Source: Sutcliffiella horikoshii DSM 8719 (GTDB lineage Bacteria; Bacillota; Bacilli; Bacillales; Bacillaceae_I). From it: a DNA stretch of 64,000 bases. The notes under the pieces were generated by a model that saw only the letters and a list, made by a program, of their open reading frames with translations, made no database searches and was not told where the DNA came from. Shown one piece after another: positions 1 to 64,000 of this stretch. The DNA is taken from the NCBI GenBank assembly GCA_001648575.1, contig LQXN01000067.1, forward strand, positions 62,001 through 126,000. Direction: 5' to 3'. Position 1 is the stretch's first letter. Every line of letters begins with the position of its first letter. A program made the translations under genes and the position numbers.

Positions 1-876
1 ATCATCCTGACAATAGGAATTGCATTTCTTATAGCCATTATTGCTCTGTTCTTATATGCTGTTAGAGATTTAGGCTCTGGATTCATTGCTACTAAGCCTG
101 GCAGGGTTCATGCATCAAAGACATTGATGAGTCCTCTTGGATTGGCATTTCGGCTTCAAAGAACCGGAATCATTGCATGGGCGATAGGAATGTTCATTTT
201 AGGTGTTTCATACGGGTCAGTACTCGGTGACTTAGAGTCATTTTTTTCAAGCAACGAAATGATGGCGCAAATGCTGACACCTGCGGAAGGATATACCCTG
301 ACAGAACAATTCATCACCATGCTTATGGCTGTGATTTCTATGCTTTGCACCATTCCGCCAATCATTTTCCTTTTGAAGATAAAAGGGGAAGAGAAGAGGG
401 GGCATCTTGAGAATATCCTTTCACGGGCAATTTCCCGAACAAGATTATTAGGCAGTTATTTCGTACTGTCGCTTGTGTCAGGGGCACTTATGTTGTTTCT
501 TGCCATAATTGGCTTATGGGTAGCTGCAGATGCGGTAATGGAAGCCCCAATCCCTCTACAATCCTTTTTGAAGGCTGGGCTAGTCTACTTACCTGCAATT
601 TGGGTGATGATCGGCCTCGGGGTATTGACATATGGAATGAGACCAAGGTTCACCGGACTAACATGGCTGTTGTTGGGCTATTCATTCTTCGTTGTTTATT
701 TGGGTCGTATGCTGCAACTACCCGAATGGATGGAAACATTATCTCCATACGGGTATATTCCTCAAGTGCCAGTAGAGGAAATTCACTTTTGGACTTTGGC
801 AGCCTTAACCGTTTTGGCAAGCATATTAATCTTTTTTGGATTTACCGGGTTCAAAAGACGCGATATTGTGGAATAA
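1..876 (+). CDS. ABC-2 type exporter permease, C-terminal part (5' end outside window)
   Basis: The reading frame is open from the first base, so the gene begins upstream and only about 291 C-terminal residues are here. The visible part is very hydrophobic: one membrane segment at the left edge, then about six more, with a cytoplasmic stretch rich in Lys, Arg and Glu (KGEEKRGHLENIL) followed by SRAISR near the middle. That arrangement is typical of the large permeases of polyketide or tetronasin-type ABC exporters (COG3559-like), which work with a separate ATPase probably encoded upstream. The protein ends FKRRDIVE. The exported substrate is unknown. An internal ATG at 124 is not a credible start because the coding frame and membrane pattern continue upstream of it. 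Confidence 0.8.
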   Translation: MILTIGIAFLIAIIALFLYAVRDLGSGFIATKPGRVHASKTLMSPLGLAFRLQRTGIIAWAIGMFILGVSYGSVLGDLESFFSSNEMMAQMLTPAEGYTLTEQFITMLMAVISMLCTIPPIIFLLKIKGEEKRGHLENILSRAISRTRLLGSYFVLSLVSGALMLFLAIIGLWVAADAVMEAPIPLQSFLKAGLVYLPAIWVMIGLGVLTYGMRPRFTGLTWLLLGYSFFVVYLGRMLQLPEWMETLSPYGYIPQVPVEEIHFWTLAALTVLASILIFFGFTGFKRRDIVE

Positions 877-890
877 ACATTAAGACCTAT

Positions 891-925
891 ACAAAAAAGT
901 CCCTTTTGAGTGGGGACTTTTTTGT
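891..925. terminator. Bidirectional terminator between convergent genes
   Basis: An inverted repeat AAAAAAGTCCC / GGGGACTTTTTT with a short loop has A-runs on the left and T-runs on the right. It can end the exporter gene on the + strand and the cupin gene on the - strand. Confidence 0.8.
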
Positions 926-926
926 G

Positions 927-1532
927 TTAATAGTAATAGTATGGACTTTTGTAAGCGTATGGTGCCTGCTGATAATACGGATTCACTCTATGGTAGCTAC
1001 GATCACAAGACTGAGGTGGACCTATGAAAATAGACGGCTGGAGAGGCTTTATCGCCTCTTTCCATTTCTTTTCATCCAAACAATAAGTATGGGCCATCAC
1101 ATTAGCAGGAGTGAATGCCAATAAATCCGATCCCAATATGACATCAGGTGTTGATGCGTTAAAAACAGCCAATAAATGCGTTTTATTTTCCCTTGCTATT
1201 TCATAATGCCACCAGCCTTGAGGAACATTGGTTACTTGACCTGGTGTAATGGTATAAGTCAGAAGCTGTTTCGTAAAAGGATTGAACAAAGAAACATCAG
1301 CAGATCCTCTTATGCAATAGACAAGCTCCGCAGCATTTTGATGGTAATGGGGTTCCACCACATTATTTGCATCAAGGAATATATCCAATAAAGAGGTTCC
1401 TGATAATGTATTTAACTGTTCGACACCTAATACATTAATATAATTCTGATTATCCTTTGTAAAAGCCCTGCTGCTATTGACATCATGAAAGAATTGTACT
1501 GAAGGGGAGGTATAGTCCATTTCTTTTGACAT
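927..1532 (-). CDS. Single-domain cupin protein with tyrosine-rich C-terminus
   Basis: A 201-residue protein with both cupin signatures. Motif 1 has the metal-ligand spacing H-Y-H-x4-E (PHYHQNAAELVYCIRG) and motif 2 reads GQVTNVPQGWWH. This is a germin or oxalate-decarboxylase-like half-barrel with one metal site. The C-terminus carries an unusual tail rich in Tyr, Pro and Gln (YYQQAPYAYKSPYYYY), of a kind common in Bacillus spore coat proteins. A spore-surface role is therefore possible, but only inferred. I chose the ATG at 1532 because a good ribosome binding site (GGAAGGTG) precedes it by about seven bases; an upstream in-frame codon at 1568 has none. Substrate unknown. Confidence 0.75.
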   Translation of the reverse strand: MSKEMDYTSPSVQFFHDVNSSRAFTKDNQNYINVLGVEQLNTLSGTSLLDIFLDANNVVEPHYHQNAAELVYCIRGSADVSLFNPFTKQLLTYTITPGQVTNVPQGWWHYEIARENKTHLLAVFNASTPDVILGSDLLAFTPANVMAHTYCLDEKKWKEAIKPLQPSIFIGPPQSCDRSYHRVNPYYQQAPYAYKSPYYYY

Positions 1533-1656
1533 AGTTGTCACCTTCCTTTTCCTGATTATATAGCCCAAATTATTCTACATTAACTGTTTGGTGCATGTCC
1601 CCTTGAATAAAACATCATTCCTAAGAGCACTATACAAAGGAAAAGGAGTGAAAAAC

Positions 1657-2091
1657 ATGAAACATTTTATGCCAATATTGATAAAATTCATTGTAAGCTT
1701 TTTAATTCTATCCTTCTTCTTAACCCCATTCGGAGAGATTTCATTTCTAGACATCCTTCTGACTACAGCAATACTAGTCACACTTACCTACTTTGCAGGG
1801 GATAATATGTTACTTCCCAGAACAAATTATATTTTAGCAGGTCTGTTTGATTTCCTGTTCAATTTTGCCACCATTGCATTTATCGTATATATTTTGACCA
1901 ATCTCAAAACAGGGTTTTTAATGCCTTCTTTATTTGCTGCGGTGGCCATTACCGTGTTTGAGGTGTTCTTTCATCTATACTTAGTAAAAAACATCTTTCC
2001 TGATCGACCAACAAAAGCAAATGCAAAAACTATAGAATTCCAAACAGAATACTCTGAAGAATTAATCCCAAATGATAAAAATGATGACTAA
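1657..2091 (+). CDS. YndM-like DUF2512 integral membrane protein
   Basis: A 144-residue protein with four predicted membrane helices (roughly residues 5-22, 27-44, 55-80, 88-108) and a charged cytoplasmic tail ending PNDKNDD. Length, helix pattern and features such as the TYFAGDNMLLPRTNY loop fit the DUF2512/YndM family of Bacillaceae; the function is not known. The start is the ATG after AAAGGAGTG; an earlier in-frame codon at 1588 has no ribosome binding site. It is transcribed alone, away from the cupin gene, and ends in a strong hairpin. Confidence 0.75.
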   Translation: MKHFMPILIKFIVSFLILSFFLTPFGEISFLDILLTTAILVTLTYFAGDNMLLPRTNYILAGLFDFLFNFATIAFIVYILTNLKTGFLMPSLFAAVAITVFEVFFHLYLVKNIFPDRPTKANAKTIEFQTEYSEELIPNDKNDD

Positions 2092-2118
2092 AAACCCAAT
2101 TTTGATGTTGGGTTTTTG
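2089..2118 (+). terminator. Rho-independent terminator after the DUF2512 gene
   Basis: The stem AAAACCCAA / TTGGGTTTTT with a short loop overlaps the stop codon and is followed by a T-rich stretch. Confidence 0.75.
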
Positions 2119-2167
2119 TTTTCTTTGATATACTTTTTAAAAAGGCAATTGAAATGAGGAAAAGACA

Positions 2168-2701
2168 ATGGGGAAGGAAAAAACCGTCGAGTACTGGGTT
2201 AAGAACTTAGGAATGGAGGCACATCCAGAAGGCGGATACTACAAACAAACATTCATGTCAGGTGAAAACATTACCGATAGTGAGTTAAGCGTGAGTTATG
2301 ATGGTACAAGAAAGCTATATACAAGTATATATTTCTTACTGACTGATAAAAATATTTCGCATTTTCACCGCCTGAAATCTGACGAGCTATGGTACTTCCA
2401 TGGAGGAGCACCTTTAACAGTGCACATAATAACAGAGGCAGGGGAATACATACAACACAAGTTAGGCTTGAACATAGAAAAAGCCGAAAGACCACAAGCA
2501 TTAGTCCCTAAAAACTCAATATTTGGATCAAGTGTAGATTCTCCAGACAGTTATGCATTAGTGGGTTGCATGGTGTCACCAGGATTTGAATTTAAGGATT
2601 TTGAAATGTTTACACAAGCGGAATTACTGAGTAGATATCCTGAACATAAAGAAATCATTATGAAGATGGCTTATGAAGAGCTTCCTAGTGCAAATAAATA
2701 A
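2168..2701 (+). CDS. Cupin_5 (DUF985) family protein
   Basis: A 177-residue protein matching the Cupin_5/DUF985 family. The N-terminal EAHPEGGYYKQTF motif is characteristic, followed by the barrel strands SIYFLLT, SHFHRLKSDELWYFHGG (metal-site region with two His and a Glu) and PQALVPKNSIFGSS. Members of this family are small cytoplasmic proteins of uncertain activity; some have been linked to sugar epimerase-like folds. A GAGGA ribosome binding site lies eight bases before the ATG. It is transcribed alone. Confidence 0.8.
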   Translation: MGKEKTVEYWVKNLGMEAHPEGGYYKQTFMSGENITDSELSVSYDGTRKLYTSIYFLLTDKNISHFHRLKSDELWYFHGGAPLTVHIITEAGEYIQHKLGLNIEKAERPQALVPKNSIFGSSVDSPDSYALVGCMVSPGFEFKDFEMFTQAELLSRYPEHKEIIMKMAYEELPSANK

Positions 2702-2763
2702 AGAGAAGGGCATCCATTGATGAATGGAGGAGTCTTCAGTATAGTTGAAGCGCTTCTCTTTTA
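2702..2763 (+). terminator. Branched terminator-like hairpin
   Basis: The outer stem AGAGAAG (2702-2708) / CTTCTCT (2753-2759) encloses two smaller hairpins (CCATTGATGAATGG and CTTCAGTATAGTTGAAG), giving a three-way-junction shape, and is followed by TTTAAAA. It probably ends the cupin transcript. Confidence 0.55.
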
Positions 2764-3121
<358 letters not shown>

Positions 3122-3154
3122 AAAAAAACGCCACATAGCTGTTGGCGTCTTTTT
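3122..3154 (-). terminator. Terminator of the isochorismatase-like gene
   Basis: On the - strand the stem ACGCCA/TGGCGT with a nine-base loop is followed by seven T residues, just after the stop codon of the gene on its right. Confidence 0.75.
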
Positions 3155-3165
3155 ATCCTTATTAT

Positions 3166-3717
3166 TTATAGTTTAATCATATTAAGCGCTTCTTTGGATG
3201 TAATAACCTCTGCAAATTCTTTATGTAAGGCAGATAATGCATGACGATGAACTTCTTCTGCTGACAGTTCCAATCCATCATACGATATTGCTTCATATGC
3301 TGCTGTAGCGTCACCGCAAACATATGTTCTGTACCCGAGATTTCCAGCCATTCTTACTGTAGTGGATATGCAATGATTGGAAGTCAAACCAATCACAAAC
3401 AGTGTTTGATAGCCATTTTTCTTTAAATAGCTATCCAATTGCGTGCCGATAAAACAACTGTTAACAGTTTTACGGATAAAATATTCGCCTTCTATCGGTT
3501 CAAATCCTTTTTTTAATGCAAATCCAGGTTTACTTGGATGAAGTTTTGAATTAAGGTTTTGGGAAACATGTTGAACATGAATAATGGGAAGTTCTTTATG
3601 TCTCCACCCTTGTATAAGTTCTAGCATTCTATCTTCTGCATTTAGATTATTTCGTTTACCCCATTCTGGATCATCAAACCCTTTTTGGACATCTACAACA
3701 AGTAACACTGGCTTCAT
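3166..3717 (-). CDS. Isochorismatase-family cysteine hydrolase
   Basis: A 183-residue protein of the isochorismatase-like alpha/beta/alpha hydrolase family. The catalytic triad is visible: Asp9 (LLVVDVQKGF), Lys83 (IRKTVNSCF) and the nucleophile Cys116 in GLTSNHCIS. The family includes nicotinamidases, isochorismatases and ureidoacrylate hydrolases. Without the metal-binding His cluster of nicotinamidase, the substrate cannot be named. The start ATG follows AGAGAGGGGATG with good spacing. It is monocistronic with its own terminator. Confidence 0.85.
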   Translation of the reverse strand: MKPVLLVVDVQKGFDDPEWGKRNNLNAEDRMLELIQGWRHKELPIIHVQHVSQNLNSKLHPSKPGFALKKGFEPIEGEYFIRKTVNSCFIGTQLDSYLKKNGYQTLFVIGLTSNHCISTTVRMAGNLGYRTYVCGDATAAYEAISYDGLELSAEEVHRHALSALHKEFAEVITSKEALNMIKL

Positions 3718-4132
3718 ATAACATCCCCTCTCTTTAACCTATATTATATAAATTAAAGGTTGTTTTCGTAAATTTTGTTGCCTTATCTGTTGTATATCTA
3801 TTGATTGCTGATTTTTTACCTGTGAATATCAACTAATTTTGAGAAAAGAGACTATCAAAATTTATTCCCTGGATTGCAATCTTATGAGAAATTGCCTGCA
3901 TTTTCTGCACCTACCTATTCTGCCACTTTTAAGTCCACTTCTATGTTTTATAAACTAACTTCTAAATTTCCCGGAACTGCTTCTAAATTTCCCATACCTA
4001 CTTCTCTATAAGATATGACTTGTTCTACCTCTTCACATTTTATTCATACTATTTGGGTTTACATAATATAAATATAGTCCCTTTTTTAAATTTTTCTTCA
4101 GGCAGCTAGCACCAAAACCATCTCATCCACAC
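3718..4132. other. Intergenic stretch with a short degenerate tandem repeat
   Basis: A gene-free stretch of just over 400 bases. It holds a T/C-rich array of imperfect 21-base units around 3900-4040 but no open frame with a ribosome binding site. The right part presumably contains the promoter of the isochorismatase-like gene. Confidence 0.45.
3959..3993. repeat. Tandem CTTCTAAATTTCCC repeat, 21-base period
   Basis: Two identical 14-base copies of CTTCTAAATTTCCC lie at 3959-3972 and 3980-3993. Looser copies (CCACTTCTATG, CCTACTTCTC) flank them, giving an array of about five degenerate units. Confidence 0.6.
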
Positions 4133-4175
4133 AAAAAAACCGCTTCCCGACACTAAATGCAGTGTCAAAAAGCGG
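4133..4175 (-). terminator. Terminator of the parE-parC operon
   Basis: Nested stems CCGCTT/AAGCGG and GACACT/AGTGTC with the loop AAATGC. On the - strand it is followed by seven T residues. Confidence 0.8.
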
Positions 4176-4201
4176 CCTCAATCTCTATCCAAACATTTAA
4201 T

Positions 4202-6640
4202 TTACTTTCCTTGCACTTCCTCTTCCGTTTCGACCCACATCTCTACAACATCACCTGCATCTTGCTGATCAACAACGAAGGATCCGTTTGAATAGCGGTC
4301 ATTATTACGGTACGAGGCTGCAGCAAGCTTCTCCACCAAACCTTTTTCAGTTTGAACATAAATGTAACTGGATGGCCCTACAAGTGCTACTGCTGCTATT
4401 TGATGAGGATTATTCTTCACTTCACGCAGCATGACCAGGCCGCGTTTCGCCCTTGTGGCTTTATCGAATTCAGTAATTTTCAATTTCTTCACGGCACCGC
4501 GGTGAGTAGCGACAAATAACATAGCTTTGGATTCTTTTTCAAATACTAACCCACTCACTACTTGGTCGTTATCCTTGAGGTTGATGCCTTTCACACCTGC
4601 TGCACGTGCTCCTACGATATTGATTTCTTCTTCTGTAAACCACAGGCCATATCCGCTTCTCGTCGCCAAAAAGATATCCTGAGCTCCATCTGTAAGGTGT
4701 ACATCCACTAACTGGTCGGCACCTTTAAGATTTACCGCCATCAGTGGCTTGGAATAGCGCTGGGCTTTGTATGCATTAAGCTCCGTTTTCTTGACCATAC
4801 CATTGCGAGTGACAAACAACAGGAATTTAGGTTCCTCAAAATTGCTTACAGGTATTGCTTTTATGATGGATTCATCACGATCTATTGGGACAATGTTAGC
4901 CACGTGCTGCCCCATGTCCTTCCAGCGGATATCTGGCAGTTCATGGACTGGCAGGAACAGATAGTTTCCTTTATTGGTGAACAATAACAACGTTTGAGTT
5001 GTGTTGATGTCCAACTTGGAAATGACTCTGTCGGTTTCTTTCATACCAAAATCCTGACCATTGGAAGCTGAATAAGAACGCAGGCTTGTGCGCTTTACAT
5101 ATCCATCTTTAGTGACGGTCACAATGACATCCTCAGATGGGATCATCACTTCCAGGTTGATTTTGATTTCTTCGATTTGGTCCTGAATTTTGGAACGGCG
5201 TTCATTTGTATAAAGCTTTTTCACGCGTTTCAAGTCCGATTTCAAGACAGAGAACAGCTTTTTCTCACTTGCGAGGATTGCTTCCAATTCAGCAACCTTT
5301 TTAGCAAGTTCATCTGCTTCCCCCTGCAATGCGGTGATATCTGTGTTGGTTAAGCGATATAGTTGCAAGGAAACGATTGCTTCCGCTTGCGGTTCGGTAA
5401 ATGTGAACTTGGCTATCAAGTTATCTTTGGCGTCCCTTTTGTCTTTGGAAGCCCGGATAGCAGCAATCACTTCATCAAGAATGGATAGTGCTTTCATCAA
5501 GCCTTCTACCACATGTTGGCGCTCTTTTGCTTTTTCAAGTTCAAAACGGGAACGATTGGATATTACTTCTTTTTGATGATCTATGTATGCATCCAAAAAG
5601 TGTGGCAATCCCATTAGAGTCGGTCGCTTCTTATAGATGGCAACCATGTTGAAGTTGAACGTTATTTGAAGATCCGTATTTTTATATAAATAATTTAAAA
5701 TGCCGTTCGCATCTGCTTCTTTTTTCAGTTCAATTACTACTCGAAGGCCTGTACGATCGGTTTCGTCACGGACCTCAGCGATTCCATCGACTTTTTTATC
5801 ATAGCGGAGTTCATCCATTTTCTTAACGAGATTTGCTTTGTTGACCTCATAAGGCACTTCCGTAATGACGATTTGCTTTTTCCCGCCTCGGATATCCTCC
5901 ACTGCCGCCAGACCTCGGACGATTATCTTTCCTTTACCGGTTTCGTAGGCTTTCTTGATTCCTTCTACCCCTTGAATAATACCTCCAGTAGGGAAATCAG
6001 GCCCCTTAATGACAGACATAAGTTCATCAACGGAAACAGATGGGTTGTCAATACGCATGATTGTCGCATCTATTACTTCTCCAAGGTGGTGCGGTGGGAT
6101 ATCAGTTGCATATCCAGCAGAAATACCAGTCGAGCCATTCACCAAAAGGTTTGGATACATTGCGGGAAGCACTACTGGTTCTTGCGATGTATCATCAAAG
6201 TTCGGAATGAATTCAACTGTTTTCTTATCAAGGTCGCGCAAAAGTTCGGACGCGATTGGTGATAAACGTGCTTCCGTGTAACGCATTGCTGCGGGCGGAT
6301 CTCCGTCGATACTACCGTTGTTCCCGTGCATCTCAATCAGCATGTTGCGTACTTTCCAGTCCTGACTCATCCGGACCATAGCATCATAAACGGAGGAGTC
6401 ACCGTGTGGATGGTAGTTACCAATAACGTTACCGACCGTTTTAGCGGATTTACGGAATGGTTTATCGTGCACGTTTCCTTCTGCATACATGGCATATAAT
6501 ATCCGGCGTTGCACTGGTTTTAAGCCATCACGAGCATCAGGAAGGGCACGTTCTTGAATAATATATTTACTATAACGTCCAAATCGGTCGCCTAAAACTT
6601 CCTCTAGGGGTAAGTCGTGAAATTTCTCTATCTGTGTCAT
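4202..6640 (-). CDS. parC: DNA topoisomerase IV subunit A (ParC)
   Basis: An 812-residue DNA-cleaving subunit of topoisomerase IV, which decatenates daughter chromosomes. The N-terminal winged-helix core carries the active-site Tyr121 (AAMRYTEARLSP). The quinolone-resistance region reads HPHGDSSVYD, with serines at 82-83 and Asp86 at the usual acidic position, so no classic resistance change is evident. A coiled-coil tower region lies around residues 370-480, and a C-terminal six-bladed DNA-wrapping domain (repeats such as GYVKRTSL, GMVKKTELN, GYGLWFTEEE) follows from about residue 500. It starts three bases after parE ends, with AGAGGAGGT inside the end of parE, so the two are co-translated. 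Confidence 0.97.
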   Translation of the reverse strand: MTQIEKFHDLPLEEVLGDRFGRYSKYIIQERALPDARDGLKPVQRRILYAMYAEGNVHDKPFRKSAKTVGNVIGNYHPHGDSSVYDAMVRMSQDWKVRNMLIEMHGNNGSIDGDPPAAMRYTEARLSPIASELLRDLDKKTVEFIPNFDDTSQEPVVLPAMYPNLLVNGSTGISAGYATDIPPHHLGEVIDATIMRIDNPSVSVDELMSVIKGPDFPTGGIIQGVEGIKKAYETGKGKIIVRGLAAVEDIRGGKKQIVITEVPYEVNKANLVKKMDELRYDKKVDGIAEVRDETDRTGLRVVIELKKEADANGILNYLYKNTDLQITFNFNMVAIYKKRPTLMGLPHFLDAYIDHQKEVISNRSRFELEKAKERQHVVEGLMKALSILDEVIAAIRASKDKRDAKDNLIAKFTFTEPQAEAIVSLQLYRLTNTDITALQGEADELAKKVAELEAILASEKKLFSVLKSDLKRVKKLYTNERRSKIQDQIEEIKINLEVMIPSEDVIVTVTKDGYVKRTSLRSYSASNGQDFGMKETDRVISKLDINTTQTLLLFTNKGNYLFLPVHELPDIRWKDMGQHVANIVPIDRDESIIKAIPVSNFEEPKFLLFVTRNGMVKKTELNAYKAQRYSKPLMAVNLKGADQLVDVHLTDGAQDIFLATRSGYGLWFTEEEINIVGARAAGVKGINLKDNDQVVSGLVFEKESKAMLFVATHRGAVKKLKITEFDKATRAKRGLVMLREVKNNPHQIAAVALVGPSSYIYVQTEKGLVEKLAAASYRNNDRYSNGSFVVDQQDAGDVVEMWVETEEEVQGK

Positions 6641-6643
6641 CTG

Positions 6644-8611
6644 TTATACCTCCTCTGCTGCGACCAACAAGTTATCGTTTTCTAAGATGTTAGGATCTTC
6701 TTCAAGACCAAAAGCAACATGGCTTTCTATCCATTTACGCCTTGGTTCCACTTTATCCCCCATCAATGTGGTCACACGACGCTCAGCACGGGCTGCATCA
6801 TCAATTCGAACTCGAATAAGGGTACGGGTATCCGGATTCATCGTTGTCTCCCACAGCTGATCAGCATTCATCTCACCAAGACCTTTATAGCGTTGGATAG
6901 TGTAACCCCGGCCTATTTTTTTAATGGCGCCCTGAAGCTCTTCATCTGACCATGCGTATTCCAATACCTCTTTCTTTCCGGTCCCTTTACTCACTTTATA
7001 AAGAGGTGGAAGTGCGATGAATACTTTCCCCGCCTCGATGAGCGGCTTCATGTAGCGATAGAAGAAAGTTAAGAGCAAAACTTGAATGTGTGCTCCATCT
7101 GTATCAGCATCTGTCATGATGACGACTTTATCATAGTTGATATCAGCTACAGAAAAATCCGGGCCCACTCCCCCACCTATTGCGTGGATGATTGTATTTA
7201 TCTCTTCGTTTTTAAATATATCTGCCAGCTTGGCTTTTTCGGTATTTATTACTTTCCCTCGAAGTGGAAGCACTGCTTGGAAACGGCGATCCCGGCCTTG
7301 CTTGGCTGAACCGCCGGCAGAGTCCCCCTCGACCAGGTATATTTCATTTTTTTGAGGGTTACGGGATTGTGCTGGTGTCAGCTTCCCACTCAACATTGCG
7401 TCAGAACGCTTTCGTTTCTTACCGCTCCGGGCGTCTTCCCTTGCTTTTCGGGCTGCTTCACGTGCTTGAAAAGCCTTGATGGATTTTTTCACAAGCATAG
7501 AGCTGGTTTCAGGATTTTCTTCCAGGAAGTATGCCAAATGCTCAGAAACCACACTATCAACGGCTGAACGAGCCTCACTTGTCCCAAGCTTCCCCTTCGT
7601 TTGCCCTTCAAATTGTAAAAGTTCCTCAGGGATACGAACAGAAATAATGGCAGATAGTCCTTCCCGGATATCAGAGCCATCCAGATTTTTATCCTTTTCT
7701 TTCAATAGATTCACTTTACGTGCATATTCATTGAAGATACGAGTCATGGCAGTTTTTGCACCAGCCTCGTGGGTTCCTCCATCTTTTGTACGAACATTGT
7801 TTACAAAAGATAAGATAGTTTCGGAATATCCATCGTTAAACTGAAACGCGAAATCAATTTCTATCCCGTTTTGGGCACCTTCAAAAGAGACTACATTATG
7901 AAGCGTATCCTTCTCCTCATTAAGGTAGGCAACAAATGCTTCTATGCCGCTCTCATAGTGGAATACCTCTTTTACGGAATTGCGTTCATCATTCAACTCA
8001 ATCTTCAAGCCTTTCAATAAAAAGGCCGATTCGCGCAGTCGTTCACATAATGTTTCAAAGTTATATGTTATCGTGCTGAAAATGGTTGTATCCGGTTTAA
8101 AATGTAAGGTAGTCCCTGTTTGATTCGTTGTACCGATTTTCTCAAGAGTGGTTACGGGCTTTCCACCATTTTCAAAACGTTGTTCATAAACGATCCCGTC
8201 TCGCTTGATCGTTACAATAAGCCATTCCGATAAGGCATTAACAACAGAGGCACCTACACCATGTAGCCCTCCACTTGTTTTGTATCCACCTTGCCCAAAC
8301 TTTCCTCCAGCGTGTAATATGGTCAAGATCACTTCGGGGGTAGGTTTTCCCATCTTATGCATTCCGGTAGGCATACCTCGGCCTTTATCCTTCACGCTTA
8401 TGCTATTATCTTTATGTATCGTCACAATGATATGATCCCCGTAACCGCCCAACGCTTCATCGACGGAATTATCAAGGATTTCGTATACAAGGTGATGAAG
8501 ACCTCTGCTGTCCGTGCTTCCAATATACATACCCGGACGTTTACGTACAGCTTCAAGACCCTCTAATACCTGTATCGCATCATCGTTATATTCAAACGTA
8601 TTTTTTGCCAC
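6644..8611 (-). CDS. parE: DNA topoisomerase IV subunit B (ParE)
   Basis: The ATPase subunit of topoisomerase IV. The GHKL ATP-binding elements (EILDNSVDEAL, DKGRGMPTG, GGKFGQGGYKTSGGLHGVG) are followed by the transducer domain and the TOPRIM domain (YLVEGDSAGGSAKQGRDRR, MTDADTDGAHIQ). I prefer the GTG at 8611 (655 residues, the usual Bacillus length). The upstream in-frame ATG at 8620 lies only one base after the AAAGGGG ribosome binding site, whereas the GTG is ten bases away; the TTG at 8614 is also possible. First gene of the parE-parC operon. A weak LexA-like sequence lies about 90 bases upstream. Confidence 0.96.
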   Translation of the reverse strand: MAKNTFEYNDDAIQVLEGLEAVRKRPGMYIGSTDSRGLHHLVYEILDNSVDEALGGYGDHIIVTIHKDNSISVKDKGRGMPTGMHKMGKPTPEVILTILHAGGKFGQGGYKTSGGLHGVGASVVNALSEWLIVTIKRDGIVYEQRFENGGKPVTTLEKIGTTNQTGTTLHFKPDTTIFSTITYNFETLCERLRESAFLLKGLKIELNDERNSVKEVFHYESGIEAFVAYLNEEKDTLHNVVSFEGAQNGIEIDFAFQFNDGYSETILSFVNNVRTKDGGTHEAGAKTAMTRIFNEYARKVNLLKEKDKNLDGSDIREGLSAIISVRIPEELLQFEGQTKGKLGTSEARSAVDSVVSEHLAYFLEENPETSSMLVKKSIKAFQAREAARKAREDARSGKKRKRSDAMLSGKLTPAQSRNPQKNEIYLVEGDSAGGSAKQGRDRRFQAVLPLRGKVINTEKAKLADIFKNEEINTIIHAIGGGVGPDFSVADINYDKVVIMTDADTDGAHIQVLLLTFFYRYMKPLIEAGKVFIALPPLYKVSKGTGKKEVLEYAWSDEELQGAIKKIGRGYTIQRYKGLGEMNADQLWETTMNPDTRTLIRVRIDDAARAERRVTTLMGDKVEPRRKWIESHVAFGLEEDPNILENDNLLVAAEEV

Positions 8612-8696
8612 CAAAAACATACCCCTTTCACTGGTACTGCCAATAAATCTTTATGTATAGGTAAGATTGTTAAATAAACGCATTTGCCGTTTAGCA

Positions 8697-8710
8697 ACAA
8701 CAAATATTCG
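8697..8710 (-). promoter_or_regulatory. Weak LexA-box-like sequence upstream of parE
   Basis: On the - strand the sequence reads CGAATATTTGTTGT, matching CGAACRNRYGTTYC at 10 of 14 positions. It lies just downstream of an AT-rich stretch containing GATAAT that could be the parE promoter. The match is poor, so this is only a candidate. Confidence 0.25.
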
Positions 8711-8810
8711 TTTATATATTATCATACATTTGAAACTTGTCTATGTTCTATTGTATAGAGTTGTTCCCCATTAGCCAACATAATCTGGCTGTATTTGTAA
8801 TAAAAAGAAT

Positions 8811-8843
8811 AAAAATCCTTGTTTTTAAAAATAAAAACAAGGA
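8811..8843 (-). terminator. Terminator of yneT
   Basis: The stem TCCTTGTTTTT / AAAAACAAGGA with a short A/T loop is followed on the - strand by a T-rich tract. Confidence 0.7.
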
Positions 8844-8852
8844 CGTGCCGAC

Positions 8853-9266
8853 CTATTTTGTTAAAGCGTGTTCCACTTTAATGCAACGATCCATAATGAC
8901 AGTATAGCCCTTTTCCTTTAATAATTCATACGTTTTTTGATCTGCAAGCCCAAGTTGCGCCCAATAAACATCTGCGTCCACCTGCAAAAACTCCTCTGCA
9001 ACGCCATACAAATGCTCTGAACGACGGAACACGTTAACAATGTCAATATGTCCTTTTACATCTTTCAATGATGGTACAGCCTTGACCCCAAGTACTTCTT
9101 TGGCAGTCGGGTTAACTGGAATAATTTCAAATCCTGCATCCTGCATTGCTTTAGATACCATATAAGAGGTACGGGAAGGGTTATCCGATAATCCCACAAC
9201 TGCAATTCGCTTGCTCTTTTTTAAAATCTTTCCGATCTCTTCACGACTAGGTATTTCCATATTCAT
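8853..9266 (-). CDS. yneT: YneT-like CoA-binding domain protein
   Basis: A 137-residue single-domain protein with a CoA-binding Rossmann fold. The glycine-rich nucleotide loop VVGLSDNPSRTSYMV starts near residue 23, followed by IPVNPTAKEVLG, VNVFRRSEH and the C-terminal YTVIMDRCIKVEHA. It matches B. subtilis YneT, whose function is unknown, and sits next to plsY and parE as in that species. An upstream GTG at 9284 would place the AAAGGA ribosome binding site inside the gene, so the ATG at 9266 is chosen. Confidence 0.9.
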   Translation of the reverse strand: MNMEIPSREEIGKILKKSKRIAVVGLSDNPSRTSYMVSKAMQDAGFEIIPVNPTAKEVLGVKAVPSLKDVKGHIDIVNVFRRSEHLYGVAEEFLQVDADVYWAQLGLADQKTYELLKEKGYTVIMDRCIKVEHALTK

Positions 9267-9391
9267 ATTATCAAATCCTTTCACTACTATTTATTATCTG
9301 TTATACCCGCTATGAGGATATTTAACAACTTCTCATACCCTGATATTAAGACTTGCTCATAAAAAATTCGCGATAAGTTGCAATAAACCCT

Positions 9392-9419
9392 TTGCATCCT
9401 GTCAAAATTAACATATATT
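9392..9419 (+). promoter_or_regulatory. Candidate sigma-A promoter of plsY
   Basis: TTGCAT (9392-9397), a 16-base spacer and TATATT (9414-9419). This places transcription start near 9426, about 60 bases before the plsY start. Confidence 0.5.
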
Positions 9420-9487
9420 AAAGATAGGAATTATTATAGGGCTGATTTCTTTGAGAAACGAGCCTATTACATAAAGGGGTTTAATGA

Positions 9488-10093
9488 ATGACTGAACTAC
9501 TTATTATTATACTTGCATACCTCATCGGTTCCATTCCATTTGCACTTGTTGTTGGAAAAGTGGGCTATGGAATCGACATCCGTGAACATGGGAGCGGAAA
9601 CCTTGGCGGAACGAACACATTCCGGACACTAGGCATTAAAGCCGGTATGATTGTTACCATTTGTGACATTTTAAAAGGAACACTTGCTGCTTCCTTGCCG
9701 TTTCTGCTTGGAGCTGACATACACCCGCTTCTTGCTGGTGCATGTGCAGTAGTAGGTCATGTTTATCCCATTTTTGCAAAATTTCGTGGTGGGAAGGCTG
9801 TGGCAACCTCCGGCGGTGTCCTATTGTTTGCCAATCCGCTTATGTTCGGGCTCATGTTATTCTGCTTTTTCCTTTTTTTATTCTTGACGAAATATGTATC
9901 TCTCTCCTCCATGCTTACCGGGGTGGTTACAACCATCTATAGCATACTTTATGGAGATCTCCCTCTCATTATCGCGGTGTCTCTTCTGACGGCATTTGTC
10001 ATTTTTAAACACCGGACCAATATCGTGAGGATCATTCAGAAGACCGAACCGAAAATTACATGGTTAACCTTAAAAAAGAAAAAAGCATCCTAG
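9488..10093 (+). CDS. plsY: Acyl-phosphate:glycerol-3-phosphate acyltransferase PlsY
   Basis: A 201-residue membrane enzyme that transfers an acyl group from acyl-phosphate (made by PlsX) to glycerol-3-phosphate, the first membrane step of phospholipid synthesis. Five membrane helices are evident. The three conserved loop motifs are visible: [11 protein letters not shown] near residue 14, [12 protein letters not shown] near 36, and [21 protein letters not shown] near 91. An AAAGGGG ribosome binding site precedes the ATG. It is divergent from yneT, as in B. subtilis, where it is called yneS. Confidence 0.96.
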
Positions 10094-10123
10094 GCATTCG
10101 AGATATGATCGAATGCTTTTTTA
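10094..10123. terminator. Terminator after plsY
   Basis: Stem GCATTCGA/TCGAATGC with a seven-base loop followed by TTTTTTA. Only the + direction has a clear T-run; the Nudix gene converges from the other side. Confidence 0.75.
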
Positions 10124-10128
10124 TTTCC

Positions 10129-10596
10129 CTAATGCCTGGTTACCACTTCTTTCATTGCTTTTTTTTCGTAATCATCCCAGACAACATGCTTCTCAAATGT
10201 ACCTTTTTCAAAGAATAATGGAAACCTTTCCTTGAACCACCCTTGCATTGGCAGCTCCAAAGCTTTTGAAATGTCCACCCATTTCAATTCCCCCTCTGGT
10301 GGGTTGTCTAATGGTTGACCATTGAAGGTATATGTTATGTAGTTAAATACCATGTATCTTTCATCGTTTATTTCATCCACATATTCATCCAAGCCTTTAT
10401 AAATAAGATTGCTTATCTCAAGCCCTGTTTCCTCGAGTACTTCACGTATAGCACCTTCTGTCGGGCTTTCAGGAAAATCCACTTTCCCACCAGGTCCGAG
10501 ATATCCAGGAAACCCTTTGTCATTCGGCCTATTAATCAAGAGAACTTTTTCATCATCGATTACAAGGCACATTGTATACATGCTTATTTTGGTCAT
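10129..10596 (-). CDS. Nudix hydrolase (MutT-like)
   Basis: A 155-residue Nudix protein. The Nudix box starts at residue 36 (GGKVDFPESPTEGA, then REVLEETGLE), with all catalytic Glu residues present. It hydrolyses a nucleoside diphosphate linked to another group; the overall layout resembles 8-oxo-dGTP or related (deoxy)nucleotide pyrophosphatases, but the substrate is not proven. Its ATG overlaps the stop codon of a 46-codon gene upstream (ATGA), so the two are translationally coupled. It is the last gene of a long leftward cluster of small hydrolases. Confidence 0.88.
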   Translation of the reverse strand: MTKISMYTMCLVIDDEKVLLINRPNDKGFPGYLGPGGKVDFPESPTEGAIREVLEETGLEISNLIYKGLDEYVDEINDERYMVFNYITYTFNGQPLDNPPEGELKWVDISKALELPMQGWFKERFPLFFEKGTFEKHVVWDDYEKKAMKEVVTRH

Positions 10597-10733
10597 TTTA
10601 TTTCTCTCTCTCCTGAGTCTTTCGTCTCCAATATCTCTATGATTCTCTTATTCTGCTTTACTAACTGTCCCAAATAAGAAATGATGGTCCCGGTACCTGC
10701 AGCAATACCTATCAATAGCAATATAATAAACAA
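10593..10733 (-). CDS. Small single-pass membrane protein coupled to the Nudix gene
   Basis: A 46-residue gene not previously named that I recognise. It has one N-terminal membrane helix (FIILLLIGIAAGTGTII) followed by a short amphipathic segment (LGQLVKQNKRIIEILE) and a charged tail ending EREIK. It starts with TTG at 10733 after AAAGGA, with rather long spacing. The stop codon TGA overlaps the ATG of the Nudix gene. Clean membrane/cytoplasmic composition and the ATGA overlap argue that it is real. It may serve as a membrane anchor or be a stand-alone small protein; no function can be assigned. Confidence 0.6.
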   Translation of the reverse strand: MFIILLLIGIAAGTGTIISYLGQLVKQNKRIIEILETKDSGEREIK

Positions 10734-10757
10734 ACCATGAACACTTCCTTTTAAGGC

Positions 10758-11156
10758 TTACTCTGAAGGTGCTACAATCTCCACCTTGATCCTGTCGGGA
10801 TCTTCAAAAAACACAGCATAGTAATTTTCTCCACCTGCATATGGATGCTTATCCATGTAGAGCATGCTTACTCCACGAGATTTAAGTTGTTCTGTCAGGC
10901 ATTCTACCTGGTCCCGTGAAGATGCGTGAAAAGCTAGATGATTAAGACCTACTCTGCTTCGGTGATAAGGAATATCCAGAAACCTTTCTTCAGTTTGGAC
11001 AAAGACGATATAAGTATCTCCTAATTTCCAACTCTTTCCCTTATCCCAGTCCTGATAGAGTTTATAACCTAACTCTTCTAGCAACCAGCCCCAGAACTCA
11101 TTCGATTTCTTGAGATTAGAAACATAAAGTTCTATGTGGTGTATCAATCCTGTCAT
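10758..11156 (-). CDS. VOC superfamily (glyoxalase/bleomycin-resistance fold) protein
   Basis: A 132-residue protein with two beta-alpha-beta-beta-beta units of the vicinal-oxygen-chelate fold. Likely metal ligands are His7 (IHHIELYV), the His in GLNHLAFHA, and the Glu near the C-terminus (IKVEIVAP). The substrate is unknown; family members include glyoxalases, dioxygenases and antibiotic-binding proteins. Its ATG overlaps the stop of the upstream nucleotidyltransferase-like gene by four bases. Confidence 0.8.
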   Translation of the reverse strand: MTGLIHHIELYVSNLKKSNEFWGWLLEELGYKLYQDWDKGKSWKLGDTYIVFVQTEERFLDIPYHRSRVGLNHLAFHASSRDQVECLTEQLKSRGVSMLYMDKHPYAGGENYYAVFFEDPDRIKVEIVAPSE

Positions 11157-11734
11157 GATCTTACTCCTCCTGCATGAAATACGGGTATTTTAGGCCAAAT
11201 CCCTTGCCAATTTTTCTCTTTCAAACGCTTCTCATAGATAGTTGATCGATCAGAAGATGTTTGAAATGTGGCAGTGGGTTTGACTTCCAGGTTCACTAGG
11301 TCTTGTATTCCACAGGGTGCCGCTAATTCCAAATTATCGTCTTCATTCAACTTCACGCCAATGGCTGTAGCCGATTCAGGAAATTTAGACATTGCTTCAA
11401 TGGAATTTATATAGGGTGGTACGGTATTAACAACATGCATCCTTGCCTGATTTTTAACCGACCAAGGAGCTTGTGGGTATAATTGCAAAAGTCGTCTTTC
11501 AAACTGTTTTTCTTTCTCCTCAGAAATAACCTTACTGTCAAAATAAATGACATCTATATCTGGCACTGGCGTCCTGTTGGTATAACCATGCAAGGTGTCC
11601 CACACTTTTGAACGCACAAACCCTGCACACACCCACCAATCGGGTAGATCCAATTTCATTGCAGCCTTTATGATATCCATCATCCATTCATCTGATTGAA
11701 TGAGATTCAGTATATCTTCTTCAGTCTTAATCAA
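11153..11734 (-). CDS. Nucleotidyltransferase-fold family protein (DUF925 type)
   Basis: A 193-residue protein resembling the PF06042-type nucleotidyltransferase-like family. It has WWVCAGFVRSKVWD near the N-terminus, then the paired acidic residues VPDIDVIYFD of the polymerase-beta-like active site, MHVVNTVPPY, AIGVKL and a C-terminal YEKRLKEKNW. The reaction is not known. The start is TTG at 11734: an upstream GTG at 11752 would have the AAAGGAGG ribosome binding site inside its own coding sequence. It overlaps the next gene (VOC protein) by ATGA. Confidence 0.75.
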   Translation of the reverse strand: MIKTEEDILNLIQSDEWMMDIIKAAMKLDLPDWWVCAGFVRSKVWDTLHGYTNRTPVPDIDVIYFDSKVISEEKEKQFERRLLQLYPQAPWSVKNQARMHVVNTVPPYINSIEAMSKFPESATAIGVKLNEDDNLELAAPCGIQDLVNLEVKPTATFQTSSDRSTIYEKRLKEKNWQGIWPKIPVFHAGGVRS

Positions 11735-11785
11735 AAAAATGCCTCCTTTCACGGCACACGAACATATATTCCCATTATACCGAAA

Positions 11786-12412
11786 TTAGGATGAAGATAG
11801 CAAGAGTTTCCAATTAGTTGTATCTTTGATTGCTTGACATCCTTTGTCAATGGACGTTTCCATGTACCCGATCATCATTTCCATCGTGAATACTTGGAGA
11901 GGCTCATCACTAAAAAAAGAGGTCATATCTTGTTGCACAAATGGTAAAAAGTTAATTAGCTGCTCGACAGACACTTCCTCAAGATCTACCGGATGCCCTC
12001 TAAGAAAAATCTCATTCAACATACTTTCCTTAATTTGAAAATGATGCATCAGCTTTGCATTAAGCAGCTTAAAATCATCATGATATCTTTCAAAGATAGA
12101 AGAATCATTTTCCATCCGGTTCTTTAACCATGGCAAAAAGAACCCTGACAGCCATACCTCATCTGCCACTAAGTGTGAATAATAGCCATGGATGTACGCA
12201 ATATTCTCATGGTGCCGATATTTTTGCAGAAATGCTTTATAATCAATTGTACGGGTATAGTCCACCGTATTGCCCTTATAAAAATGAGAAAGGTCCTTAG
12301 GAGAAACCGCATCAGGTGCAATCGCCCCCAAAAGAAAGGAACCTACATCCTCTATTCCAAGCCTGGATGCTATTTCGTGACCTATTAACGTATGCATAAG
12401 GCGTGAACCCAT
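11786..12412 (-). CDS. Zinc-dependent phospholipase C-like hydrolase
   Basis: A 208-residue protein with the His/Asp pattern of the zinc-dependent phospholipase C (PF00882) group: SRLMHTLIGHEIA, the FLLGAIAPDA motif, SHFY, and YIHGYYSHLVADEVW, which together supply several potential metal ligands. There is no signal peptide, so it acts in the cytoplasm and the substrate is uncertain. Related proteins are common in Bacillus next to phosphatase and HAD genes, as here. It starts two bases after the histidine phosphatase gene ends. Confidence 0.65.
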   Translation of the reverse strand: MGSRLMHTLIGHEIASRLGIEDVGSFLLGAIAPDAVSPKDLSHFYKGNTVDYTRTIDYKAFLQKYRHHENIAYIHGYYSHLVADEVWLSGFFLPWLKNRMENDSSIFERYHDDFKLLNAKLMHHFQIKESMLNEIFLRGHPVDLEEVSVEQLINFLPFVQQDMTSFFSDEPLQVFTMEMMIGYMETSIDKGCQAIKDTTNWKLLLSSS

Positions 12413-12414
12413 TA

Positions 12415-12996
12415 TTATTTCGCTCCCAGGTGCTTGGTACAGTTATACAACTCACATTCCCAAAGTCCTTCTCTCACTTTAACTGTGGAAACTGACGTGT
12501 TCTCCAAGTGGTCATCCATTTTAAGTTCTTTCACTAATTCTCCTAGAAGGTGCCGTATATATGCTCCATGACTGACTACCAAAACATTCTGATCAGGATG
12601 TTTTTCGGTTACATCTTCAATAAAGGAGAGTGCTCTTTGCAGCACCATTTCTTTCGATTCAATCCCAAGGTCCAACTCTCTCCAATTTTCTCCCCATTTT
12701 TCAATTCTCTCAGGTTCAGTAGTGCCTTCTATCTGACCGCCATTAACCTCTTGTAGTCTTGAATCCAAGAACACCTCACTGACTTGCAGATTCCTTGCCA
12801 CTATTTCAGCTGTCTGTTTTGCTCTTAATAGATCACTAGAGTAAATAACATCCCAGCCTTCGCTTTTGATTCTCTCTGCTAATAATTCTGCATCCCTGAT
12901 ACCATCCTGATCAAGAGGGATATTGGAACTTCCCTGTGCTCTCCGCTCTTTATTCCAAGCAGTACTTCCGTGGCGTATAAGACCTAATTTAGTCAA
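12415..12996 (-). CDS. Histidine phosphatase family protein (phosphoglycerate-mutase-like)
   Basis: A 193-residue protein of the branch-1 histidine phosphatase superfamily. The phosphorylated His9 lies in LIRHGSTAWN, with Arg58 (SSDLLRAKQTA), Glu83 (LQEVNGG) and the second His143 (VVSHGAYIRHLL). Substrates in this family range from phosphoglycerate to small phosphate esters and cannot be told from sequence. The start codon is TTG, preceded by AAAGGAGTG with ideal spacing. It is followed after two bases by the zinc-PLC-like gene. Confidence 0.85.
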   Translation of the reverse strand: MTKLGLIRHGSTAWNKERRAQGSSNIPLDQDGIRDAELLAERIKSEGWDVIYSSDLLRAKQTAEIVARNLQVSEVFLDSRLQEVNGGQIEGTTEPERIEKWGENWRELDLGIESKEMVLQRALSFIEDVTEKHPDQNVLVVSHGAYIRHLLGELVKELKMDDHLENTSVSTVKVREGLWECELYNCTKHLGAK

Positions 12997-13068
12997 TGTT
13001 AAACACTCCTTTGTTTGGAATAGAATGAATTTTTAGTTTAATGGATAATCACATGAAAGACAACTAAT

Positions 13069-13194
13069 TTAAGACAGATCTCGCCACTCATAAAACTGCA
13101 ATACCAATGAGTCTGACAGCCACTTTTGTAATAGCTTTTCGTCTTTTCCCTGAATAAGTTCCCTTATATGTACAGCATTGTTTAGAAAGATCAA
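13069..13194 (-). pseudogene. Truncated GNAT acetyltransferase, N-terminal fragment
   Basis: A 41-codon frame with a perfect ribosome binding site (AATAGGAGGTGATAGG before TTG at 13194). It encodes VHIRELIQGKDEKLLQKWLS and then DSLVLQFYEWRD, which closely resembles the first 40 residues of GNAT acetyltransferases of the aminoglycoside 6'-acetyltransferase type. The frame then stops; the acetyl-CoA-binding half is absent and no continuation is visible in other frames before the next gene. The start is 12 bases after the DUF2785 gene, so it was an operon member that decayed. Confidence 0.65.
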
Positions 13195-13205
13195 CCTATC
13201 ACCTC

Positions 13206-14057
13206 CTATTGGCCATAAGATTTTCTAAACCAATAATGAATATTATTTTCTAAGCATTGAAGCAGTTCTTTATTAGGATAGGAGTGCTTCAGTCTAAAAA
13301 AAAGGGCCTTCATAAAATTACTCACCATTATTTTACTCCGATAATCTGTCAGAGAGTTGCCTTCTTCCACCATTGACCTTTCCAGAGTCAAAGAAAGGTT
13401 GTTTAGCCAACTTACCAGAACATCTTGCTTTATACCTTTTTCCAATAATGCTTCTATAACGAAAATCAGCCGCTCCTCTTCCTCATCTGTATATACTATT
13501 CCCTTTAGAAGGCATGCCTGTATAGCATTCAGCACTTTTGGTAGATTTCCCACATGAAAATGGTGATGCTTTATGAGGGCGGAAAGCATATCCGCTCCAT
13601 GCGCAATACTGTGCGCCCATTCCTTCCCCTCTACATATCCTCGTATATCCTTTTCCTCATGCAGGTATGTAAGAATCAATTCTGATACTTCTTGTAGTTT
13701 CATACTTGTTAAAAATGTTGTTTTATTATCCTCGGTTAAAATTAATGCAACGACCAAAGAGGAAAAAGAGCGTGTAAATACTGAGTCTGTATTTTTTTCG
13801 CCAATTTTATAAAATAAATGATCTTGATCTAAACATCTGTCCAACATGCTAGCCATTTCGCTTTGTGGGATAAGGCTGCCGCCAATTAATTTAGCAAAAT
13901 TCGAGTATATGAGATGATCCCTCAGTACGGGATCAACAGAACCGATGTGCGATAGCATTGATTGCAAAAGACTGGCTCTATAATTATCGTCGTCTAATAC
14001 CCTTTTAATATCTAAAGATATAAGGACGTCTTTCAATATATCTTCTTCATATATCAT
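13206..14057 (-). CDS. DUF2785 domain-containing protein
   Basis: A 283-residue, mostly alpha-helical cytoplasmic protein matching DUF2785. The family signature RGYVEGKEWAHSIAHGADML is present near residue 140. No catalytic activity is known for the family. The ATG at 14057 overlaps the stop of the HAD gene as ATGA and has AAGGGA at the right distance; the upstream in-frame ATG at 14084 would overlap the HAD gene by 31 bases and is less likely. Confidence 0.75.
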   Translation of the reverse strand: MIYEEDILKDVLISLDIKRVLDDDNYRASLLQSMLSHIGSVDPVLRDHLIYSNFAKLIGGSLIPQSEMASMLDRCLDQDHLFYKIGEKNTDSVFTRSFSSLVVALILTEDNKTTFLTSMKLQEVSELILTYLHEEKDIRGYVEGKEWAHSIAHGADMLSALIKHHHFHVGNLPKVLNAIQACLLKGIVYTDEEEERLIFVIEALLEKGIKQDVLVSWLNNLSLTLERSMVEEGNSLTDYRSKIMVSNFMKALFFRLKHSYPNKELLQCLENNIHYWFRKSYGQ

Positions 14058-14749
14058 CTTCTTTTTATCCCTTCCATCATCCACTTTTCATTTATTGATT
14101 TAACTAGAGCTGGTAATACATCGAGATTTTCAATTATGTAATCAGCATTCACCTTGTCCCAAAAGGAATCTTTCTTCCATACAGTAGTCATCCCCACCTT
14201 TTTAGCTGCTTTTACATCATTCTCGGGATGGTCCCCAACAAAAAGGCATTCCTTCGTAGATACTCGAAGAAATTCTGCAGACCTCATAAAAATTTCAGGA
14301 TTTGGTTTTTTTATCCCTTCACGCTCCGATATTAGAATGGAAGTGAAGAAGGATTCTATTTTCAATGCTTTTATATTGTTCATCTGAAATATTTCAAAAC
14401 CGTTAGTTATCATGCCTAAAGAAAGATTCTCTTCTGCAAGCTTTACAAGTGTTTCTTCTAATTTATCAAAAGGGGTGCAGTGATATCGGAAATGATGAAT
14501 ATAGTCATTTAAAAGTTCATCCCAAGTCAGTGCCTTTATCATAAATTCTTTGACAAGCTGCTGATACACCTTATCTTTCCAGACATACCCCCGTGCATCC
14601 AACTCTATAAATCTATTCATATAATTATCTTTCGGAATATGACCAAGGGCTTTCTTGCACCTTTCATATTGATCTTCTATAAAATTCTGTAATGAGTAAT
14701 CTCTATTTAAAAGGGTTCCATCAAGATCAAATATAACCGCCTTAATCAT
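14054..14749 (-). CDS. HAD-superfamily hydrolase, subfamily IA
   Basis: A 231-residue haloacid-dehalogenase-type phosphatase. Motif I is FDLDGTLL with the nucleophile Asp8 and acid Asp10; motif II is MITNG; motif III contains KKPNPEIF; motif IV is LFVGDHPENDV. A helical cap domain lies between motifs I and II. It hydrolyses a small phosphorylated metabolite that is not identifiable. It overlaps the upstream SGNH hydrolase gene by eight bases and the DUF2785 gene by four. Confidence 0.88.
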   Translation of the reverse strand: MIKAVIFDLDGTLLNRDYSLQNFIEDQYERCKKALGHIPKDNYMNRFIELDARGYVWKDKVYQQLVKEFMIKALTWDELLNDYIHHFRYHCTPFDKLEETLVKLAEENLSLGMITNGFEIFQMNNIKALKIESFFTSILISEREGIKKPNPEIFMRSAEFLRVSTKECLFVGDHPENDVKAAKKVGMTTVWKKDSFWDKVNADYIIENLDVLPALVKSINEKWMMEGIKRR

Positions 14750-15329
14750 GTTGCCTTGCTCCCTTAGAATCTATCTCCTGAATTTTACTCAAAATTAGCG
14801 TTGATAAAATATCATAACCAGAGCCACCGAAATGCAAACCGTCATTTAGGATACCAACTAGCAGCTCTTCATAATTTGGTCTTGAATAAAGATCAGTAAA
14901 AAAATCGATATAATGGCTTCCGGTTTCCTTGGCAACATCTCTAACCGCATCTGCATATCGAGCCAATTCTTTATTTTTACGGTTTGGCTGCATGGCTTCA
15001 TCTACAGGGGGCGGACTGATAAGAATCGTTTTCTCAGGCCCAATAAGATGAGTAATCTCTAAAATGTTTTCCTTATAAGTTTTAAGTGTCACTTTCTTAT
15101 GTGACGCAACATCATTGGAACCAAAAAGTACCGTTACGAGATCCGGATGTATCGTCAAAACATCTTTTTCTATTCTTCTTAATGCGTCCTTTGTTGTATG
15201 ACCTGACACACCTGCATTGACGACATTATACGTAGGAAGTTGAGAGCTTAACTCTTCAGTTAGACGCGGATTATCTTTTCCTTCATACCTTGCTGTCAGA
15301 CTATCTCCGAAACAGACGAGAGTTTTCAT
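14742..15329 (-). CDS. SGNH/GDSL hydrolase (lipase/esterase family)
   Basis: A 195-residue SGNH hydrolase without a signal peptide. Block I is CFGDSLTARYEG with the nucleophile Ser10, block II has Gly40 (NAGVSGHTT), block III has Asn72 (FGSNDVA), and block V has Asp163 and His166 (NDGLHFGGSGY). It is probably an intracellular esterase or thioesterase. The ATG at 15329 is used because the AAGGTGG ribosome binding site lies just upstream; the GTG at 15344 overlaps it. It is the first gene of the leftward hydrolase cluster that runs to the Nudix gene. Confidence 0.87.
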   Translation of the reverse strand: MKTLVCFGDSLTARYEGKDNPRLTEELSSQLPTYNVVNAGVSGHTTKDALRRIEKDVLTIHPDLVTVLFGSNDVASHKKVTLKTYKENILEITHLIGPEKTILISPPPVDEAMQPNRKNKELARYADAVRDVAKETGSHYIDFFTDLYSRPNYEELLVGILNDGLHFGGSGYDILSTLILSKIQEIDSKGARQHD

Positions 15330-15423
15330 TTTTTGATATACCACCTTTTTTATAAAACTTAAATAACCAATATACTTAATCTTACCATAAAATAGAAATC
15401 TCTAGTTTTACCATACCAAAAGT

Positions 15424-15462
15424 AAAAAGCACCCATCTTCAAGATAGTGGATGCTTTGTTTT
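15424..15462 (-). terminator. Terminator of the RND exporter gene
   Basis: On the - strand AAAGCATCCACTATCTT pairs with AAGATGGGTGCTTT across a short loop and is followed by T residues. Confidence 0.7.
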
Positions 15463-15463
15463 T

Positions 15464-18400
15464 CTAACCAGCTTTTTTTGATGTTGATACTTGCTCTGTA
15501 CCTTTTTTCTTACTTTGCTTGAACACTTTCCTGATCCCGACTCCAAGATCATGGAAGAGCATGTAAACAGAAGGAATCAGTACCAGAGTTATTAAAGTCG
15601 AAAATAATAAGCCCGCTATGACTACAGTGGCCAACGGTGCTTGATAGTTACTCGCTGCACCTGTAGAAATGGCAAGAGGCAACATCCCCCCAACAGTTGT
15701 CAACATTGTCATGAAGATTGGTCTGATACGGTTCATACCCGCTTCCACCATTGCTTCCCCAACCCCATAATCATCATCACGCAGTTGCTTAGCACGATCT
15801 ATTAACAGAATGGCATTGTTTAAAACGATACCAATCAACATGATTACGCCCATTCCAGACATTATACTCAGCTCACGTTGTGTTAACAACAACCCTAAAA
15901 TGACACCAGTAAAGGTCATTGGTATGATGGTCATTACGATTAATGGATGTAGTAGATGATTGAACTGTACTGCCATCACGACATACACTAGAAAAATGGC
16001 AATTCCCAAAATGACCAGCATATCCTGTAGGGCTTCCTGTTGCTGCTCAAGACTGCCGCCTACCGAGATGTTGTACCTATCAGGTGTTTCAAATGAGTCA
16101 ATCACTTCTTGCACGTCTCTATTTACTGATCCAAGGTCGCGATTCTCAATATTAGCTAACACCTTTACGACCCTCTCACCACTTGTATGGTCGATCTGCC
16201 CTGGTGCTTTGATCTGCTCAAAGGTTATATAATTAGATAGTTTTTTAGCACCGTTGAGAGTGGAAACTTCCATATTTAATAAATCAGCTTTCTTATTGAA
16301 TACACCATTTGGCGCAATCACGATTGGTGTTCCTGCTTCATCCTGCAAAGCACCAATTGGGATGGAAGAAGTAAGACTGTTTAATTCTCCTAAAATCTGC
16401 AACGGCGAAATACCGTCCTCTTTCATTTTCGTTTCATCCAAAACGATTCGTTCTTCATCCATCATAGTTCCAAGGGAAGTGGTAGAGCCAATAATCCCAT
16501 CAACTTCTTTTAACTTACTCATTACTTGAGCAGATAGAGAAGTAAGAACATCGAGGTCCTCTCCGCTTATATCAATTTGAACTGGATAGCTTGCTCCTGT
16601 GCTCATGACGGAAGTGACATCCATAATTGGATATTCCCCTGTTAAATCAAGCAACTCTGAGAGAATGCGTTCGTTTACTTCTTTTTGCTCTAAGGTAGCA
16701 TCTTGTTCCGGAGTCATATTGATCAATACGAACATAGATTCGATCTGGTCTAGAACAAATCCTTCCTTCACATCCGGAATATCCTCGAGCTTGGAATGAA
16801 TCGCTTCTGCAATGTCATTTTTTTGTGCTGGTGTAACTCCTTTATCCAAGGACACCATTATTTCTGAATATCGATTATACATGTCAGGCATAATGGTCAT
16901 CGGTACCTTTGTGACTAACGCAAGTGATGCTACAAACATCAAAATGAATAGAAAGATAACACCGTAACGTCTGCGTTTTTTATAAGTCAGCCATTGGATA
17001 AAACGGCCATAGGATAAAATGATTCTGCTGTTTCTTTTTTGCTTCTGTCTTTTAGAAAGTCGCAAGAAATTCTCTGATAGGGACGGAATCAACGTAAAGG
17101 AAACGATTACAGAACTTACCAGTGTCACAATTACCACTACCGATAAAATGATCATGAACTTCCCTGCTTCCCCTCCTAACAAACCTATTGGTAAAAATAC
17201 GACGATGGTTGTCAGCATAGAAGCAAATACCGCAGAGGCTACTTCCTTTACACCTGCTAAAACTGCCTCCCGACTCTTTATGCCTTGTTCTTTCTTACGA
17301 TATATCGACTCCAAAATAACGATGGAGGCATCCACCATCATTCCGATTCCAAGACCTAAAGCAATTAAACTCAACATATTAATGCTATATCCCAATATCC
17401 ACATACTTGCGAATGTAAGTAGAATCGATATTGGAATAGATATTCCTATAATGATGGTTGCTCTTACATTACGAAGGAACAAGAAGAGAACTACTATTGC
17501 CAGCAATCCTCCAATCAGTATATTGCTGGATACCCCATCAACTGCATCACTTACATAGTCTGCTTGAGTCACTATCTCTTCAAATGTAAAGGCTTTTACA
17601 AGTCCTTCTTCCTTAATTTTATCAACTTCTGCCCGGACCGCTTTTGCCATTTCAATCTGGGTAACATCTGACACACGGCCAATCTGAACCATCACCACAT
17701 CCCGGCTTCCATTCTTCCAAACCCCAGAAGCTGTATCACGGACCTGGAGAGTAATATCAGCAAGCTCTTGCAGTTCTTTAACACCTGCCATTGTAGGGAC
17801 TAGGATTTCTTCCAAATCCTCCAAGTTCATTAAAGAAGTATTCCATCTTAGTGTTGGGCCGTTCGTTTCTTCGGACAACTTACCGAAAGAAGTAATCAGG
17901 TTTGACTGCTGAATGGTCTGTATGATTTGTTGTGAGTCCACTCCATATTCAGCCAGCACATCATCCTTAAATTGAATGAGAATTTCATTTTTTTCCAAGC
18001 CATCAAACTTAACATCCCTGACTGCCGGCAATGCTTCAAGCCTCGGCTCCACCACATTTTTGGCAAATGCTGTGATCTTTTCCATGTTGCCGTTGGAAAT
18101 GTCCATATAAAACTCATAATCTTGACTGGTTGTCACTTGGAAGCTATTGATATATTGAATTCCAGGAATCTGGTTTGAGAGAGGTGCTATCGCAGACTCA
18201 ATATTTTTATGTATCTCATCCCCTCTTCCTTCCTCAATCGTGACAGTTATTGAAGCCTTTCCTGTATAGGATGCAGATGAGTGAGAGTCGACTCCTTCCA
18301 TCCCGCTTAAAATCTGTTCAATCGGTTTTGTGATTTTTTCTTCTACATCAAGGACTGGCATTTCCCCAGCATCTATTTGCACAATGGTCATATCGAAGGA

Positions 18401-18520
18401 AATCGGTGGCATCAATTCTTGATCCAATTTGCTAAGCGAATATAGACCAATCATAAATACAAATATAACCATCAATCCTACTGCAATTTTCCTCTTTAAA
18501 ATATTTTCCATCATCGACAT
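15464..18520 (-). CDS. RND-family efflux transporter permease (AcrB/SwrC type)
   Basis: A 1018-residue inner-membrane proton-driven exporter of the resistance-nodulation-division family. It has one N-terminal helix, a large outside porter loop, five central helices (with GLGIGMMVDASIVILE, where the transmembrane Asp relays protons), a second outside loop, and five C-terminal helices (GIVLNNAILLIDRA). It resembles SwrC/YerP of B. subtilis, which exports surfactin and related compounds. The start at 18520 follows AGGGGAG with good spacing; an earlier TTG at 18538 precedes that site and is rejected. Monocistronic. Confidence 0.9.
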   Translation of the reverse strand: MSMMENILKRKIAVGLMVIFVFMIGLYSLSKLDQELMPPISFDMTIVQIDAGEMPVLDVEEKITKPIEQILSGMEGVDSHSSASYTGKASITVTIEEGRGDEIHKNIESAIAPLSNQIPGIQYINSFQVTTSQDYEFYMDISNGNMEKITAFAKNVVEPRLEALPAVRDVKFDGLEKNEILIQFKDDVLAEYGVDSQQIIQTIQQSNLITSFGKLSEETNGPTLRWNTSLMNLEDLEEILVPTMAGVKELQELADITLQVRDTASGVWKNGSRDVVMVQIGRVSDVTQIEMAKAVRAEVDKIKEEGLVKAFTFEEIVTQADYVSDAVDGVSSNILIGGLLAIVVLFLFLRNVRATIIIGISIPISILLTFASMWILGYSINMLSLIALGLGIGMMVDASIVILESIYRKKEQGIKSREAVLAGVKEVASAVFASMLTTIVVFLPIGLLGGEAGKFMIILSVVVIVTLVSSVIVSFTLIPSLSENFLRLSKRQKQKRNSRIILSYGRFIQWLTYKKRRRYGVIFLFILMFVASLALVTKVPMTIMPDMYNRYSEIMVSLDKGVTPAQKNDIAEAIHSKLEDIPDVKEGFVLDQIESMFVLINMTPEQDATLEQKEVNERILSELLDLTGEYPIMDVTSVMSTGASYPVQIDISGEDLDVLTSLSAQVMSKLKEVDGIIGSTTSLGTMMDEERIVLDETKMKEDGISPLQILGELNSLTSSIPIGALQDEAGTPIVIAPNGVFNKKADLLNMEVSTLNGAKKLSNYITFEQIKAPGQIDHTSGERVVKVLANIENRDLGSVNRDVQEVIDSFETPDRYNISVGGSLEQQQEALQDMLVILGIAIFLVYVVMAVQFNHLLHPLIVMTIIPMTFTGVILGLLLTQRELSIMSGMGVIMLIGIVLNNAILLIDRAKQLRDDDYGVGEAMVEAGMNRIRPIFMTMLTTVGGMLPLAISTGAASNYQAPLATVVIAGLLFSTLITLVLIPSVYMLFHDLGVGIRKVFKQSKKKGTEQVSTSKKAG

Positions 18521-18682
18521 TCTACGTTCTCCCCTCAATTCAAAAGAATAAGAATTAATTTCCAGCTACCCAAGACGATTATATGCTCTTGCTGAGTGAA
18601 TAAAAAGGTATTTTTGGAAAATACTTCTTGAGACGTAGTGGATACTAAGACTTAGGGGTCAATCAACTTTAATTAAACGAAC

Positions 18683-18715
18683 AAAAAGCCGGACCATTAC
18701 AGTCCGACTCTTTGT
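18683..18715 (-). terminator. Terminator of the S9 peptidase gene
   Basis: On the - strand AGTCGGACTG and the complementary GGTCCGGCT form a stem followed by a T-run. Confidence 0.65.
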
Positions 18716-18735
18716 CATTTATGAAATCCCGCTTC

Positions 18736-20514
18736 CTACATATGCTTTTCAAGGAAGTTCAAAATCGCCCTAAATACTTTTATTTCATTTTCCTTTTTAG
18801 AAAAACCATGACCTTCATCCTCAAGGACCAGGTACTCCACATCTCTCCCTTTTTCTATAAGGGCTTCCACAATCTGATCGGATTCCTGTTTTACCACTCG
18901 AGGGTCATTGGCACCTTGGATAATCAGCATCGGCTTGGTCATCGTATCAAGATAGGTGATGGGTGAATCTATAGTAAGCCTTTCCTTGTCTTCCACAGGA
19001 TCCCCTACCCATTGCTTCATCACCGGTTTCCAGTGATCCGGTACAGAATCGATGAAGGAGAAGAGGTTGCTAACGCCAAAAATGTCAATGACACCTTTAA
19101 AATACTCAGGATGACGTCCGTGGAGCAGCAAGGCCATGTATCCCCCATAGCTTCCTCCCATCAGGAAAATCTTCTCTCTGTCGGCATAACCTTTATCAAT
19201 CATCCATTCTAGTCCATGTATATTATCGAGCCGAGGTCCGTGCCCCCAGTCCCCTTCCACCATTTTCATATATGCCAGACCGTAATTGGAGGAGCCCCGG
19301 AAATTCGGCGCAAAAATGCTATACCCCCTATTTACAAGGAACTGGAAGTAGGAGCGGAAAAATTTGCGCTCTGATGCCTGTGGACCTCCATGTGGCCAAA
19401 GTATCACATGTCCGTTGGATACTTCTTTTTTCGCTTTGAAAAATAAAGCCTCTATCTCCAAACCGTCAAATGATGGATAAGTAATAATTTCCGGTTCAGA
19501 TAAATCCTCATCACTCACAGCAGGTATGCGGTTGTTTGTTAATGCAAGCCAACTTTCGCCTCCCAATTGATATATGTTGGAGGGCTTAGTAGCTGTTTTT
19601 CCTAACAGAAAGACCGTTCCACTTTTACCAACTACCAATTTATCAATGATGGAAACCGGAATGTCCACCTCATTCCACTCTTTTTTCTCCAGACAGAATG
19701 TGTAAAGCTTATCCTCTACCCCCTTAGAGGATAAGAGATATAGTTGATTTTCTTTTTCATCCAAATACATGTCGGTAAAATGCATGTCAGGGCCAGGAAC
19801 TTTGGTGAACGATTTTGATTCAATATCAAAATGGGCTAGATATCCATTGTCTTCTCCATGATCCGTGACAAGGTAAATCGATTTTGCATCAATGAAAAAT
19901 GCACTGTCAACGGTATGATGTTTGTCTGTTTTAGGGGTCAATTGAGTCTGTTCCCCATTCTGTACGATATAGGCCAATGTATGGGTATTAGAAAATTGCT
20001 TAAGTGTAATGATACTCTCTTCATCCGATGAGACGTCCATAAAATAAGTTGATGCTTCCGCTCCCTCTATCAACAAACGCTCATCCTTCGTTTCAAGATC
20101 ATAGCAATAAATATTCAAATAGGTTTTGTTGCCTTTGGTACTGGTATAATAAATACGTTTCCCGTTTTTAGAGAACTTAGGAGAAAGATGTCGGTGCTCA
20201 GCTTCCACTCTCACATCCTGAATTTCCCCTCCACGGCTTGGAAGGGCATAGAGCTGTGTCAATTCATCCCCGTCGTGGTCGAAACTGGCTAATATGTAGT
20301 CTCCATTAGGATCGTATTTCAACCCATGGCAACTCTGATTGTTAAAGGTAAGCGGGTATGGATATTGATTTGGCAGATCCATGGCCCAAACATTGTAATG
20401 TCCTGTAAGATTTGTACTATAAACTAATTGTTTTTCATCAGGACTCAACGTAAAATCCTCAATATTAAATACTTTGAAAAATTGTTCAACATCAGGCTTT
20501 TTAAAAGATAGCAA
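18736..20514 (-). CDS. S9-family peptidase (prolyl oligopeptidase family)
   Basis: A 592-residue protein with an N-terminal seven-bladed beta-propeller (about residues 1-340; repeats such as SPDEKQLVYS, DPNGDYILAS, SKNGKRIYYTS) and a C-terminal alpha/beta-hydrolase domain. The catalytic Ser is in GGSYGGYM, the Asp in GANDPRV and the His in DEGHGF. It cleaves short peptides or acyl-peptides in the cytoplasm. The start codon is TTG with AAAGGGGGA six bases upstream. It is divergent from the CapA-like gene. Confidence 0.9.
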   Translation of the reverse strand: MLSFKKPDVEQFFKVFNIEDFTLSPDEKQLVYSTNLTGHYNVWAMDLPNQYPYPLTFNNQSCHGLKYDPNGDYILASFDHDGDELTQLYALPSRGGEIQDVRVEAEHRHLSPKFSKNGKRIYYTSTKGNKTYLNIYCYDLETKDERLLIEGAEASTYFMDVSSDEESIITLKQFSNTHTLAYIVQNGEQTQLTPKTDKHHTVDSAFFIDAKSIYLVTDHGEDNGYLAHFDIESKSFTKVPGPDMHFTDMYLDEKENQLYLLSSKGVEDKLYTFCLEKKEWNEVDIPVSIIDKLVVGKSGTVFLLGKTATKPSNIYQLGGESWLALTNNRIPAVSDEDLSEPEIITYPSFDGLEIEALFFKAKKEVSNGHVILWPHGGPQASERKFFRSYFQFLVNRGYSIFAPNFRGSSNYGLAYMKMVEGDWGHGPRLDNIHGLEWMIDKGYADREKIFLMGGSYGGYMALLLHGRHPEYFKGVIDIFGVSNLFSFIDSVPDHWKPVMKQWVGDPVEDKERLTIDSPITYLDTMTKPMLIIQGANDPRVVKQESDQIVEALIEKGRDVEYLVLEDEGHGFSKKENEIKVFRAILNFLEKHM

Positions 20515-20669
20515 TTCATTTCCCCCTTTATATTTGCTGCTTCATTTACTATTTCGTGAGTCAAAACAAAAAATCCTTTATTTTTTAATTATTCGACATA
20601 TTTCGACGAAATAAGTAAAAGCTATGTATTATCTTGAAAGAAGAATATATAAATAAGGGGTCAAATACC

Positions 20670-21857
20670 ATGAAGTATTCCAAGTATCTATTACCAATAA
20701 TCATTATTTTAGCTTTAGCCAGTATCTTCTCCCTGCTGACCTTCAACCATTATGATGGGTTCATGACAAGCGAGGGACAAGATGAGGTCACAGCAACCGA
20801 CATCAAGCAGCATAAATCAAAGGAATTCGTGAAGACAGAAAAGTCTTTTCGAACGGAAGCTACCATCTCTGCGGTTGGAGACCTGCTCATCCACAGTACA
20901 GTATATGATGCGGCCAAGACAGGAGAAAACTCTTACAACTTCAACCCAATGCTTGAACGTGTAAAGACATACCTTCAAGAAACAGATATCTCCATTGCAA
21001 ACCAGGAAACCATTATCGGGGGAACAGAAATTGGTTTATCCAACTATCCAAGCTTCAACAGCCCTTTTGAAGTAGCAGACGCTTTGCAAGAAGCGGGGGT
21101 TGATATTGTCAGTATCGCAAATAACCACACATTGGACCGTGGTGAAAAGGCAATCATGAATGCCATTAATCATTACGAAAAAATCGGGATGGAATATGTC
21201 GGCGGTTATAAAAGCACAGAGGATAAAGCTAGGTTAAGGACTATATCCCAAAACGGTATTGAATTTTCCTTTCTATCTTACACATATGGAACAAACGGGA
21301 TTCCAATACCGGAAGGAAAAGAGTACTTTGTGAATTTGATCGATCGAGAAGCAATAAAGAAAGACGTGGAGGAAGCCAAACAAAACTCTGATGTGGTGGT
21401 AGTTGCCATGCACTGGGGAGTTGAATATATTCTTTATCCTAACACCGAACAGGAAGAACTTGCCGAATTCCTTGCCGAAATCGGGGTAGACATCGTAATC
21501 GGTCACCATCCGCATGTCCTTCAACCGATGAAATTCATCGAAAGGCCTGATGGAAGTAAAATGTTCGTTGTATACTCACTTGGCAACTTCCTTTCTGGAC
21601 AAAAAGATGACTATAAAGATATCGGGGGCATTCTGCAATTGCATGTAGAAAAATTCGTGGATGGTTCAGAGAAGAAAATAGAAATCAAAGTGGACAACTT
21701 CATCCCCACTTATGTTTCTCAAGTGAATCCAACCAAATATCATGTAGTTCCGTTAAAAGATGCCGCTTCCTTTGGCTTTTCCCAGGCGGAAGCTAAAAAC
21801 GAGGAAATGATGAACCATATGTATCAATGGCTGAAAGATGATGAAATCAATAATTAA
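20670..21857 (+). CDS. CapA-family protein (poly-gamma-glutamate synthesis type, metallophosphatase fold)
   Basis: A 395-residue membrane-anchored protein: one N-terminal helix (YLLPIIIILALASIFSLL) and an extracellular CapA/PgsA domain with a calcineurin-like metal site (GDLLIH, ANQET, IANNHTLDRG, AMHWGVEY, GHHPHVLQP). CapA proteins help make or anchor poly-gamma-glutamate. No capBC/pgsBC genes lie nearby, so a capsule role here is uncertain and another cell-wall role is possible. The ATG at 20670 has AAGGGG upstream; a TTG at 20634 does not. Confidence 0.85.
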   Translation: MKYSKYLLPIIIILALASIFSLLTFNHYDGFMTSEGQDEVTATDIKQHKSKEFVKTEKSFRTEATISAVGDLLIHSTVYDAAKTGENSYNFNPMLERVKTYLQETDISIANQETIIGGTEIGLSNYPSFNSPFEVADALQEAGVDIVSIANNHTLDRGEKAIMNAINHYEKIGMEYVGGYKSTEDKARLRTISQNGIEFSFLSYTYGTNGIPIPEGKEYFVNLIDREAIKKDVEEAKQNSDVVVVAMHWGVEYILYPNTEQEELAEFLAEIGVDIVIGHHPHVLQPMKFIERPDGSKMFVVYSLGNFLSGQKDDYKDIGGILQLHVEKFVDGSEKKIEIKVDNFIPTYVSQVNPTKYHVVPLKDAASFGFSQAEAKNEEMMNHMYQWLKDDEINN

Positions 21858-21869
21858 ACCCCAAAAAGA

Positions 21870-21898
21870 AGCATCGGACGTTACCGTTCGATGCTTTA
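21870..21898 (+). terminator. Terminator after the CapA-like gene
   Basis: Stem AAGCATCG / CGATGCTT with a GACGTTACCGTT loop, followed by a short T/A-rich stretch. The T-run is weak. Confidence 0.55.
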
Positions 21899-22055
21899 GT
21901 TGTGTTATGAAGTAATCCCCAGTTCCATAAGTGGTTTCATTTGGTTGGAATTGTGGAATTCAGTTATAATAAGAATGTATACATATTGCGTGCTAACGGA
22001 AGCATTTTTCCTTTTTTTTACGTAATACAATCGATGAAGATAAAAAGGAGTTGCT

Positions 22056-22346
22056 ATGATGAATATTTCCATCTCAGATAAAGCATTGGAATGGTATAAA
22101 AAAGAATTGCATTTAGAAAAAGGAGACAATATCCGCTTCCATGTGCGATATGGCGGATGCAGTACCGTCCAAAAAGGATTTTCATTAGGAATTGTAAAAG
22201 AAAATCCCGACCAACCAGTTGCAACGGCGGAAAAAGACGGCATTACCTTTTTTGTTGAAGAAAAAGAAGCATGGTATTTTGACGGCCATGATCTCCATAT
22301 CAAATTTGACGAAGAATTAAATGAACCTAAATTTGACTATGAATGA
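22056..22346 (+). CDS. yneR: HesB-like protein YneR
   Basis: A 96-residue protein of the HesB/IscA-like fold matching B. subtilis YneR (MNISISDKALEWYKKEL, RFHVRYGGCSTVQKGFSLGI, HDLHIKFDE). It has the single Cys in GGCS but lacks the C-terminal CGCG pair of true A-type Fe-S carriers, so an iron-sulfur scaffold role is doubtful. The role is unknown. AAGGAG precedes the ATG. In B. subtilis it lies next to plsY; here a 12-kb block separates them. Confidence 0.9.
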   Translation: MMNISISDKALEWYKKELHLEKGDNIRFHVRYGGCSTVQKGFSLGIVKENPDQPVATAEKDGITFFVEEKEAWYFDGHDLHIKFDEELNEPKFDYE

Positions 22347-22350
22347 ATAA

Positions 22351-22436
22351 AAAAAAGAATTAGGAGACAGACATAACGTCCTAATTCTCAACAGTCTGTA
22401 AGAATTAGGGCACTTTACGTCCTAATTCTTTTTTAT
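22351..22436. terminator. Twin-hairpin bidirectional terminator
   Basis: Two tandem hairpins share the same arms: AGAATTAGGA (22356-22365) with TCCTAATTCT (22379-22388), and AGAATTAGGG (22401-22410) with CCTAATTCT (22421-22429). The right hairpin is followed by T6 for rightward transcripts of yneR, the left one by T-rich sequence for leftward transcripts of yneQ. Confidence 0.8.
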
Positions 22437-22486
22437 GTTTTTTATACATGGTCAAATGGAATGAGAACTGCCTTTTAGAAAAGAAA

Positions 22487-22786
22487 CTATTTCAGAAAAC
22501 GTTCTATTTGTTCCCATTGCTGTTCTTTCTGTAAAATTTCTCGTTGCACATCTCCTATCAAGTCAAAATGAGGGAAGTGATCTCTCTTATGTATCCATTG
22601 TTCCTTCAACCCGTATTTACGCCCCCATTCTATAAGCTTTCCCACATCACAACAACCAGCCTTAGTGACTGTTGTAATTCCTTTGTACCTGGGGTGGACC
22701 CAATAATGAGTGATAAATGCAATTTCCCCATTTTCAACTTTTTCTTTCCATTCCTGTAGCTCCCCGCGCCTTATCCCAAAAGCCAT
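22487..22786 (-). CDS. yneQ: Conserved protein YneQ
   Basis: A 99-residue cytoplasmic protein matching B. subtilis YneQ. Recognisable features are the start MAFGIRRGEL, the AFITHYWVHPRYKG segment, a Cys pair in TKAGCCDVGKL, and HFPHFDLIGD. The function is unknown. It starts three bases after the thioesterase gene yneP, with its AAGGAG inside the end of that gene, so the pair is one operon as in B. subtilis. Confidence 0.87.
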   Translation of the reverse strand: MAFGIRRGELQEWKEKVENGEIAFITHYWVHPRYKGITTVTKAGCCDVGKLIEWGRKYGLKEQWIHKRDHFPHFDLIGDVQREILQKEQQWEQIERFLK

Positions 22787-22789
22787 AAT

Positions 22790-23215
22790 TTACTCTCCTT
22801 GCTTTTTAGCCCCTTCATATGCAGCATGCCACTCAGGGTATCTTTTCCGTATAATGATTGGTTTGAAATTATCTTTTTTTACACAAACATGAGAGGAACT
22901 CCCCAACAGAGCCACTTCCTCTTCAGGTGTTACTATTTTATAGCCATATACAACCCGAAAACCATCATATGTTTCAATCCATGTATGTATAGTTGCCATT
23001 TCTCCATAACGGAGCGGTTTTTTATAAGTGACATTGATATCAATTACCGGGGATATAACCCCATCCTTCTCCATCTCTGCATAGGAAAACCCTAAATCCT
23101 TGATTAACTGTGTTCTCCCAAGCTCCATCCATACTAGATAATTTGCATGATACACCACGCCCATTTGATCTGTCTCGGCATAACGCACTTCAATTTCTTT
23201 TTTAGATACTAGCAT
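22790..23215 (-). CDS. yneP: Acyl-CoA thioesterase (4-hydroxybenzoyl-CoA type) YneP
   Basis: A 141-residue hot-dog-fold thioesterase. The 4HBT signature is clear: RYAETDQMGVVYHANYLVWME, with the catalytic Asp15, followed by SPVIDINVTYKKPLRYGE. It hydrolyses acyl-CoA thioesters in the cytoplasm; chain-length preference is unknown. GGGGAG precedes the ATG. Operon with yneQ. Confidence 0.9.
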   Translation of the reverse strand: MLVSKKEIEVRYAETDQMGVVYHANYLVWMELGRTQLIKDLGFSYAEMEKDGVISPVIDINVTYKKPLRYGEMATIHTWIETYDGFRVVYGYKIVTPEEEVALLGSSSHVCVKKDNFKPIIIRKRYPEWHAAYEGAKKQGE

Positions 23216-23291
23216 CTTTACTCCCCCGCTTACTAATTTATTTCATAATAATAACACAAAAGAATTTTTTACCACATTAAAAAGCAGTTTA

Positions 23292-23325
23292 AAAAAGACG
23301 AGCATATTACAATGCCCGTCTCCCC
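23292..23325 (-). terminator. Terminator of the sspN-tlp operon
   Basis: On the - strand GACGGGCA and TGCTCGTC form a stem with an eight-base loop, followed by seven T residues. Confidence 0.8.
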
Positions 23326-23330
23326 CTTTT

Positions 23331-23573
23331 TTACTTTGATCCGTTTTCGCGTGCACTTGCTTCATCTTTTATCTCAGACCTGAATGCCGCAATGCTTTCT
23401 TCACGACGGTGATTTTTTGCTTCAATGCGCTCTCTTTCCTCCGCATTGGCAAATTGCATGGAATCATGTGCTTCTTCAATGTTATCAATTGTATTCTGCA
23501 CCATGCTTTGTAGTTTTTCTACATTATCACTGCGATCATCCGGGTTTGCACGATGTTGGTTATTTTGGTCCAT
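23331..23573 (-). CDS. tlp: Small acid-soluble spore protein Tlp
   Basis: An 80-residue hydrophilic protein matching Tlp. It has the [20 protein letters not shown] segment followed by [10 protein letters not shown] and a charged C-terminus. It is made in the forespore late in sporulation. It lies 92 bases downstream of sspN on the same strand, as in the B. subtilis sspN-tlp operon. AAAGGGAGG precedes the ATG. Confidence 0.93.
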
Positions 23574-23665
23574 AACAAAACGCCTCCCTTTTATCGAATG
23601 AATAACAACTACAAGCTTATTCTTCTCAATGATTGCCCCTTAAACACTTGAAATAGTTGGATGTG

Positions 23666-23809
23666 TCATTCACCTTTTGTTTGAATCACTTGAGCGTGTT
23701 TACCTGAAGTATCTTGCATCTGCTTACCTTTATTGCCTCCAGCCTCTTGTGGCTGAGTTCCGATATGGTTAGGCATAAAGTGCTTTCTGCTTCCTTTTGG
23801 ATTACTCAT
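23666..23809 (-). CDS. sspN: Small acid-soluble spore protein N
   Basis: A 47-residue gene with the SspN signature: [20 protein letters not shown], then [20 protein letters not shown] and a VIQTKGE end. GGAGGG lies nine bases before the ATG. It is the first gene of the sspN-tlp pair, known in B. subtilis to be expressed in the developing spore under sigma-G. SspN is a minor spore-core protein of unknown detailed role. Confidence 0.93.
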
Positions 23810-23876
23810 AAAAACATCCCTCCTACCTTTACTATCTCAAGGTAGAGGGATATTCATAACAAGAAATATTTGAAAG

Positions 23877-24011
23877 TTATTCCGCAGCCTTATTTAACAT
23901 CTTTTCTTCCAAGCGGTCCTCAATTTTACGTAATGCTTCTTCATCCTTTAGCAGAAGTTGCTTATTTTCCAAAACAAGCTCTTCAAATGAACGTTTACGG
24001 ATCCTTCTCAT
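23877..24011 (-). CDS. fbpB: FbpB-family small basic protein
   Basis: A 44-residue protein beginning MRRIRKRSFEELVLENKQLL, which matches the FbpB/YdbN family. In B. subtilis FbpB works with the small RNA FsrA in the iron-sparing response and is Fur-controlled. I see no convincing Fur box upstream; a partial GTTATCATAA lies near 24070-24080. GAGGTG-like sequence (GTAGGTGAGATA) precedes the ATG. Assignment of the exact role is by family only. Confidence 0.75.
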   Translation of the reverse strand: MRRIRKRSFEELVLENKQLLLKDEEALRKIEDRLEEKMLNKAAE

Positions 24012-24208
24012 TATCTCACCTACTTATTTGTTATTGTAATAGTATTAATGTCCAAAATACTCTAAAATTATGATAACTTTCTGACGAATTAATTAGAATT
24101 TCATGAAAATTAACAGATGGAATTAAAAAGTAGCGTTTTTCGAGGATTACTTAGTATGTGTATATCCGAATTCTGAAAATTGAAAACTGGTATTTATAAC
24201 CACGAAAT

Positions 24209-24222
24209 CGAATATACGTTCT
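24209..24222 (+). promoter_or_regulatory. LexA (SOS) box before the DinB-family gene
   Basis: CGAATATACGTTCT matches CGAACRNRYGTTYC at 12 of 14 positions. It ends two bases before a TATAAT (24225-24230), so a bound repressor would block the promoter of the DinB-family gene at 24288. Confidence 0.6.
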
Positions 24223-24287
24223 TGTATAATAGTTGAATCTACGTTAAGATTTATAGGTGAGAATATTCTAAAAAGTGAGGTTATCTT

Positions 24288-24746
24288 ATGTCATCATCAA
24301 CAACCAGTTATCAAGCTTATGAAAGCAATATGGAATTCTTTCGATTGTTTGGAATTAAAGAAGAAGCTGAATTAAATACTCCAATAAGTAATGGAAAATG
24401 GTCTGTGAAAGAAATTATCGGTCATATTTATTATTGGGACCTTTTTTTGTTAGAAACCATGGTACCCGAAATGAAAGAATCTGGCGTGTTGCCTGACTTT
24501 CCTGATCATGATGACTATAATGAAAAAGCGATTCAGTCAATAAAGAGATTCCCTGATATGAAAGCTCTTCTAGAAGAATTTACACTTACTCGGAAGGAAT
24601 TGATCAGGAAGATGGAGAATTTGAACCAAGAAGAAACATTCACCATTGGGAAAAAAAAGCGAAAATTCACTCCTGGATCTTTTCTGAAAATGTTTGTAGG
24701 ACACGATAACCATCATATCGAGCAAATCAAAAACCAAGCTGTTTAA
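24288..24746 (+). CDS. DinB-family metal-dependent protein, probably SOS-regulated
   Basis: A 152-residue four-helix-bundle protein of the DinB/YfiT-like superfamily. The expected metal ligands are His46 (EIIGHIYYWD) and the C-terminal His pair in GHDNHHIEQI. B. subtilis DinB, the founding member, is damage-inducible; family members may act as metal-dependent thiol transferases or hydrolases, but the activity is unproven. A LexA-type box and TATAAT lie directly upstream, supporting SOS control. GTGAGG precedes the ATG. The DUF1287 gene follows after 14 bases. Confidence 0.82.
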   Translation: MSSSTTSYQAYESNMEFFRLFGIKEEAELNTPISNGKWSVKEIIGHIYYWDLFLLETMVPEMKESGVLPDFPDHDDYNEKAIQSIKRFPDMKALLEEFTLTRKELIRKMENLNQEETFTIGKKKRKFTPGSFLKMFVGHDNHHIEQIKNQAV

Positions 24747-24760
24747 TCTAGAGGTGAAAA

Positions 24761-25456
24761 ATGAAAAAGAAAACCTGGAAACTTATAGGGTGGATCTTTG
24801 CCTTTTTTATATGTTTTTCCTTATTATTCCGTGATGGGATCATCTTGGATTATTTAGGTGTAAACCTTCCTATGCCCTTCACAAAAAAAATAGAGGTTCC
24901 CCTTACTTTTTCTGAGATCGATCAGAATAACAACGGCATACCTGATCATCTTGATATTGTTTATACTTCTAGAAAGGAAGTGGAACAGAGGACTCCATAC
25001 AAAAGTGTGTATTATGATGGCGGCTATCCACCTGACACTGAAGGGGTATGTACTGATGTGATCTGGCGTGGACTCATGGGGGCAGGAATAAACCTTAAAG
25101 ATCTTATGGATGAAGATATTAGTGAAAATACGGAGCTTTATCCAAGAGTTGGAGGAAAACCTGATACCAATATTGATTTTAGACGTGTTCCTAATCAATC
25201 TGTTTTTTTGGAACGGTTTGCAGAGCCTTTGACAACAGAGCTCATCAAAGGGGATATGGAGAACTTAAAACAATGGCAGCCAGGTGACATTGTAGTCTTT
25301 CTTGGTGGTGATTTCGATCATGTTGGAATAGTTTCGGATAAACGTACGAAAGACGGAATTCCTTATCTCATTCACAATACCTATCCATTTGCATCAGAAA
25401 TAAAACTCACTTCGTTCTCCTCTCCCATCACAGGCCATTTTCGATGGAAATATTAA
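24761..25456 (+). CDS. DUF1287 protein, membrane-anchored NlpC/P60-like
   Basis: A 231-residue protein with an N-terminal membrane anchor (residues 8-24) and an outside DUF1287 domain. The probable catalytic Cys is in EGVCTDVIWRG, the His in FDHVGIVSD, and a third polar position in IHNTYP, giving a papain-like Cys-His arrangement. The cell wall is the likely site of action; the substrate is not known. It follows the DinB-family gene by 14 bases and may be co-transcribed with it. Confidence 0.75.
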   Translation: MKKKTWKLIGWIFAFFICFSLLFRDGIILDYLGVNLPMPFTKKIEVPLTFSEIDQNNNGIPDHLDIVYTSRKEVEQRTPYKSVYYDGGYPPDTEGVCTDVIWRGLMGAGINLKDLMDEDISENTELYPRVGGKPDTNIDFRRVPNQSVFLERFAEPLTTELIKGDMENLKQWQPGDIVVFLGGDFDHVGIVSDKRTKDGIPYLIHNTYPFASEIKLTSFSSPITGHFRWKY

Positions 25457-25488
25457 AAGGATTCCAGTAAATTTGGAATCCTTTTAAT
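25455..25488. terminator. Bidirectional terminator
   Basis: AAAAGGATTCCA (25455-25466) and TGGAATCCTTTT (25474-25485) form a perfect 12-bp stem serving both convergent genes. Confidence 0.85.
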
Positions 25489-25493
25489 TTGGA

Positions 25494-26000
25494 TTAGTTC
25501 ATTTTTTCAACCTGTTCCTCCATCAATTCATATGTCATCGGTCCCAGATGCATATAGGAAATAACTCCTTCAGAATCAATGAAGAAGGTAGATGGCATCG
25601 TCATTACTTGATAGTGTCTGAAAACACCTTCTTCATCCAAAAGGATAGGAAACGTATACCCGCCTTCTTCTACGTATTCTTTTACCGTTTCAAGATCAGG
25701 CTCCCGGTCAGTCAAGTTTACTGCAAGCATGACGACATCCTCATTCTCGGTGTGATATTTCTGCATCTCCGGCATTTCGGCACGACATGGGCCACACCAG
25801 GTCGCCCAAAAATTCACAATTACTTTTTTGCCTTCGAATTCAGACAGCTGTGCTGTATCTCCAGCTAAGGTTTCAAGTTCAAAATCCTTTGCCTTATCAC
25901 CAGGCTGTGTGCCGACATCCGGATCTTTTTCCGCGAAGACCTGGAATATTGCATACCCGCTAAGAGCAATGAGAAAGACAATTGCTATTATTTTTTTCAT
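25494..26000 (-). CDS. yneN: TlpA/ResA-type membrane-anchored thiol-disulfide oxidoreductase YneN
   Basis: A 168-residue protein with an N-terminal anchor (residues 4-22) and an outside thioredoxin-like domain. The redox motif is WCGPC (Cys69, Cys72), the cis-proline loop is TMPSTFF, and the AhpC/TSA-type [19 protein letters not shown] precedes them. It reduces disulfides outside the membrane. It is located next to citB, as YneN is in B. subtilis. A small membrane protein gene lies 14 bases upstream in the same operon. Confidence 0.9.
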
Positions 26001-26014
26001 TTCTATCCCACCCT

Positions 26015-26419
26015 TTATAAAATCGCTAATATCCCAAAATATCCGGTAACGACAATAAGAATACTTGGAACAATGATAATCGTAGAGTATTTAATATGTA
26101 TGTCCGATTGATGAAACTTCCAATATAGAAACAGTGTTGTACCAACAGTTGCAAGGTAAACCCCATTAGTCCCCCCGGTAAAAAACAGCAAACCATAAGG
26201 ATTTGTCCAAATGATGGATGGCCTGAAAATAATAATACTAAATTTAAAAACAACTATCCATAATAACATACCAGATGTTAAGTGATTCTCCACTGTTTTT
26301 AAGATATCCGGCTTGCTCCTAAGGTACATGGATATATATAAATATGCAAGTAGGCATGAAAAAAGAAGAACAATATAGGACTTCTTTATAAGCAGCGGAC
26401 CTAGTTGAATGGCTTCCAT
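26015..26419 (-). CDS. Multi-pass membrane protein upstream of yneN
   Basis: A 134-residue protein with about four membrane helices. I do not recognise the family. A central polar loop between helices reads [20 protein letters not shown] and resembles segments of lipoprotein-processing membrane enzymes only loosely. The start ATG at 26419 has AAGGAG six bases upstream; the ATG at 26458 has none. Its position directly before yneN suggests it may pass electrons or serve the oxidoreductase, but this is only contextual. Confidence 0.65.
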
Positions 26420-26518
26420 CCTCTTCTCCTTCGCTAGCTGATATTTATATTTAATCATAAATGGACAATTTTTTTCCCATTACCTATGTCTATTTTAGTA
26501 CATTTTCCACGTAAAGAA

Positions 26519-26546
26519 AAAGCTGGCCCCCGAAGGGAACCAGCAT
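26519..26546 (-). terminator. Terminator of citB
   Basis: On the - strand GCTGGTTCCC and GGGGCCAGC close a TTCG tetraloop, followed by CTTTTTC. Confidence 0.85.
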
Positions 26547-26561
26547 TTCATATAACATTAA

Positions 26562-29267
26562 TTAAGCTTTTAGCTTGTCGCGCAATACCATGCGGAGGAT
26601 ACCACCGTGACGGTAGTAGTCGATTTCCACTTCGCTATCGAAACGAACAAGTGCTTCAAATTCTTTCTTGTTGCCTTCTTCGTCTGTTGCAGTTACTTTT
26701 ACAAAGTCACGTGGTTTTACGGTTTCGTCAACATCAACTTGGAAAGTTTCCTTACCAGTCAAGCCAAGTACTTCTGCACTATCGCCTTCTTTGAACTGTA
26801 AAGGTAGTACACCCATCAGAACCAGGTTACTACGGTGAATTCTTTCGAAGCTTTCCGCAATAACAGTTTTAATTCCTAGTAGGTTTGTTCCTTTGGCAGC
26901 CCAGTCACGGGAACTTCCCATTCCGTAATCTTTACCAGCGATGACCATCAGGCCAGTACCTTCTTCTTTGTATTTCATGCAAGCATCATAGATGGACATT
27001 ACATCGCCAGTTGGCCAGTAAGTCGTCCACCCGCCTTCTGTACCTGGAGCGACCTGGTTACGGATACGGATGTTTGCAAATGTACCACGCATCATCACTT
27101 CATGGTTACCACGACGGGAACCATAAGAGTTGAACTCGCGAGGGGTTACACCGTTTGCTTGTAGGTACTTCCCTGCAGGCGTATCTTTCCCGATGGATCC
27201 AGCTGGAGAAATGTGATCTGTTGTTACAGAATCAGCAAACTTTCCAACGACACGTAAACCAGTTAGAGGTTCTACCGTGCCCGCATCAGGAGTCAAGCCT
27301 TCAAAGAACGGCGGATTCTGAATGTATGTGGAATCATTATCCCATGAGTACAATGCCTCATCAGAAGTTTGGATTTCATTCCAGCGCTTGTTGTCATCAA
27401 ATACATGCTCGTATTCTCTGCGGAATAGCTCTGGAGTTACAGTTGATTTTACAACTTCTTTCACTTCTGTCATGGAAGGCCAGATGTCTTTGAAGAATAC
27501 ATCATTACCATCTTTGTCTTTACCGATGACATCGTTTTGAAGATCAACGTCCACATTACCAGCAAGTGCATATGCCACAACGAGTGGGGGAGATGCAAGG
27601 TAGTTACCTTTTACTAGTGGATGGATACGTCCTTCGAAGTTACGGTTACCAGAAAGCACTGAAGTAACAAGCAAGTCATTTTCTGCTACTGCTTCTTCGA
27701 TTTCGTCAGCTAGTGGACCGGAGTTACCGATACATGTCGCACAGCCGTAACCTACGATATTGAAACCTAATTGATCCAAGTATGGTTGAAGACCGGAATC
27801 GTGCAGGTATCCTGTAACAACCTTGGAACCAGGTGCTAAGGACGTTTTCACAAAACTTGGTACTTCCAATCCTAATTCCACCGCTTTTTTCGCAACTAAT
27901 CCAGCAGCGATCAATACGTATGGGTTGGATGTATTCGTACAGGAAGTAATGGATGCAATTGCAATTGATCCTGTTTTCATCGTTGTTTTCTCACCGGAAG
28001 CCAAGGTTACGTCAACTTCTTTAGCAATGTCAGTAGGTGTTAAACCATAGCCTTGGTTACCTTGTGGTGCAACTAGTGCATTGCGGAATGTTTCCTGCAT
28101 CATGGATAGAGGCACAAGGTCTTGTGGACGTTTAGGTCCAGAAAGGTTCGGTTCGATTTCCCCTAGGTCGATTTCCACTACATCTGTGTAGATAGGATCA
28201 GCGTCAGGGCTGAAGAACAATCCGTTTGCTTTGGAATATGCTTCTACCAATTTGATTTGTTCTTCACTGCGACCAGTTAAGCGCATGTAATCAAGGGACT
28301 CTTCATCAACCGGGAAGAATCCACAAGTTGCTCCGTACTCAGGTGCCATGTTGGCGATTGTTGCGCGGTCAGCTAGTGGTAGTTCAGATACTCCAGGACC
28401 GAAGAATTCTACAAACTTACCAACCACACCATGTTTACGCAATACTTGCGTTACTTTTAAAGCTAAGTCAGTTGCAGTTGTTCCATTTGGCAATGCACCT
28501 GTAAGTTTAACTCCTACAACCTCAGGTACAGGGAAGTATGAAGGTTGGCCAAGCATTCCTGCTTCCGCTTCGATACCGCCTACTCCCCAACCTAGAACAC
28601 CGATGCCGTTGATCATGGTTGTATGGGAATCTGTTCCAACAAGCGTGTCAGGGAAGGCTAAGTACTCGCCATTTTCCTCTACAGCATGGACAACGTTAGC
28701 CAAGTACTCTAAGTTAACTTGGTGAACGATACCAGTTGCCGGTGGAACTGCACGGTAGTTGTCAAATGATTTTTTAGCCCAGCTTAGGAACTTGTAACGC
28801 TCAGCATTACGTTCGAACTCAAGCTTCATGTTGAAGTCTAAAGAGTCAGCCGTACCAGCTTTATCAACTTGTACAGAGTGGTCGATTACAAGATCAACCG
28901 GGATTTCAGGATTGATTTTCTGAGGATCTCCTCCAACGTCAGCCATTGCTTTACGTAGAGACGCAAGGTCAACTACCGCCGGAACTCCTGTGAAGTCTTG
29001 AAGAATTACACGGGAAGGCTTGAATGGTACATCCACGTCCTTCTGCTCGTCTGTTCCCCATTTCACTAAGTTTTCAACGTGCTCTTTTGTGATGACACGG
29101 CCGTCTACTTGGCGTAGAACGGATTCTAACAATACTTTAATGGAGTATGGTAAACGTGACACGTTACCAATGTTTGCTTTTTCAAGCGCTTGCAAAGAAT
29201 AGTAATGATACGTTTTGCCGTTCACATCAAAAGACGTGCGGGCATTAAAAACATCTTGCTTCGTCAT
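26562..29267 (-). CDS. citB: Aconitate hydratase (citrate-isocitrate isomerase)
   Basis: A 901-residue aconitase of the AcnA/IRP type. It converts citrate to isocitrate in the citric acid cycle and, when its cluster is lost, can bind RNA in B. subtilis. The three [4Fe-4S] ligands are Cys443 ([11 protein letters not shown]), Cys509 and Cys512 ([12 protein letters not shown]). The C-terminal swivel domain has the [13 protein letters not shown] loop. GGGGGT precedes the ATG by five bases. Upstream lies a probable promoter, a CcpC-type dyad and a cre-like sequence. It is divergent from sspO, as in B. subtilis. Confidence 0.97.
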
Positions 29268-29352
29268 ATGTATTACCCCCTGCTACTCATAGTTTAATAG
29301 GACCTCGCTATGAACAATTAATAGGCATTGAAAAACAAGCTTTCATTTGTGT

Positions 29353-29366
29353 GGAAAGCGTTTGCG
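29353..29366. promoter_or_regulatory. cre-like sequence in the citB leader
   Basis: GGAAAGCGTTTGCG fits the CcpA consensus TGWAANCGNTNWCA with three mismatches, including an intact AANCGNT core. It lies about 60 bases downstream of the proposed citB transcription start, where a CcpA roadblock could act. Confidence 0.35.
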
Positions 29367-29426
29367 AATGTTTTTCTTTGAGACAATTTCGAGTTGTTTC
29401 TCCCACCGAATAGTCCTTACAATATT

Positions 29427-29455
29427 ATCTTAATACAACATTTCTCATAAGTAAA
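29427..29455 (-). promoter_or_regulatory. Candidate sigma-A promoter of citB
   Basis: On the - strand TTTACT (29450-29455), a 17-base spacer and TAAGAT (29427-29432), predicting transcription start near 29420. The spacing to the CcpC dyad agrees with the arrangement known in B. subtilis. Confidence 0.45.
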
Positions 29456-29478
29456 TATCAATAAAGTTATCAAATCAC

Positions 29479-29493
29479 ATAAGTTACACTTAT
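29479..29493. promoter_or_regulatory. CcpC-type operator of citB
   Basis: ATAAGTTACACTTAT is an exact ATAA-N7-TTAT dyad, the sequence bound by the LysR-type regulator CcpC. Its centre is about 66 bases upstream of the proposed citB start. A further TTAT half-site lies near the -35/-10 region. Confidence 0.6.
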
Positions 29494-29562
29494 CTTTCAT
29501 AATATTCCACAAATACATGCAGTTGAAACCTCAGGAGAAACTAAAAATGGAGGTGAAGCAAA

Positions 29563-29712
29563 GTGGCAAAAAGAAAATCAAATCATATTATCGAAGGTAT
29601 GAACAGTGCCAGCGGGCAAGGAATTGGAGCAGGGTACAATGAGGAGTTATCCAATGAACCGCTGACAGAAGCTCAGAAACAGAATAATAAAAAACGCAAG
29701 AAAAATCAGTAA
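29563..29712 (+). CDS. sspO: Small acid-soluble spore protein O
   Basis: A 49-residue gene starting with GTG after GGAGGTGA. The product ([19 protein letters not shown], then [20 protein letters not shown] and NNKKRKKNQ) matches SspO/CotK of B. subtilis. It is a spore-core protein made in the forespore. It is divergent from citB as in B. subtilis, so its promoter lies in the same 290-base gap as the citB control region. No other reading of this stretch is plausible. Confidence 0.93.
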
Positions 29713-29728
29713 CGATAACTAAATGTGA

Positions 29729-29761
29729 AATCAACTCCAGCACACCGGGGTTGATTTTTAT
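29729..29761 (+). terminator. Terminator of sspO
   Basis: The stem AAATCAACTCC / GGGGTTGATTT with an eight-base loop is followed by TTTATAAA. Confidence 0.75.
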
Positions 29762-29764
29762 AAA

Positions 29765-29992
29765 CTTAACTTAAGTAAAACCGGGTAGAACCGGGTAGAA
29801 CCGCCCGGTCCTTTAAAATTACATGGTTAGTGATGCACCGCTGTTCCTTTCCGCAAATGGCTTGCTTTCCGCGGGGCGACCTTGAGCCTCCTCGCTACGC
29901 TGCGGGGTCTCAAGATTGTCGCTACTCCCCCGCTGGAGTCTTCACCATTTGCTCCAATCCACACCCAGGATACTGAAATCAGGTAAGTTAAG
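29765..29992. repeat. GC-rich structured repeat, copy A
   Basis: About 110 bases of unusually GC-rich, self-complementary sequence (29850-29965; core GCCTCCTCG...CTGCGGGGTCT, outer stem CTTGAG/CTCAAG) with no gene. It shares its core with copy B at 47399-47545. It is flanked by a 9-bp inverted pair CTTAACTTA (29765-29773) and TAAGTTAAG (29984-29992). Just inside the left flank are two tandem ACCGGGTAGA units followed by ACCGCCCGGT. Confidence 0.7.
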
Positions 29993-30166
29993 GCAAATTT
30001 CAATATCTTTAAGTAGTAAGGTTTTACATTCTTCTTTAGATGAATGGAACAACCCTGGTATAGAGGAGTGGAAAGGTCAACAGATTTTTATACTTTCTTA
30101 TCTTATAAAAAAGCCAATCCTAAACCGCAACTGCCGGTTCAGGATTGGCCAAAGCATTTCAACCCT

Positions 30167-30433
30167 TTATTCCAACGTATTCCCTTCGCCTTGCTGCATC
30201 AGCCTTTGAAGATCCGACTGAAATTGCATGAGTTGAGGACGCTGCGTTTCTGAAGCAACTTCAAGTGCATTGTTGATTTGTTCCATCGCTTCATTTACTT
30301 CATTTTCAAGACGTTTAAAATCATGTCCGTAGTTCGGGTCATTTTTCACGATCGCTTCGTACACATCTCTTGCTTGTTCAGTTCCTTGTTGTGCAGCCTG
30401 AAAAGCCTGTTGTTTATCTTTATGATATGGCAT
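30167..30433 (-). CDS. Small glutamine-rich helical protein (possible DUF2524/YtzC type)
   Basis: An 88-residue soluble protein predicted to form long helices (AFQAAQQGTEQARDVYEAI, LENEVNEAMEQINNALE, QLMQFQSDLQRLMQQ). The C-terminal half resembles the DUF2524 family (YtzC-like) of Bacillus; the match is from memory and tentative. Between two spore genes it may also be spore-associated. The ATG at 30433 follows AAAGGAG; an upstream in-frame start at 30493 has no such site. Confidence 0.65.
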   Translation of the reverse strand: MPYHKDKQQAFQAAQQGTEQARDVYEAIVKNDPNYGHDFKRLENEVNEAMEQINNALEVASETQRPQLMQFQSDLQRLMQQGEGNTLE

Positions 30434-30567
30434 ATCTATTCGCTCCTTTAAATTAAAGTAAATAATAGCTCTACCTATACTGCCCTTATTCAAGAAAAAT
30501 ATACCTTTGGATGACTAGCATAAACCTCGCTTATTTTCAAAAACTATAGGTAAGGAGGAGATACATT

Positions 30568-30711
30568 ATGAACAAAAACAGCCATAAGGATATGGTCAGA
30601 AACCAACCAAAAGATAATCAATCAGGGCAACCGGCTCCTTTAAGCGGATCTCATAAAGTAAAAAATCGTCAGCACACCAGACAAAAACATAATTCTAGTC
30701 ACGATATGTAA
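30568..30711 (+). CDS. sspP: Small acid-soluble spore protein P
   Basis: A 47-residue gene with AAGGAGGAG before the ATG. The product begins [20 protein letters not shown], contains [20 protein letters not shown] and ends NSSHDM, matching SspP/CotL of B. subtilis. It is a minor spore-core protein produced in the forespore. In B. subtilis it adjoins sspO; here the repeat element and the 88-residue gene lie between. Confidence 0.93.
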
Positions 30712-30739
30712 GCTCCACAAAGCTTCTATAGGCTTAATT

Positions 30740-30818
30740 AACCCCCTTGTGTGAGATGGTCCAACAATGTCCAGTAGAACATGTTGTTTCCGCAAAGTTA
30801 CAACCACACAAGGGGGTT
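30740..30818. repeat. 79-bp element with perfect 14-bp terminal inverted repeats
   Basis: AACCCCCTTGTGTG (30740-30753) and CACACAAGGGGGTT (30805-30818) are exact inverted copies. The interior holds a second inverted pair AACAATGT / ACATGTTGTT. Neither side has a T-run, so it is not an ordinary terminator. It lies just after sspP. Confidence 0.6.
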
Positions 30819-30867
30819 CCCATTTATTTCACACCAGACTGAACTTTTCTTGAAAAAATTAAATCAG

Positions 30868-31095
30868 TCAGTCTATCCCCTCTCCTATTTCATCGTTTAT
30901 CTCGACATACTTCTTTCCGCACACATTGACTACACTTATTTTTGTAGAGGTCTTAATGCATTGTCCAAGATTTCCTGAACCCGAACCCGTTACACCGGTT
31001 TCTTCAGCTATCGGACAAGCTTTAAAAATATTCCCAAAGTTTACAACTCCACCATTGACATTCTTGATCACGACATTATTAATAAAACAAGCCAT
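30868..31095 (-). CDS. GerPF/GerPA-like spore germination protein
   Basis: A 75-residue protein whose first half (VVIKNVNGGVVNFGN, then a SGSGNLGQ motif) fits the GerPA/GerPF family, small proteins that let germinants pass the spore coat in Bacillus. It differs in having four cysteines and a charged C-terminus (INDEIGEGID). AGAGGTGG precedes the ATG at 31095; a longer frame reaching 31269 overlaps the upstream gene and is rejected. Confidence 0.75.
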   Translation of the reverse strand: MACFINNVVIKNVNGGVVNFGNIFKACPIAEETGVTGSGSGNLGQCIKTSTKISVVNVCGKKYVEINDEIGEGID

Positions 31096-31162
31096 CTCCG
31101 CCACCTCTTTTTGATAGCGTATGATAGCCTGTTTATGCTTGTATAGGTGGACGTCCAGAAGC

Positions 31163-31657
31163 TTATTCTTTTTTATAGTGTTGTTTAAGGTATTGTTGCC
31201 AATCTTCTTCTGTCCAACCCTTTTGCTTGTGCTGTTGCAAAAACCCTTTCTTCCACTGCCTTTTAACATTTGCTACTTCATTAGCCTGAATGCTGCTCTG
31301 ATTCAGTGCCTTTGCACGAATATCATCCCAGTCCGGTTTACGGTCTGCTGGGGGCTGAGATAGGAATGGTTCAAATATCAACTTTAAGGTTATCAAAAGT
31401 AAGATGAAGCAAAGTAAAAATTTCACGAAAGTATGTACCGGCAAGAATAATATAAAAAGCAAACCAAACATTAGTAACAACCAAAGCTTTCCACCTAGCT
31501 TTTTTATTATTTTCCTTCTGATCTGGCTGCTGTTTTGTATTTGCGCATGATATTTTTCCTCCATCTCACAATCCACACAATACAATTCGATTTGTTGAGT
31601 TGATCTGTGATAGCGTTCCACTAACACTTTTTTATGTTTTGTACAATATAAATCCAA
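31163..31657 (-). CDS. Zinc-ribbon membrane protein of unknown function
   Basis: A 164-residue protein with an N-terminal zinc-binding motif (YCTKH near residue 5 and YCVDC near residue 27, B-box-like spacing), two adjacent membrane helices (about residues 58-93), and a charged cytoplasmic C-terminus rich in Gln, Lys and Trp (WKKGFLQQHKQKGWTEEDW). I do not recognise the family. The start is TTG with GGAGGT six bases upstream. It lies 67 bases before the GerPF-like gene, perhaps in one transcript. Confidence 0.65.
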   Translation of the reverse strand: MDLYCTKHKKVLVERYHRSTQQIELYCVDCEMEEKYHAQIQNSSQIRRKIIKKLGGKLWLLLMFGLLFILFLPVHTFVKFLLCFILLLITLKLIFEPFLSQPPADRKPDWDDIRAKALNQSSIQANEVANVKRQWKKGFLQQHKQKGWTEEDWQQYLKQHYKKE

Positions 31658-31771
31658 AGCGGACCTCCAATACCCTGTCTTTATCTATGATTATACCAAG
31701 CATTTCACCAAACTTGAAATGCCATGGAGAATATCTATATAAATGCCCTTTTCTAAATTAAATACCAAATA

Positions 31772-31806
31772 AAAGAAGCGCCACCATAGTAGGCACGCTT
31801 CTCCCT
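31772..31806 (-). terminator. Terminator of the 49-aa gene
   Basis: On the - strand GAAGCGTGCC pairs with TGGCGCTTC around TACTATGG, followed by TTTTATTT. Confidence 0.65.
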
Positions 31807-31857
31807 TCTTGCCACTACACTATGTAGGACTGCAAGATATAAGGCTTATAATAAACA

Positions 31858-32007
31858 TCAAAAATTAAGTTTTACCGGGTTTACCAGGGCGGGTAAAAAT
31901 TCTGTCGGGTCTGTAACGTTTACTTCAACCACTTTGAAATCAGTTGAGTAGGATTCTAGTTTGTATTCTACAAATTCATTTCCGTCCTTCATTTTTAGTT
32001 CACTCAT
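31858..32007 (-). CDS. Hypothetical 49-residue protein
   Basis: An open frame of 49 codons beginning MSELKMKDGNEFVEYKLESY, continuing STDFKVVEVNVTDPTEFLPA and ending LVNPVKLNF. AAAGGAAG lies about nine bases before the ATG, and a terminator follows 50 bases after the stop. The amphipathic beta-strand-like composition is protein-like, but I do not recognise it. Confidence 0.45.
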   Translation of the reverse strand: MSELKMKDGNEFVEYKLESYSTDFKVVEVNVTDPTEFLPALVNPVKLNF

Positions 32008-32234
32008 CAATCAATCTTCCTTTCCAAATTTTTATCACACAATAGAAAGTATATGCATGTTGTAAAAAAATGTGACAGAGAAATGTTAAATTAGTATTTT
32101 GCCACCGGGGATATAGGGGGAGTGATGAATTATAAAATTAAATTTCTGGGGTTCCAAACAAAATGGTTTGTCTCTATACATTGCTTTCATATGCTATATT
32201 GAAACTAAAATGAATGAAGGGGGAATTGAGGGGG

Positions 32235-32405
32235 ATGGAGACATTCGGGAGAGGTTGTTTGTATATAATTTTGGGAATAGGAGTCCTTCTACTGTTGGCA
32301 ATTGTCACCCAAAGCCATATTAATATCCCAATTTTCATAGCAATTCCATTGGTGATTCTGGCTTTTTTTATAGCAAAAAAGAAAACGGACGAGAAAAACA
32401 GATAA
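32235..32405 (+). CDS. Small membrane protein (56 aa)
   Basis: A 56-residue protein with two membrane helices (about residues 8-26 and 31-47) and a basic tail AKKKTDEKNR. Starts at 32214, 32226 or 32235 are possible; I prefer the ATG at 32235, which has GAAGGGGG upstream. Function unknown. Confidence 0.5.
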   Translation: METFGRGCLYIILGIGVLLLLAIVTQSHINIPIFIAIPLVILAFFIAKKKTDEKNR

Positions 32406-32440
32406 CCAAGCATGAATCCACTCTTCATGCTTGGTTTACT
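32404..32440. terminator. Bidirectional terminator
   Basis: AACCAAGCATGAA (32404-32416) and TTCATGCTTGGTT (32424-32436) form a perfect 13-bp stem between convergent genes. Confidence 0.85.
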
Positions 32441-32446
32441 TTATGA

Positions 32447-33151
32447 CTATTTTATTTCTTCCACCTTAATATTTTCACTATTCGAGATTACATTCAAATC
32501 TTTTGGAACCTTAATATAAATGATCGGACTTCTGCTGGCATTGCTAGACCCTTGATCTTGCAAGTCTTGCCCACTAAATTGTGAAAATGGAAACTCTGGG
32601 GTCATATATGCAAAATTCATCTCAAAAAAAGGAGGATTATCCACTTCTATGATGTTATTGGAATAGTGTATCAATGGAAGAGGCAGTTCATCTGAAAAAT
32701 CAAGCTCGTTAATTTCAAACAATCCGTTATAAATTTGAACCTCTATTTCCTCCTCTAATTCCTCAGTTTTAGTAAATAAAATGTTAAAATCTGCATATCC
32801 TCCTTTACTTTTTATGATTAGTTCCTTTTCTTCTATAGGAAAAACTTCCATACTTGCAAGGTATTGTTCTTCTATATCTTCTTTATTCATGAGACGTTCA
32901 TAGAGGATGAATCCATTTTGATTATCTAATTTACTTTTTACCTCCATGAATTTCTCCTCTGGAATCATAAAGTATACAACCATTGACACAAGCAAAACAA
33001 TTCCGTATCCTCCCAAGATTAATAAATTTTTCTTAATCGACGACGAGAATTTACTTCTTTTCGCTCCTTTAGAGAAGAAAATATATATCGTTACAATAAT
33101 GGAAATAAAAACTAAAAGGGTTAATAGATTAACGATACTAACACTGCTCAT
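32447..33151 (-). CDS. Membrane protein of an ABC transporter operon
   Basis: A 234-residue protein with two N-terminal helices (about residues 7-27 and 42-62) and an outside domain of about 165 residues rich in Glu, Asp and Asn. No family recognised. Its ATG overlaps the stop of the permease gene by four bases, so it is the last member of the GntR-ATPase-permease operon and probably part of the same complex or sensor. Confidence 0.65.
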   Translation of the reverse strand: MSSVSIVNLLTLLVFISIIVTIYIFFSKGAKRSKFSSSIKKNLLILGGYGIVLLVSMVVYFMIPEEKFMEVKSKLDNQNGFILYERLMNKEDIEEQYLASMEVFPIEEKELIIKSKGGYADFNILFTKTEELEEEIEVQIYNGLFEINELDFSDELPLPLIHYSNNIIEVDNPPFFEMNFAYMTPEFPFSQFSGQDLQDQGSSNASRSPIIYIKVPKDLNVISNSENIKVEEIK

Positions 33152-33903
33152 TGTCTGACCTCCATTCGGTTGAAGATGAGAACAGAGCTGCCAAGCAGAA
33201 TAGCCACAGTTAATGCTGTTTTGAGAACAAATGTTAGCAGCGAAGATTCAAAGTAGAAGAATTCAACCACTGTAGCGAGACCACTGACCTCACTGATCAT
33301 CCCTCCCAAAAAGGTGTAGGCTACAAACACAACCGGGACCAAAATCTTGAATAATGATGACAGTCTTAACAATGTTCCAACAAAATAGCCTGCTGCCCCG
33401 CAAACAAAAATATAGCAAAATGCTGTCAATATTCCAACAAACACATAGCTTGCCATATTCATCGAAATGGGAGAGTAATAGAACATATCAATTTTTTGCA
33501 GGGGTATCAAAATTATTTTTATCAAGTATCCTGATAGGAGAGCTGTTGCAGTTCCTATAGCGCTGACCAAAATAATAAAGAGAAAATTGGATAAATCACT
33601 GCTTAATCTATTGCTCACAAAGGAAAAATCCTCATCTCTGTATGCTTTTGAAGTAATGATGATCGATACGATGAACACCCATAGCATAGTGAAAACAAAA
33701 ACTAGATTTCCAGAATAGTAATGAAGATTGTAACTTATAAAATCAGACCCTCCACTTGACATGCCTACACCGTTCAAGGAAAACATCATTGCGATGAGTT
33801 GAAGGATAATCAAAGAAATAAAAACCCCGGAATAGGCACTAATTTTATGAATAAATTGATTTCTCACTACTTGTTCAAGTGCTACCTTATTTAAAGACAT
33901 CAT
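33148..33903 (-). CDS. ABC transporter permease (ABC-2 type, six helices)
   Basis: A 251-residue integral membrane protein with about six helices and no large outside loop. It is the probable partner of the adjacent ATPase. The ATG at 33903 has GGGGGG four to six bases upstream inside the ATPase gene; the earlier in-frame start at 33924 precedes that site. The transported compound is unknown; YtrA-type operons often handle cell-wall-active compounds. Confidence 0.75.
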   Translation of the reverse strand: MMSLNKVALEQVVRNQFIHKISAYSGVFISLIILQLIAMMFSLNGVGMSSGGSDFISYNLHYYSGNLVFVFTMLWVFIVSIIITSKAYRDEDFSFVSNRLSSDLSNFLFIILVSAIGTATALLSGYLIKIILIPLQKIDMFYYSPISMNMASYVFVGILTAFCYIFVCGAAGYFVGTLLRLSSLFKILVPVVFVAYTFLGGMISEVSGLATVVEFFYFESSLLTFVLKTALTVAILLGSSVLIFNRMEVRQ

Positions 33904-34783
33904 CAATCCCCCCTTGTGATTCACCTGTTAGATAGATGCATACGTCGTTGGATGAAACAGGCGAAAGTTCAAATCCAAATTTCCCAGCATCCAGTTTAAT
34001 TTTTTCTGAATAAATGTTTTTTATCACAACATAGGTCATAGAGGTACCTACTCCCTTTTTATAAAGGACCTCTTTATCATCCAACCACTCTGTAAGTACA
34101 TTTGTGCTTCCAGTTACGCCGATTGCGTATTCTTTCAAATGAGATACGGAAATGTGTAATAATTTTTGCCCATGTTTCAGAAGAAGGATATCCTCGAGAA
34201 GATCCTCCATTTCTTCAAGGTGATGACTAGAAATGATGATGCTTCTTGGATTGGATATATACTCTTTAAGCAAGGCTCTGTAAAAGTCTTTTCTAACGGA
34301 AGCATCCATCCCGGTAGTAGGTTCATCAAACATTGTAAGGGCGCACCTTGAGGACAAACCAACAATCATGTTGAAGGTGCTTTTCATTCCTTTTGACAGT
34401 TCACTATGCCGTTGATTATTTTGAAAAGAAAAGTAATCAAATAACCTTTTCGCCAGTCCTTCATCCCAATTAGGGTAAAACCTTGATGCTGCCTTTAAAA
34501 CCTCTCCCAGGTCTAAAGCTATTGGATATGCCATCTGATCATCCACAAGAATACTATTTGCCGAAGTAAACAAGCTATTATATGGCTGTTCATTAAATAC
34601 TTTCATCTCACCGGATGTCTGTTTCTGAAATCCGGCCATTATGCTAAGAAGGGTTGTTTTTCCTGCACCGTTCCTGCCGATCAACCCGGTTATTTTATTC
34701 TCACTGATTTGGAAACTCAGGTCATGCAGTGCCGTTGAGCGACCGTATTCCTTCATCAAACCTTGACATTCCACTACTTTCAT
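33887..34783 (-). CDS. ABC transporter ATP-binding protein
   Basis: A 298-residue ATPase. Walker A is GRNGAGKTT (residues 36-44), Walker B is ALTMFDEPTTGMD, and the switch His is in ISSHHLEEME. The signature loop reads LSKGMKS rather than LSGGQ. That form is frequent in the YtrB/EcsA-like group regulated by GntR proteins. A C-terminal domain of about 80 residues follows. It starts three bases after the GntR gene. Confidence 0.87.
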   Translation of the reverse strand: MKVVECQGLMKEYGRSTALHDLSFQISENKITGLIGRNGAGKTTLLSIMAGFQKQTSGEMKVFNEQPYNSLFTSANSILVDDQMAYPIALDLGEVLKAASRFYPNWDEGLAKRLFDYFSFQNNQRHSELSKGMKSTFNMIVGLSSRCALTMFDEPTTGMDASVRKDFYRALLKEYISNPRSIIISSHHLEEMEDLLEDILLLKHGQKLLHISVSHLKEYAIGVTGSTNVLTEWLDDKEVLYKKGVGTSMTYVVIKNIYSEKIKLDAGKFGFELSPVSSNDVCIYLTGESQGGIDDVFK

Positions 34784-34785
34784 TG

Positions 34786-35169
34786 TTACTCCCCCTTGCT
34801 TCGTTTACTTTCCTTTTTCACCATTTCAAGTAGTTCTTCAACCCCCACATCTAGTTGCTCAGCCTCTGACACCAAATCAGAAACTAGTTTTTTTAATGTA
34901 TGTTCTCGCCTTTTGGTAAGGATGATAGCCTTTGCTGCTTCTGTTACAAACATGCCAAGCCCCCTCTTTTTATATAAGACTTCATCCTCCACCAATAATG
35001 TTAGACCCTTTGCAGCAGTTGCTGGGTTAATATTAAAGATTTCGGCTAATTGGTATTGGGAATACACTTTTTGTTCCTGTATGAAATTATCATTCAGAAT
35101 TTCCGTCTCCAGCCATTCGGCAATTTGTATATAAATCGGTTTTGTACCATCCGTGTTCAGAATCAACAT
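34786..35169 (-). CDS. GntR-family (YtrA-type) transcriptional repressor
   Basis: A 127-residue regulator with an N-terminal winged helix (PIYIQIAEWLETEIL, YSQYQLAEIFNINPATAAK, DEVLYKKRGLGMFV) and only a short C-terminal helical dimerisation region, as in the YtrA subfamily. It probably represses its own operon until a cell-envelope compound is sensed. The ATG at 35169 follows CGGAGGTG. A sigma-A promoter and a dyad operator lie directly upstream. Confidence 0.88.
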   Translation of the reverse strand: MLILNTDGTKPIYIQIAEWLETEILNDNFIQEQKVYSQYQLAEIFNINPATAAKGLTLLVEDEVLYKKRGLGMFVTEAAKAIILTKRREHTLKKLVSDLVSEAEQLDVGVEELLEMVKKESKRSKGE

Positions 35170-35192
35170 TTCACCTCCGTTCAACCGTAGTG

Positions 35193-35208
35193 CATTAGTG
35201 TTGTAATG
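35193..35208. promoter_or_regulatory. Probable operator of the GntR-type regulator
   Basis: The dyad CATTA-N6-TAATG, with partly matching flanks, lies immediately downstream of the -10 element and covers the predicted transcription start. It is suited to autorepression. Confidence 0.45.
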
Positions 35209-35209
35209 T

Positions 35210-35238
35210 AGTATATTATAATTTCCAATATAAAGCAA
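35210..35238 (-). promoter_or_regulatory. Sigma-A promoter of the GntR-ABC operon
   Basis: On the - strand TTGCTT (35233-35238), a 17-base spacer and TATACT (35210-35215). Confidence 0.6.
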
Positions 35239-35263
35239 CGGTAATTCAGGAAATTTTTCACAA

Positions 35264-35296
35264 AAAAAAAACGACACCAACTAGTGGCATCGCATT
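35264..35296 (-). terminator. Terminator of the GyrI-like gene pair
   Basis: On the - strand CGATGCCAC and TGGTGTCG pair around TAGT and are followed by nine T residues. Confidence 0.8.
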
Positions 35297-35300
35297 ATAT

Positions 35301-35792
35301 TCATGATTTTAATACAATCGGTATAAGGATTTCAAAATGTGGATCTTCTAGATCTCTATCAACTGGATATCTCTCATGCTTAATTGGAAGATCATCGAAA
35401 TATTCCACCCCATTTTCTTTTAACGGTTGATAATCACACCCCTTAAACCATTGATAAATTTCCGTATATGTGACGCCGATATCTTTTCCTTTAGGGTGCT
35501 TGACTATTAAGTAGGTCATCTCCGGTACATTGACTTCGATCATTCCAGGTGGTATTTCTTGTTGATCATCCACTTCAAATACCGAGTAATGAACAAATCC
35601 ATCTGGTCTTAAATGATAAGATAATCCTAATTGTGTTTCAGGATTTTTTACGAAACGCAGTTCATTGACTCTTTTGCCCATTCGTAAGATCACTTCTTTT
35701 AATTTTGGCACATCTCCATAGGGTCCTTCCCACTTGAGCCCCATCGCCCGGTAGGAAGGTATGGTTACTATTTCACCGATTAGTGTTTTCAT
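35301..35792 (-). CDS. GyrI-like (SOUL/AraC effector-binding fold) protein
   Basis: A 163-residue stand-alone effector-binding domain of the GyrI/SbmC-like superfamily. The N-terminal strand TIPSYRAMGLKWEG, the central YHLRPDGFVHYSVFEV and the ECD-like YTEIYQWFKGCDYQP are typical. Such proteins bind small amphipathic or toxic molecules or hydrolyse them. AGGAGG precedes the ATG at 35792. A second, related gene lies 17 bases upstream. Confidence 0.78.
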   Translation of the reverse strand: MKTLIGEIVTIPSYRAMGLKWEGPYGDVPKLKEVILRMGKRVNELRFVKNPETQLGLSYHLRPDGFVHYSVFEVDDQQEIPPGMIEVNVPEMTYLIVKHPKGKDIGVTYTEIYQWFKGCDYQPLKENGVEYFDDLPIKHERYPVDRDLEDPHFEILIPIVLKS

Positions 35793-35809
35793 AGACAAAT
35801 CCTCCTCAT

Positions 35810-36286
35810 TTAATCGACTATTGGAATACATAATTCCACTATTTCTTCTTCAGCATTTTCCTCAAAATAGAAAATTTCAATTGGCAAAGCCTTCTCTAGG
35901 CTTTCTTGGCGATGGCCATTCTCCTTCATCCAGGAAAAGATTCTTTCATACCCTTTATCAATCGTTTTGTTTGAGCAGCTAACTTTTGCATATGTTGTCA
36001 TTGGAATATCTAATGCCATCATCCCCTTAGGAATATCGCCATATCCCTTCACTTCCACACAGGCAAAATATGTAGCAACCAGGCTGTTTGCAAGATACGG
36101 GCTATAAATCACATCAGGATTTACAACTTGCCTAACTTCATCCCTTCTATTCTCAAACTCTTGTTGTACATTCATCGAAACTTCAGGAAAGGACTTTGGA
36201 AAATTACCTGTCGCACATTGACCAACCAACTGAAGTTTTCTTTGAACCACTTCACATTTAAAAGTTGCAATGGAATTTTGAATCAT
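35810..36286 (-). CDS. Second GyrI-like effector-binding protein
   Basis: A 158-residue protein of the same fold as its downstream neighbour but diverged (QRKLQLVGQCATGNF, YFACVEVKGYGDIPKGM, ERIFSWMKENGHRQ). The tandem arrangement suggests duplication. AAAGGAG precedes the ATG. The conserved C-terminal PIEIFYF and ELCIPI strands are present. Ligand unknown. Confidence 0.75.
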   Translation of the reverse strand: MIQNSIATFKCEVVQRKLQLVGQCATGNFPKSFPEVSMNVQQEFENRRDEVRQVVNPDVIYSPYLANSLVATYFACVEVKGYGDIPKGMMALDIPMTTYAKVSCSNKTIDKGYERIFSWMKENGHRQESLEKALPIEIFYFEENAEEEIVELCIPIVD

Positions 36287-36367
36287 GGAAACACCCGCTC
36301 CTTTTGGATATATTCACCAATAATTAAATTCGATATTAAATCTGAATATCCTTTTCAGATTTTGCAT

Positions 36368-37027
36368 TTAACAACAATAATCAAAAGGATGCAAGGGGGG
36401 TTGTGCTGAAAATATCCATTTAGGATTCAGTGAAGGGTCCGCCCAGTGCCACGCTGCCAATGCGGCAGCACAAGAATCGATGGAGTGGCTTTCATTTTCT
36501 ACACCGTTTGGCAACCCGGTCACGTTTTGTTGTTCAAACCAGTTCTTAAGATATTTTCGTGATGAAAGATTTTTTTTATATGTAAGAACGTATTCTAATT
36601 CTTTTTCTGTTACTCTGGCTCCAATTGCCGCACCTGGATGCACTTCCACTATTGATATAGGAAAAGCCTTAGGAAGATTCTCTATCTCTCTCGTAAGCTT
36701 AATCCCTCTTAACGTCAGATATACCATTCTTGTATATGTTGGGGGCATTATGGAACCTGACTTCATCCCTAAGGAAACAATATATTTTCTCAACTCTTTA
36801 TCACTTGTCCTGTCTCCACCTCCATCCTGATAGGATAATGGAGCATCTATTCCAATAAAGAGTTTAGCTGATTTACTTAAGTCTATTAATTCACTTAGTA
36901 TTTCTTCATCGCTTATGTTAGATATCATTTTTTGAAAAGTTAAATGATTTTTATTCAGTTGGAATACCGTAAGTACTGTATCTCTATGATTACTTGGACC
37001 AGCCAAGTCCAACCCGATTACTAGCAT
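36368..37027 (-). CDS. DUF429 protein (RNase H-like fold)
   Basis: A 219-residue protein of the DUF429 family, predicted to have an RNase H-like fold. VIGLDLAGPSNH at the N-terminus, FIGIDAPLS in the middle, EVHPGAAIG and the C-terminal SIDSCAAALAAW supply the acidic active-site pattern (Asp in GLDLAG, Asp in GIDAPL, Glu in VEVHP, Asp in SIDSC). Activity is unproven. The ATG at 37027 follows GGAGGTGGGGG. It begins 21 bases after the AAA ATPase gene, so the two form an operon that starts at a LexA box. Confidence 0.75.
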   Translation of the reverse strand: MLVIGLDLAGPSNHRDTVLTVFQLNKNHLTFQKMISNISDEEILSELIDLSKSAKLFIGIDAPLSYQDGGGDRTSDKELRKYIVSLGMKSGSIMPPTYTRMVYLTLRGIKLTREIENLPKAFPISIVEVHPGAAIGARVTEKELEYVLTYKKNLSSRKYLKNWFEQQNVTGLPNGVENESHSIDSCAAALAAWHWADPSLNPKWIFSAQPPLHPFDYCC

Positions 37028-37048
37028 TGATCCCCCACCTCCCATATC

Positions 37049-37810
37049 TCAATTTTGCCGAAACAAGTGATACATCATCCTTTTCCTATCTTCAAAAAAT
37101 TGTTTCATTATCGTATAGTGCGGTGTGTCTTCCAATATGGCTTCACTCATCCCATTTTCAGTAAGTTCAAGAATTTTCGCATCGGGGTATGCCATGACAA
37201 TCGGGGAGTGTGTAGAGATAATGAATTGTGATCCATCTTGGACCAATTCGTTAATTCTGGCTAGCATGGACATTTGCCTGAGCGGAGATAAAGCGGATTC
37301 CGGCTCATCGAGTATATATAAGCCTTTTCCTTGAAACCTTTCTACGAAAGCTGCGAAAAAGGACTCTCCATGTGATTGTTGATGAAGTGATTTTCCCCCA
37401 AAAGAATCAATGATCCTTCCTCCTCCCCCAGGTTCCCTGTCCATTTCCTCTATATTGGTTGCGACATTATAGAAAGTCTCCGCCCTAAAGAAAAAACTAT
37501 CCAGCGGTCTCTCTGCACCTTTAATAACACGTAAATAGTCGTCCAACTCAGAGTGGGAGTCATAGCTTGAAAAGTTAAAATTGAGCGTTCCTCCTTCTGG
37601 ATTAAACCCCAAAGCAATAGCAATCCCCTCAAGTAAGGTGGATTTACCCATCCCGTTTTCACCAACGATGTAGGTGACATTAGGATGCAGGTGAAGTGTG
37701 TTCAAGTCTTTTATTACGGGAAGGTTGAAAGGAAAGCGGTCAAATGTGGGAATGCTTTCCCTTTTTAAAGTGATAGCTCTTATGTATTGGGTTTCTTTCT
37801 CTAGTTTCAA
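37049..37810 (-). CDS. AAA-type ATPase (RecF/SbcC-like, single domain)
   Basis: A 253-residue ATPase related to the ABC/SMC-like AAA group. Walker A is GENGMGKST (50-58), a Q-loop region lies near residue 105, the signature is LHQQSHGESF, Walker B is GLYILDEPESALSP, and the H-loop is ISTHSPIVMAYP. There is no long coiled coil. Such small ATPases often act with nucleases or in stress responses. It starts 18 bases after the phosphotransferase gene and is followed by the DUF429 gene, in an operon headed by a LexA consensus box. Confidence 0.85.
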   Translation of the reverse strand: MKLEKETQYIRAITLKRESIPTFDRFPFNLPVIKDLNTLHLHPNVTYIVGENGMGKSTLLEGIAIALGFNPEGGTLNFNFSSYDSHSELDDYLRVIKGAERPLDSFFFRAETFYNVATNIEEMDREPGGGGRIIDSFGGKSLHQQSHGESFFAAFVERFQGKGLYILDEPESALSPLRQMSMLARINELVQDGSQFIISTHSPIVMAYPDAKILELTENGMSEAILEDTPHYTIMKQFFEDRKRMMYHLFRQN

Positions 37811-37828
37811 CTCTTACTCCCTCCTTTA

Positions 37829-38809
37829 TCAATCCATTAGAATGTTCTCTAATTCGAAATAATTTTCTTGCAACCATTTCATTTCTTCCAAGAACCTAAT
37901 TGGAGGTCCTACATGCAAATCCATCTCTGCATCAATCCACCATGTGCTTTCCATGTACCAAAGCAGTCTGAGTCCTTCTATCAAAAAAGAATCTGTACAT
38001 GAAATCTCACTCTTATAGCCTCTCATGAAACTTTTCACCAATTCCACATCAAGAAAATGGCCACTTAATGCGCTTGACATAACTGCTCTTGCCACATCTA
38101 ACTTAGGGTAGTCAAATCTTAGGCGGTCAAAATCAAGAATGGCTGAAACTCTGCCTTCATGAAACAGGATATTATCCAAGAACAAATCTCTATGTGCCCA
38201 GCCGGTATCTCCCAACCCAAGTGTACTTAAGTCGACTTTTCCCGTTAACAAGCGTTGTTTTTTTATGATTTGCACGAGATTTTCTTTACCTTTGGTACAT
38301 GCTTCTTCTTCTACATTCAACCAATGGATGATCCGTTGTTCTGTGCTTGGTGGAATAAACGTTGGACACTGTTTTTTATCTGCTGCACCATCGTTTAGAA
38401 GGGCATGCATACTACCAGTTAATTTTCCAAAGTGGTTCATTTCTTCTTGATTAAGCGTTCCGTGAGTTTTTATTTTTCCAGGGCAGAATTCCATTACCAT
38501 GAATATTTCATGTCCGTCAGATTTCCACAGGGGCGATTCCTTATTGAGATAAATATCAGGGCAGGGAAAATCCTTATCATTCAACCTTTTCTGCTGTTTT
38601 AATGCAAACAAAAGATCTTTTCGGTCATATCTATTTAATCTACTTTTATTGAATTGCTTGATTAGAAAGGTGCCCTTCTCTGTTGTTACTTTCCATTTCA
38701 AATTAAGGTAACCACGATTAATCGGGTTGATCTCTAAAATTTCTTCTACAATGTGTGCAGACAGTGTTTGTAAAATATCATCTCTTATAGTCTCTTGGGA
38801 TATGACCAT
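37829..38809 (-). CDS. Phosphotransferase-family protein (APH/CotS-like kinase fold)
   Basis: A 326-residue protein of the aminoglycoside-phosphotransferase/choline-kinase fold. FLIKQFNKSR supplies the ATP-binding Lys, FMVMEFCPG the hinge, WAHRDLFLDNILF the catalytic loop (Brenner-like His-x-Asp with Asn), and ILDFDRLRFDY the metal-binding Asp. Some Bacillus relatives (CotS, YsxE) are spore-coat proteins, others small-molecule kinases. I chose the ATG at 38809, seven bases after AAAGGGTG, over the one at 38815. First gene of the operon with the AAA ATPase and DUF429 genes. Confidence 0.82.
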   Translation of the reverse strand: MVISQETIRDDILQTLSAHIVEEILEINPINRGYLNLKWKVTTEKGTFLIKQFNKSRLNRYDRKDLLFALKQQKRLNDKDFPCPDIYLNKESPLWKSDGHEIFMVMEFCPGKIKTHGTLNQEEMNHFGKLTGSMHALLNDGAADKKQCPTFIPPSTEQRIIHWLNVEEEACTKGKENLVQIIKKQRLLTGKVDLSTLGLGDTGWAHRDLFLDNILFHEGRVSAILDFDRLRFDYPKLDVARAVMSSALSGHFLDVELVKSFMRGYKSEISCTDSFLIEGLRLLWYMESTWWIDAEMDLHVGPPIRFLEEMKWLQENYFELENILMD

Positions 38810-38867
38810 ACTCATTCACCCTTTATTAGCATAATTTTCTAATTAATATAAGTAATCGTATCACAAG

Positions 38868-38881
38868 CGAACAAATGTTTC
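38868..38881. promoter_or_regulatory. LexA (SOS) box upstream of the phosphotransferase-AAA-DUF429 operon
   Basis: CGAACAAATGTTTC satisfies all 14 positions of the Bacillus consensus CGAACRNRYGTTYC. It lies about 60 bases before the start codon at 38809, among several weak -35/-10 candidates (for example TTGTTC-17-TTATAT on the - strand). Confidence 0.6.
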
Positions 38882-38980
38882 CACACAATTGATAGATCAT
38901 TTCTTGATGTATAATCTACCATTGACTACATTTATTGCTTGAAAAGGATGAAGATTCATACAAGCATTGGAAGGACAAAT

Positions 38981-39015
38981 AAAAGAATGGCAGGAACACG
39001 TCCTGCCATTCTTTT
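38981..39015. terminator. Strong bidirectional terminator hairpin
   Basis: AAAAGAATGGCAGGA and TCCTGCCATTCTTTT form a perfect 15-bp stem with a five-base loop. It directly follows the stop codon of the 119-aa gene on the - strand. Confidence 0.85.
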
Positions 39016-39016
39016 C

Positions 39017-39376
39017 TTATGCGGTGATGATTCTATCCTCTGTGACCATCTCAGGATTGCGACCAAACATTACATAGTCTGTCGAGATCGGTAGAATGTC
39101 GATAATGCTATTAAAGTTCAATAGATTATCAAACTGAGTTCCTCTTACTGTAACGATTTGAGTTTTACTGTAAATATCGCCATTGAAATTAGTCGACATC
39201 ACAATACCATTCAAGAAAGGATTTTCTTCACTTCCGTAGAAAATGGTTCTTGTCTGTCCGGGAGCAAGTGTAAATACAACTTCTCCGGCATAGTTAGAGG
39301 GATTACTTCCTTGTCGCACAAGGAGAACCATTTGCAAAGAAGCTGCACTTCGGTTATTGAAAGTCTTTTGTGCCAT
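39017..39376 (-). CDS. Hypothetical beta-rich protein (119 aa)
   Basis: A 119-residue protein without cysteines, signal peptide or membrane segment. Alternating strands (SLQMVLLVRQGSNPSNYAG, VVFTLAPGQTRTIFYG, KTQIVTVRGTQF) suggest a beta-sandwich, reminiscent of self-assembling spore-surface or appendage proteins of Bacillus. I do not recognise a named family. AGGAGGGGAA precedes the ATG, and a very strong terminator follows, consistent with high expression. Confidence 0.6.
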   Translation of the reverse strand: MAQKTFNNRSAASLQMVLLVRQGSNPSNYAGEVVFTLAPGQTRTIFYGSEENPFLNGIVMSTNFNGDIYSKTQIVTVRGTQFDNLLNFNSIIDILPISTDYVMFGRNPEMVTEDRIITA

Positions 39377-39621
39377 TTATTCCCCTCCTTTCCTTAAGAT
39401 TAATACATAGTATTCTATTATTCTAAATTTGATAGGGCTGATAGATTAGTTGATTTCTATTATTTGTAAATAAACTTGCTAGAATATATAAATTCAAAAG
39501 ATTTTTTTCTCAAAGTTTAATGTTATTCTCAAGTAAAAAGTCGAAATTGGTATTTTTCTGCTTAATACGACAGAAAGGGTATTTATAAACAAGTTATAGC
39601 AACAAAGTTCACGAAAATAGA
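39377..39621. other. Gene-free AT-rich stretch
   Basis: About 245 bases with no open frame carrying a ribosome binding site. It presumably holds the promoter of the 119-aa gene, but I cannot place convincing elements. Confidence 0.4.
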
Positions 39622-39660
39622 CAATAAAAAAGACAGCGAACGGTGAGGTCCACTGCATTA
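39622..39660 (-). terminator. Terminator of the 161-aa membrane protein gene
   Basis: On the - strand AGTGGAC and GTTCGCT pair (two wobble pairs) around CTCACC, followed by GTCTTTTTT. Confidence 0.5.
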
Positions 39661-39672
39661 TTAATGCATATT

Positions 39673-40158
39673 TTATATATCATTTTTGGCTGCATACCAT
39701 TTTCTTAAATCATTCGGCCATTTATCTTTACTGATGAGTTTCGGTTGGAAACTCCCAAGTTCAATCAACAAAGCTTCGTTCTTTAAGACAACGATAAAAA
39801 AATCCTCTCTAGGAGTTGGTTCAATAAGTTCGTACTCTATATCGTTATTTTGGAGAAAAGTTTTTATTTCCATTTCGTTTTCTTCGCTTAAGTTTTTGGG
39901 TTGTTCAGTTGCTTCAACTTCAGAATCACTAACTATCTCTATTGGGAAAGGATTAACCTTTTGGACAACCCTTTCAAGTAAGCGGATTATTTCAGCAAAT
40001 CCGATTAAAACCATTCCTCCCACAAAAGAAGTAAACAATGGAGATAATGCCATTCCTATACTATCTGTTTCAGCCGCTAAAATAAATGCTAAAATGATAC
40101 CTATGCCGATCACGACAAATCCTAGAATTTGAAGAATCTTTCCTACTGTATTATCCAT
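39673..40158 (-). CDS. Hypothetical membrane protein (161 aa)
   Basis: Two N-terminal membrane helices (about residues 7-28 and 36-58) and a soluble cytoplasmic domain of about 95 residues with an acidic linker. The first 60 residues look like a small family of Bacillus membrane proteins; I cannot name it. AAGGGG precedes the ATG. Monocistronic. Confidence 0.6.
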   Translation of the reverse strand: MDNTVGKILQILGFVVIGIGIILAFILAAETDSIGMALSPLFTSFVGGMVLIGFAEIIRLLERVVQKVNPFPIEIVSDSEVEATEQPKNLSEENEMEIKTFLQNNDIEYELIEPTPREDFFIVVLKNEALLIELGSFQPKLISKDKWPNDLRKWYAAKNDI

Positions 40159-40257
40159 ATAATTAACCCCTTTTTATCTGTATAGGTATTAATTCTAGTC
40201 ATTAGCATATTTTTCCTCTTAGAAGTTATAAAATATATTAAATATTTTTTCATTGCA

Positions 40258-40289
40258 AAAGGACTTACCCGTGTATTCAGGTAAGTCCA
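40258..40289 (-). terminator. Terminator of the proline operon
   Basis: On the - strand GGACTTACC and GGTAAGTCC pair around a short loop, followed by TTTT. Confidence 0.8.
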
Positions 40290-40300
40290 AGTCATAAAAA

Positions 40301-41560
40301 TCATCTGATTTGCCCGTTACCGGTCATTTGAAATTTAACCGTCGTTAATGCCGGCAATCCCATAGGTCCGCGAGCATGAAGCTTCTGAGTGGAAATTCCG
40401 ATTTCTGCACCGAAGCCCAAAGCTCCCCCATCGGTAAAACGTGTGGAAGCATTGTGATAAACAGCTGCTGCATCTACAAGTTTCATGAACTTGCTGGAAG
40501 TTTCTTTGTTCTCCGTTATGATTGCTTCGGAATGCTTTGTGCCAAACTTATCTATATGATCAATAGCCTCACCAACATCAGCAGCTACCTTCACTGCGAT
40601 ATCCAAGCTTAAATATTCATTGGTCCAATCTTCATGGCCAGCTTTTACAGCACCTGGAATCGTATCGATAACTTTGTCGTCTCCATGAACTGTAATGCCA
40701 TTTTCCTTGAACATTTTGATCAGAGCTTCTTTATTGGCATTGAACCATGCCTCATGTACAATCAAAGTCTCTGCTGCGTTACATACCGCAGGACGGTCGG
40801 TTTTGGCATTTACGACGATGGATAAAGCTTTCTCAACATCCGCATCTTTGTCTATATAGAGGTGGCAATTCCCAACACCTGTCTCAAGAACAGGTACTGT
40901 CGCATTTTCTACGACTGCATTGATTAAAGATGCTCCTCCACGTGGAATCAATACATCGATGTGCTCCTTCATGGTGAATAGCTCTTGAGTTGCTTTGCGG
41001 TCTGTACTTGCGATAAATTGCACAGCTTGTTCTGGAATGGAAGTTGTCTTTAACGCTTTATGAATCACATCTACAATCGCCTGGTTGGAGTTGATGGCAG
41101 ATGAACCGCCTTTTAATACAATCGCATTACCGGATTTCAATGCAAGTCCTGTCGCATCAACCGTCACATTCGGACGAGCTTCGTAAATCATGCCGATGAC
41201 TCCAAGTGGTACGCGGACTTTTTCGACCTGGAGGCCGTTATCCAATGTCCAATCTGACAAGATGTCCCCTACTGGATCTTCTAGTTCAGCGACTTCTCTT
41301 AAGCCATTTGCAAAATCTGCAATGCGGTCCTCAGATAGTGCCAAGCGGTCCATATATGCTTCCGTATAGCCTTTTTCGCGTCCTTGGTCCAAATCCTTAT
41401 TATTTGCTTCGAGGATGTGTGATACATTGCTTTCAAGGGTATTGGCAATATGTTTAAGGATGCTGTTCTTTTCTTCTGTTGTCAGCAAACTCACCACTTT
41501 TGCCGCTTTCTTCGCTTCTTTTGCTTGTGTTTCTACATTTGTCTCTACTAATAAAGACAT
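40301..41560 (-). CDS. proA: Gamma-glutamyl phosphate reductase
   Basis: A 419-residue aldehyde-dehydrogenase-fold enzyme that reduces gamma-glutamyl phosphate to glutamate semialdehyde with NADPH, step two of proline synthesis. Diagnostic segments are VPLGVIGMIYEARPNVT, LKGGSSAINSN, DVLIPRGGASLI and the catalytic Cys in RPAVCNAAET. The start ATG at 41560 follows AGGAGG; the TTG at 41563 is too close. Last gene of proI-proB-proA. Confidence 0.97.
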   Translation of the reverse strand: MSLLVETNVETQAKEAKKAAKVVSLLTTEEKNSILKHIANTLESNVSHILEANNKDLDQGREKGYTEAYMDRLALSEDRIADFANGLREVAELEDPVGDILSDWTLDNGLQVEKVRVPLGVIGMIYEARPNVTVDATGLALKSGNAIVLKGGSSAINSNQAIVDVIHKALKTTSIPEQAVQFIASTDRKATQELFTMKEHIDVLIPRGGASLINAVVENATVPVLETGVGNCHLYIDKDADVEKALSIVVNAKTDRPAVCNAAETLIVHEAWFNANKEALIKMFKENGITVHGDDKVIDTIPGAVKAGHEDWTNEYLSLDIAVKVAADVGEAIDHIDKFGTKHSEAIITENKETSSKFMKLVDAAAVYHNASTRFTDGGALGFGAEIGISTQKLHARGPMGLPALTTVKFQMTGNGQIR

Positions 41561-41622
41561 CAAATTCCTCCTAAATTTTATTGTAAGTTTACTTCGCTAT
41601 ATTTAATCACTTGTAATAATAT

Positions 41623-42741
41623 CTAAATCCCAACCGGAATGGCTGCTTCTAAATGACATACTAAATCATCATTTTTCACGACTTCTTCTTCAAATTTATC
41701 TTGAGTTTGATCATATTCTTTTAACTGGTCCGAGGAGTAATTCACCACTCCAAGTCCGATTCTGTTTCCATCAAAGTCAAGGATTCTCACGACGGACCCT
41801 TCCTGGAAATATCCTTTGACTTTACTGATGCTTGAGGGTAACAATCTCTTTTTACCTAACATGGATACATCCGCACCTTCTGCTAGTATTACTTCTCCCT
41901 CGGGACCTGAATTGAAAGCTATCCATTGCTTTTTATGGTTGAGGTTCATTGCCGTGTCCTTCGATTCGAAATATGTGCCGGTTGCTTGTTTTTCAACCGC
42001 TTGAAGAAGGATATTAGGTACGCCCGCTTTTCCTAAGAAGGCTGGGATCCCAGATGCCATGGCAATTTTCACGGCATCAATTTTTGACTTCATTCCGCCT
42101 GTGCCGACTGAGCTACCGGAATCTCCGGCTGAAGCTTCAATTTCAGGTGTGATTTCTTCCACTTTACGTAATAGAGTGGCATCCGGATCCTTACGGGGAT
42201 CTGCGTCATACAAGCCGTCGATGTCGGATAAAATCAGCAGCATATCTGCATCGACAAGTCCTGCAACCTTAGCGGAAAGGGTATCATTGTCACCAAATTT
42301 CAGTCTGTTTACCGTGACGGTGTCATTTTCATTGACGATCGGTACAATACCACGCTCTAAAAGAACATTCGCGGTGTTGCGCGCGTTATTGTAGCGATTT
42401 TCATCCGAAAAATCTTCTCTTGTAATAAGGATTTGAGAGGCAACGTACCCGTTAGATAATAACAGCTCGCTGTAAGCCTCCATCAACAAGCCTTGCCCTA
42501 TGGACGCTGCTGCTTGTTTTTCCGGTAAACTTGTTGGTCTGTTCAGACAGCCTAGCTTTCTATATCCGGCAGCCACTGCGCCTGAAGAAACTAATAATAC
42601 TTCATATCCTTGATCTTTCAATTGTGCAACTTCATCGACTAGCCTCTCTAGCTTTCTTCTGCTTATTTCACCGTGTGAACTTGTCAATGAACTGCTACCT
42701 ATTTTTATAACTACTCGCTTTGTCTTTTTATTTGGGGTCAT
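41623..42741 (-). CDS. proB: Glutamate 5-kinase
   Basis: A 372-residue enzyme that phosphorylates glutamate, the first and feedback-inhibited step of proline synthesis. The amino-acid kinase domain (KIGSSSLT, SSGAVAAG, NENDTVTV, FGDNDTLSA, GTGGMKSKI) fills residues 1-260, and a C-terminal PUA domain (KRLLPSSISKVKG, DFDGNRIGLGVVN) follows. AGGAGTG precedes the ATG. It lies 34 bases downstream of proI. Confidence 0.97.
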   Translation of the reverse strand: MTPNKKTKRVVIKIGSSSLTSSHGEISRRKLERLVDEVAQLKDQGYEVLLVSSGAVAAGYRKLGCLNRPTSLPEKQAAASIGQGLLMEAYSELLLSNGYVASQILITREDFSDENRYNNARNTANVLLERGIVPIVNENDTVTVNRLKFGDNDTLSAKVAGLVDADMLLILSDIDGLYDADPRKDPDATLLRKVEEITPEIEASAGDSGSSVGTGGMKSKIDAVKIAMASGIPAFLGKAGVPNILLQAVEKQATGTYFESKDTAMNLNHKKQWIAFNSGPEGEVILAEGADVSMLGKKRLLPSSISKVKGYFQEGSVVRILDFDGNRIGLGVVNYSSDQLKEYDQTQDKFEEEVVKNDDLVCHLEAAIPVGI

Positions 42742-42775
42742 TCAATCACTCCTGTAATTAGCTTGGTTATATTAC

Positions 42776-43618
42776 TTACTGTAGTACTAGTTCTTTTTCT
42801 TTTTCTGCGCTTATCTCTTTTGAACGTTCTGCTGCACCTTTGATCGCAGCTGAAATTGCTTTTCCACCACCGTTGTCACTTAACGCTTCTAATCCTGCTG
42901 CTGTGGTACCGTTTGGAGAAGTCACTTTCTTCCTTAATGAAGCAGGCTCTTCATTATTTGACTGCATCATTTTTGCTGCCCCAAGGATTGTTTGAGCCAC
43001 TACATCACGAGTTACCCCTTCATCCAACCCTGCTTCTTTCGCTGTTTTCTCCATATGCTCCATCAAATAATAGAAATACGCCGGACCACTCCCAGCTACG
43101 CCTGTGAAAACGTCCATTTGCTCTTCTTCAATGGAGTATACTTTTCCGATCGTTTCTAATATAACTTTAGTGTCTACTATGTGATCCATCGCAACATGCG
43201 AACCCGCCGAAATGGCAGTTGCCGATTCACCAATCATGCTTGACGTGTTCGGCATAACCCGAATAACAGGCTGCCCCGGATTTAATCCATCTTCCATATA
43301 GCTAGTGGATATGCCCGCTAAAACGGAAAGCAATAATTGCGAAGAGTTTAGTTGATCTTTTAATGAAGCTAACGCAATTTCTATATCTTTCGGTTTCATG
43401 GCAAGAATAATTATATCTAGTTCATTCATATCTAAATCCTGTTTCATGACGCCACGAACACCGTATTTATCCTCAAGTTCCAATAATCTTTCAATGTTTG
43501 ACCTATTACTAACTACTACGTTCTTTGCAGGAATGATTTCACTTGCTACAATACCTGAAATCATCGCTTCTGCCATCGATCCTGCTCCAATAAATCCAAT
43601 CACTTTTTCTTTAAGCAT
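42776..43618 (-). CDS. proI: Pyrroline-5-carboxylate reductase
   Basis: A 280-residue enzyme making proline from pyrroline-5-carboxylate with NAD(P)H. The Rossmann motif GFIGAGSMAEAM is at the N-terminus, AMKPKDIE and RVMPNTSSMIGESATA follow, and the C-terminal dimerisation domain has VTSPNGTTAAGL. GGAGGCG precedes the ATG. It heads a proI-proB-proA operon without a visible proline T-box. The symbol could equally be proC/proG in other naming schemes. Confidence 0.94.
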   Translation of the reverse strand: MLKEKVIGFIGAGSMAEAMISGIVASEIIPAKNVVVSNRSNIERLLELEDKYGVRGVMKQDLDMNELDIIILAMKPKDIEIALASLKDQLNSSQLLLSVLAGISTSYMEDGLNPGQPVIRVMPNTSSMIGESATAISAGSHVAMDHIVDTKVILETIGKVYSIEEEQMDVFTGVAGSGPAYFYYLMEHMEKTAKEAGLDEGVTRDVVAQTILGAAKMMQSNNEEPASLRKKVTSPNGTTAAGLEALSDNGGGKAISAAIKGAAERSKEISAEKEKELVLQ

Positions 43619-43875
43619 TTAATCGCCTCCGTCTGTCCGTTCGTTTTTAACAACGTTTATAATAGTAACATGTAGGGGATCTATATCAAGGGTGTAATAA
43701 CAATTAGTCCGTATGAAAGCCAGATAGTGAGTGTAAACGCTACCAATATAATTGATCTACGTGTAATTCGGACAGAAGCGGAATAATCGCCGATAATGGA
43801 GAAATACGGCCGAATTTAAGGGAGGATAATTATGGAAAAATGAACAGGGCCATTCATCCCGACATGTTTCCACAT
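43619..43875. other. Leader and intergenic region upstream of proI
   Basis: About 257 bases. It lacks the T-box sequence (AGGGTGGNACCGCG) on the proI strand. It contains an inverted pair AATTCGG (43765-43771) / CCGAATT (43810-43816) and a good ribosome binding site before a three-codon frame (ATG at 43832). No gene is supported. Confidence 0.45.
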
Positions 43876-43908
43876 TAAAAAGAGTGTACCCAGTAATGGA
43901 TACACTGC
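43876..43908 (-). terminator. Terminator of the MoxR-DUF58-DUF4129 operon
   Basis: On the - strand AGTGTATCC and GGGTACACT pair around ATTACT, followed by CTTTTT. Confidence 0.7.
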
Positions 43909-43920
43909 AAAAATAAATAT

Positions 43921-45132
43921 TCAACTTGCCTTTTTCCATTGCTTCATCACTTTTCGGATTTCCTCTGCCATGGATCTGCAGGTTTCTACTTCAGAAGGTG
44001 AGAGTTTCATTTCACCATATCGCACCTTTGCATACAACTCCATGAAGCTTTCCTTAAAGGTGGTCTCCCGTTTTAACCATTCCTCCAATGTTTCATTCGG
44101 AAGACGGCCACGATTCTTTTTCAATGCCAACTGCTCCAAATCAAACATTAGCTTTCTTACTTCATCTTCTGGCGGCTTTTGTCTTCTTCTGCCAGTGAAG
44201 AAACCAGCCACGCCAAGTTTGGACATAGTGGAAGTAAAATGCTGTTCAGTTTGACTCCCCCTCTTTTGGTTGGTCACTTTTTTCTTCTTTAATAGGAAGT
44301 AAAGGATGGTTAAGAAAAGGATTACTCCTATTGCAACCGCTACAGGATTATCAAATAGGCTGTCTTGTGTGAGGAGGACCTCTGCTGCCTCTGCTTCATC
44401 TTCCTCCTCCCACTCCACCTCTCCTTCATCCTGGGGCCCTTGGCTGTTGATCGACCAATCATGCAAGCCTAATAGATAAAACAATGGTCTAGCCAATAAA
44501 TTGAAAACAAAACTGACAACTGCACCAAAAACAGAAAATCCAGCAATAATTAAGTATTTACCTATTGTGGCAAAGACTGCCGATACTGCAACAATGCCGA
44601 TAAAAACAGTAACTGTTGCTGTAACCACTCTTTTTTGCATATAACTGTTTCCATTTAATTGAAATACAGCAGTTCCACTGTATAATAAAATAACCAGTGC
44701 TAGCTGCGCACCAAATAAAATCATCAAGGTTAGGCCATGTGGATAATCAACCAACGTCCCGGCACCATAGACAAAAGGCATCCATATGAATGAAACAACC
44801 AATAAAGCAAAGGTCGAAATAAACCTTTCCTCCACAAAGTACATGAACGCGCGGAAACTAATCACAGATCCGATGATAAGAGATAGCCCGATGCTATAAG
44901 ACGATAGGTAAGCCAAAACTGCTAAAACTGGTGCAATTAGCAGGATTGCTGCATAATTATTAGGCAATTTCCCATTTAAAAAACTATAAATGGCAATCGC
45001 AAAACCATAAGGCAACAAGACACCTACAAAAGAAGGGAGATTCCCGGAATCTAAGTACATGAGCAAGACAAAAAAATAGAGTATGTTGAGCTCAAGCAAT
45101 AAGTGAATGCTATTTCTCCAAAGATTACCCAT
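43921..45132 (-). CDS. DUF4129 membrane protein (TgpA-like, transglutaminase core absent)
   Basis: A 403-residue protein with about nine membrane helices in the first 215 residues, an acidic loop (EVEWEEEDEAEAAE), one more helix near residue 270, and a cytoplasmic DUF4129 domain (FDLEQLALKKNRGRLPNETL onward). In related operons (B. subtilis yeaC-yeaD-yebA) the third gene encodes a protein of about 740 residues with a transglutaminase-like domain between these parts. That Cys-His-Asp core is missing here with no sign of frameshift. It overlaps the DUF58 gene by eight bases. Confidence 0.75.
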   Translation of the reverse strand: MGNLWRNSIHLLLELNILYFFVLLMYLDSGNLPSFVGVLLPYGFAIAIYSFLNGKLPNNYAAILLIAPVLAVLAYLSSYSIGLSLIIGSVISFRAFMYFVEERFISTFALLVVSFIWMPFVYGAGTLVDYPHGLTLMILFGAQLALVILLYSGTAVFQLNGNSYMQKRVVTATVTVFIGIVAVSAVFATIGKYLIIAGFSVFGAVVSFVFNLLARPLFYLLGLHDWSINSQGPQDEGEVEWEEEDEAEAAEVLLTQDSLFDNPVAVAIGVILFLTILYFLLKKKKVTNQKRGSQTEQHFTSTMSKLGVAGFFTGRRRQKPPEDEVRKLMFDLEQLALKKNRGRLPNETLEEWLKRETTFKESFMELYAKVRYGEMKLSPSEVETCRSMAEEIRKVMKQWKKAS

Positions 45133-46297
45133 TTACAGCCTCCTTACCCGCTACTGTCCGCCATGATTTTAATGTGCATCCTGCATTCTCCACATCAAGC
45201 AAGTTCACATTTGTGGATGGTGGCATTCTCCACCCTTTTAGACGGTCTCCCTCTACACATAGAATTACATAAGGGACATTTAAAGCATGTTGGAATGTTA
45301 TTCTTTCAAAAGTTGGCATACCAATGGATACACTGTTTCCTTGCAATCTCGCCAACATGGTCAAAGCAGTTTGGAGATGACGTTTCCCTTCCCCATAAGG
45401 TAGTTCCAAATATGATGGGGTACCCACCCTTTTAATGTTTACAATTAAGGAATAAGGAATATTGAATTTTGTCGCGTGATGCAATAAATGGGTAATGCCT
45501 TTAATTCTTTCTTCCATATTTCCTGATCTAATATCAAATACAATTAACCATGAGAACTGAGAGGTCTTTTCATGTACTTTTGTCTGAAGCCTCGTAACTT
45601 TTGCTGAAGCCTTCCAGTGAATTTTATTGAATGAATCACCAGCAGCATAATCCCGTGTCCCAATTATTGTGCTAACATCTTCAAAAAGTGATGAACGCAT
45701 TGGATATGTGCCCTGATTCTTTGGAGTAATCCTTTCAAGTCCTGTCACAGACATTTGTTCAGAGTATACAAGCGCTTCAAACTTCGTTAGGTCATTTTTT
45801 TGCAAATACACCTTTCCAAAATCAATGAAATGTGAGATTTGCATCTCAATATGATGTAATTTAGCCACTCCTCTTTCCTTTGCAATAAAAGGCACCTCAA
45901 TGACTAATTCACTTTTCCCCATTAAAGAAAATGGGAGTTTTAAATGGCTGGTCCGGGTTCTCCTGTCTCCATTCTGAAACTCGATGTTATTGTCTGCAAC
46001 AAGTTGAATGCGACCAGAAAAAACAGGGAGCCAGGATGGCTGTTCAACTTTCAATTTTATGACACCCGTTTCACCGGGGAAAAGTTTAACCTGTCCGTCT
46101 ACAATAGTAAGTTCCAGTCTCTTACCAACATTTTCTAAATAATAGTAAGAAACGATAAAATACACCAAATACAAACTACCCATAAAGAACAAGATGGGTT
46201 GTCCAGTAAAGAAGCCAATCGCAATAAGTGCAAATGCGCAAGCTCGGAAATAAATATGATGGGTGAGGTTATCTACTTGTTGATTCCACCTAGTCAT
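45125..46297 (-). CDS. DUF58 family protein (YeaD-like)
   Basis: A 390-residue protein: two adjacent N-terminal helices (residues 16-50), a beta-rich outside or interface region, and the DUF58 core RDYAAGDSFNKIHWKASAK with the following von Willebrand-A-like SWLIVFDIRSGN. It is a partner of MoxR-type ATPases and is thought to work in membrane-protein or wall assembly. It is between the MoxR and DUF4129 genes and starts two bases after the MoxR gene. Confidence 0.87.
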   Translation of the reverse strand: MTRWNQQVDNLTHHIYFRACAFALIAIGFFTGQPILFFMGSLYLVYFIVSYYYLENVGKRLELTIVDGQVKLFPGETGVIKLKVEQPSWLPVFSGRIQLVADNNIEFQNGDRRTRTSHLKLPFSLMGKSELVIEVPFIAKERGVAKLHHIEMQISHFIDFGKVYLQKNDLTKFEALVYSEQMSVTGLERITPKNQGTYPMRSSLFEDVSTIIGTRDYAAGDSFNKIHWKASAKVTRLQTKVHEKTSQFSWLIVFDIRSGNMEERIKGITHLLHHATKFNIPYSLIVNIKRVGTPSYLELPYGEGKRHLQTALTMLARLQGNSVSIGMPTFERITFQHALNVPYVILCVEGDRLKGWRMPPSTNVNLLDVENAGCTLKSWRTVAGKEAVNG

Positions 46298-46299
46298 TC

Positions 46300-47241
46300 C
46301 TATAAAGTCGCCTCCACAGGCACAACAACTCTTGCCAGCACTTCTGTAACTATTTGTTTATTGGTTTTCTTTAGTGAACCTTCCATTGTAAGCACCAATC
46401 GGTGACTTAATACATACGGAGCCATCTTTTTAACATCTTCTGGCGTAACGAACTCTCTGCCGTTGATAAAAGCTGTTCCCTGTGCAGCACGCATCAATGC
46501 CAATGTTCCACGCGGGCTCACTCCAAGCTCTATTTCTTCGTGATTTCTAGTCATGTGAACGATTTCAAGTATGTAATCTTCTACTACAGAGGATACTTTC
46601 ACCTGTTTGACTTGTTCTTGCAGTTCCATAACTTCCTCTTTGGTAAATAGGGAGTTCATTTGCTTAATCGGCTCACCTAACCTGTATGTGTTCATAATTT
46701 CTTTCTCTTCTTCCATTGTCGGATACCCTAAATCTATTTGGATGAAGAATCGGTCCATTTGTGCTTCCGGCAATGGAAACGTCCCTTGCTGGGATTCGAT
46801 CGGATTCTGTGTTGCTAGCACCATGAATGGCCCGGGGATGGATATTGTTTCTCCATCAATGGTTACTTGCCGCTCTTCCATTACCTCAAGTAAGCTTGAC
46901 TGCGTTCTTGGGGTGGCACGGTTAATTTCATCCGCCAACAAGATATTGGTCATGATCGGACCTGGTCTTAATTCGAAATCTTGTTCCTTTGGATTAAAAA
47001 ACTGAATCCCAGTAACATCACTTGGCAGTACATCTGGAGTGAATTGGATCCGTTTAAAACTTGCATCCATTGTCTTAGCAAAACTTTTTGCCAACATAGT
47101 TTTTCCTGTTCCAGGCACACTTTCCAATAATACGTGCCCTTTGTTTAGCAAAGAGACAAATAATAGCTCTACTACTTCGTCTTTCCCAATAATAACTTTG
47201 GACAATTCATTTTTTAATAGTTGTACTTGTTTCAAAATCAA
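46300..47241 (-). CDS. MoxR-type AAA ATPase (YeaC-like)
   Basis: A 313-residue AAA+ ATPase. Walker A is ESVPGTGKTMLAKS, Walker B is ILLADEINRATPRTQ, sensor 1 is VLATQNPIE, the Arg finger region is EAQMDRF, and sensor 2 is GVSPRGTLALM. MoxR ATPases act as chaperones with DUF58 proteins. The start is TTG; AAGGGGTG lies close before the one at 47241, so the TTG at 47235 is an alternative. First gene of the three-gene operon. Confidence 0.9.
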   Translation of the reverse strand: MILKQVQLLKNELSKVIIGKDEVVELLFVSLLNKGHVLLESVPGTGKTMLAKSFAKTMDASFKRIQFTPDVLPSDVTGIQFFNPKEQDFELRPGPIMTNILLADEINRATPRTQSSLLEVMEERQVTIDGETISIPGPFMVLATQNPIESQQGTFPLPEAQMDRFFIQIDLGYPTMEEEKEIMNTYRLGEPIKQMNSLFTKEEVMELQEQVKQVKVSSVVEDYILEIVHMTRNHEEIELGVSPRGTLALMRAAQGTAFINGREFVTPEDVKKMAPYVLSHRLVLTMEGSLKKTNKQIVTEVLARVVVPVEATL

Positions 47242-47339
47242 GGCACCCCTTTTTATTTTCTTTCTATTTAGAATTATTTTACCATTATCTGATTAACAAA
47301 AATAGACAAATTTCTATAAATTAATCGCAATACTAAAAA

Positions 47340-47606
47340 CCCATAGCAATATTTGCTATGGGTCAGACTGTTGACAAAGCCCTAGATATTTTTAAATTTG
47401 CATCCTGCTGTTGATCTTCGTTCCAGGCGCTTCGCTTTTCGCGGGCGGTCCGGAAGCCTCCTCGGGCTTATGCCCTGCGGGGTCTTCCCTGTCCCTTCCT
47501 CCCGCAGAAGTCTGCGCGCCTTCCACTACGATCAACTTAGTAATTGCATTCTCAAAGATAAAATAACTTTGTCTACACACTGACCCATAGCAAGATATGC
47601 TATGGG
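47340..47606. mobile_element. MITE-like element with 40-bp terminal inverted repeats
   Basis: The left end (47340-47379) and the reverse complement of the right end (47567-47606) match at 33 of 40 positions, including GGGTCAG and GACAAAG. The outer 23 bases of each end are also near-palindromes (CCCATAGCA...TGCTATGGG). The interior carries GC-rich repeat copy B. No transposase gene fits in 267 bp. The left outer palindrome, followed by TTTTT on the - strand, can also act as a terminator. Confidence 0.65.
47399..47545. repeat. GC-rich structured repeat, copy B
   Basis: GC-rich sequence, far above the surrounding AT-rich DNA, with the core GCCTCCTCGGGC...CTGCGGGGTCT and CCCGCAGAAGTCT. The same order of motifs occurs in copy A near 29850-29965. 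Short open frames through it (about 60 codons on each strand) have no ribosome binding sites and are not genes. Confidence 0.7.
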
Positions 47607-47639
47607 CGATGGTTTCTTTATTTAAAATTTAAAAAAATA

Positions 47640-48431
47640 TTAGTCTTTAAACATGGTTAAATCTTTGGTTCGGTAGCTCTCCGGGGTCACAATCGATATC
47701 AACTGATTTTGACTCATTTTATTTTTAATCCTATCAGCAATCCGTTCCCCATAACGTTTCGTCAAATCTCCGGGATGAATGTTGGATGTGAAAACAATAC
47801 TCTTCCCCTGCCTTTGGTTCAAGATGGAGTAAATTGTTTGATCTACCCATTCGCTTACCCTTTCAACGCCAAGATCGTCCAGAAGGAGCACATCCACCTC
47901 AGCGATCGCCTTCATGAACTTGCTCTCCGAATATCCGGAATCATTATCCCAGGAGGCAACAATAGTATCCATTAGCTTTGGCACATCAAAAAACATAGCC
48001 GTAATATTATTTTCTTTGAAGTACTTATATAACCCTACTGCCAAATGTGTCTTTCCTCTTCCTGTACGGCCAAAATAATACAGATTCTCTCTACCGGTGA
48101 ACTGGTCGAAAAAGTCAATGGTACTTGCCAATGCTTCCCCTTGGCTGGAATACTCCACTTTGAAGTTTTCCAATGTGGCATCCGCCAGTTCCCTTGGTAT
48201 AATACAAAATTGTTCAAAGTATTTGTGCTTTCGTCGCTTTTCCGCTTGCATGGTTTCCTCTGCCAATCGGCAATCACATTCATTTTCATATTCTTGCCAT
48301 TGCCCTTTATTTTCTCCACCGATAATTTGCATTCGGACACGCTTTACTTCTCTATTACACTTAGGGCAGACTCTTTGGGAGAGTATCTCGGTTTTCCCCA
48401 TGCTGCCAATAACGGCACCAATCTTTTTCAT
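47640..48431 (-). CDS. DnaC/DnaI-like helicase-loader ATPase
   Basis: A 263-residue AAA+ protein with an N-terminal zinc-binding module (CPKCNREV near residue 22 and NECDCRLAEE near 53) and a DnaC/IstB-type ATPase domain: Walker A FGRTGRGKTHLAVGL, Walker B VDVLLLDDLGVERVSEW, sensor VFTSNIHP. It resembles phage-encoded loaders (YqaM/XkdC type) more than the chromosomal DnaI. No phage replication genes adjoin it. The ATG at 48431 follows CGGAGGTGG; a longer start at 48491 has none. Confidence 0.82.
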   Translation of the reverse strand: MKKIGAVIGSMGKTEILSQRVCPKCNREVKRVRMQIIGGENKGQWQEYENECDCRLAEETMQAEKRRKHKYFEQFCIIPRELADATLENFKVEYSSQGEALASTIDFFDQFTGRENLYYFGRTGRGKTHLAVGLYKYFKENNITAMFFDVPKLMDTIVASWDNDSGYSESKFMKAIAEVDVLLLDDLGVERVSEWVDQTIYSILNQRQGKSIVFTSNIHPGDLTKRYGERIADRIKNKMSQNQLISIVTPESYRTKDLTMFKD

Positions 48432-48562
48432 CGTCGCCACCTCCGTCAAAACTTTGTCATTTTTTATATGAAATTCCCTCTGATTTTTCATTTACTAGTG
48501 CAATTATAATAGTTTCGGTTATAATAATACAAGAATGTTAACGAGTTCGGAGGGAAAAGAAC

Positions 48563-48988
48563 ATGTTAACCGGATGGTTTTTATGGTTAATTTTATTTTG
48601 GGTTGTCACAATGGCCGGTTTACTCGCCATTGGCGGATTCTTTATGTTTCGAAAATTTCTTAAAAGGCTGCCTAAAGAGGATGGAAAGTCGGAATTGGAT
48701 TGGCAGGATTTCTACTTGGATAAAACCCGTCACCTCTGGCCAGATGATTTGAAACAGCTTTTAGAAGAGCTTGTTTCACCTGTTCCGGAGCTATTCCGGG
48801 ATATTGCGAGACAAAAAATCGCCGGGAAAATCGGAGAAATCGCCTATAAAGAAAAAGCGAAGGAAATTACAAGAGAACATGTCATTCGAGGCTATATTCT
48901 CGCTACCCCTAAAAGGGATCATAAGTTCCTTATTAAAAAATTGGAACATCTCAATATCGACCGCACCCCTTATCAACATTTGTTTTAA
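48563..48988 (+). CDS. yneK: DUF2621 membrane protein YneK
   Basis: A 141-residue protein with one N-terminal membrane helix (residues 5-28) and a cytoplasmic domain (DWQDFYLDKTRHLWPDDLKQ, ELFRDIARQKIAGKIGE, YILATPKRDHKFL) matching B. subtilis YneK (DUF2621). Function unknown. CGGAGGG precedes the ATG. It lies convergent to ccdC as in B. subtilis. Confidence 0.9.
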   Translation: MLTGWFLWLILFWVVTMAGLLAIGGFFMFRKFLKRLPKEDGKSELDWQDFYLDKTRHLWPDDLKQLLEELVSPVPELFRDIARQKIAGKIGEIAYKEKAKEITREHVIRGYILATPKRDHKFLIKKLEHLNIDRTPYQHLF

Positions 48989-48989
48989 A

Positions 48990-49022
48990 GGAAAAACCTC
49001 GGTTACTATACCGAGGTTTTTA
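48990..49022. terminator. Bidirectional terminator
   Basis: AAAAACCTCGGT / ACCGAGGTTTTT stem with a short loop between yneK and ccdC; it overlaps the end of ccdC. Confidence 0.85.
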
Positions 49023-49500
49023 TTGTTGGTGGAATGGATCCACTCTCTATCTTCTTATATTTTATATACATCGCTATTCTCCAAGGAACAATCATTCCAA
49101 AAGCAAGCAACCAAAACATACCTGTCAGCTCTCCGATATCAATCTGGGTACTTAGCACAAGCTTTAATACGACCCTGATAGCCAATAATCCCAACAGGAT
49201 AAAAACAAACGCCTTCGAACGCTTTAAGTATATATCATTGTCCTTCATTTCAAATTTGGAAGTTTTAATCAAAAATATGGAAAAGATCGCTCCAACTGTC
49301 AACGCTTCCACTATCTGCAAGGAGGATACTCGAAATTCAGGAAAAAGGAACATAAGTGCGCCAGTACTCATGAAAATCGGAGGCAACACAATTTTTTTCA
49401 CTGAAGAAGGTTTCTTCGCAGCTTTCATTCTGATAAACAATACCAAGAGTGCCATACATACCGCGATAATCGTAGATAGTGCTATATTCAAATTAATCAT
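49006..49500 (-). CDS. ccdC: CcdC-family membrane protein
   Basis: A 164-residue protein with about five membrane helices matching B. subtilis CcdC (yneJ): KKIVLPPIFMSTGALMFLFP, LKRSKAFVFILLGLLAIR and GMFWLLAFGMIVPWRIAMY. In B. subtilis it neighbours ccdA and yneI and is linked to, though not essential for, cytochrome c maturation. The ribosome binding site is weak. The end of the gene overlaps the terminator hairpin. Confidence 0.9.
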   Translation of the reverse strand: MINLNIALSTIIAVCMALLVLFIRMKAAKKPSSVKKIVLPPIFMSTGALMFLFPEFRVSSLQIVEALTVGAIFSIFLIKTSKFEMKDNDIYLKRSKAFVFILLGLLAIRVVLKLVLSTQIDIGELTGMFWLLAFGMIVPWRIAMYIKYKKIESGSIPPTIKTSV

Positions 49501-49594
49501 CCTCTATCTTCACAACTTTTAACCTCTTACTATTATACCGAAAAAGTGAAATATTAAAAGTCCTATCTAAACTTTTAAATTTCTCTTTTCCCAA

Positions 49595-49633
49595 AAAATA
49601 AACTACCTACTCCCAAATAGGGAGAAGATAGTT
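49595..49633 (-). terminator. Terminator after yneI
   Basis: On the - strand AACTATCTTCTCCC and GGGAGTAGGTAGTT pair around TATTT, followed by TATTTTTTGG. Confidence 0.75.
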
Positions 49634-49640
49634 CATTGTG

Positions 49641-50000
49641 TTATCCCATGACTCTTTTCACTGCTTCCAAAACCCGGCTTTCATCAAAAGGTTTAACTAT
49701 AAAATCTTTTGCTCCTGCCTCTATTGCTTCCACAATCAAGCGTTGCTGGCCCATTGCTGAACACATGATTATTTTGGCTTTAGGAAAATCCTTCACTATT
49801 TCACGAACGGCTTCAATACCGTTCATTTCAGGCATTGTGATATCCATTGTAACGAGATCTGGCTGGTGATCCCGATAGAGTGAAACCGCATCTCTTCCAT
49901 TCTCTGCTTCCCCGATAACAGTGTGGTTAGATTTAGTTAAAATGTTTCCAATTGTTAGTCTCATAAACTTTGCATCATCCACTACTAAAACATTAGCCAC
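49641..50000 (-). CDS. yneI: CheY-like single-domain response regulator YneI
   Basis: A 119-residue receiver domain with no output domain. Phosphoacceptor Asp53 (LVTMDITMPEMNG), acidic pocket VVDDAK, and conserved Lys103 (FIVKPFD) are all present. It matches B. subtilis YneI (also called CcdB), located between ccdA and ccdC. The start codon is GTG with AAGGAGG upstream. Its cognate kinase is not in this window. Confidence 0.92.
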   Translation of the reverse strand: MANVLVVDDAKFMRLTIGNILTKSNHTVIGEAENGRDAVSLYRDHQPDLVTMDITMPEMNGIEAVREIVKDFPKAKIIMCSAMGQQRLIVEAIEAGAKDFIVKPFDESRVLEAVKRVMG

Positions 50001-50105
50001 CGCAGAGTCCTCCTTATGTCCTATAAAAAAGTTTTAATTTTCCTTTATTCCCATTTTTAACTTTACTCTTTTCGGACATAAGAATCAACTAAAATATCAA
50101 ACAAT

Positions 50106-50816
50106 TTAAAATCCTTGAAACCCGCCAGTAATTAGCGTCATCCATGCAATGATTTTTGTCAACCAATCAAAGAAAAGCAATATACCCATGAAAATCATAG
50201 TATATCCTCCTACCTTCATGATTAGGACATGATTGCGCCTGATCCAGGACAATTTTCCAATAAAGAAGGAAAGTATAAAAAATGGAATTCCAAATCCAAG
50301 AACATAAGCTGACATATACAAAACACCAGACCCTGGATTTGCTGCCGCTAATGCCATTACCGATACAAGAATTGGGCCGGTACAAGGAGTCCATCCTGCA
50401 GCAAAAGCCATTCCAATCAAGACGGTTCCGATATATCCAGTCGGTCTATTCTTGAATGTAAGCTTTTTATCAGTCATTAAGAATTTAGGCTGGAACACTC
50501 CAAGTATGACAAGTCCAAAGAAAATGATCAGGATTGCCCCAACCTGACGTATTAGATTATTGTACTGTAAAAAGAATTGCCCCAAGAAGGATGCACCAAA
50601 TCCTAACCAAATAAAGATGATGGAAAAGCCCAGTAGGAAAAACACTGTATGTAAAATACTCCTGCTTCGAAACATAGCCTTTTCGTCTTTCAATTCTCCT
50701 ACAGACACACCTGTGATATAGGAGAGAAAGGCTGGATAAATTGGTAGCGTACACGGGGAGATGAACGATAAAAACCCCGCTCCAAACGCCAATAACAGCG
50801 TAACATCTGCAGACAT
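50106..50816 (-). CDS. ccdA: Cytochrome c biogenesis protein CcdA
   Basis: A 236-residue membrane protein of the DsbD/CcdA family with six helices. The two redox cysteines sit in [13 protein letters not shown] and [12 protein letters not shown]. It carries reducing power across the membrane to ResA-type thioredoxins for cytochrome c maturation and spore development. The ATG at 50816 has GGAGTAG upstream; the TTG at 50837 does not fit. Length matches the B. subtilis protein. Confidence 0.95.
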
Positions 50817-50978
50817 AGTATCACTACTCCTATTCAATTATATTTAATATAGTAACAGAAAACCCCTGAAAACATACCCCTGCTTTTTAATAATCTATGA
50901 CGAAACCGTGACAGTATTGCCTAGTTATTTTTCACTAGCTTAACAATTATTAAAGTCCCATTAACTTGTAGTTTTCCT

Positions 50979-51007
50979 TTGAATTGCCTCCCAAATTCTA
51001 GTATAAT
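50979..51007 (+). promoter_or_regulatory. Sigma-A promoter of the Spo0E-like gene
   Basis: TTGAAT (50979-50984), 17-base spacer, TATAAT (51002-51007). Transcription would start near 51014, 30 bases before the TTG start codon. Confidence 0.65.
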
Positions 51008-51043
51008 AATGTTACGAATTGGAAGAAGGAAGGAAACTCAACA

Positions 51044-51205
51044 TTGGCTACTAAACATGAACTAATAGAACTAATTGAAAAAAAGCGAATTGAATTAATT
51101 GATATTGTCGCAAAGTACGGTTTGTCCTCTTCTAAGACACTTAAGCTCAGCCAGGAACTGGATACTCTACTCAACAAGTATAACCATATCATCGTACCTA
51201 AATAA
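51044..51205 (+). CDS. ynzD: Spo0E-like aspartyl-phosphate phosphatase (YnzD type)
   Basis: A 53-residue protein of the Spo0E-like family. It begins (M)ATKHELIELIEKKRIELID and has the diagnostic SQELD in TLKLSQELDTLLNKY. Such proteins dephosphorylate Spo0A~P and delay sporulation. It sits next to ccdA, as ynzD does in B. subtilis. The start is TTG with AAGGAAGGA upstream; a strong sigma-A promoter and a terminator frame the gene. Confidence 0.88.
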   Translation: MATKHELIELIEKKRIELIDIVAKYGLSSSKTLKLSQELDTLLNKYNHIIVPK

Positions 51206-51236
51206 TACATATTTCTTGTGTGAACTAACAGCATGA

Positions 51237-51271
51237 AACCCCTTCTCAGAAATGAGAAGGGGTTCTTCTTT
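51237..51271 (+). terminator. Terminator of the Spo0E-like gene
   Basis: AACCCCTTCTC / GAGAAGGGGTT stem with a five-base loop, followed by CTTCTTT. Confidence 0.8.
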
Positions 51272-51300
51272 GTAGGCTGATTTGTGTCGTCTTTTTGTCT

Positions 51301-52194
51301 TTACTGACTAACCGTTATTTTTCTTACTGTTTCTTTAATTTCTCTTGCTATCAACGACCAAGCCTGTTCTGCCTTTTCTTTTGGGCCAAGATGGGTAAAG
51401 GCATGGCAACAGTCTTTGAATAGCATATTTTGAACCCTTCCCCCTGCTGTTTTTAATTTCTCCGCGTAAAATTCGGCTTCCGGTCTAAATGCATCATACT
51501 CGGCTACGAGAATAAGTGCAGGAGCTAAGCGGTCGCTGACTTCAGCATGAATAGGGGATGCAAGAGGATGGCTTGCTTGTTCTTTATCAGGTATATAACA
51601 CATATTAATAAAATTTGCTACTTGAGGATATTGAGCACGCCACCGATCTGGTTCAGGCTTATCAGCATGCGAGGTAACAAAATCAAGCATCGGACAAGAT
51701 AGAACTTGGAGTAGCGGCTGATTGTCCTTTTTTTCTTCAAGGTAAAGACAGAGCGCTGCTGCGAGATTTGCACCTGAACTTTGTCCCCCAAGCATGATTT
51801 TTCCTGCATCAATATTCAACTCATCTGCTTCTCTTTTCAACCACTGGATAATGTCATATCCCTGCTGAATCGGTTTGGGAAAAGGGTACTCGGGTGCCTT
51901 AGCATAATCGACATTAAGAATGACACACCCTGTCTCATTGGAAAGGAAGCGACAATAAGGATCATCCATATCTTTATCATTCATTATAAATGCTCCACCA
52001 TGGAAGTTAATGTAGACAGGGTGTTTCTTCAGATTTGTATTCATTGGATAGTATAAAGATATTTTAGTACGGTTAACAGAAGTTTCAATCAACATATCTT
52101 TTTTCATTTTTACATTTTGGAAAGGGATCATCGGCGTTTTTATAGCTTTATTAGGGAGGAGGCGTAGTAATTTCGCAATAATATATGTGAACAT
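51301..52194 (-). CDS. Alpha/beta hydrolase (hormone-sensitive-lipase type esterase)
   Basis: A 297-residue esterase. The oxyanion-hole motif INFHGGAF is followed by the nucleophile Ser in GGQSSGANLA, the acid Asp in LVAEYDAFRPE and the His in CCHAFTHLG. The family hydrolyses short-chain esters. A hydrophobic N-terminus may associate with the membrane. AAGGTGAGG precedes the ATG. It follows the ABC exporter genes on the same strand by 24 bases and may share their transcript. Confidence 0.85.
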   Translation of the reverse strand: MFTYIIAKLLRLLPNKAIKTPMIPFQNVKMKKDMLIETSVNRTKISLYYPMNTNLKKHPVYINFHGGAFIMNDKDMDDPYCRFLSNETGCVILNVDYAKAPEYPFPKPIQQGYDIIQWLKREADELNIDAGKIMLGGQSSGANLAAALCLYLEEKKDNQPLLQVLSCPMLDFVTSHADKPEPDRWRAQYPQVANFINMCYIPDKEQASHPLASPIHAEVSDRLAPALILVAEYDAFRPEAEFYAEKLKTAGGRVQNMLFKDCCHAFTHLGPKEKAEQAWSLIAREIKETVRKITVSQ

Positions 52195-52218
52195 AATTGT
52201 AACCTCACCTTAATTTCA

Positions 52219-54018
52219 TTATGGATGGATTAATGCATCTTCCACTTTGTCAGGCTTTGCATTTTGTAAAAGGTACATCTTGTAATAAAGACCTTCTAAA
52301 TTCAGTAACTCCTGATGTGTGCCCTTCTCTACAATTTCTCCTTGATGCAGCACTAGGATTTGGTCTGCATCTTGAATGGTGGAGAGGCGATGAGCAATTG
52401 CGATCGTCGTTCTTCCTTTTCTCATTTTTTCAAGAGCTGTCTGGATTGCTTCTTCTGTTTCGGTATCTATGTTTGCTGTTGCTTCATCAAGAACCAATAT
52501 TTTCGGTTTGGTTGCTATGGTCCTAGCAAATGCAACAAGCTGCCGTTGCCCACTTGAGAATGTCGCCCCTCTTTCCACTACGAGCTGCTCGTATTTATCA
52601 GGCAGTTTCATGATAAAAGAGTCAGCCTGAACAAATTCCGCCGCTGCTATTATTTCTTGATCTGAAATAGATGGATCATGCAGGCGGATATTATGATTGA
52701 TCGTTCCATAGAAAAGAAATGGATCTTGAAGAACCAGGCCCATATTTTTACGAAGTTCTTGATCTTCAAAATACTTCAGCGGGAACCCATCTATAAGTAT
52801 TTCCCCTTTTTCGATTTGATAGAACCTCATTAAAAGATTGATGATGGAACTTTTTCCGCTTCCAGTGTGGCCGACCAACGCCACTGTTTCACCCGGTTTT
52901 GCTGTAAAAGATATATCCTTTAATACATCCCGCTTCCCGTCATAGGAGAAGGTTACATTCTTGAATTCAATTTCTCCTGAAGAGATAGCAGGTGAGCTTA
53001 AGGATTTTTCGGCTGCAGGTGCCAGCTCTTTTTCATCCAACAGATGGAATACTCTTGATGCAGATACGATAGCCTGCTGGTACATGGAAAGCCTCATCAT
53101 CATCTGATTCACTGGTTCAAAGAATCTACCCAAATAGTTTACGAACGCATAGAGTACTCCGATTTCTATCACATTCCCGATTGAGGAAATACCAAAATAA
53201 CTCAATACTAAAATTAAAGACAAAACATAAACAAAATCAATCGCTGGACGCAACAGGAGCCCGTCGAGCTTGATGTTCTTCACCCCAGCCTGATAGTGCG
53301 CCTCATTAATATCTGCAAATTCCTTACGCAAACGCTTCTCTTGCCGGAATACCTGAATGATGGACATTCCTTGCAAGGACTCATTTAGTTTAGCATTAAG
53401 CTGGCTGAGCCTTTCTCGCATATCCGCATAAAACCTGGAGCTGAAATGACGATACGTTGCCATGATTGCAAATATGATCGGAATGATCATTAAACAAAAG
53501 ATAGCCAACTGTACATTCAATAGAAACATTGCAATGAAGATTCCGATTAGGAAAACTCCATTTTGTACAAATGTTGATATGACACTTACAAACATGTCTT
53601 TAATCGCTTCGGTATCATTTGTAACCCTTGAAACAATGCTTCCCCCTGGTGTTTTATCAAAAAACTTCAATCCGAGTTGCTGAACCTTTGCAAAAATATC
53701 TATTCTGAGTTCTTGTATGATTTTCAATGAGATTTCCTGAAATTTCAATAGTTGAAAATAAGTTATGATAACTTTTGCAATTAATATCCCGATATATAAT
53801 GAAGCCAGTGTAACAATAGGGCCGGTTTCCATAACTTGCGGCGTTAAATAATCATCAATGAACACTTTAATAATTAATGGACCTACTATTTCGCCAATCG
53901 TTGCCAGTACGAGCAAGCTGAAGGCAAAAATAAATTGTTTTGTATGTGGCTTGGCATATCCCAACAGTCTCTTTAGAACTTGCCTTTGTTCCTTTGCAGA
54001 TATCCTCTGATTGTTCAT
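52219..54018 (-). CDS. Heterodimeric ABC exporter subunit (canonical ATPase Glu)
   Basis: A 599-residue half-transporter: six membrane helices (residues about 30-320) then an ATPase domain with Walker A GHTGSGKSS, signature FSSGQRQLVAFA, Walker B ILVLDEATANID (catalytic Glu present) and H-loop IAHRLSTI. It pairs with the gene upstream, which lacks the catalytic Glu, giving the asymmetric ATP sites typical of YknUV/BmrCD/LmrCD-type multidrug exporters. The ATG at 54018 follows GGGGGT; starts at 54033 and 54042 lie inside the upstream gene without that site. Confidence 0.9.
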   Translation of the reverse strand: MNNQRISAKEQRQVLKRLLGYAKPHTKQFIFAFSLLVLATIGEIVGPLIIKVFIDDYLTPQVMETGPIVTLASLYIGILIAKVIITYFQLLKFQEISLKIIQELRIDIFAKVQQLGLKFFDKTPGGSIVSRVTNDTEAIKDMFVSVISTFVQNGVFLIGIFIAMFLLNVQLAIFCLMIIPIIFAIMATYRHFSSRFYADMRERLSQLNAKLNESLQGMSIIQVFRQEKRLRKEFADINEAHYQAGVKNIKLDGLLLRPAIDFVYVLSLILVLSYFGISSIGNVIEIGVLYAFVNYLGRFFEPVNQMMMRLSMYQQAIVSASRVFHLLDEKELAPAAEKSLSSPAISSGEIEFKNVTFSYDGKRDVLKDISFTAKPGETVALVGHTGSGKSSIINLLMRFYQIEKGEILIDGFPLKYFEDQELRKNMGLVLQDPFLFYGTINHNIRLHDPSISDQEIIAAAEFVQADSFIMKLPDKYEQLVVERGATFSSGQRQLVAFARTIATKPKILVLDEATANIDTETEEAIQTALEKMRKGRTTIAIAHRLSTIQDADQILVLHQGEIVEKGTHQELLNLEGLYYKMYLLQNAKPDKVEDALIHP

Positions 54019-54022
54019 TTTC

Positions 54023-55771
54023 TTAACCCCCATGCTCCACAAGGGACTCTAATGCTTGACGATGATACATTTCCCTGTACCAACCCTCTTCTTCCATCAG
54101 TTGCCCGTGCGTACCTTTCTGAACGATATGGCCATTCTCCAACACGATGATTGTTTGCGCATGCTGAATGGCACTTAAACGGTGGGAGGTTATGATCGTG
54201 GTCTTGCCCTTACGATTCTCTTTTAAGGCATGAAGGATACTTTCCTCCGTTTTAGCATCCACTGCAGATAGTGAATCATCCAGTATTAAAATCTCGGGGT
54301 TCATCAAAAGAGCCCTAGCTATGGATAACCGTTGCTTTTGTCCCCCAGATAAGGATACACCACGCTCTCCCACCATTGTCTGGTAGCCCTCTGTGAATTG
54401 GATGATATCATCATGGATGTTTGCCAGTTTAGCAGCTTGAATGATTTCTTCAAATGAAGCTTCCGGTACCGCAAAGGCAATATTATCCGCAATTGTTGCA
54501 GAGAACAAGAAGTGGTCCTGTGGTACATAGCCAATTGCTTTTCTAAGTGCCTCTAATGAGTATTTAGTGATTGGCTTAGAGCCTATAAAAATGTTCCCTT
54601 GTATGCCATCATATTCCCTGATGAGCATTTTCAACAATGATGTCTTTCCGCTACCCGTTTTTCCAACAACCCCTAAGGTTTCACCTTGTTTCAACTGGAA
54701 ATGAATATTTCGCAGAAGCGCTTCTTTCTCTGTAGGATATGTAAAAGTTTCTACCGCATATTGTATACTGCCTGTAGGTACATCCTCTACTGCTTCTTTC
54801 GTATTTTTTATATCGACTTCTTCTTTTAACAACGCTGTCACACGATCATAAGAGGCTCTTCCACGTTCCACAATATTGAAAAGCCAGCCAAATGCAAGCA
54901 TCGGCCAAATTAATAGTCCAAGATATGTAGTAAAAGCAATCAGTTCCCCAATCGTCATTTCACCAATCATGACATATCTTGAACCAAAAGCGATAGCGAG
55001 GAAAAAAGAAATGCCGATGATCAACCCTATTGTCGGATCAAAAAGGGAGTCTATCTTCGCAACCGTAACATTCTTCTTCACTACATCTTCAGCCTGTTTT
55101 TCAAACTCTTCAATTTCCTGCTTTTCTTGTCCGAACGTTTTGACCACTTTAATGCCATTCACACTTTCCTGCACTTTGTCATTTAACGATGAAAAAGCAG
55201 CCTGTGCCTTATGGAAGGTCTTATGCAGGAGTGAACCGTAATAAGAAGTAGCCATAGCCATAAAAGGTAGTGGCAGCAAGCAAATCAACGTTAACTTCCA
55301 ACTGATGGTAGCTGCCATGGCAATCAAAACGAATCCACCAGTCATCAGTGAGTCCACTAGTGTCAATACTCCTGCCCCGGCTGTCTGTTGGATGGCTTGC
55401 AAATCATTTGTAGAATGCGCCATTAAGTCTCCAACACGTCGGCGCTGATAAAACCTCGCGGACATTTTCGTAAAATGCTCATACAAATTATTGCGAAGTA
55501 ACCTGGCAAGCCTTACTGCCGGTCCAAAAATCAAGATTCTCCAAAGATAGCGTAATATGTAAACAACTATTGCCGTACCAAGGAGTACAAGCATCATTTT
55601 TAGGATGGTCTCTCTCGTAAGCGTCCCATCCACAATATGATCGACGGTCAATCCAACTATTCTTGGCGGAATCAGCTCCAGAAATGCCACAAATGCAAGC
55701 AGAAACACTCCTGGAATATACGACTTACGTTCCTGTTTAAAAAACCACCAAAGGTCTTTAAAAATACTCAT
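54023..55771 (-). CDS. Heterodimeric ABC exporter subunit (degenerate ATPase site)
   Basis: A 582-residue half-transporter with six membrane helices and an ATPase domain: Walker A GKTGSGKTS, signature LSGGQKQRLS, Walker B ILILDDSLSAVD where Asp replaces the catalytic Glu, and H-loop TSHRLSAI. The two subunits together export drugs or lipids; lengths (582 and 599) resemble YknU and YknV of B. subtilis. It ends four bases before the start of its partner. The substrate is not known. Confidence 0.9.
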   Translation of the reverse strand: MSIFKDLWWFFKQERKSYIPGVFLLAFVAFLELIPPRIVGLTVDHIVDGTLTRETILKMMLVLLGTAIVVYILRYLWRILIFGPAVRLARLLRNNLYEHFTKMSARFYQRRRVGDLMAHSTNDLQAIQQTAGAGVLTLVDSLMTGGFVLIAMAATISWKLTLICLLPLPFMAMATSYYGSLLHKTFHKAQAAFSSLNDKVQESVNGIKVVKTFGQEKQEIEEFEKQAEDVVKKNVTVAKIDSLFDPTIGLIIGISFFLAIAFGSRYVMIGEMTIGELIAFTTYLGLLIWPMLAFGWLFNIVERGRASYDRVTALLKEEVDIKNTKEAVEDVPTGSIQYAVETFTYPTEKEALLRNIHFQLKQGETLGVVGKTGSGKTSLLKMLIREYDGIQGNIFIGSKPITKYSLEALRKAIGYVPQDHFLFSATIADNIAFAVPEASFEEIIQAAKLANIHDDIIQFTEGYQTMVGERGVSLSGGQKQRLSIARALLMNPEILILDDSLSAVDAKTEESILHALKENRKGKTTIITSHRLSAIQHAQTIIVLENGHIVQKGTHGQLMEEEGWYREMYHRQALESLVEHGG

Positions 55772-56065
55772 GGTCTTTCCCCCGATTTTTCTCTCTCATT
55801 CTTTTTCAAAGGTATGTATTGCTGCCTTCAACTATAACAGTTTAGCAAATATTCAAATTTTTAGGAAGATGCTTTTTTTGTCAATACGTATTTCCTTAAC
55901 TTGTTTCCGTATGATAATGGACTACTCATTGCTTACATAACCTATAAAAATACGAGTTGATAAGTTTGTATTGCACAGATTAGAGCACTTTAATAAGAAA
56001 ATAATGGCAAGTTTATTAGTAGCCGAAAATATATGAAAAAAGCCAATTATATCTTCCCGGACAAA
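55772..56065. other. Intergenic stretch upstream of the ABC exporter
   Basis: About 290 bases without a supported gene. It presumably holds the exporter promoter; no leader peptide or drug-sensing attenuator structure like that of bmrB is obvious. Confidence 0.4.
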
Positions 56066-56098
56066 AAGAAAAAGCACCCACAAATTGGAGTGCTTTCT
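56066..56098 (-). terminator. Terminator of yneF
   Basis: On the - strand AAAGCACTCC and GGGTGCTTT pair around AATTTGT, followed by TTCTTTTTG. Confidence 0.75.
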
Positions 56099-56101
56099 CA
56101 T

Positions 56102-56320
56102 TTATTTCATTTGCTTATTCATCGCAGACATCATCTGATTTATTTTCTTTTGGGATGGTTTCATTCCCATTTGCATCATCATCACGCGAAGCATTTGCTC
56201 ATTAATTGGTGGATTTTTCTTTAAGTAAGTCATCATGTACTTACGGGCGATGAAAAATCCTAGTGCAACCCCAGCAATCAATGCTAGAACTACAATAAGA
56301 ATCCAAATCCATGTATCCAT
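56102..56320 (-). CDS. yneF: UPF0154 small membrane protein YneF
   Basis: A 72-residue protein with one N-terminal membrane helix ([19 protein letters not shown]) and a conserved cytoplasmic part ([30 protein letters not shown]). It matches B. subtilis YneF (UPF0154). Function unknown. GAGGAGG precedes the ATG. Its neighbours sirA and tkt are the same as in B. subtilis. Confidence 0.93.
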
Positions 56321-56412
56321 TAAAAAATTTCCTCCTCAAAACTAGGTCTACCAATGTAGTTTACTAAACTAGAACCTATTATACAACATTTTCCGATAGA
56401 TTTCTCCACCAA

Positions 56413-56844
56413 TCAAACAAATTTTCTTTGTTTAATTGGTTGCAACCAACCATACCGATTGGAGCTCGAGTCGATAGCAAGAAAATATGGTGCCTGTTTG
56501 CGGATGATTTCAAAAAATATGGCTTCCGCTTCAAAAGACCCTGTGGAGGACAGCTTTAAATACTTTTCGAAAATGGAGAGCTTTGCGGTAGAGTCTATTT
56601 TCTCTATTTGATGCTGATAGGCCACTCGCTTGTAACCTTCGCAGTTTTTCAGTGCATGTTCAAGTGACTTCTGAAGTGGGAAGGTTGGGATCGGGATCGT
56701 TACATAATTCACTTGTTGTTTGATTATCGAATGAAGTGGTTCCTCTTGTTCGTATTGCTGAAAGAGCTGAAAAAGCTTTATTTCATTACCTGAATAATGC
56801 TTGGCTACTTCTTCCTCTATTAAATAGATCATATATTGCCGCAA
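56413..56844 (-). CDS. sirA: Sporulation inhibitor of replication SirA
   Basis: A 143-residue protein matching SirA (formerly YneE). The N-terminal MIYLIEEEVAKHYSG and the highly conserved end NRYGWLQPIKQRKFV agree with the B. subtilis protein. SirA binds domain I of DnaA and blocks new rounds of replication at the onset of sporulation. The start codon is TTG with GGAGGG eight bases upstream. In B. subtilis the gene is under Spo0A control; I did not identify a clear Spo0A box here. Confidence 0.85.
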   Translation of the reverse strand: MRQYMIYLIEEEVAKHYSGNEIKLFQLFQQYEQEEPLHSIIKQQVNYVTIPIPTFPLQKSLEHALKNCEGYKRVAYQHQIEKIDSTAKLSIFEKYLKLSSTGSFEAEAIFFEIIRKQAPYFLAIDSSSNRYGWLQPIKQRKFV

Positions 56845-56956
56845 AACGAAACCCTCCTATCACTTCTTTCTTTTTATTATAGTAAATTTCTGAGAAGAGG
56901 TTTGTCTTATAGTGTAGTTTGCAAGGGGCTATTTTTAGCAGATTTTGTCGAAAGGT

Positions 56957-56994
56957 TAAAAAAGTGAGCAATGCCGTAAAAAGGCATTGCTCAC
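56957..56994 (-). terminator. Terminator of tkt
   Basis: GTGAGCAATGCC (56964-56975) and GGCATTGCTCAC (56983-56994) form a perfect 12-bp stem; on the - strand TTTTTTA follows. Confidence 0.85.
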
Positions 56995-57010
56995 CTGCTA
57001 TTTTAAAGAA

Positions 57011-59017
57011 TTATTTATCAAGCAGCGCTTTCACTCTAGCGACTACATTTTCAGTTGTAAATCCGTATTCCTTCATGATGCGCTCTCCAGGTGCTGAAGC
57101 TCCAAAGCCGTTAATGGCCAGGACATCCCCTTCATCTCCAGTATAGCGCTCCCATCCAAGTGGAGTTGCCATTTCAATACCTAGACGTTTTTTTACATCT
57201 TTAGGCAATACTGAATTTCTGTATTCCTGAGATTGCTGTTCAAAGCGATCCCATGACGGCATGCTGACAACAGATACGTGAATGCCATCTTGCTGTAATG
57301 CTTTTTGTGCTTCTACAGCCAGACCAACTTCAGAACCTGAAGCAAGGATAAGGGCATCCGCTGTATCTTTACCTGCTTTAGAAATGACATAAGCCCCTTT
57401 ACGTACACCTTCTAGTGCAGTTTCATCGGTACCTTTGATAGTTGGTAGGTTTTGACGAGTTAACACAAGGGCCGTTGGAGTTTTCTCGGATTCCAATGCA
57501 ACCTTCCATGCTGCAGCCGTCTCGTTACCATCTGCCGGGCGGATGACAGATAGGTTTGGCATTGCACGTAATGATGGCAGCTGTTCGATTGGTTCATGTG
57601 TCGGTCCATCTTCACCAACTGCAATGGAATCATGTGTGAACACATAAGTAACCGGCAGTTGTTGTAATGCAGCTAATCGGATAGCCGGGCGCAGGTAATC
57701 AGAGAATACAAAGAATGTCCCACCGTATACTTTCAGCCCTCCATGAAGTGCCATACCGTTTAGAGCAGCGCCCATTCCAAATTCACGCACACCGAACCAG
57801 ATATTACGGCCACTGTAATCTTCAGCAGTGAAGTCTGCTTCGTTTTTAAGATTTGTTTTATTGGATCCCGCCAAGTCAGCAGATCCTCCAAATAAGTAAG
57901 GCACTTGTTGCGCGATTGCATTCAGAACCTCTCCTGAAGATGCACGGGAAGCTAAGCTTTTTCCTTCTTCGTAAACTGGAATTTCAGAATCCCATCCTTC
58001 AGGAAGTTCACCTTTAATTGCTGTTGCTAGCTGATCGCCAAGTTCTGGGTATTTTGTTTTATAAGCCTCGAAAAGTTCATTCCATTCTGCTTCAGCTTTT
58101 GCTCCTTTTTCCGCAACTGTTTCGCGGAAGTGGGTATATACTTCTTCTGGAACATGGAAATCATTTTCAAACGTCCATTTGTAAGCTTCTTTTGTCAATT
58201 TCAATTCATCAGACCCTAGCGGAGCGCCATGAATATCTGATTTACCTGAACGGTTCGGTGAGCCATATCCGATAGTAGTTTTCACTTCAATCATTGTTGG
58301 GCGCGACAAATCACTTTGCGCCTCTTCTAAAGCTGCCGCAATTTCCTCTAAATTGTTTCCATCTTCAACACGGATATATTGCCATCCATAACCTTTAAAG
58401 CGCAATTCAATGCTTTCTGAGAAGGAACGGTCTAATTCACCATCAAGTGAAATATCATTTGAATCGTAAAGTACTACGAATCGGCCCAGTTTCAAGTGAG
58501 ATGCTAGAGAAGCAGCTTCTCCAGAAACACCCTCCATTAAATCACCATCGCCACAAATGCTATATGTAAAGTGATTGATCAATTCCATGTTTTCTTTATT
58601 ATATGTAGCTGCCAAGTGACGTTCTGCCATTGCCATGCCGACGCCCATCGCAATCCCTTGTCCAAGTGGGCCGGTGGTTGCATCTACACCAGGTGTATGC
58701 CCCACTTCGGGATGGCCAGGTGTTTTGCTTCCCCACTGACGGAATTCCTTCAAATCATCCATGGAAACATCATAGCCACCAAGATGCAATAAGCTATAAA
58801 GCAACATGGAACCATGTCCTGCTGATAACACAAAACGGTCTCTATTGAACCAATTTGGATTTTTTGGATTATGATTCATGAATCGTGTCCATAAAGAATA
58901 CCCCATTGGTGCAGCACCCATAGGCATACCCGGGTGACCTGAATTAGCTTTCTCAATTGCATCGATTGCTAGTGTACGAATAGTGTTAATGGAAAGTTGA
59001 TCAATTTGGTGTGTCAT
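57011..59017 (-). CDS. tkt: Transketolase
   Basis: A 668-residue thiamine-diphosphate enzyme of the pentose phosphate pathway that moves two-carbon units between sugar phosphates. The N-terminal ThDP-binding part ([43 protein letters not shown]) is followed by the central domain ([17 protein letters not shown]) and C-terminal regulatory domain. The ATG at 59017 has AAAGGGTGG upstream; the GTG at 59026 overlaps that site. It is in conserved order with ynzC. Confidence 0.97.
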
Positions 59018-59108
59018 CTTTTCCACCCTTTCTCTCTTTTACTTATTTTTATTGGAAAGACTCTATTTTATCATAGATAGTATGTTCCAATGTTCTGAAA
59101 AAAAGCGT

Positions 59109-59339
59109 TTAATGTTTTAAATTCTTTTTTGTTTCCTTTAATTTTTCCGGAGTGACGTCATTACCCTCCGGATCCATGATAGTTACACCTTGTAAGGTAT
59201 TTTCCATGGATGCACGAAAAGTCTTAATATACTCCTGACGAAGCTCTTGTTGTTCAATCGTTTCTTCCTTAGTCAACCCTTTAGATTTAGCTTTCTTGGA
59301 AAGGGTGTTTATTCTTGCAATTTTTTCTTTTGATAGCAT
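59109..59339 (-). CDS. ynzC: UPF0291 protein YnzC
   Basis: A 76-residue, highly charged, two-helix protein (DUF896): [19 protein letters not shown], then [19 protein letters not shown] and the [14 protein letters not shown] end. It matches B. subtilis YnzC, which lies in the SOS-induced yneA-yneB-ynzC operon. Here it is 45 bases downstream of yneB on the same strand, so it is probably SOS-controlled as well. Function unknown. Confidence 0.93.
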
Positions 59340-59384
59340 ATAAAACTCCTTCTTTCTTCCTTGTGAAGATATGCTTTTATCTTA

Positions 59385-60086
<702 letters not shown>

Positions 60087-60091
60087 CTATT

Positions 60092-60120
60092 ATTATCAAA
60101 CGAACATATATTCCTGTCAA
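60092..60120 (-). promoter_or_regulatory. Sigma-A promoter of yneB-ynzC
   Basis: On the - strand TTGACA (60115-60120), 17-base spacer, GATAAT (60092-60097), predicting a start near 60085. Confidence 0.75.
60101..60114. promoter_or_regulatory. LexA box 1 (yneB promoter)
   Basis: CGAACATATATTCC matches CGAACRNRYGTTYC except one base. It fills most of the spacer between the -35 and -10 elements of the yneB promoter. Confidence 0.8.
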
Positions 60121-60125
60121 TAATT

Positions 60126-60139
60126 CGAACTTATGTTTG
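60126..60139. promoter_or_regulatory. LexA box 2 (lexA promoter)
   Basis: CGAACTTATGTTTG matches the consensus at 12 of 14 positions and overlaps the lexA -35 element, as needed for autorepression. Confidence 0.75.
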
Positions 60140-60165
60140 TATTTTTCCAAAAAAGATGCTATACT
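60137..60165 (+). promoter_or_regulatory. Sigma-A promoter of lexA
   Basis: TTGTAT (60137-60142), 17-base spacer, TATACT (60160-60165); start near 60172. Confidence 0.65.
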
Positions 60166-60196
60166 GATACCAATATAAATGATAGAGGTGCGGAAT

Positions 60197-60808
60197 ATGA
60201 AACTATCAAAAAGACAACAGGATATACTGGATTACATCAAAAAAGAAGTCCAGGCAAAAGGGTATCCACCTTCCGTCCGGGAAATCGGGGAAGCAGTTGG
60301 ACTTGCTTCCAGTTCCACTGTCCACGGACATCTTGCCCGCCTTGAAAGCAAAGGTCTTATTCGCCGAGACCCAACTAAACCAAGAGCCATTGAAATTATG
60401 GAAGACGAACTTATTCCGAAGATTTCCGCAGTTAATGTACCGATCATTGGTAAAGTAACCGCTGGCCAGCCGATTACAGCTATTGAGAATGTGGAGGACT
60501 ACTTCCCGCTTCCTGATCGCTATGTTGCACCAGACGAGCAAGTTTTCATGCTTGAGGTTATGGGGGACAGTATGATTGAAGCAGGTATCCTTGATGGGGA
60601 TTATGTTATCGTTCGCCAGCAGCAATCTGCTAACAATGGAGACATCGTCGTAGCAATGACTGAAGAAGATGAAGCCACTGTAAAACGCTTCTTCAAAGAA
60701 AAAGATTACATTCGACTACAACCGGAAAATTCCACTTTGGAACCTATCATTGTCCGCAATGTGAGCATTCTCGGTAAAGTAATTGGGGTTTATCGTAATA
60801 TTCATTAA
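60197..60808 (+). CDS. lexA: SOS repressor LexA (DinR)
   Basis: A 203-residue repressor of the SOS response. The N-terminal winged helix (residues 1-65; [20 protein letters not shown]) binds DNA. The self-cleavage site Ala89-Gly90 lies in KVTAGQPI, and the catalytic dyad is Ser125 (MGDSMIEAG) and Lys163 (ATVKRFF). RecA filaments trigger cleavage. The ATG at 60197 has AGAGGTG upstream; one at 60179 lies before that site. It is divergent from yneB and autoregulated through box 2. Confidence 0.97.
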
Positions 60809-60834
60809 AAAAAGCCTTTAACGGCTTTTTTTAT
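60808..60834 (+). terminator. Terminator of lexA
   Basis: AAAAAAGCC / GGCTTTTTT stem with a six-base loop directly after the stop codon. Confidence 0.85.
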
Positions 60835-60917
60835 TTGGTTCATTTCTCAAATATTGTTGTTATTCCCTATTTAAAATCACAATTCGGACTTTTTACAACT
60901 TAGCAATATTAAACAGG

Positions 60918-61850
60918 TCAATCAGCACCCAAATTCACTCTTATAAAGTCAGCTATAAAATCGTTATAATCAAAATCCATCACAATATAATGCTCATGTT
61001 CCGGTTCTTTATAGATCATCCTTAAATCTGCAATGCTTTGCCCTCTGCTCCCATCCACAATTGCAATCCTTACATCTCTCTTGATTGTATATGCTTTTTC
61101 CTTATTCATGAGATAATAAAGTGTAAATACATCATGAACTGGCGAACCATCTATACCTGGCATCACCTGATCATAGAATGCAGCATAATAATCTGTTACT
61201 GCAGGTATCAAATACTTATAAGGACTGCTTGTATGATTAAATATGAACTTTGCAATATCCCTAGTCACTATCGCCCTGTTCGTTACATTGAGTGGGGTTA
61301 TATATATTTTTTTTGCTTTATTCAGGATAACGGATGTTGCAATCGGATCTCCCCAAAAATTAGCTTCTGCAATATCTGTAACGTTTCCCGGAACCATAAA
61401 CGCTCCCCCCATTAGATATATCTCCTTTACTTTCTCCATTAGCTCAGGTCGGAGGTTGTAGGCAAATGCAAGGGTTGTTTGTCTCCCCACATCAACAATT
61501 ATAATATCTTCCTTGTCTTTCTCAATTATCTCGAACATAAGTTCAAAGGGATATATATCAGCTTTAAAATCCTCAGGGGGTATAATGGGACCAAGTCCTT
61601 CTGGTCCGTGTATTTCAGGGTAGAAAATTGTATGCATGCCACTTAGGGGCTGCGAAGTCCCCCTTATAACAGGAATATCTGTCCTTCCAGCAAGCGCGAG
61701 TAGATAAGATGCATTCCTTGTTGCATCAAACACAGAAACATTCCCATAACCAGTTACAATTCCTTTCAATTCAATTTCAGGATGCAGCAATGCATAAATA
61801 ATCGCCAAAGAATCGTCAATTCCTGGATCTGCAAAAAGTAATACTTTCAT
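60918..61850 (-). CDS. Nucleoside hydrolase (inosine-uridine-preferring type)
   Basis: A 310-residue nucleoside hydrolase. The calcium-binding N-terminus reads FADPGIDDSLAI, a variant of the usual DTDPGIDD in which the first Asp is Ala. VTGYGNVSV, LMGGAFMVPGNV, EANFWGDP and SPVHDVFTLYY follow, with the His-Asp of the last motif typical of the family. It splits ribonucleosides into base and ribose. Starts at 61850 (ATG) and 61862 (GTG) are both possible because ribosome-binding-like G-runs overlap; I prefer the ATG. Confidence 0.87.
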   Translation of the reverse strand: MKVLLFADPGIDDSLAIIYALLHPEIELKGIVTGYGNVSVFDATRNASYLLALAGRTDIPVIRGTSQPLSGMHTIFYPEIHGPEGLGPIIPPEDFKADIYPFELMFEIIEKDKEDIIIVDVGRQTTLAFAYNLRPELMEKVKEIYLMGGAFMVPGNVTDIAEANFWGDPIATSVILNKAKKIYITPLNVTNRAIVTRDIAKFIFNHTSSPYKYLIPAVTDYYAAFYDQVMPGIDGSPVHDVFTLYYLMNKEKAYTIKRDVRIAIVDGSRGQSIADLRMIYKEPEHEHYIVMDFDYNDFIADFIRVNLGAD

Positions 61851-61896
61851 TCCCTTCACCACTCCCCCAAGACATTTTCACTATCATTTTCCATAG

Positions 61897-61925
61897 AAAA
61901 AAACCAAGGTGAAATTCCCTCGGTC
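61897..61925 (-). terminator. Terminator of the holin gene
   Basis: On the - strand ACCGAGGG and CCTTGGT pair around AATTTCA, followed by seven T residues. Confidence 0.65.
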
Positions 61926-61936
61926 ATGGACAGCCA

Positions 61937-62170
61937 CTACTTCACTCTACTTCTAGCTTTCTCTGTCCAGTCATTGTCCTTCCACCAGGCAATGATCGCT
62001 GCCACGGCAGTCCATAACAAACTGAATATTTGCTCCAACTGTGCTTCTGTAAAAGGTAGCGGGGATTTCCCGTAAACTACAAGAAGTTGATTTACCAGGG
62101 CAAATATGAGAAATACAATACGGAACCAGGCTCCTTTTGAAACAGGTCTGATTTGCCTTTGTTCTGTCAT
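61937..62170 (-). CDS. Holin (SPP1/XhlB-like)
   Basis: A 77-residue protein with two membrane helices (FRIVFLIFALVNQLLVVYG and QIFSLLWTAVAAIIAWW) separated by a short turn, followed by the NDWTEKAR tail. This is the pattern of SPP1-type phage holins such as XhlB of PBSX, which make membrane pores for lysis. No amidase or phage structural gene adjoins it. GGAGAGGGG precedes the ATG. It is probably a prophage remnant or a co-opted holin. Confidence 0.8.
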   Translation of the reverse strand: MTEQRQIRPVSKGAWFRIVFLIFALVNQLLVVYGKSPLPFTEAQLEQIFSLLWTAVAAIIAWWKDNDWTEKARSRVK

Positions 62171-62189
62171 AATATAAATCCCCTCTCCT

Positions 62190-62591
62190 TTATTTTGGCA
62201 AAAGCGGTTTAACTGAGATCGCCATTGATGAACTGGTGACTAAACAGCCCTCAAGTTCCTCTTCTTTAATAAGGTTCAGCTGAATGGCTGCCTTAATTTT
62301 TGCATCATCTGGTTTCTTGACCGTCTTGATTAATTCATGCATTCTTAAAGCTTCGAGTTTTTGGACGGTTTCATCGGAAAATTTCTCCGATTTTCGGACC
62401 TGCCTTTGTAGTTTGTATCCTCCCATGACCACTTCCGCCTTTTTTTCCTCACCAAAGCTTTTATCAAAATATAGATGAAAAAGTTGCTTCAGTTCTTCCA
62501 TCTGATTCTCAATTTCTTTCTTCTGCTTGTTGCACTCGTAATACCTTTCAATCATTTCAGCCGTTACAGTAGGATAATTTACATTTGCCAT
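62190..62591 (-). CDS. Hypothetical coiled-coil protein upstream of the holin gene
   Basis: A 133-residue soluble protein with an N-terminal coiled coil (MIERYYECNKQKKEIENQME then ELKQLFHLYF) and a C-terminal region ending SMAISVKPLLPK. I do not recognise a family; the pattern resembles small phage-derived proteins. The ATG at 62591 follows AGGGAGTGG; an upstream start at 62669 lacks one. It lies 19 bases before the holin gene, so the two form one transcription unit. Confidence 0.65.
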   Translation of the reverse strand: MANVNYPTVTAEMIERYYECNKQKKEIENQMEELKQLFHLYFDKSFGEEKKAEVVMGGYKLQRQVRKSEKFSDETVQKLEALRMHELIKTVKKPDDAKIKAAIQLNLIKEEELEGCLVTSSSMAISVKPLLPK

Positions 62592-62683
62592 ATAGCCACT
62601 CCCTTGTACACTTACTACTAAAGCATATTTAATAAATGAGATTAATATGACAATGTATAAAGCACCCACTTTGCACGAAAAGA

Positions 62684-62719
62684 AAAACCCCTTGGCACAA
62701 TAAGTGCCAAGGGGTTTAC
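62684..62719 (-). terminator. Terminator of glnA
   Basis: AAACCCCTTGGCACT / AGTGCCAAGGGGTTT hairpin with a very short loop and T-rich flank on the - strand. Confidence 0.85.
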
Positions 62720-62730
62720 CTTATTAGTAA

Positions 62731-64000
62731 TTAGTACTGAGTCAGATACTGATCTCTCTCCCATGGGTGAACCTGGGTGCGGAACATATCCCACTCGATT
62801 TCTTTTGCTTCAATGAAGTGCTCAAGTAAATGCTCACCAAGAGCAGCTTGAATTACCTCATTAGATTTCAATTCTTCAAGTGCAGCATAAAGAGTTGCAG
62901 GAAGATCGGCGATGCCGGCAGCGACGCGCTCTTCTTTGTTCATCACATAGATATTGCGGTCGATTGGTTTCGGAGCTTCCAATTTGTTTTTGATGCCATC
63001 AAGTCCTGCTTGTAGTAATACTGCCATTGCCAAGTACGGGTTAGCTGCAGGATCTACACTACGAACCTCAACACGAGTAGAGATTCCACGGGATGCAGGA
63101 ATACGGATCAACGGGCTACGGTTACGAGCGGACCAAGCTACATAACAAGGTGCTTCATATCCAGGTACAAGACGCTTGTAAGAGTTAACAGTAGGGTTGG
63201 TTACCGCTGTAAACGCTGTTGCATGCTTGATGATACCTGCGATGAAGTGTCTCGCGTTCTCACTCAGTTCCAAGTCACCATTTTGATCATAGAATGCATT
63301 TTCGCCATTTTGGAATAAGGAAAGGTTACAGTGCATACCGGAACCGTTCACTCCGAATAATGGTTTAGGCATGAAGGTCGCATGTAAACCGTGCTTACGA
63401 GCAATCGTTTTTACAACTAGCTTGAACGTCTGGATGTCATCGCATGCTGTGATGGCATTTGCATATTTGAAATCAATTTCATGTTGCCCAGGAGCTACCT
63501 CATGGTGGGACGCTTCAATTTCAAAGCCCATTTCTTCAAGTTCTAAAACGATATCACGACGGCAGTTTTCACCAAGGTCCGTTGGAGCTAAGTCGAAATA
63601 TCCGCCTTTATCGTTTAGTTCTAGAGTAGGCTCGCCTTTTGCATCTAATTTGAATAGGAAGAACTCCGGCTCAGGTCCAACATTGAAATCAGAAAACCCT
63701 AGGTCTTCCATTTCTTTTAACATGCGCTTTAAGTTAGCACGCGGATCTCCTTCGAATGGAGTTCCATCTGGATTATAAATGTCACAGATGAAGCGGGCAA
63801 CTTTACCTTTTTCAGAAGTCCAAGGGAATACAACGAAAGTGTCAAGATCAGGGTAAAGGTTCATATCAGATTCTTCGATACGTACGAAACCTTCAATGGA
63901 AGATCCATCAAACATCATTTTATTGTCTAATGCTTTCTCTAATTGACTTACTGGGATCTCCACATTTTTGATTGTCCCTAAAATATCCGTAAATTGCAGA
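62731..64000 (-). CDS. glnA: Glutamine synthetase, type I (5' end outside window)
   Basis: 422 codons of glutamine synthetase are present; the frame stays open to the right edge ([12 protein letters not shown] before a GTG at 63963), so about 22 N-terminal residues are missing. It makes glutamine from glutamate, ammonia and ATP. Visible active-site segments are [31 protein letters not shown], the Asp-50-like loop, and NRSPLIRIP. The C-terminus [18 protein letters not shown] is conserved in Bacillus and takes part in feedback inhibition and TnrA/GlnR control. glnR probably lies just beyond the edge. Confidence 0.97.

What the first reader, a model, noticed from the sequence alone, without database searches (positions are those of the whole stretch)
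36368..38881. Consensus LexA box heading a phosphotransferase / AAA ATPase / DUF429 operon: candidate new SOS-regulated system
CGAACAAATGTTTC at 38868-38881 satisfies every position of the Bacillus LexA consensus, about 60 bases before the first gene. With equal base frequencies such a match is expected about 0.03 times in 64 kb on both strands, somewhat more in AT-rich DNA. Downstream, three genes with gaps of 18 and 21 bases encode an APH-fold kinase-like protein, a RecF/SbcC-like ATPase and an RNase-H-fold DUF429 protein. An ATPase paired with a putative nuclease under damage control fits DNA repair, phage defence or prophage-like stress response. I know of no described system with this composition.
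Basis: partly seen in the sequence, partly recalled or inferred. Interest (0 to 1): 0.7.

Follow-up and report, generated by a model that had tools for sequence, protein, structure and literature searches.

The report
SOS-controlled ATPase and nuclease genes
In one genus of Bacillus-like bacteria, a conserved DNA-damage (LexA) switch sits in front of an uncharacterised ATPase gene that is usually followed by a RuvC-like nuclease gene, which suggests a damage-inducible nucleic-acid clean-up operon.

Summary
Of 16 genomes of the genus (apparently Sutcliffiella), 14 have an ortholog of the ATPase. In 12 of these the same 14-bp box stands in front of the ATPase, or of the APH gene that precedes it. 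Thirteen of 14 columns are invariant; the variable one stays within the LexA consensus. The box overlaps a predicted, imperfect promoter.

The three-gene "system" is not supported as such. APH lies between box and ATPase in 3 of the 12; DUF429 follows in 11. Two more genes (Cass2, GyrI) precede the next terminator-like site. In 65 genomes of other genera no convincing box stands at the ATPase.

The parts
38868..38881 (.). LexA box CGAACAAATGTTTC (GAAACATTTGTTCG on the - strand)
   Evidence: Exact consensus match; 13 of 14 columns invariant in 12 genomes, versus 1 of 40 columns just upstream; the unanchored alignment also picks it as the best 14-column window.
38855..38883 (-). Predicted promoter: TGGAAA (38883-38878), 17-nt spacer, TACGAT (38860-38855) with an extended -10 TGA; the box covers part of the -35 and of the spacer
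   Evidence: Read from the sequence. Each hexamer matches consensus at 4 of 6, so it is below the threshold of the promoter scan and not listed there. Relatives keep similar letters at this place.
38981..39015 (-). Terminator-like hairpin after the upstream gene 39017-39376
   Evidence: Stem of 15 pairs plus T-rich tail; the scan as a whole found 3 sites, 3.1 expected from shuffles.
37829..38815 (-). APH-family kinase-like gene (328 aa), optional member
   Evidence: PF01636 80.5 bits; present in 3 of 12 boxed operons.
37049..37810 (-). Standalone ABC-type ATPase (253 aa, TTG start), core member
   Evidence: AAA_15/AAA_21; Walker A GENGMGKST, signature SHGES, Walker B LYILDEPE and switch STHSP regions kept in a 32-sequence alignment; model pLDDT 84.9.
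36368..37027 (-). DUF429 nuclease-like gene (ORF to 37045; likely start 37027)
35810..36286 (-). Cass2 / GyrI-like effector-binding protein, probably same transcript
   Evidence: PF14526 35.4 bits; no terminator-like site listed between 38981 and 35293 on this strand; present in all 11 boxed operons that have DUF429.
35301..35831 (-). GyrI-like small-molecule-binding protein, probably last gene of the unit
   Evidence: PF06445 59.3 bits; ORF overlaps the Cass2 gene.
35271..35293 (-). Terminator-like hairpin that may close the unit
   Evidence: same caveat on the chance number.
60101..60139 (.). Reference: two LexA boxes in front of the window's own lexA (60179-60808)

Best explanation
This is a LexA-repressed operon whose constant product is a standalone ABC-type ATPase, and whose usual second product is a DUF429 nuclease with a RuvC/RNase H fold. 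LexA binding at 38868-38881 would block the overlapping promoter; after DNA damage, RecA-stimulated LexA cleavage would release it. The ATPase and nuclease would then process nucleic-acid structures left by damage, most likely RNA:DNA hybrids (R-loops) or branched DNA at stalled forks. Shown by sequence: the box, its conservation, the gene order and the kept catalytic-type residues. Predicted: the promoter and the folds. Inferred: LexA binding, induction, nuclease activity, and that the two proteins act together. APH, Cass2 and GyrI are read as passengers or small-molecule-linked add-ons. My odds: LexA control about 0.88, R-loop/branched-DNA function about 0.35; the confidence given is for LexA control plus a role in nucleic-acid processing of some kind.
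Against: A motif model from four known boxes scores this site 10.5 against 16.2 to 18.5 for those boxes (which trained it, so they are favoured); nine other window sites score higher, two of them the lexA boxes. One base of the GAAC/GTTC core is off (GTTT), unlike the yolC and yolD boxes. The exact consensus is no commoner in the genome than its reversed control. Two genus genomes with the ATPase lack the box, G002 and G009. In 65 genomes of other genera, 5 have a site within 2 mismatches in the 300-350 nt upstream and only one of these is near the start (L192, 35 nt); it is not found in 8 congeners. DUF429 genes elsewhere: 0 of 19 with a site in 300 nt upstream. A cruder control found 14-column windows with 12 to 14 invariant columns upstream of some other genes, several of them in coding DNA; the test did not recover the uvrB box as best window, and on the 9 genomes without APH a tRNA-Sec stretch reaches 11 of 14. 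The terminator and promoter scans are at or near chance numbers. RelZ's RNase HII domain is reported not to work alone. No sequence match of DUF429 to RuvC in Pfam or PDB. DUF429 model residues 67-78 and 81-102 have pLDDT under 50. No expression or binding data.
Confidence: 0.6

Rival explanations
1. Only the ATPase is a selected SOS gene; DUF429, Cass2, GyrI and APH are carried along on its transcript and do unrelated work.
For: ATPase with box and no DUF429 in G011; in 40 loci of other genera the ATPase has no recurrent neighbour: apart from a mixed cluster of ABC ATPases (7 loci), none recurs in more than 3; APH comes and goes.
Against: DUF429 sits 3' of the ATPase in 11 of 12 boxed operons with short gaps, and a DUF429 enzyme elsewhere is reported as damage-linked.
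Confidence: 0.25
2. An anti-phage module induced by the SOS response: the ATPase senses invading DNA and DUF429 cuts nucleic acid.
For: The ATPase matches 157 defence models at E up to 1 (mads_3 2.8e-20, AriA 2.1e-16, PtuA 5.6e-14 best) and PtuA chains in the PDB; DUF429 matches a PADLOC candidate family, PDC-S44, E 3e-12.
Against: Most of the matches shown are short stretches around one ATPase motif; no HNH, TOPRIM or methylase partner in the unit; the place is stable, with GntR-ABC genes in 11 of 11 boxed relatives and proA in 8 of 11 fetched stretches; no relatives confirmed in viral contigs by a search for close relatives, 4 phage records for the ATPase and 0 for DUF429.
Confidence: 0.12
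3. The conserved box is an operator of another repressor, or a fortuitous likeness; for example a catabolite-control (cre) site.
For: Low score in the four-site motif model. GAAACGTTT in 5 of 12 genomes resembles part of a cre site (motif recalled, not scanned).
Against: 7 of 12 genomes have A at the position that would break the central CG of cre, while both outer LexA half-sites CGAAC and GTTTC are invariant.
Confidence: 0.08

Closest known systems
LexA regulon of Bacillus subtilis (SOS boxes such as yolC/yolD, consensus CGAACATATGTTCG; PMC8270828, passages)
   Same: Box type, overlap with a predicted promoter, and lexA/recA/uvrB boxes in the same genomes.
   Different: Operon content; I found no such ATPase-DUF429 operon described in the held library.
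RelZ (MS_RHII-RSD) of Mycobacterium smegmatis
   Same: DUF429 domain reported to have RNase HII activity; protein reported as raised by UV and removing R-loops (passages; primary papers not seen).
   Different: RelZ is fused to a (p)ppGpp synthetase; here DUF429 is a single-domain protein next to an ATPase and behind a LexA box.
RuvC / RuvX / MOC1 Holliday-junction resolvases
   Same: Predicted fold; D, D and HxxD residues in comparable elements.
   Different: No significant sequence relation (RuvX E 0.12 in 2 of 15 members); the second acid is D, not E.
PtuA (Septu/retron), AriA (PARIS), MAD3 ATPases
   Same: ABC-type ATPase motifs.
   Different: Only 253 aa, and the partner genes of those systems (recalled) are not in the unit.

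Membership tests
LexA (SOS) regulon | Operator matching the LexA consensus | tested here: met
   Exact CGAACRNRYGTTYC (consensus as recalled for Bacillus); low score in a four-site genus model.
LexA (SOS) regulon | Operator kept at the promoter in related genomes with LexA | tested here: met
   12 of 14 genus genomes with the ATPase; lexA in 16 of 16.
LexA (SOS) regulon | LexA binding and induction by DNA damage | not testable with these tools
   No binding or expression data.
DUF429 (PF04250) | Score above the Pfam gathering cut-off | tested here: met
   44.3 bits, cut-off 23; 15 of 15 aligned sequences match at E 1 or better.
RuvC-type resolvase | RuvC-like RNase H fold | tested here: met
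RuvC-type resolvase | Catalytic tetrad in strand 1, strand 4 and last helix | tested here: inconclusive
   D9, D63, H183 and D186 invariant in 15 sequences; no residue-level superposition available.
RuvC-type resolvase | Sequence family match (Pfam RuvC or RuvX) | tested here: not met
   No RuvC hit; RuvX E 0.12 in 2 of 15.
Septu / PARIS / MADS defence | Partner gene (HNH, TOPRIM or methylase set; recalled) beside the ATPase | tested here: not met
   Neighbours are APH, DUF429, Cass2 and GyrI.
Three-gene APH-ATPase-DUF429 system | Co-occurrence as a unit in other genomes | tested here: not met
   All three together in 3 of 14 genus genomes with the ATPase, window included; 0 of 40 loci of other genera.

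The most novel reading that the evidence does not exclude
The ATPase and DUF429 form an SOS-inducible R-loop or branched-DNA nuclease machine, a LexA-driven counterpart of RelZ that joins an SMC/UvrA-like ATPase head to a RuvC-fold nuclease, and the ATPase family as a whole (193 of 397 sampled genomes of the order) has a related genome-maintenance role.
Probability: 0.2. Interest if true: 0.72.

Novelty: new member of a known kind. Interest (0 to 1): 0.45.

Why it matters
It gives a widespread, uncharacterised ATPase family and the little-studied DUF429 family a concrete regulatory context, DNA damage, and so a cheap way to test their function. It is also a clear case of a LexA operator kept in place while the genes and DNA around it are exchanged.

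Tried and rejected
Three-gene system: rejected as a unit because APH and DUF429 vary while box and ATPase stay. The APH tree (22 sequences, 18 of them from the 35 loci) groups G009's APH with those of G000, G008 and G014 (support 0.994), so APH may be an old resident of the locus lost several times; S. deserti also has APH near GyrI-GntR-ABC. LexA box at the ATPase in other genera: looked for in 65 genomes (76 loci, of which 11 repeat a genome); 5 sites within 2 mismatches, one near the start (L192), not found in 8 congeners. LexA box at DUF429 elsewhere: 0 of 19 loci. LexA box at APH elsewhere: 2 weak sites in 34 loci.

A first control on upstream conservation was badly built: three of 12 genomes have APH coding sequence upstream of the ATPase, and several other 'upstream' regions were coding, giving best windows of 6 to 14 invariant columns (12 of 14 for the gene at 39017-39376, 7 genomes). 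I used instead; there uvrB (15 genomes) did not recover its box as best window. PDB profile search with DUF429 gave only chance-level matches. Mobile origin: 4 phage records and 43 plasmid records for the ATPase, 14 of the 15 listed plasmids over 100 kb. A cre site was considered (recalled motif, not scanned) and set aside.

Rows left out: the footprint used the 12 genomes with the box, leaving out G002 and G009 (ATPase, no box) and G001 and G015 (no ATPase at E 1e-30). Alignment A2 holds the window plus 31 of the 70 ATPase sequences listed (where sequences with internal stops or short matches had been dropped); A1 holds the window plus 14 of 29 DUF429 sequences. Some of the 40 loci are cut short by contig ends.

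Full report
WHAT IS THERE. On the minus strand, between a terminator-like hairpin at 39015-38981 and another at 35293-35271, lie five genes: an APH-family protein (38815-37829), an ABC-type ATPase (37810-37049, TTG start), a DUF429 protein (likely 37027-36368), a Cass2/GyrI-like protein (36286-35810) and a GyrI-like protein (35831-35301). No terminator-like site is listed between the two hairpins on that strand, but the scan finds 3 sites where shuffles give 3.1, so the borders are only likely. CGAACAAATGTTTC at 38868-38881 is 52 bases before APH. It overlaps a plausible but imperfect promoter, TGGAAA - 17 - TACGAT with an extended -10 (my reading; below the threshold of the scan).

IS THE BOX MORE THAN CHANCE. 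Exact consensus matches: 1 in the window, 0.00 on average in 100 shuffles; 2 in the genome, 2 for the reversed control. On its own that would be weak. The genus decides. In 16 genomes, 14 have the ATPase at E 1e-30 or better. In 12 of these 14 GAAACRTTTGTTCG stands upstream of the ATPase (9 genomes, 45 to 57 bases) or of APH (3 genomes). Thirteen of 14 columns are invariant, against 1 of 40 just upstream, 2 of 17 just downstream and 1 of 24 beyond. An unanchored alignment of the 12 regions gives the same 14 columns as the most conserved window. In the window the DNA beyond the box does not resemble that of the 11 boxed relatives, 9 of which have an intact tRNA-Sec gene there, yet box and promoter persist.

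IS IT LEXA. lexA is in 16 of 16 genomes, and in the window itself at 60179-60808. recA, lexA and uvrB carry conserved boxes of the same type. Against: a motif model from just these four sites scores the box 10.5, theirs 16.2 to 18.5, and nine other window sites score higher. The weaker half, GAAAC, differs from the CAAAC half of a lexA box only in its first base. B. subtilis LexA binds the yolC and yolD regions at 3.9 nM; their boxes are 3 to 4 positions off CGAACATATGTTCG but have intact GAAC/GTTC cores (PMC8270828, passages). This box is 3 off, one of them in the core.

WHICH GENES BELONG. Of the 12 boxed operons, all have the ATPase, 11 have DUF429 with Cass2 and GyrI, and 3 have APH. On a midpoint-rooted recA+uvrB tree the simplest reading is a box gained at the base of a clade of 13 genomes and lost in G009. 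In the sampled order the ATPase is in 193 of 397 genomes at E 1e-40, counting 14 of the genus, and DUF429 in 73 of 397 at E 1e-20, counting 11 of the genus. DUF429 and APH were not found near the ATPase in 40 loci of other genera, one of them of the same family. In 65 genomes of other genera, 5 have a LexA-like site within 2 mismatches in the 300-350 nt upstream of the ATPase, and only one is near the start (L192), not found in 8 congeners. One APH-ATPase neighbourhood does recur far away, in Tissierella sp. P1 (ATPase 35% identical).

MECHANISM. The most informative precedent is M. smegmatis RelZ. Its DUF429 domain is named as the RNase HII part (PMC4429107, passages), and the protein is described as UV-induced and removing R-loops, though its domains do not work apart (PMC7591505, passages; the primary papers were not seen, and that review does not use the name DUF429). 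I therefore propose that LexA cleavage releases an ATPase plus an RNase H/RuvC-fold nuclease that clears RNA:DNA hybrids or branched DNA at stalled forks. The regulatory half is well supported by sequence; the enzymatic half is inference.

NOVELTY. A new member of a known kind, the LexA regulon. Whole-word search for DUF429 in the held library lists 4 papers. Two papers matched DUF429 plus LexA; passages of both show DUF4297, not DUF429. COG3910, a COG number I recall for this ATPase family and did not test, lists 1 paper, on transporter annotation (listing only). A search for Sutcliffiella plus SOS gave 1 paper, on a mushroom bacterial disease (listing only). Most subscription journals are not in that library.

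Noticed in passing
window 59109-60139: A resolvase (yneB-like) gene starts 23 bases from the LexA boxes on the lexA side, followed by a short gene I take for ynzC (recalled, not searched); so no yneA-like division-inhibitor gene lies between, unlike B. subtilis (order recalled).
   Followed up: partly
window 24209-24222: CGAATATACGTTCT, scoring like the known boxes in the genus model, lies 65 bases before a DinB_2-family gene (24288-24746): a possible further SOS gene.
   Followed up: no
window 11759-11772: CGAACATATATTCC, identical to one of the lexA boxes, lies 6 bases before the start of a nucleotidyltransferase (NTP_transf_6) ORF, 11153-11752 on the - strand.
   Followed up: no
L062-L072, upstream of the box: A tRNA-Sec gene stands next to the LexA box in 9 of 12 boxed genomes; apparently truncated remnants remain in L067 and L068, and the window has none: possible loss of selenocysteine tRNA in progress.
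   Followed up: partly
L041:5138-6987: In Tissierella sp. P1 a distant ATPase relative (35%) and an APH relative (47%) are neighbours, the only such pair among the 34 APH loci L028-L061.
   Followed up: partly
L162-L175, upstream of DUF429: Many DUF429 genes of other genera share a stretch like TTACGAAAGTGAGG just before the start codon.
   Followed up: no
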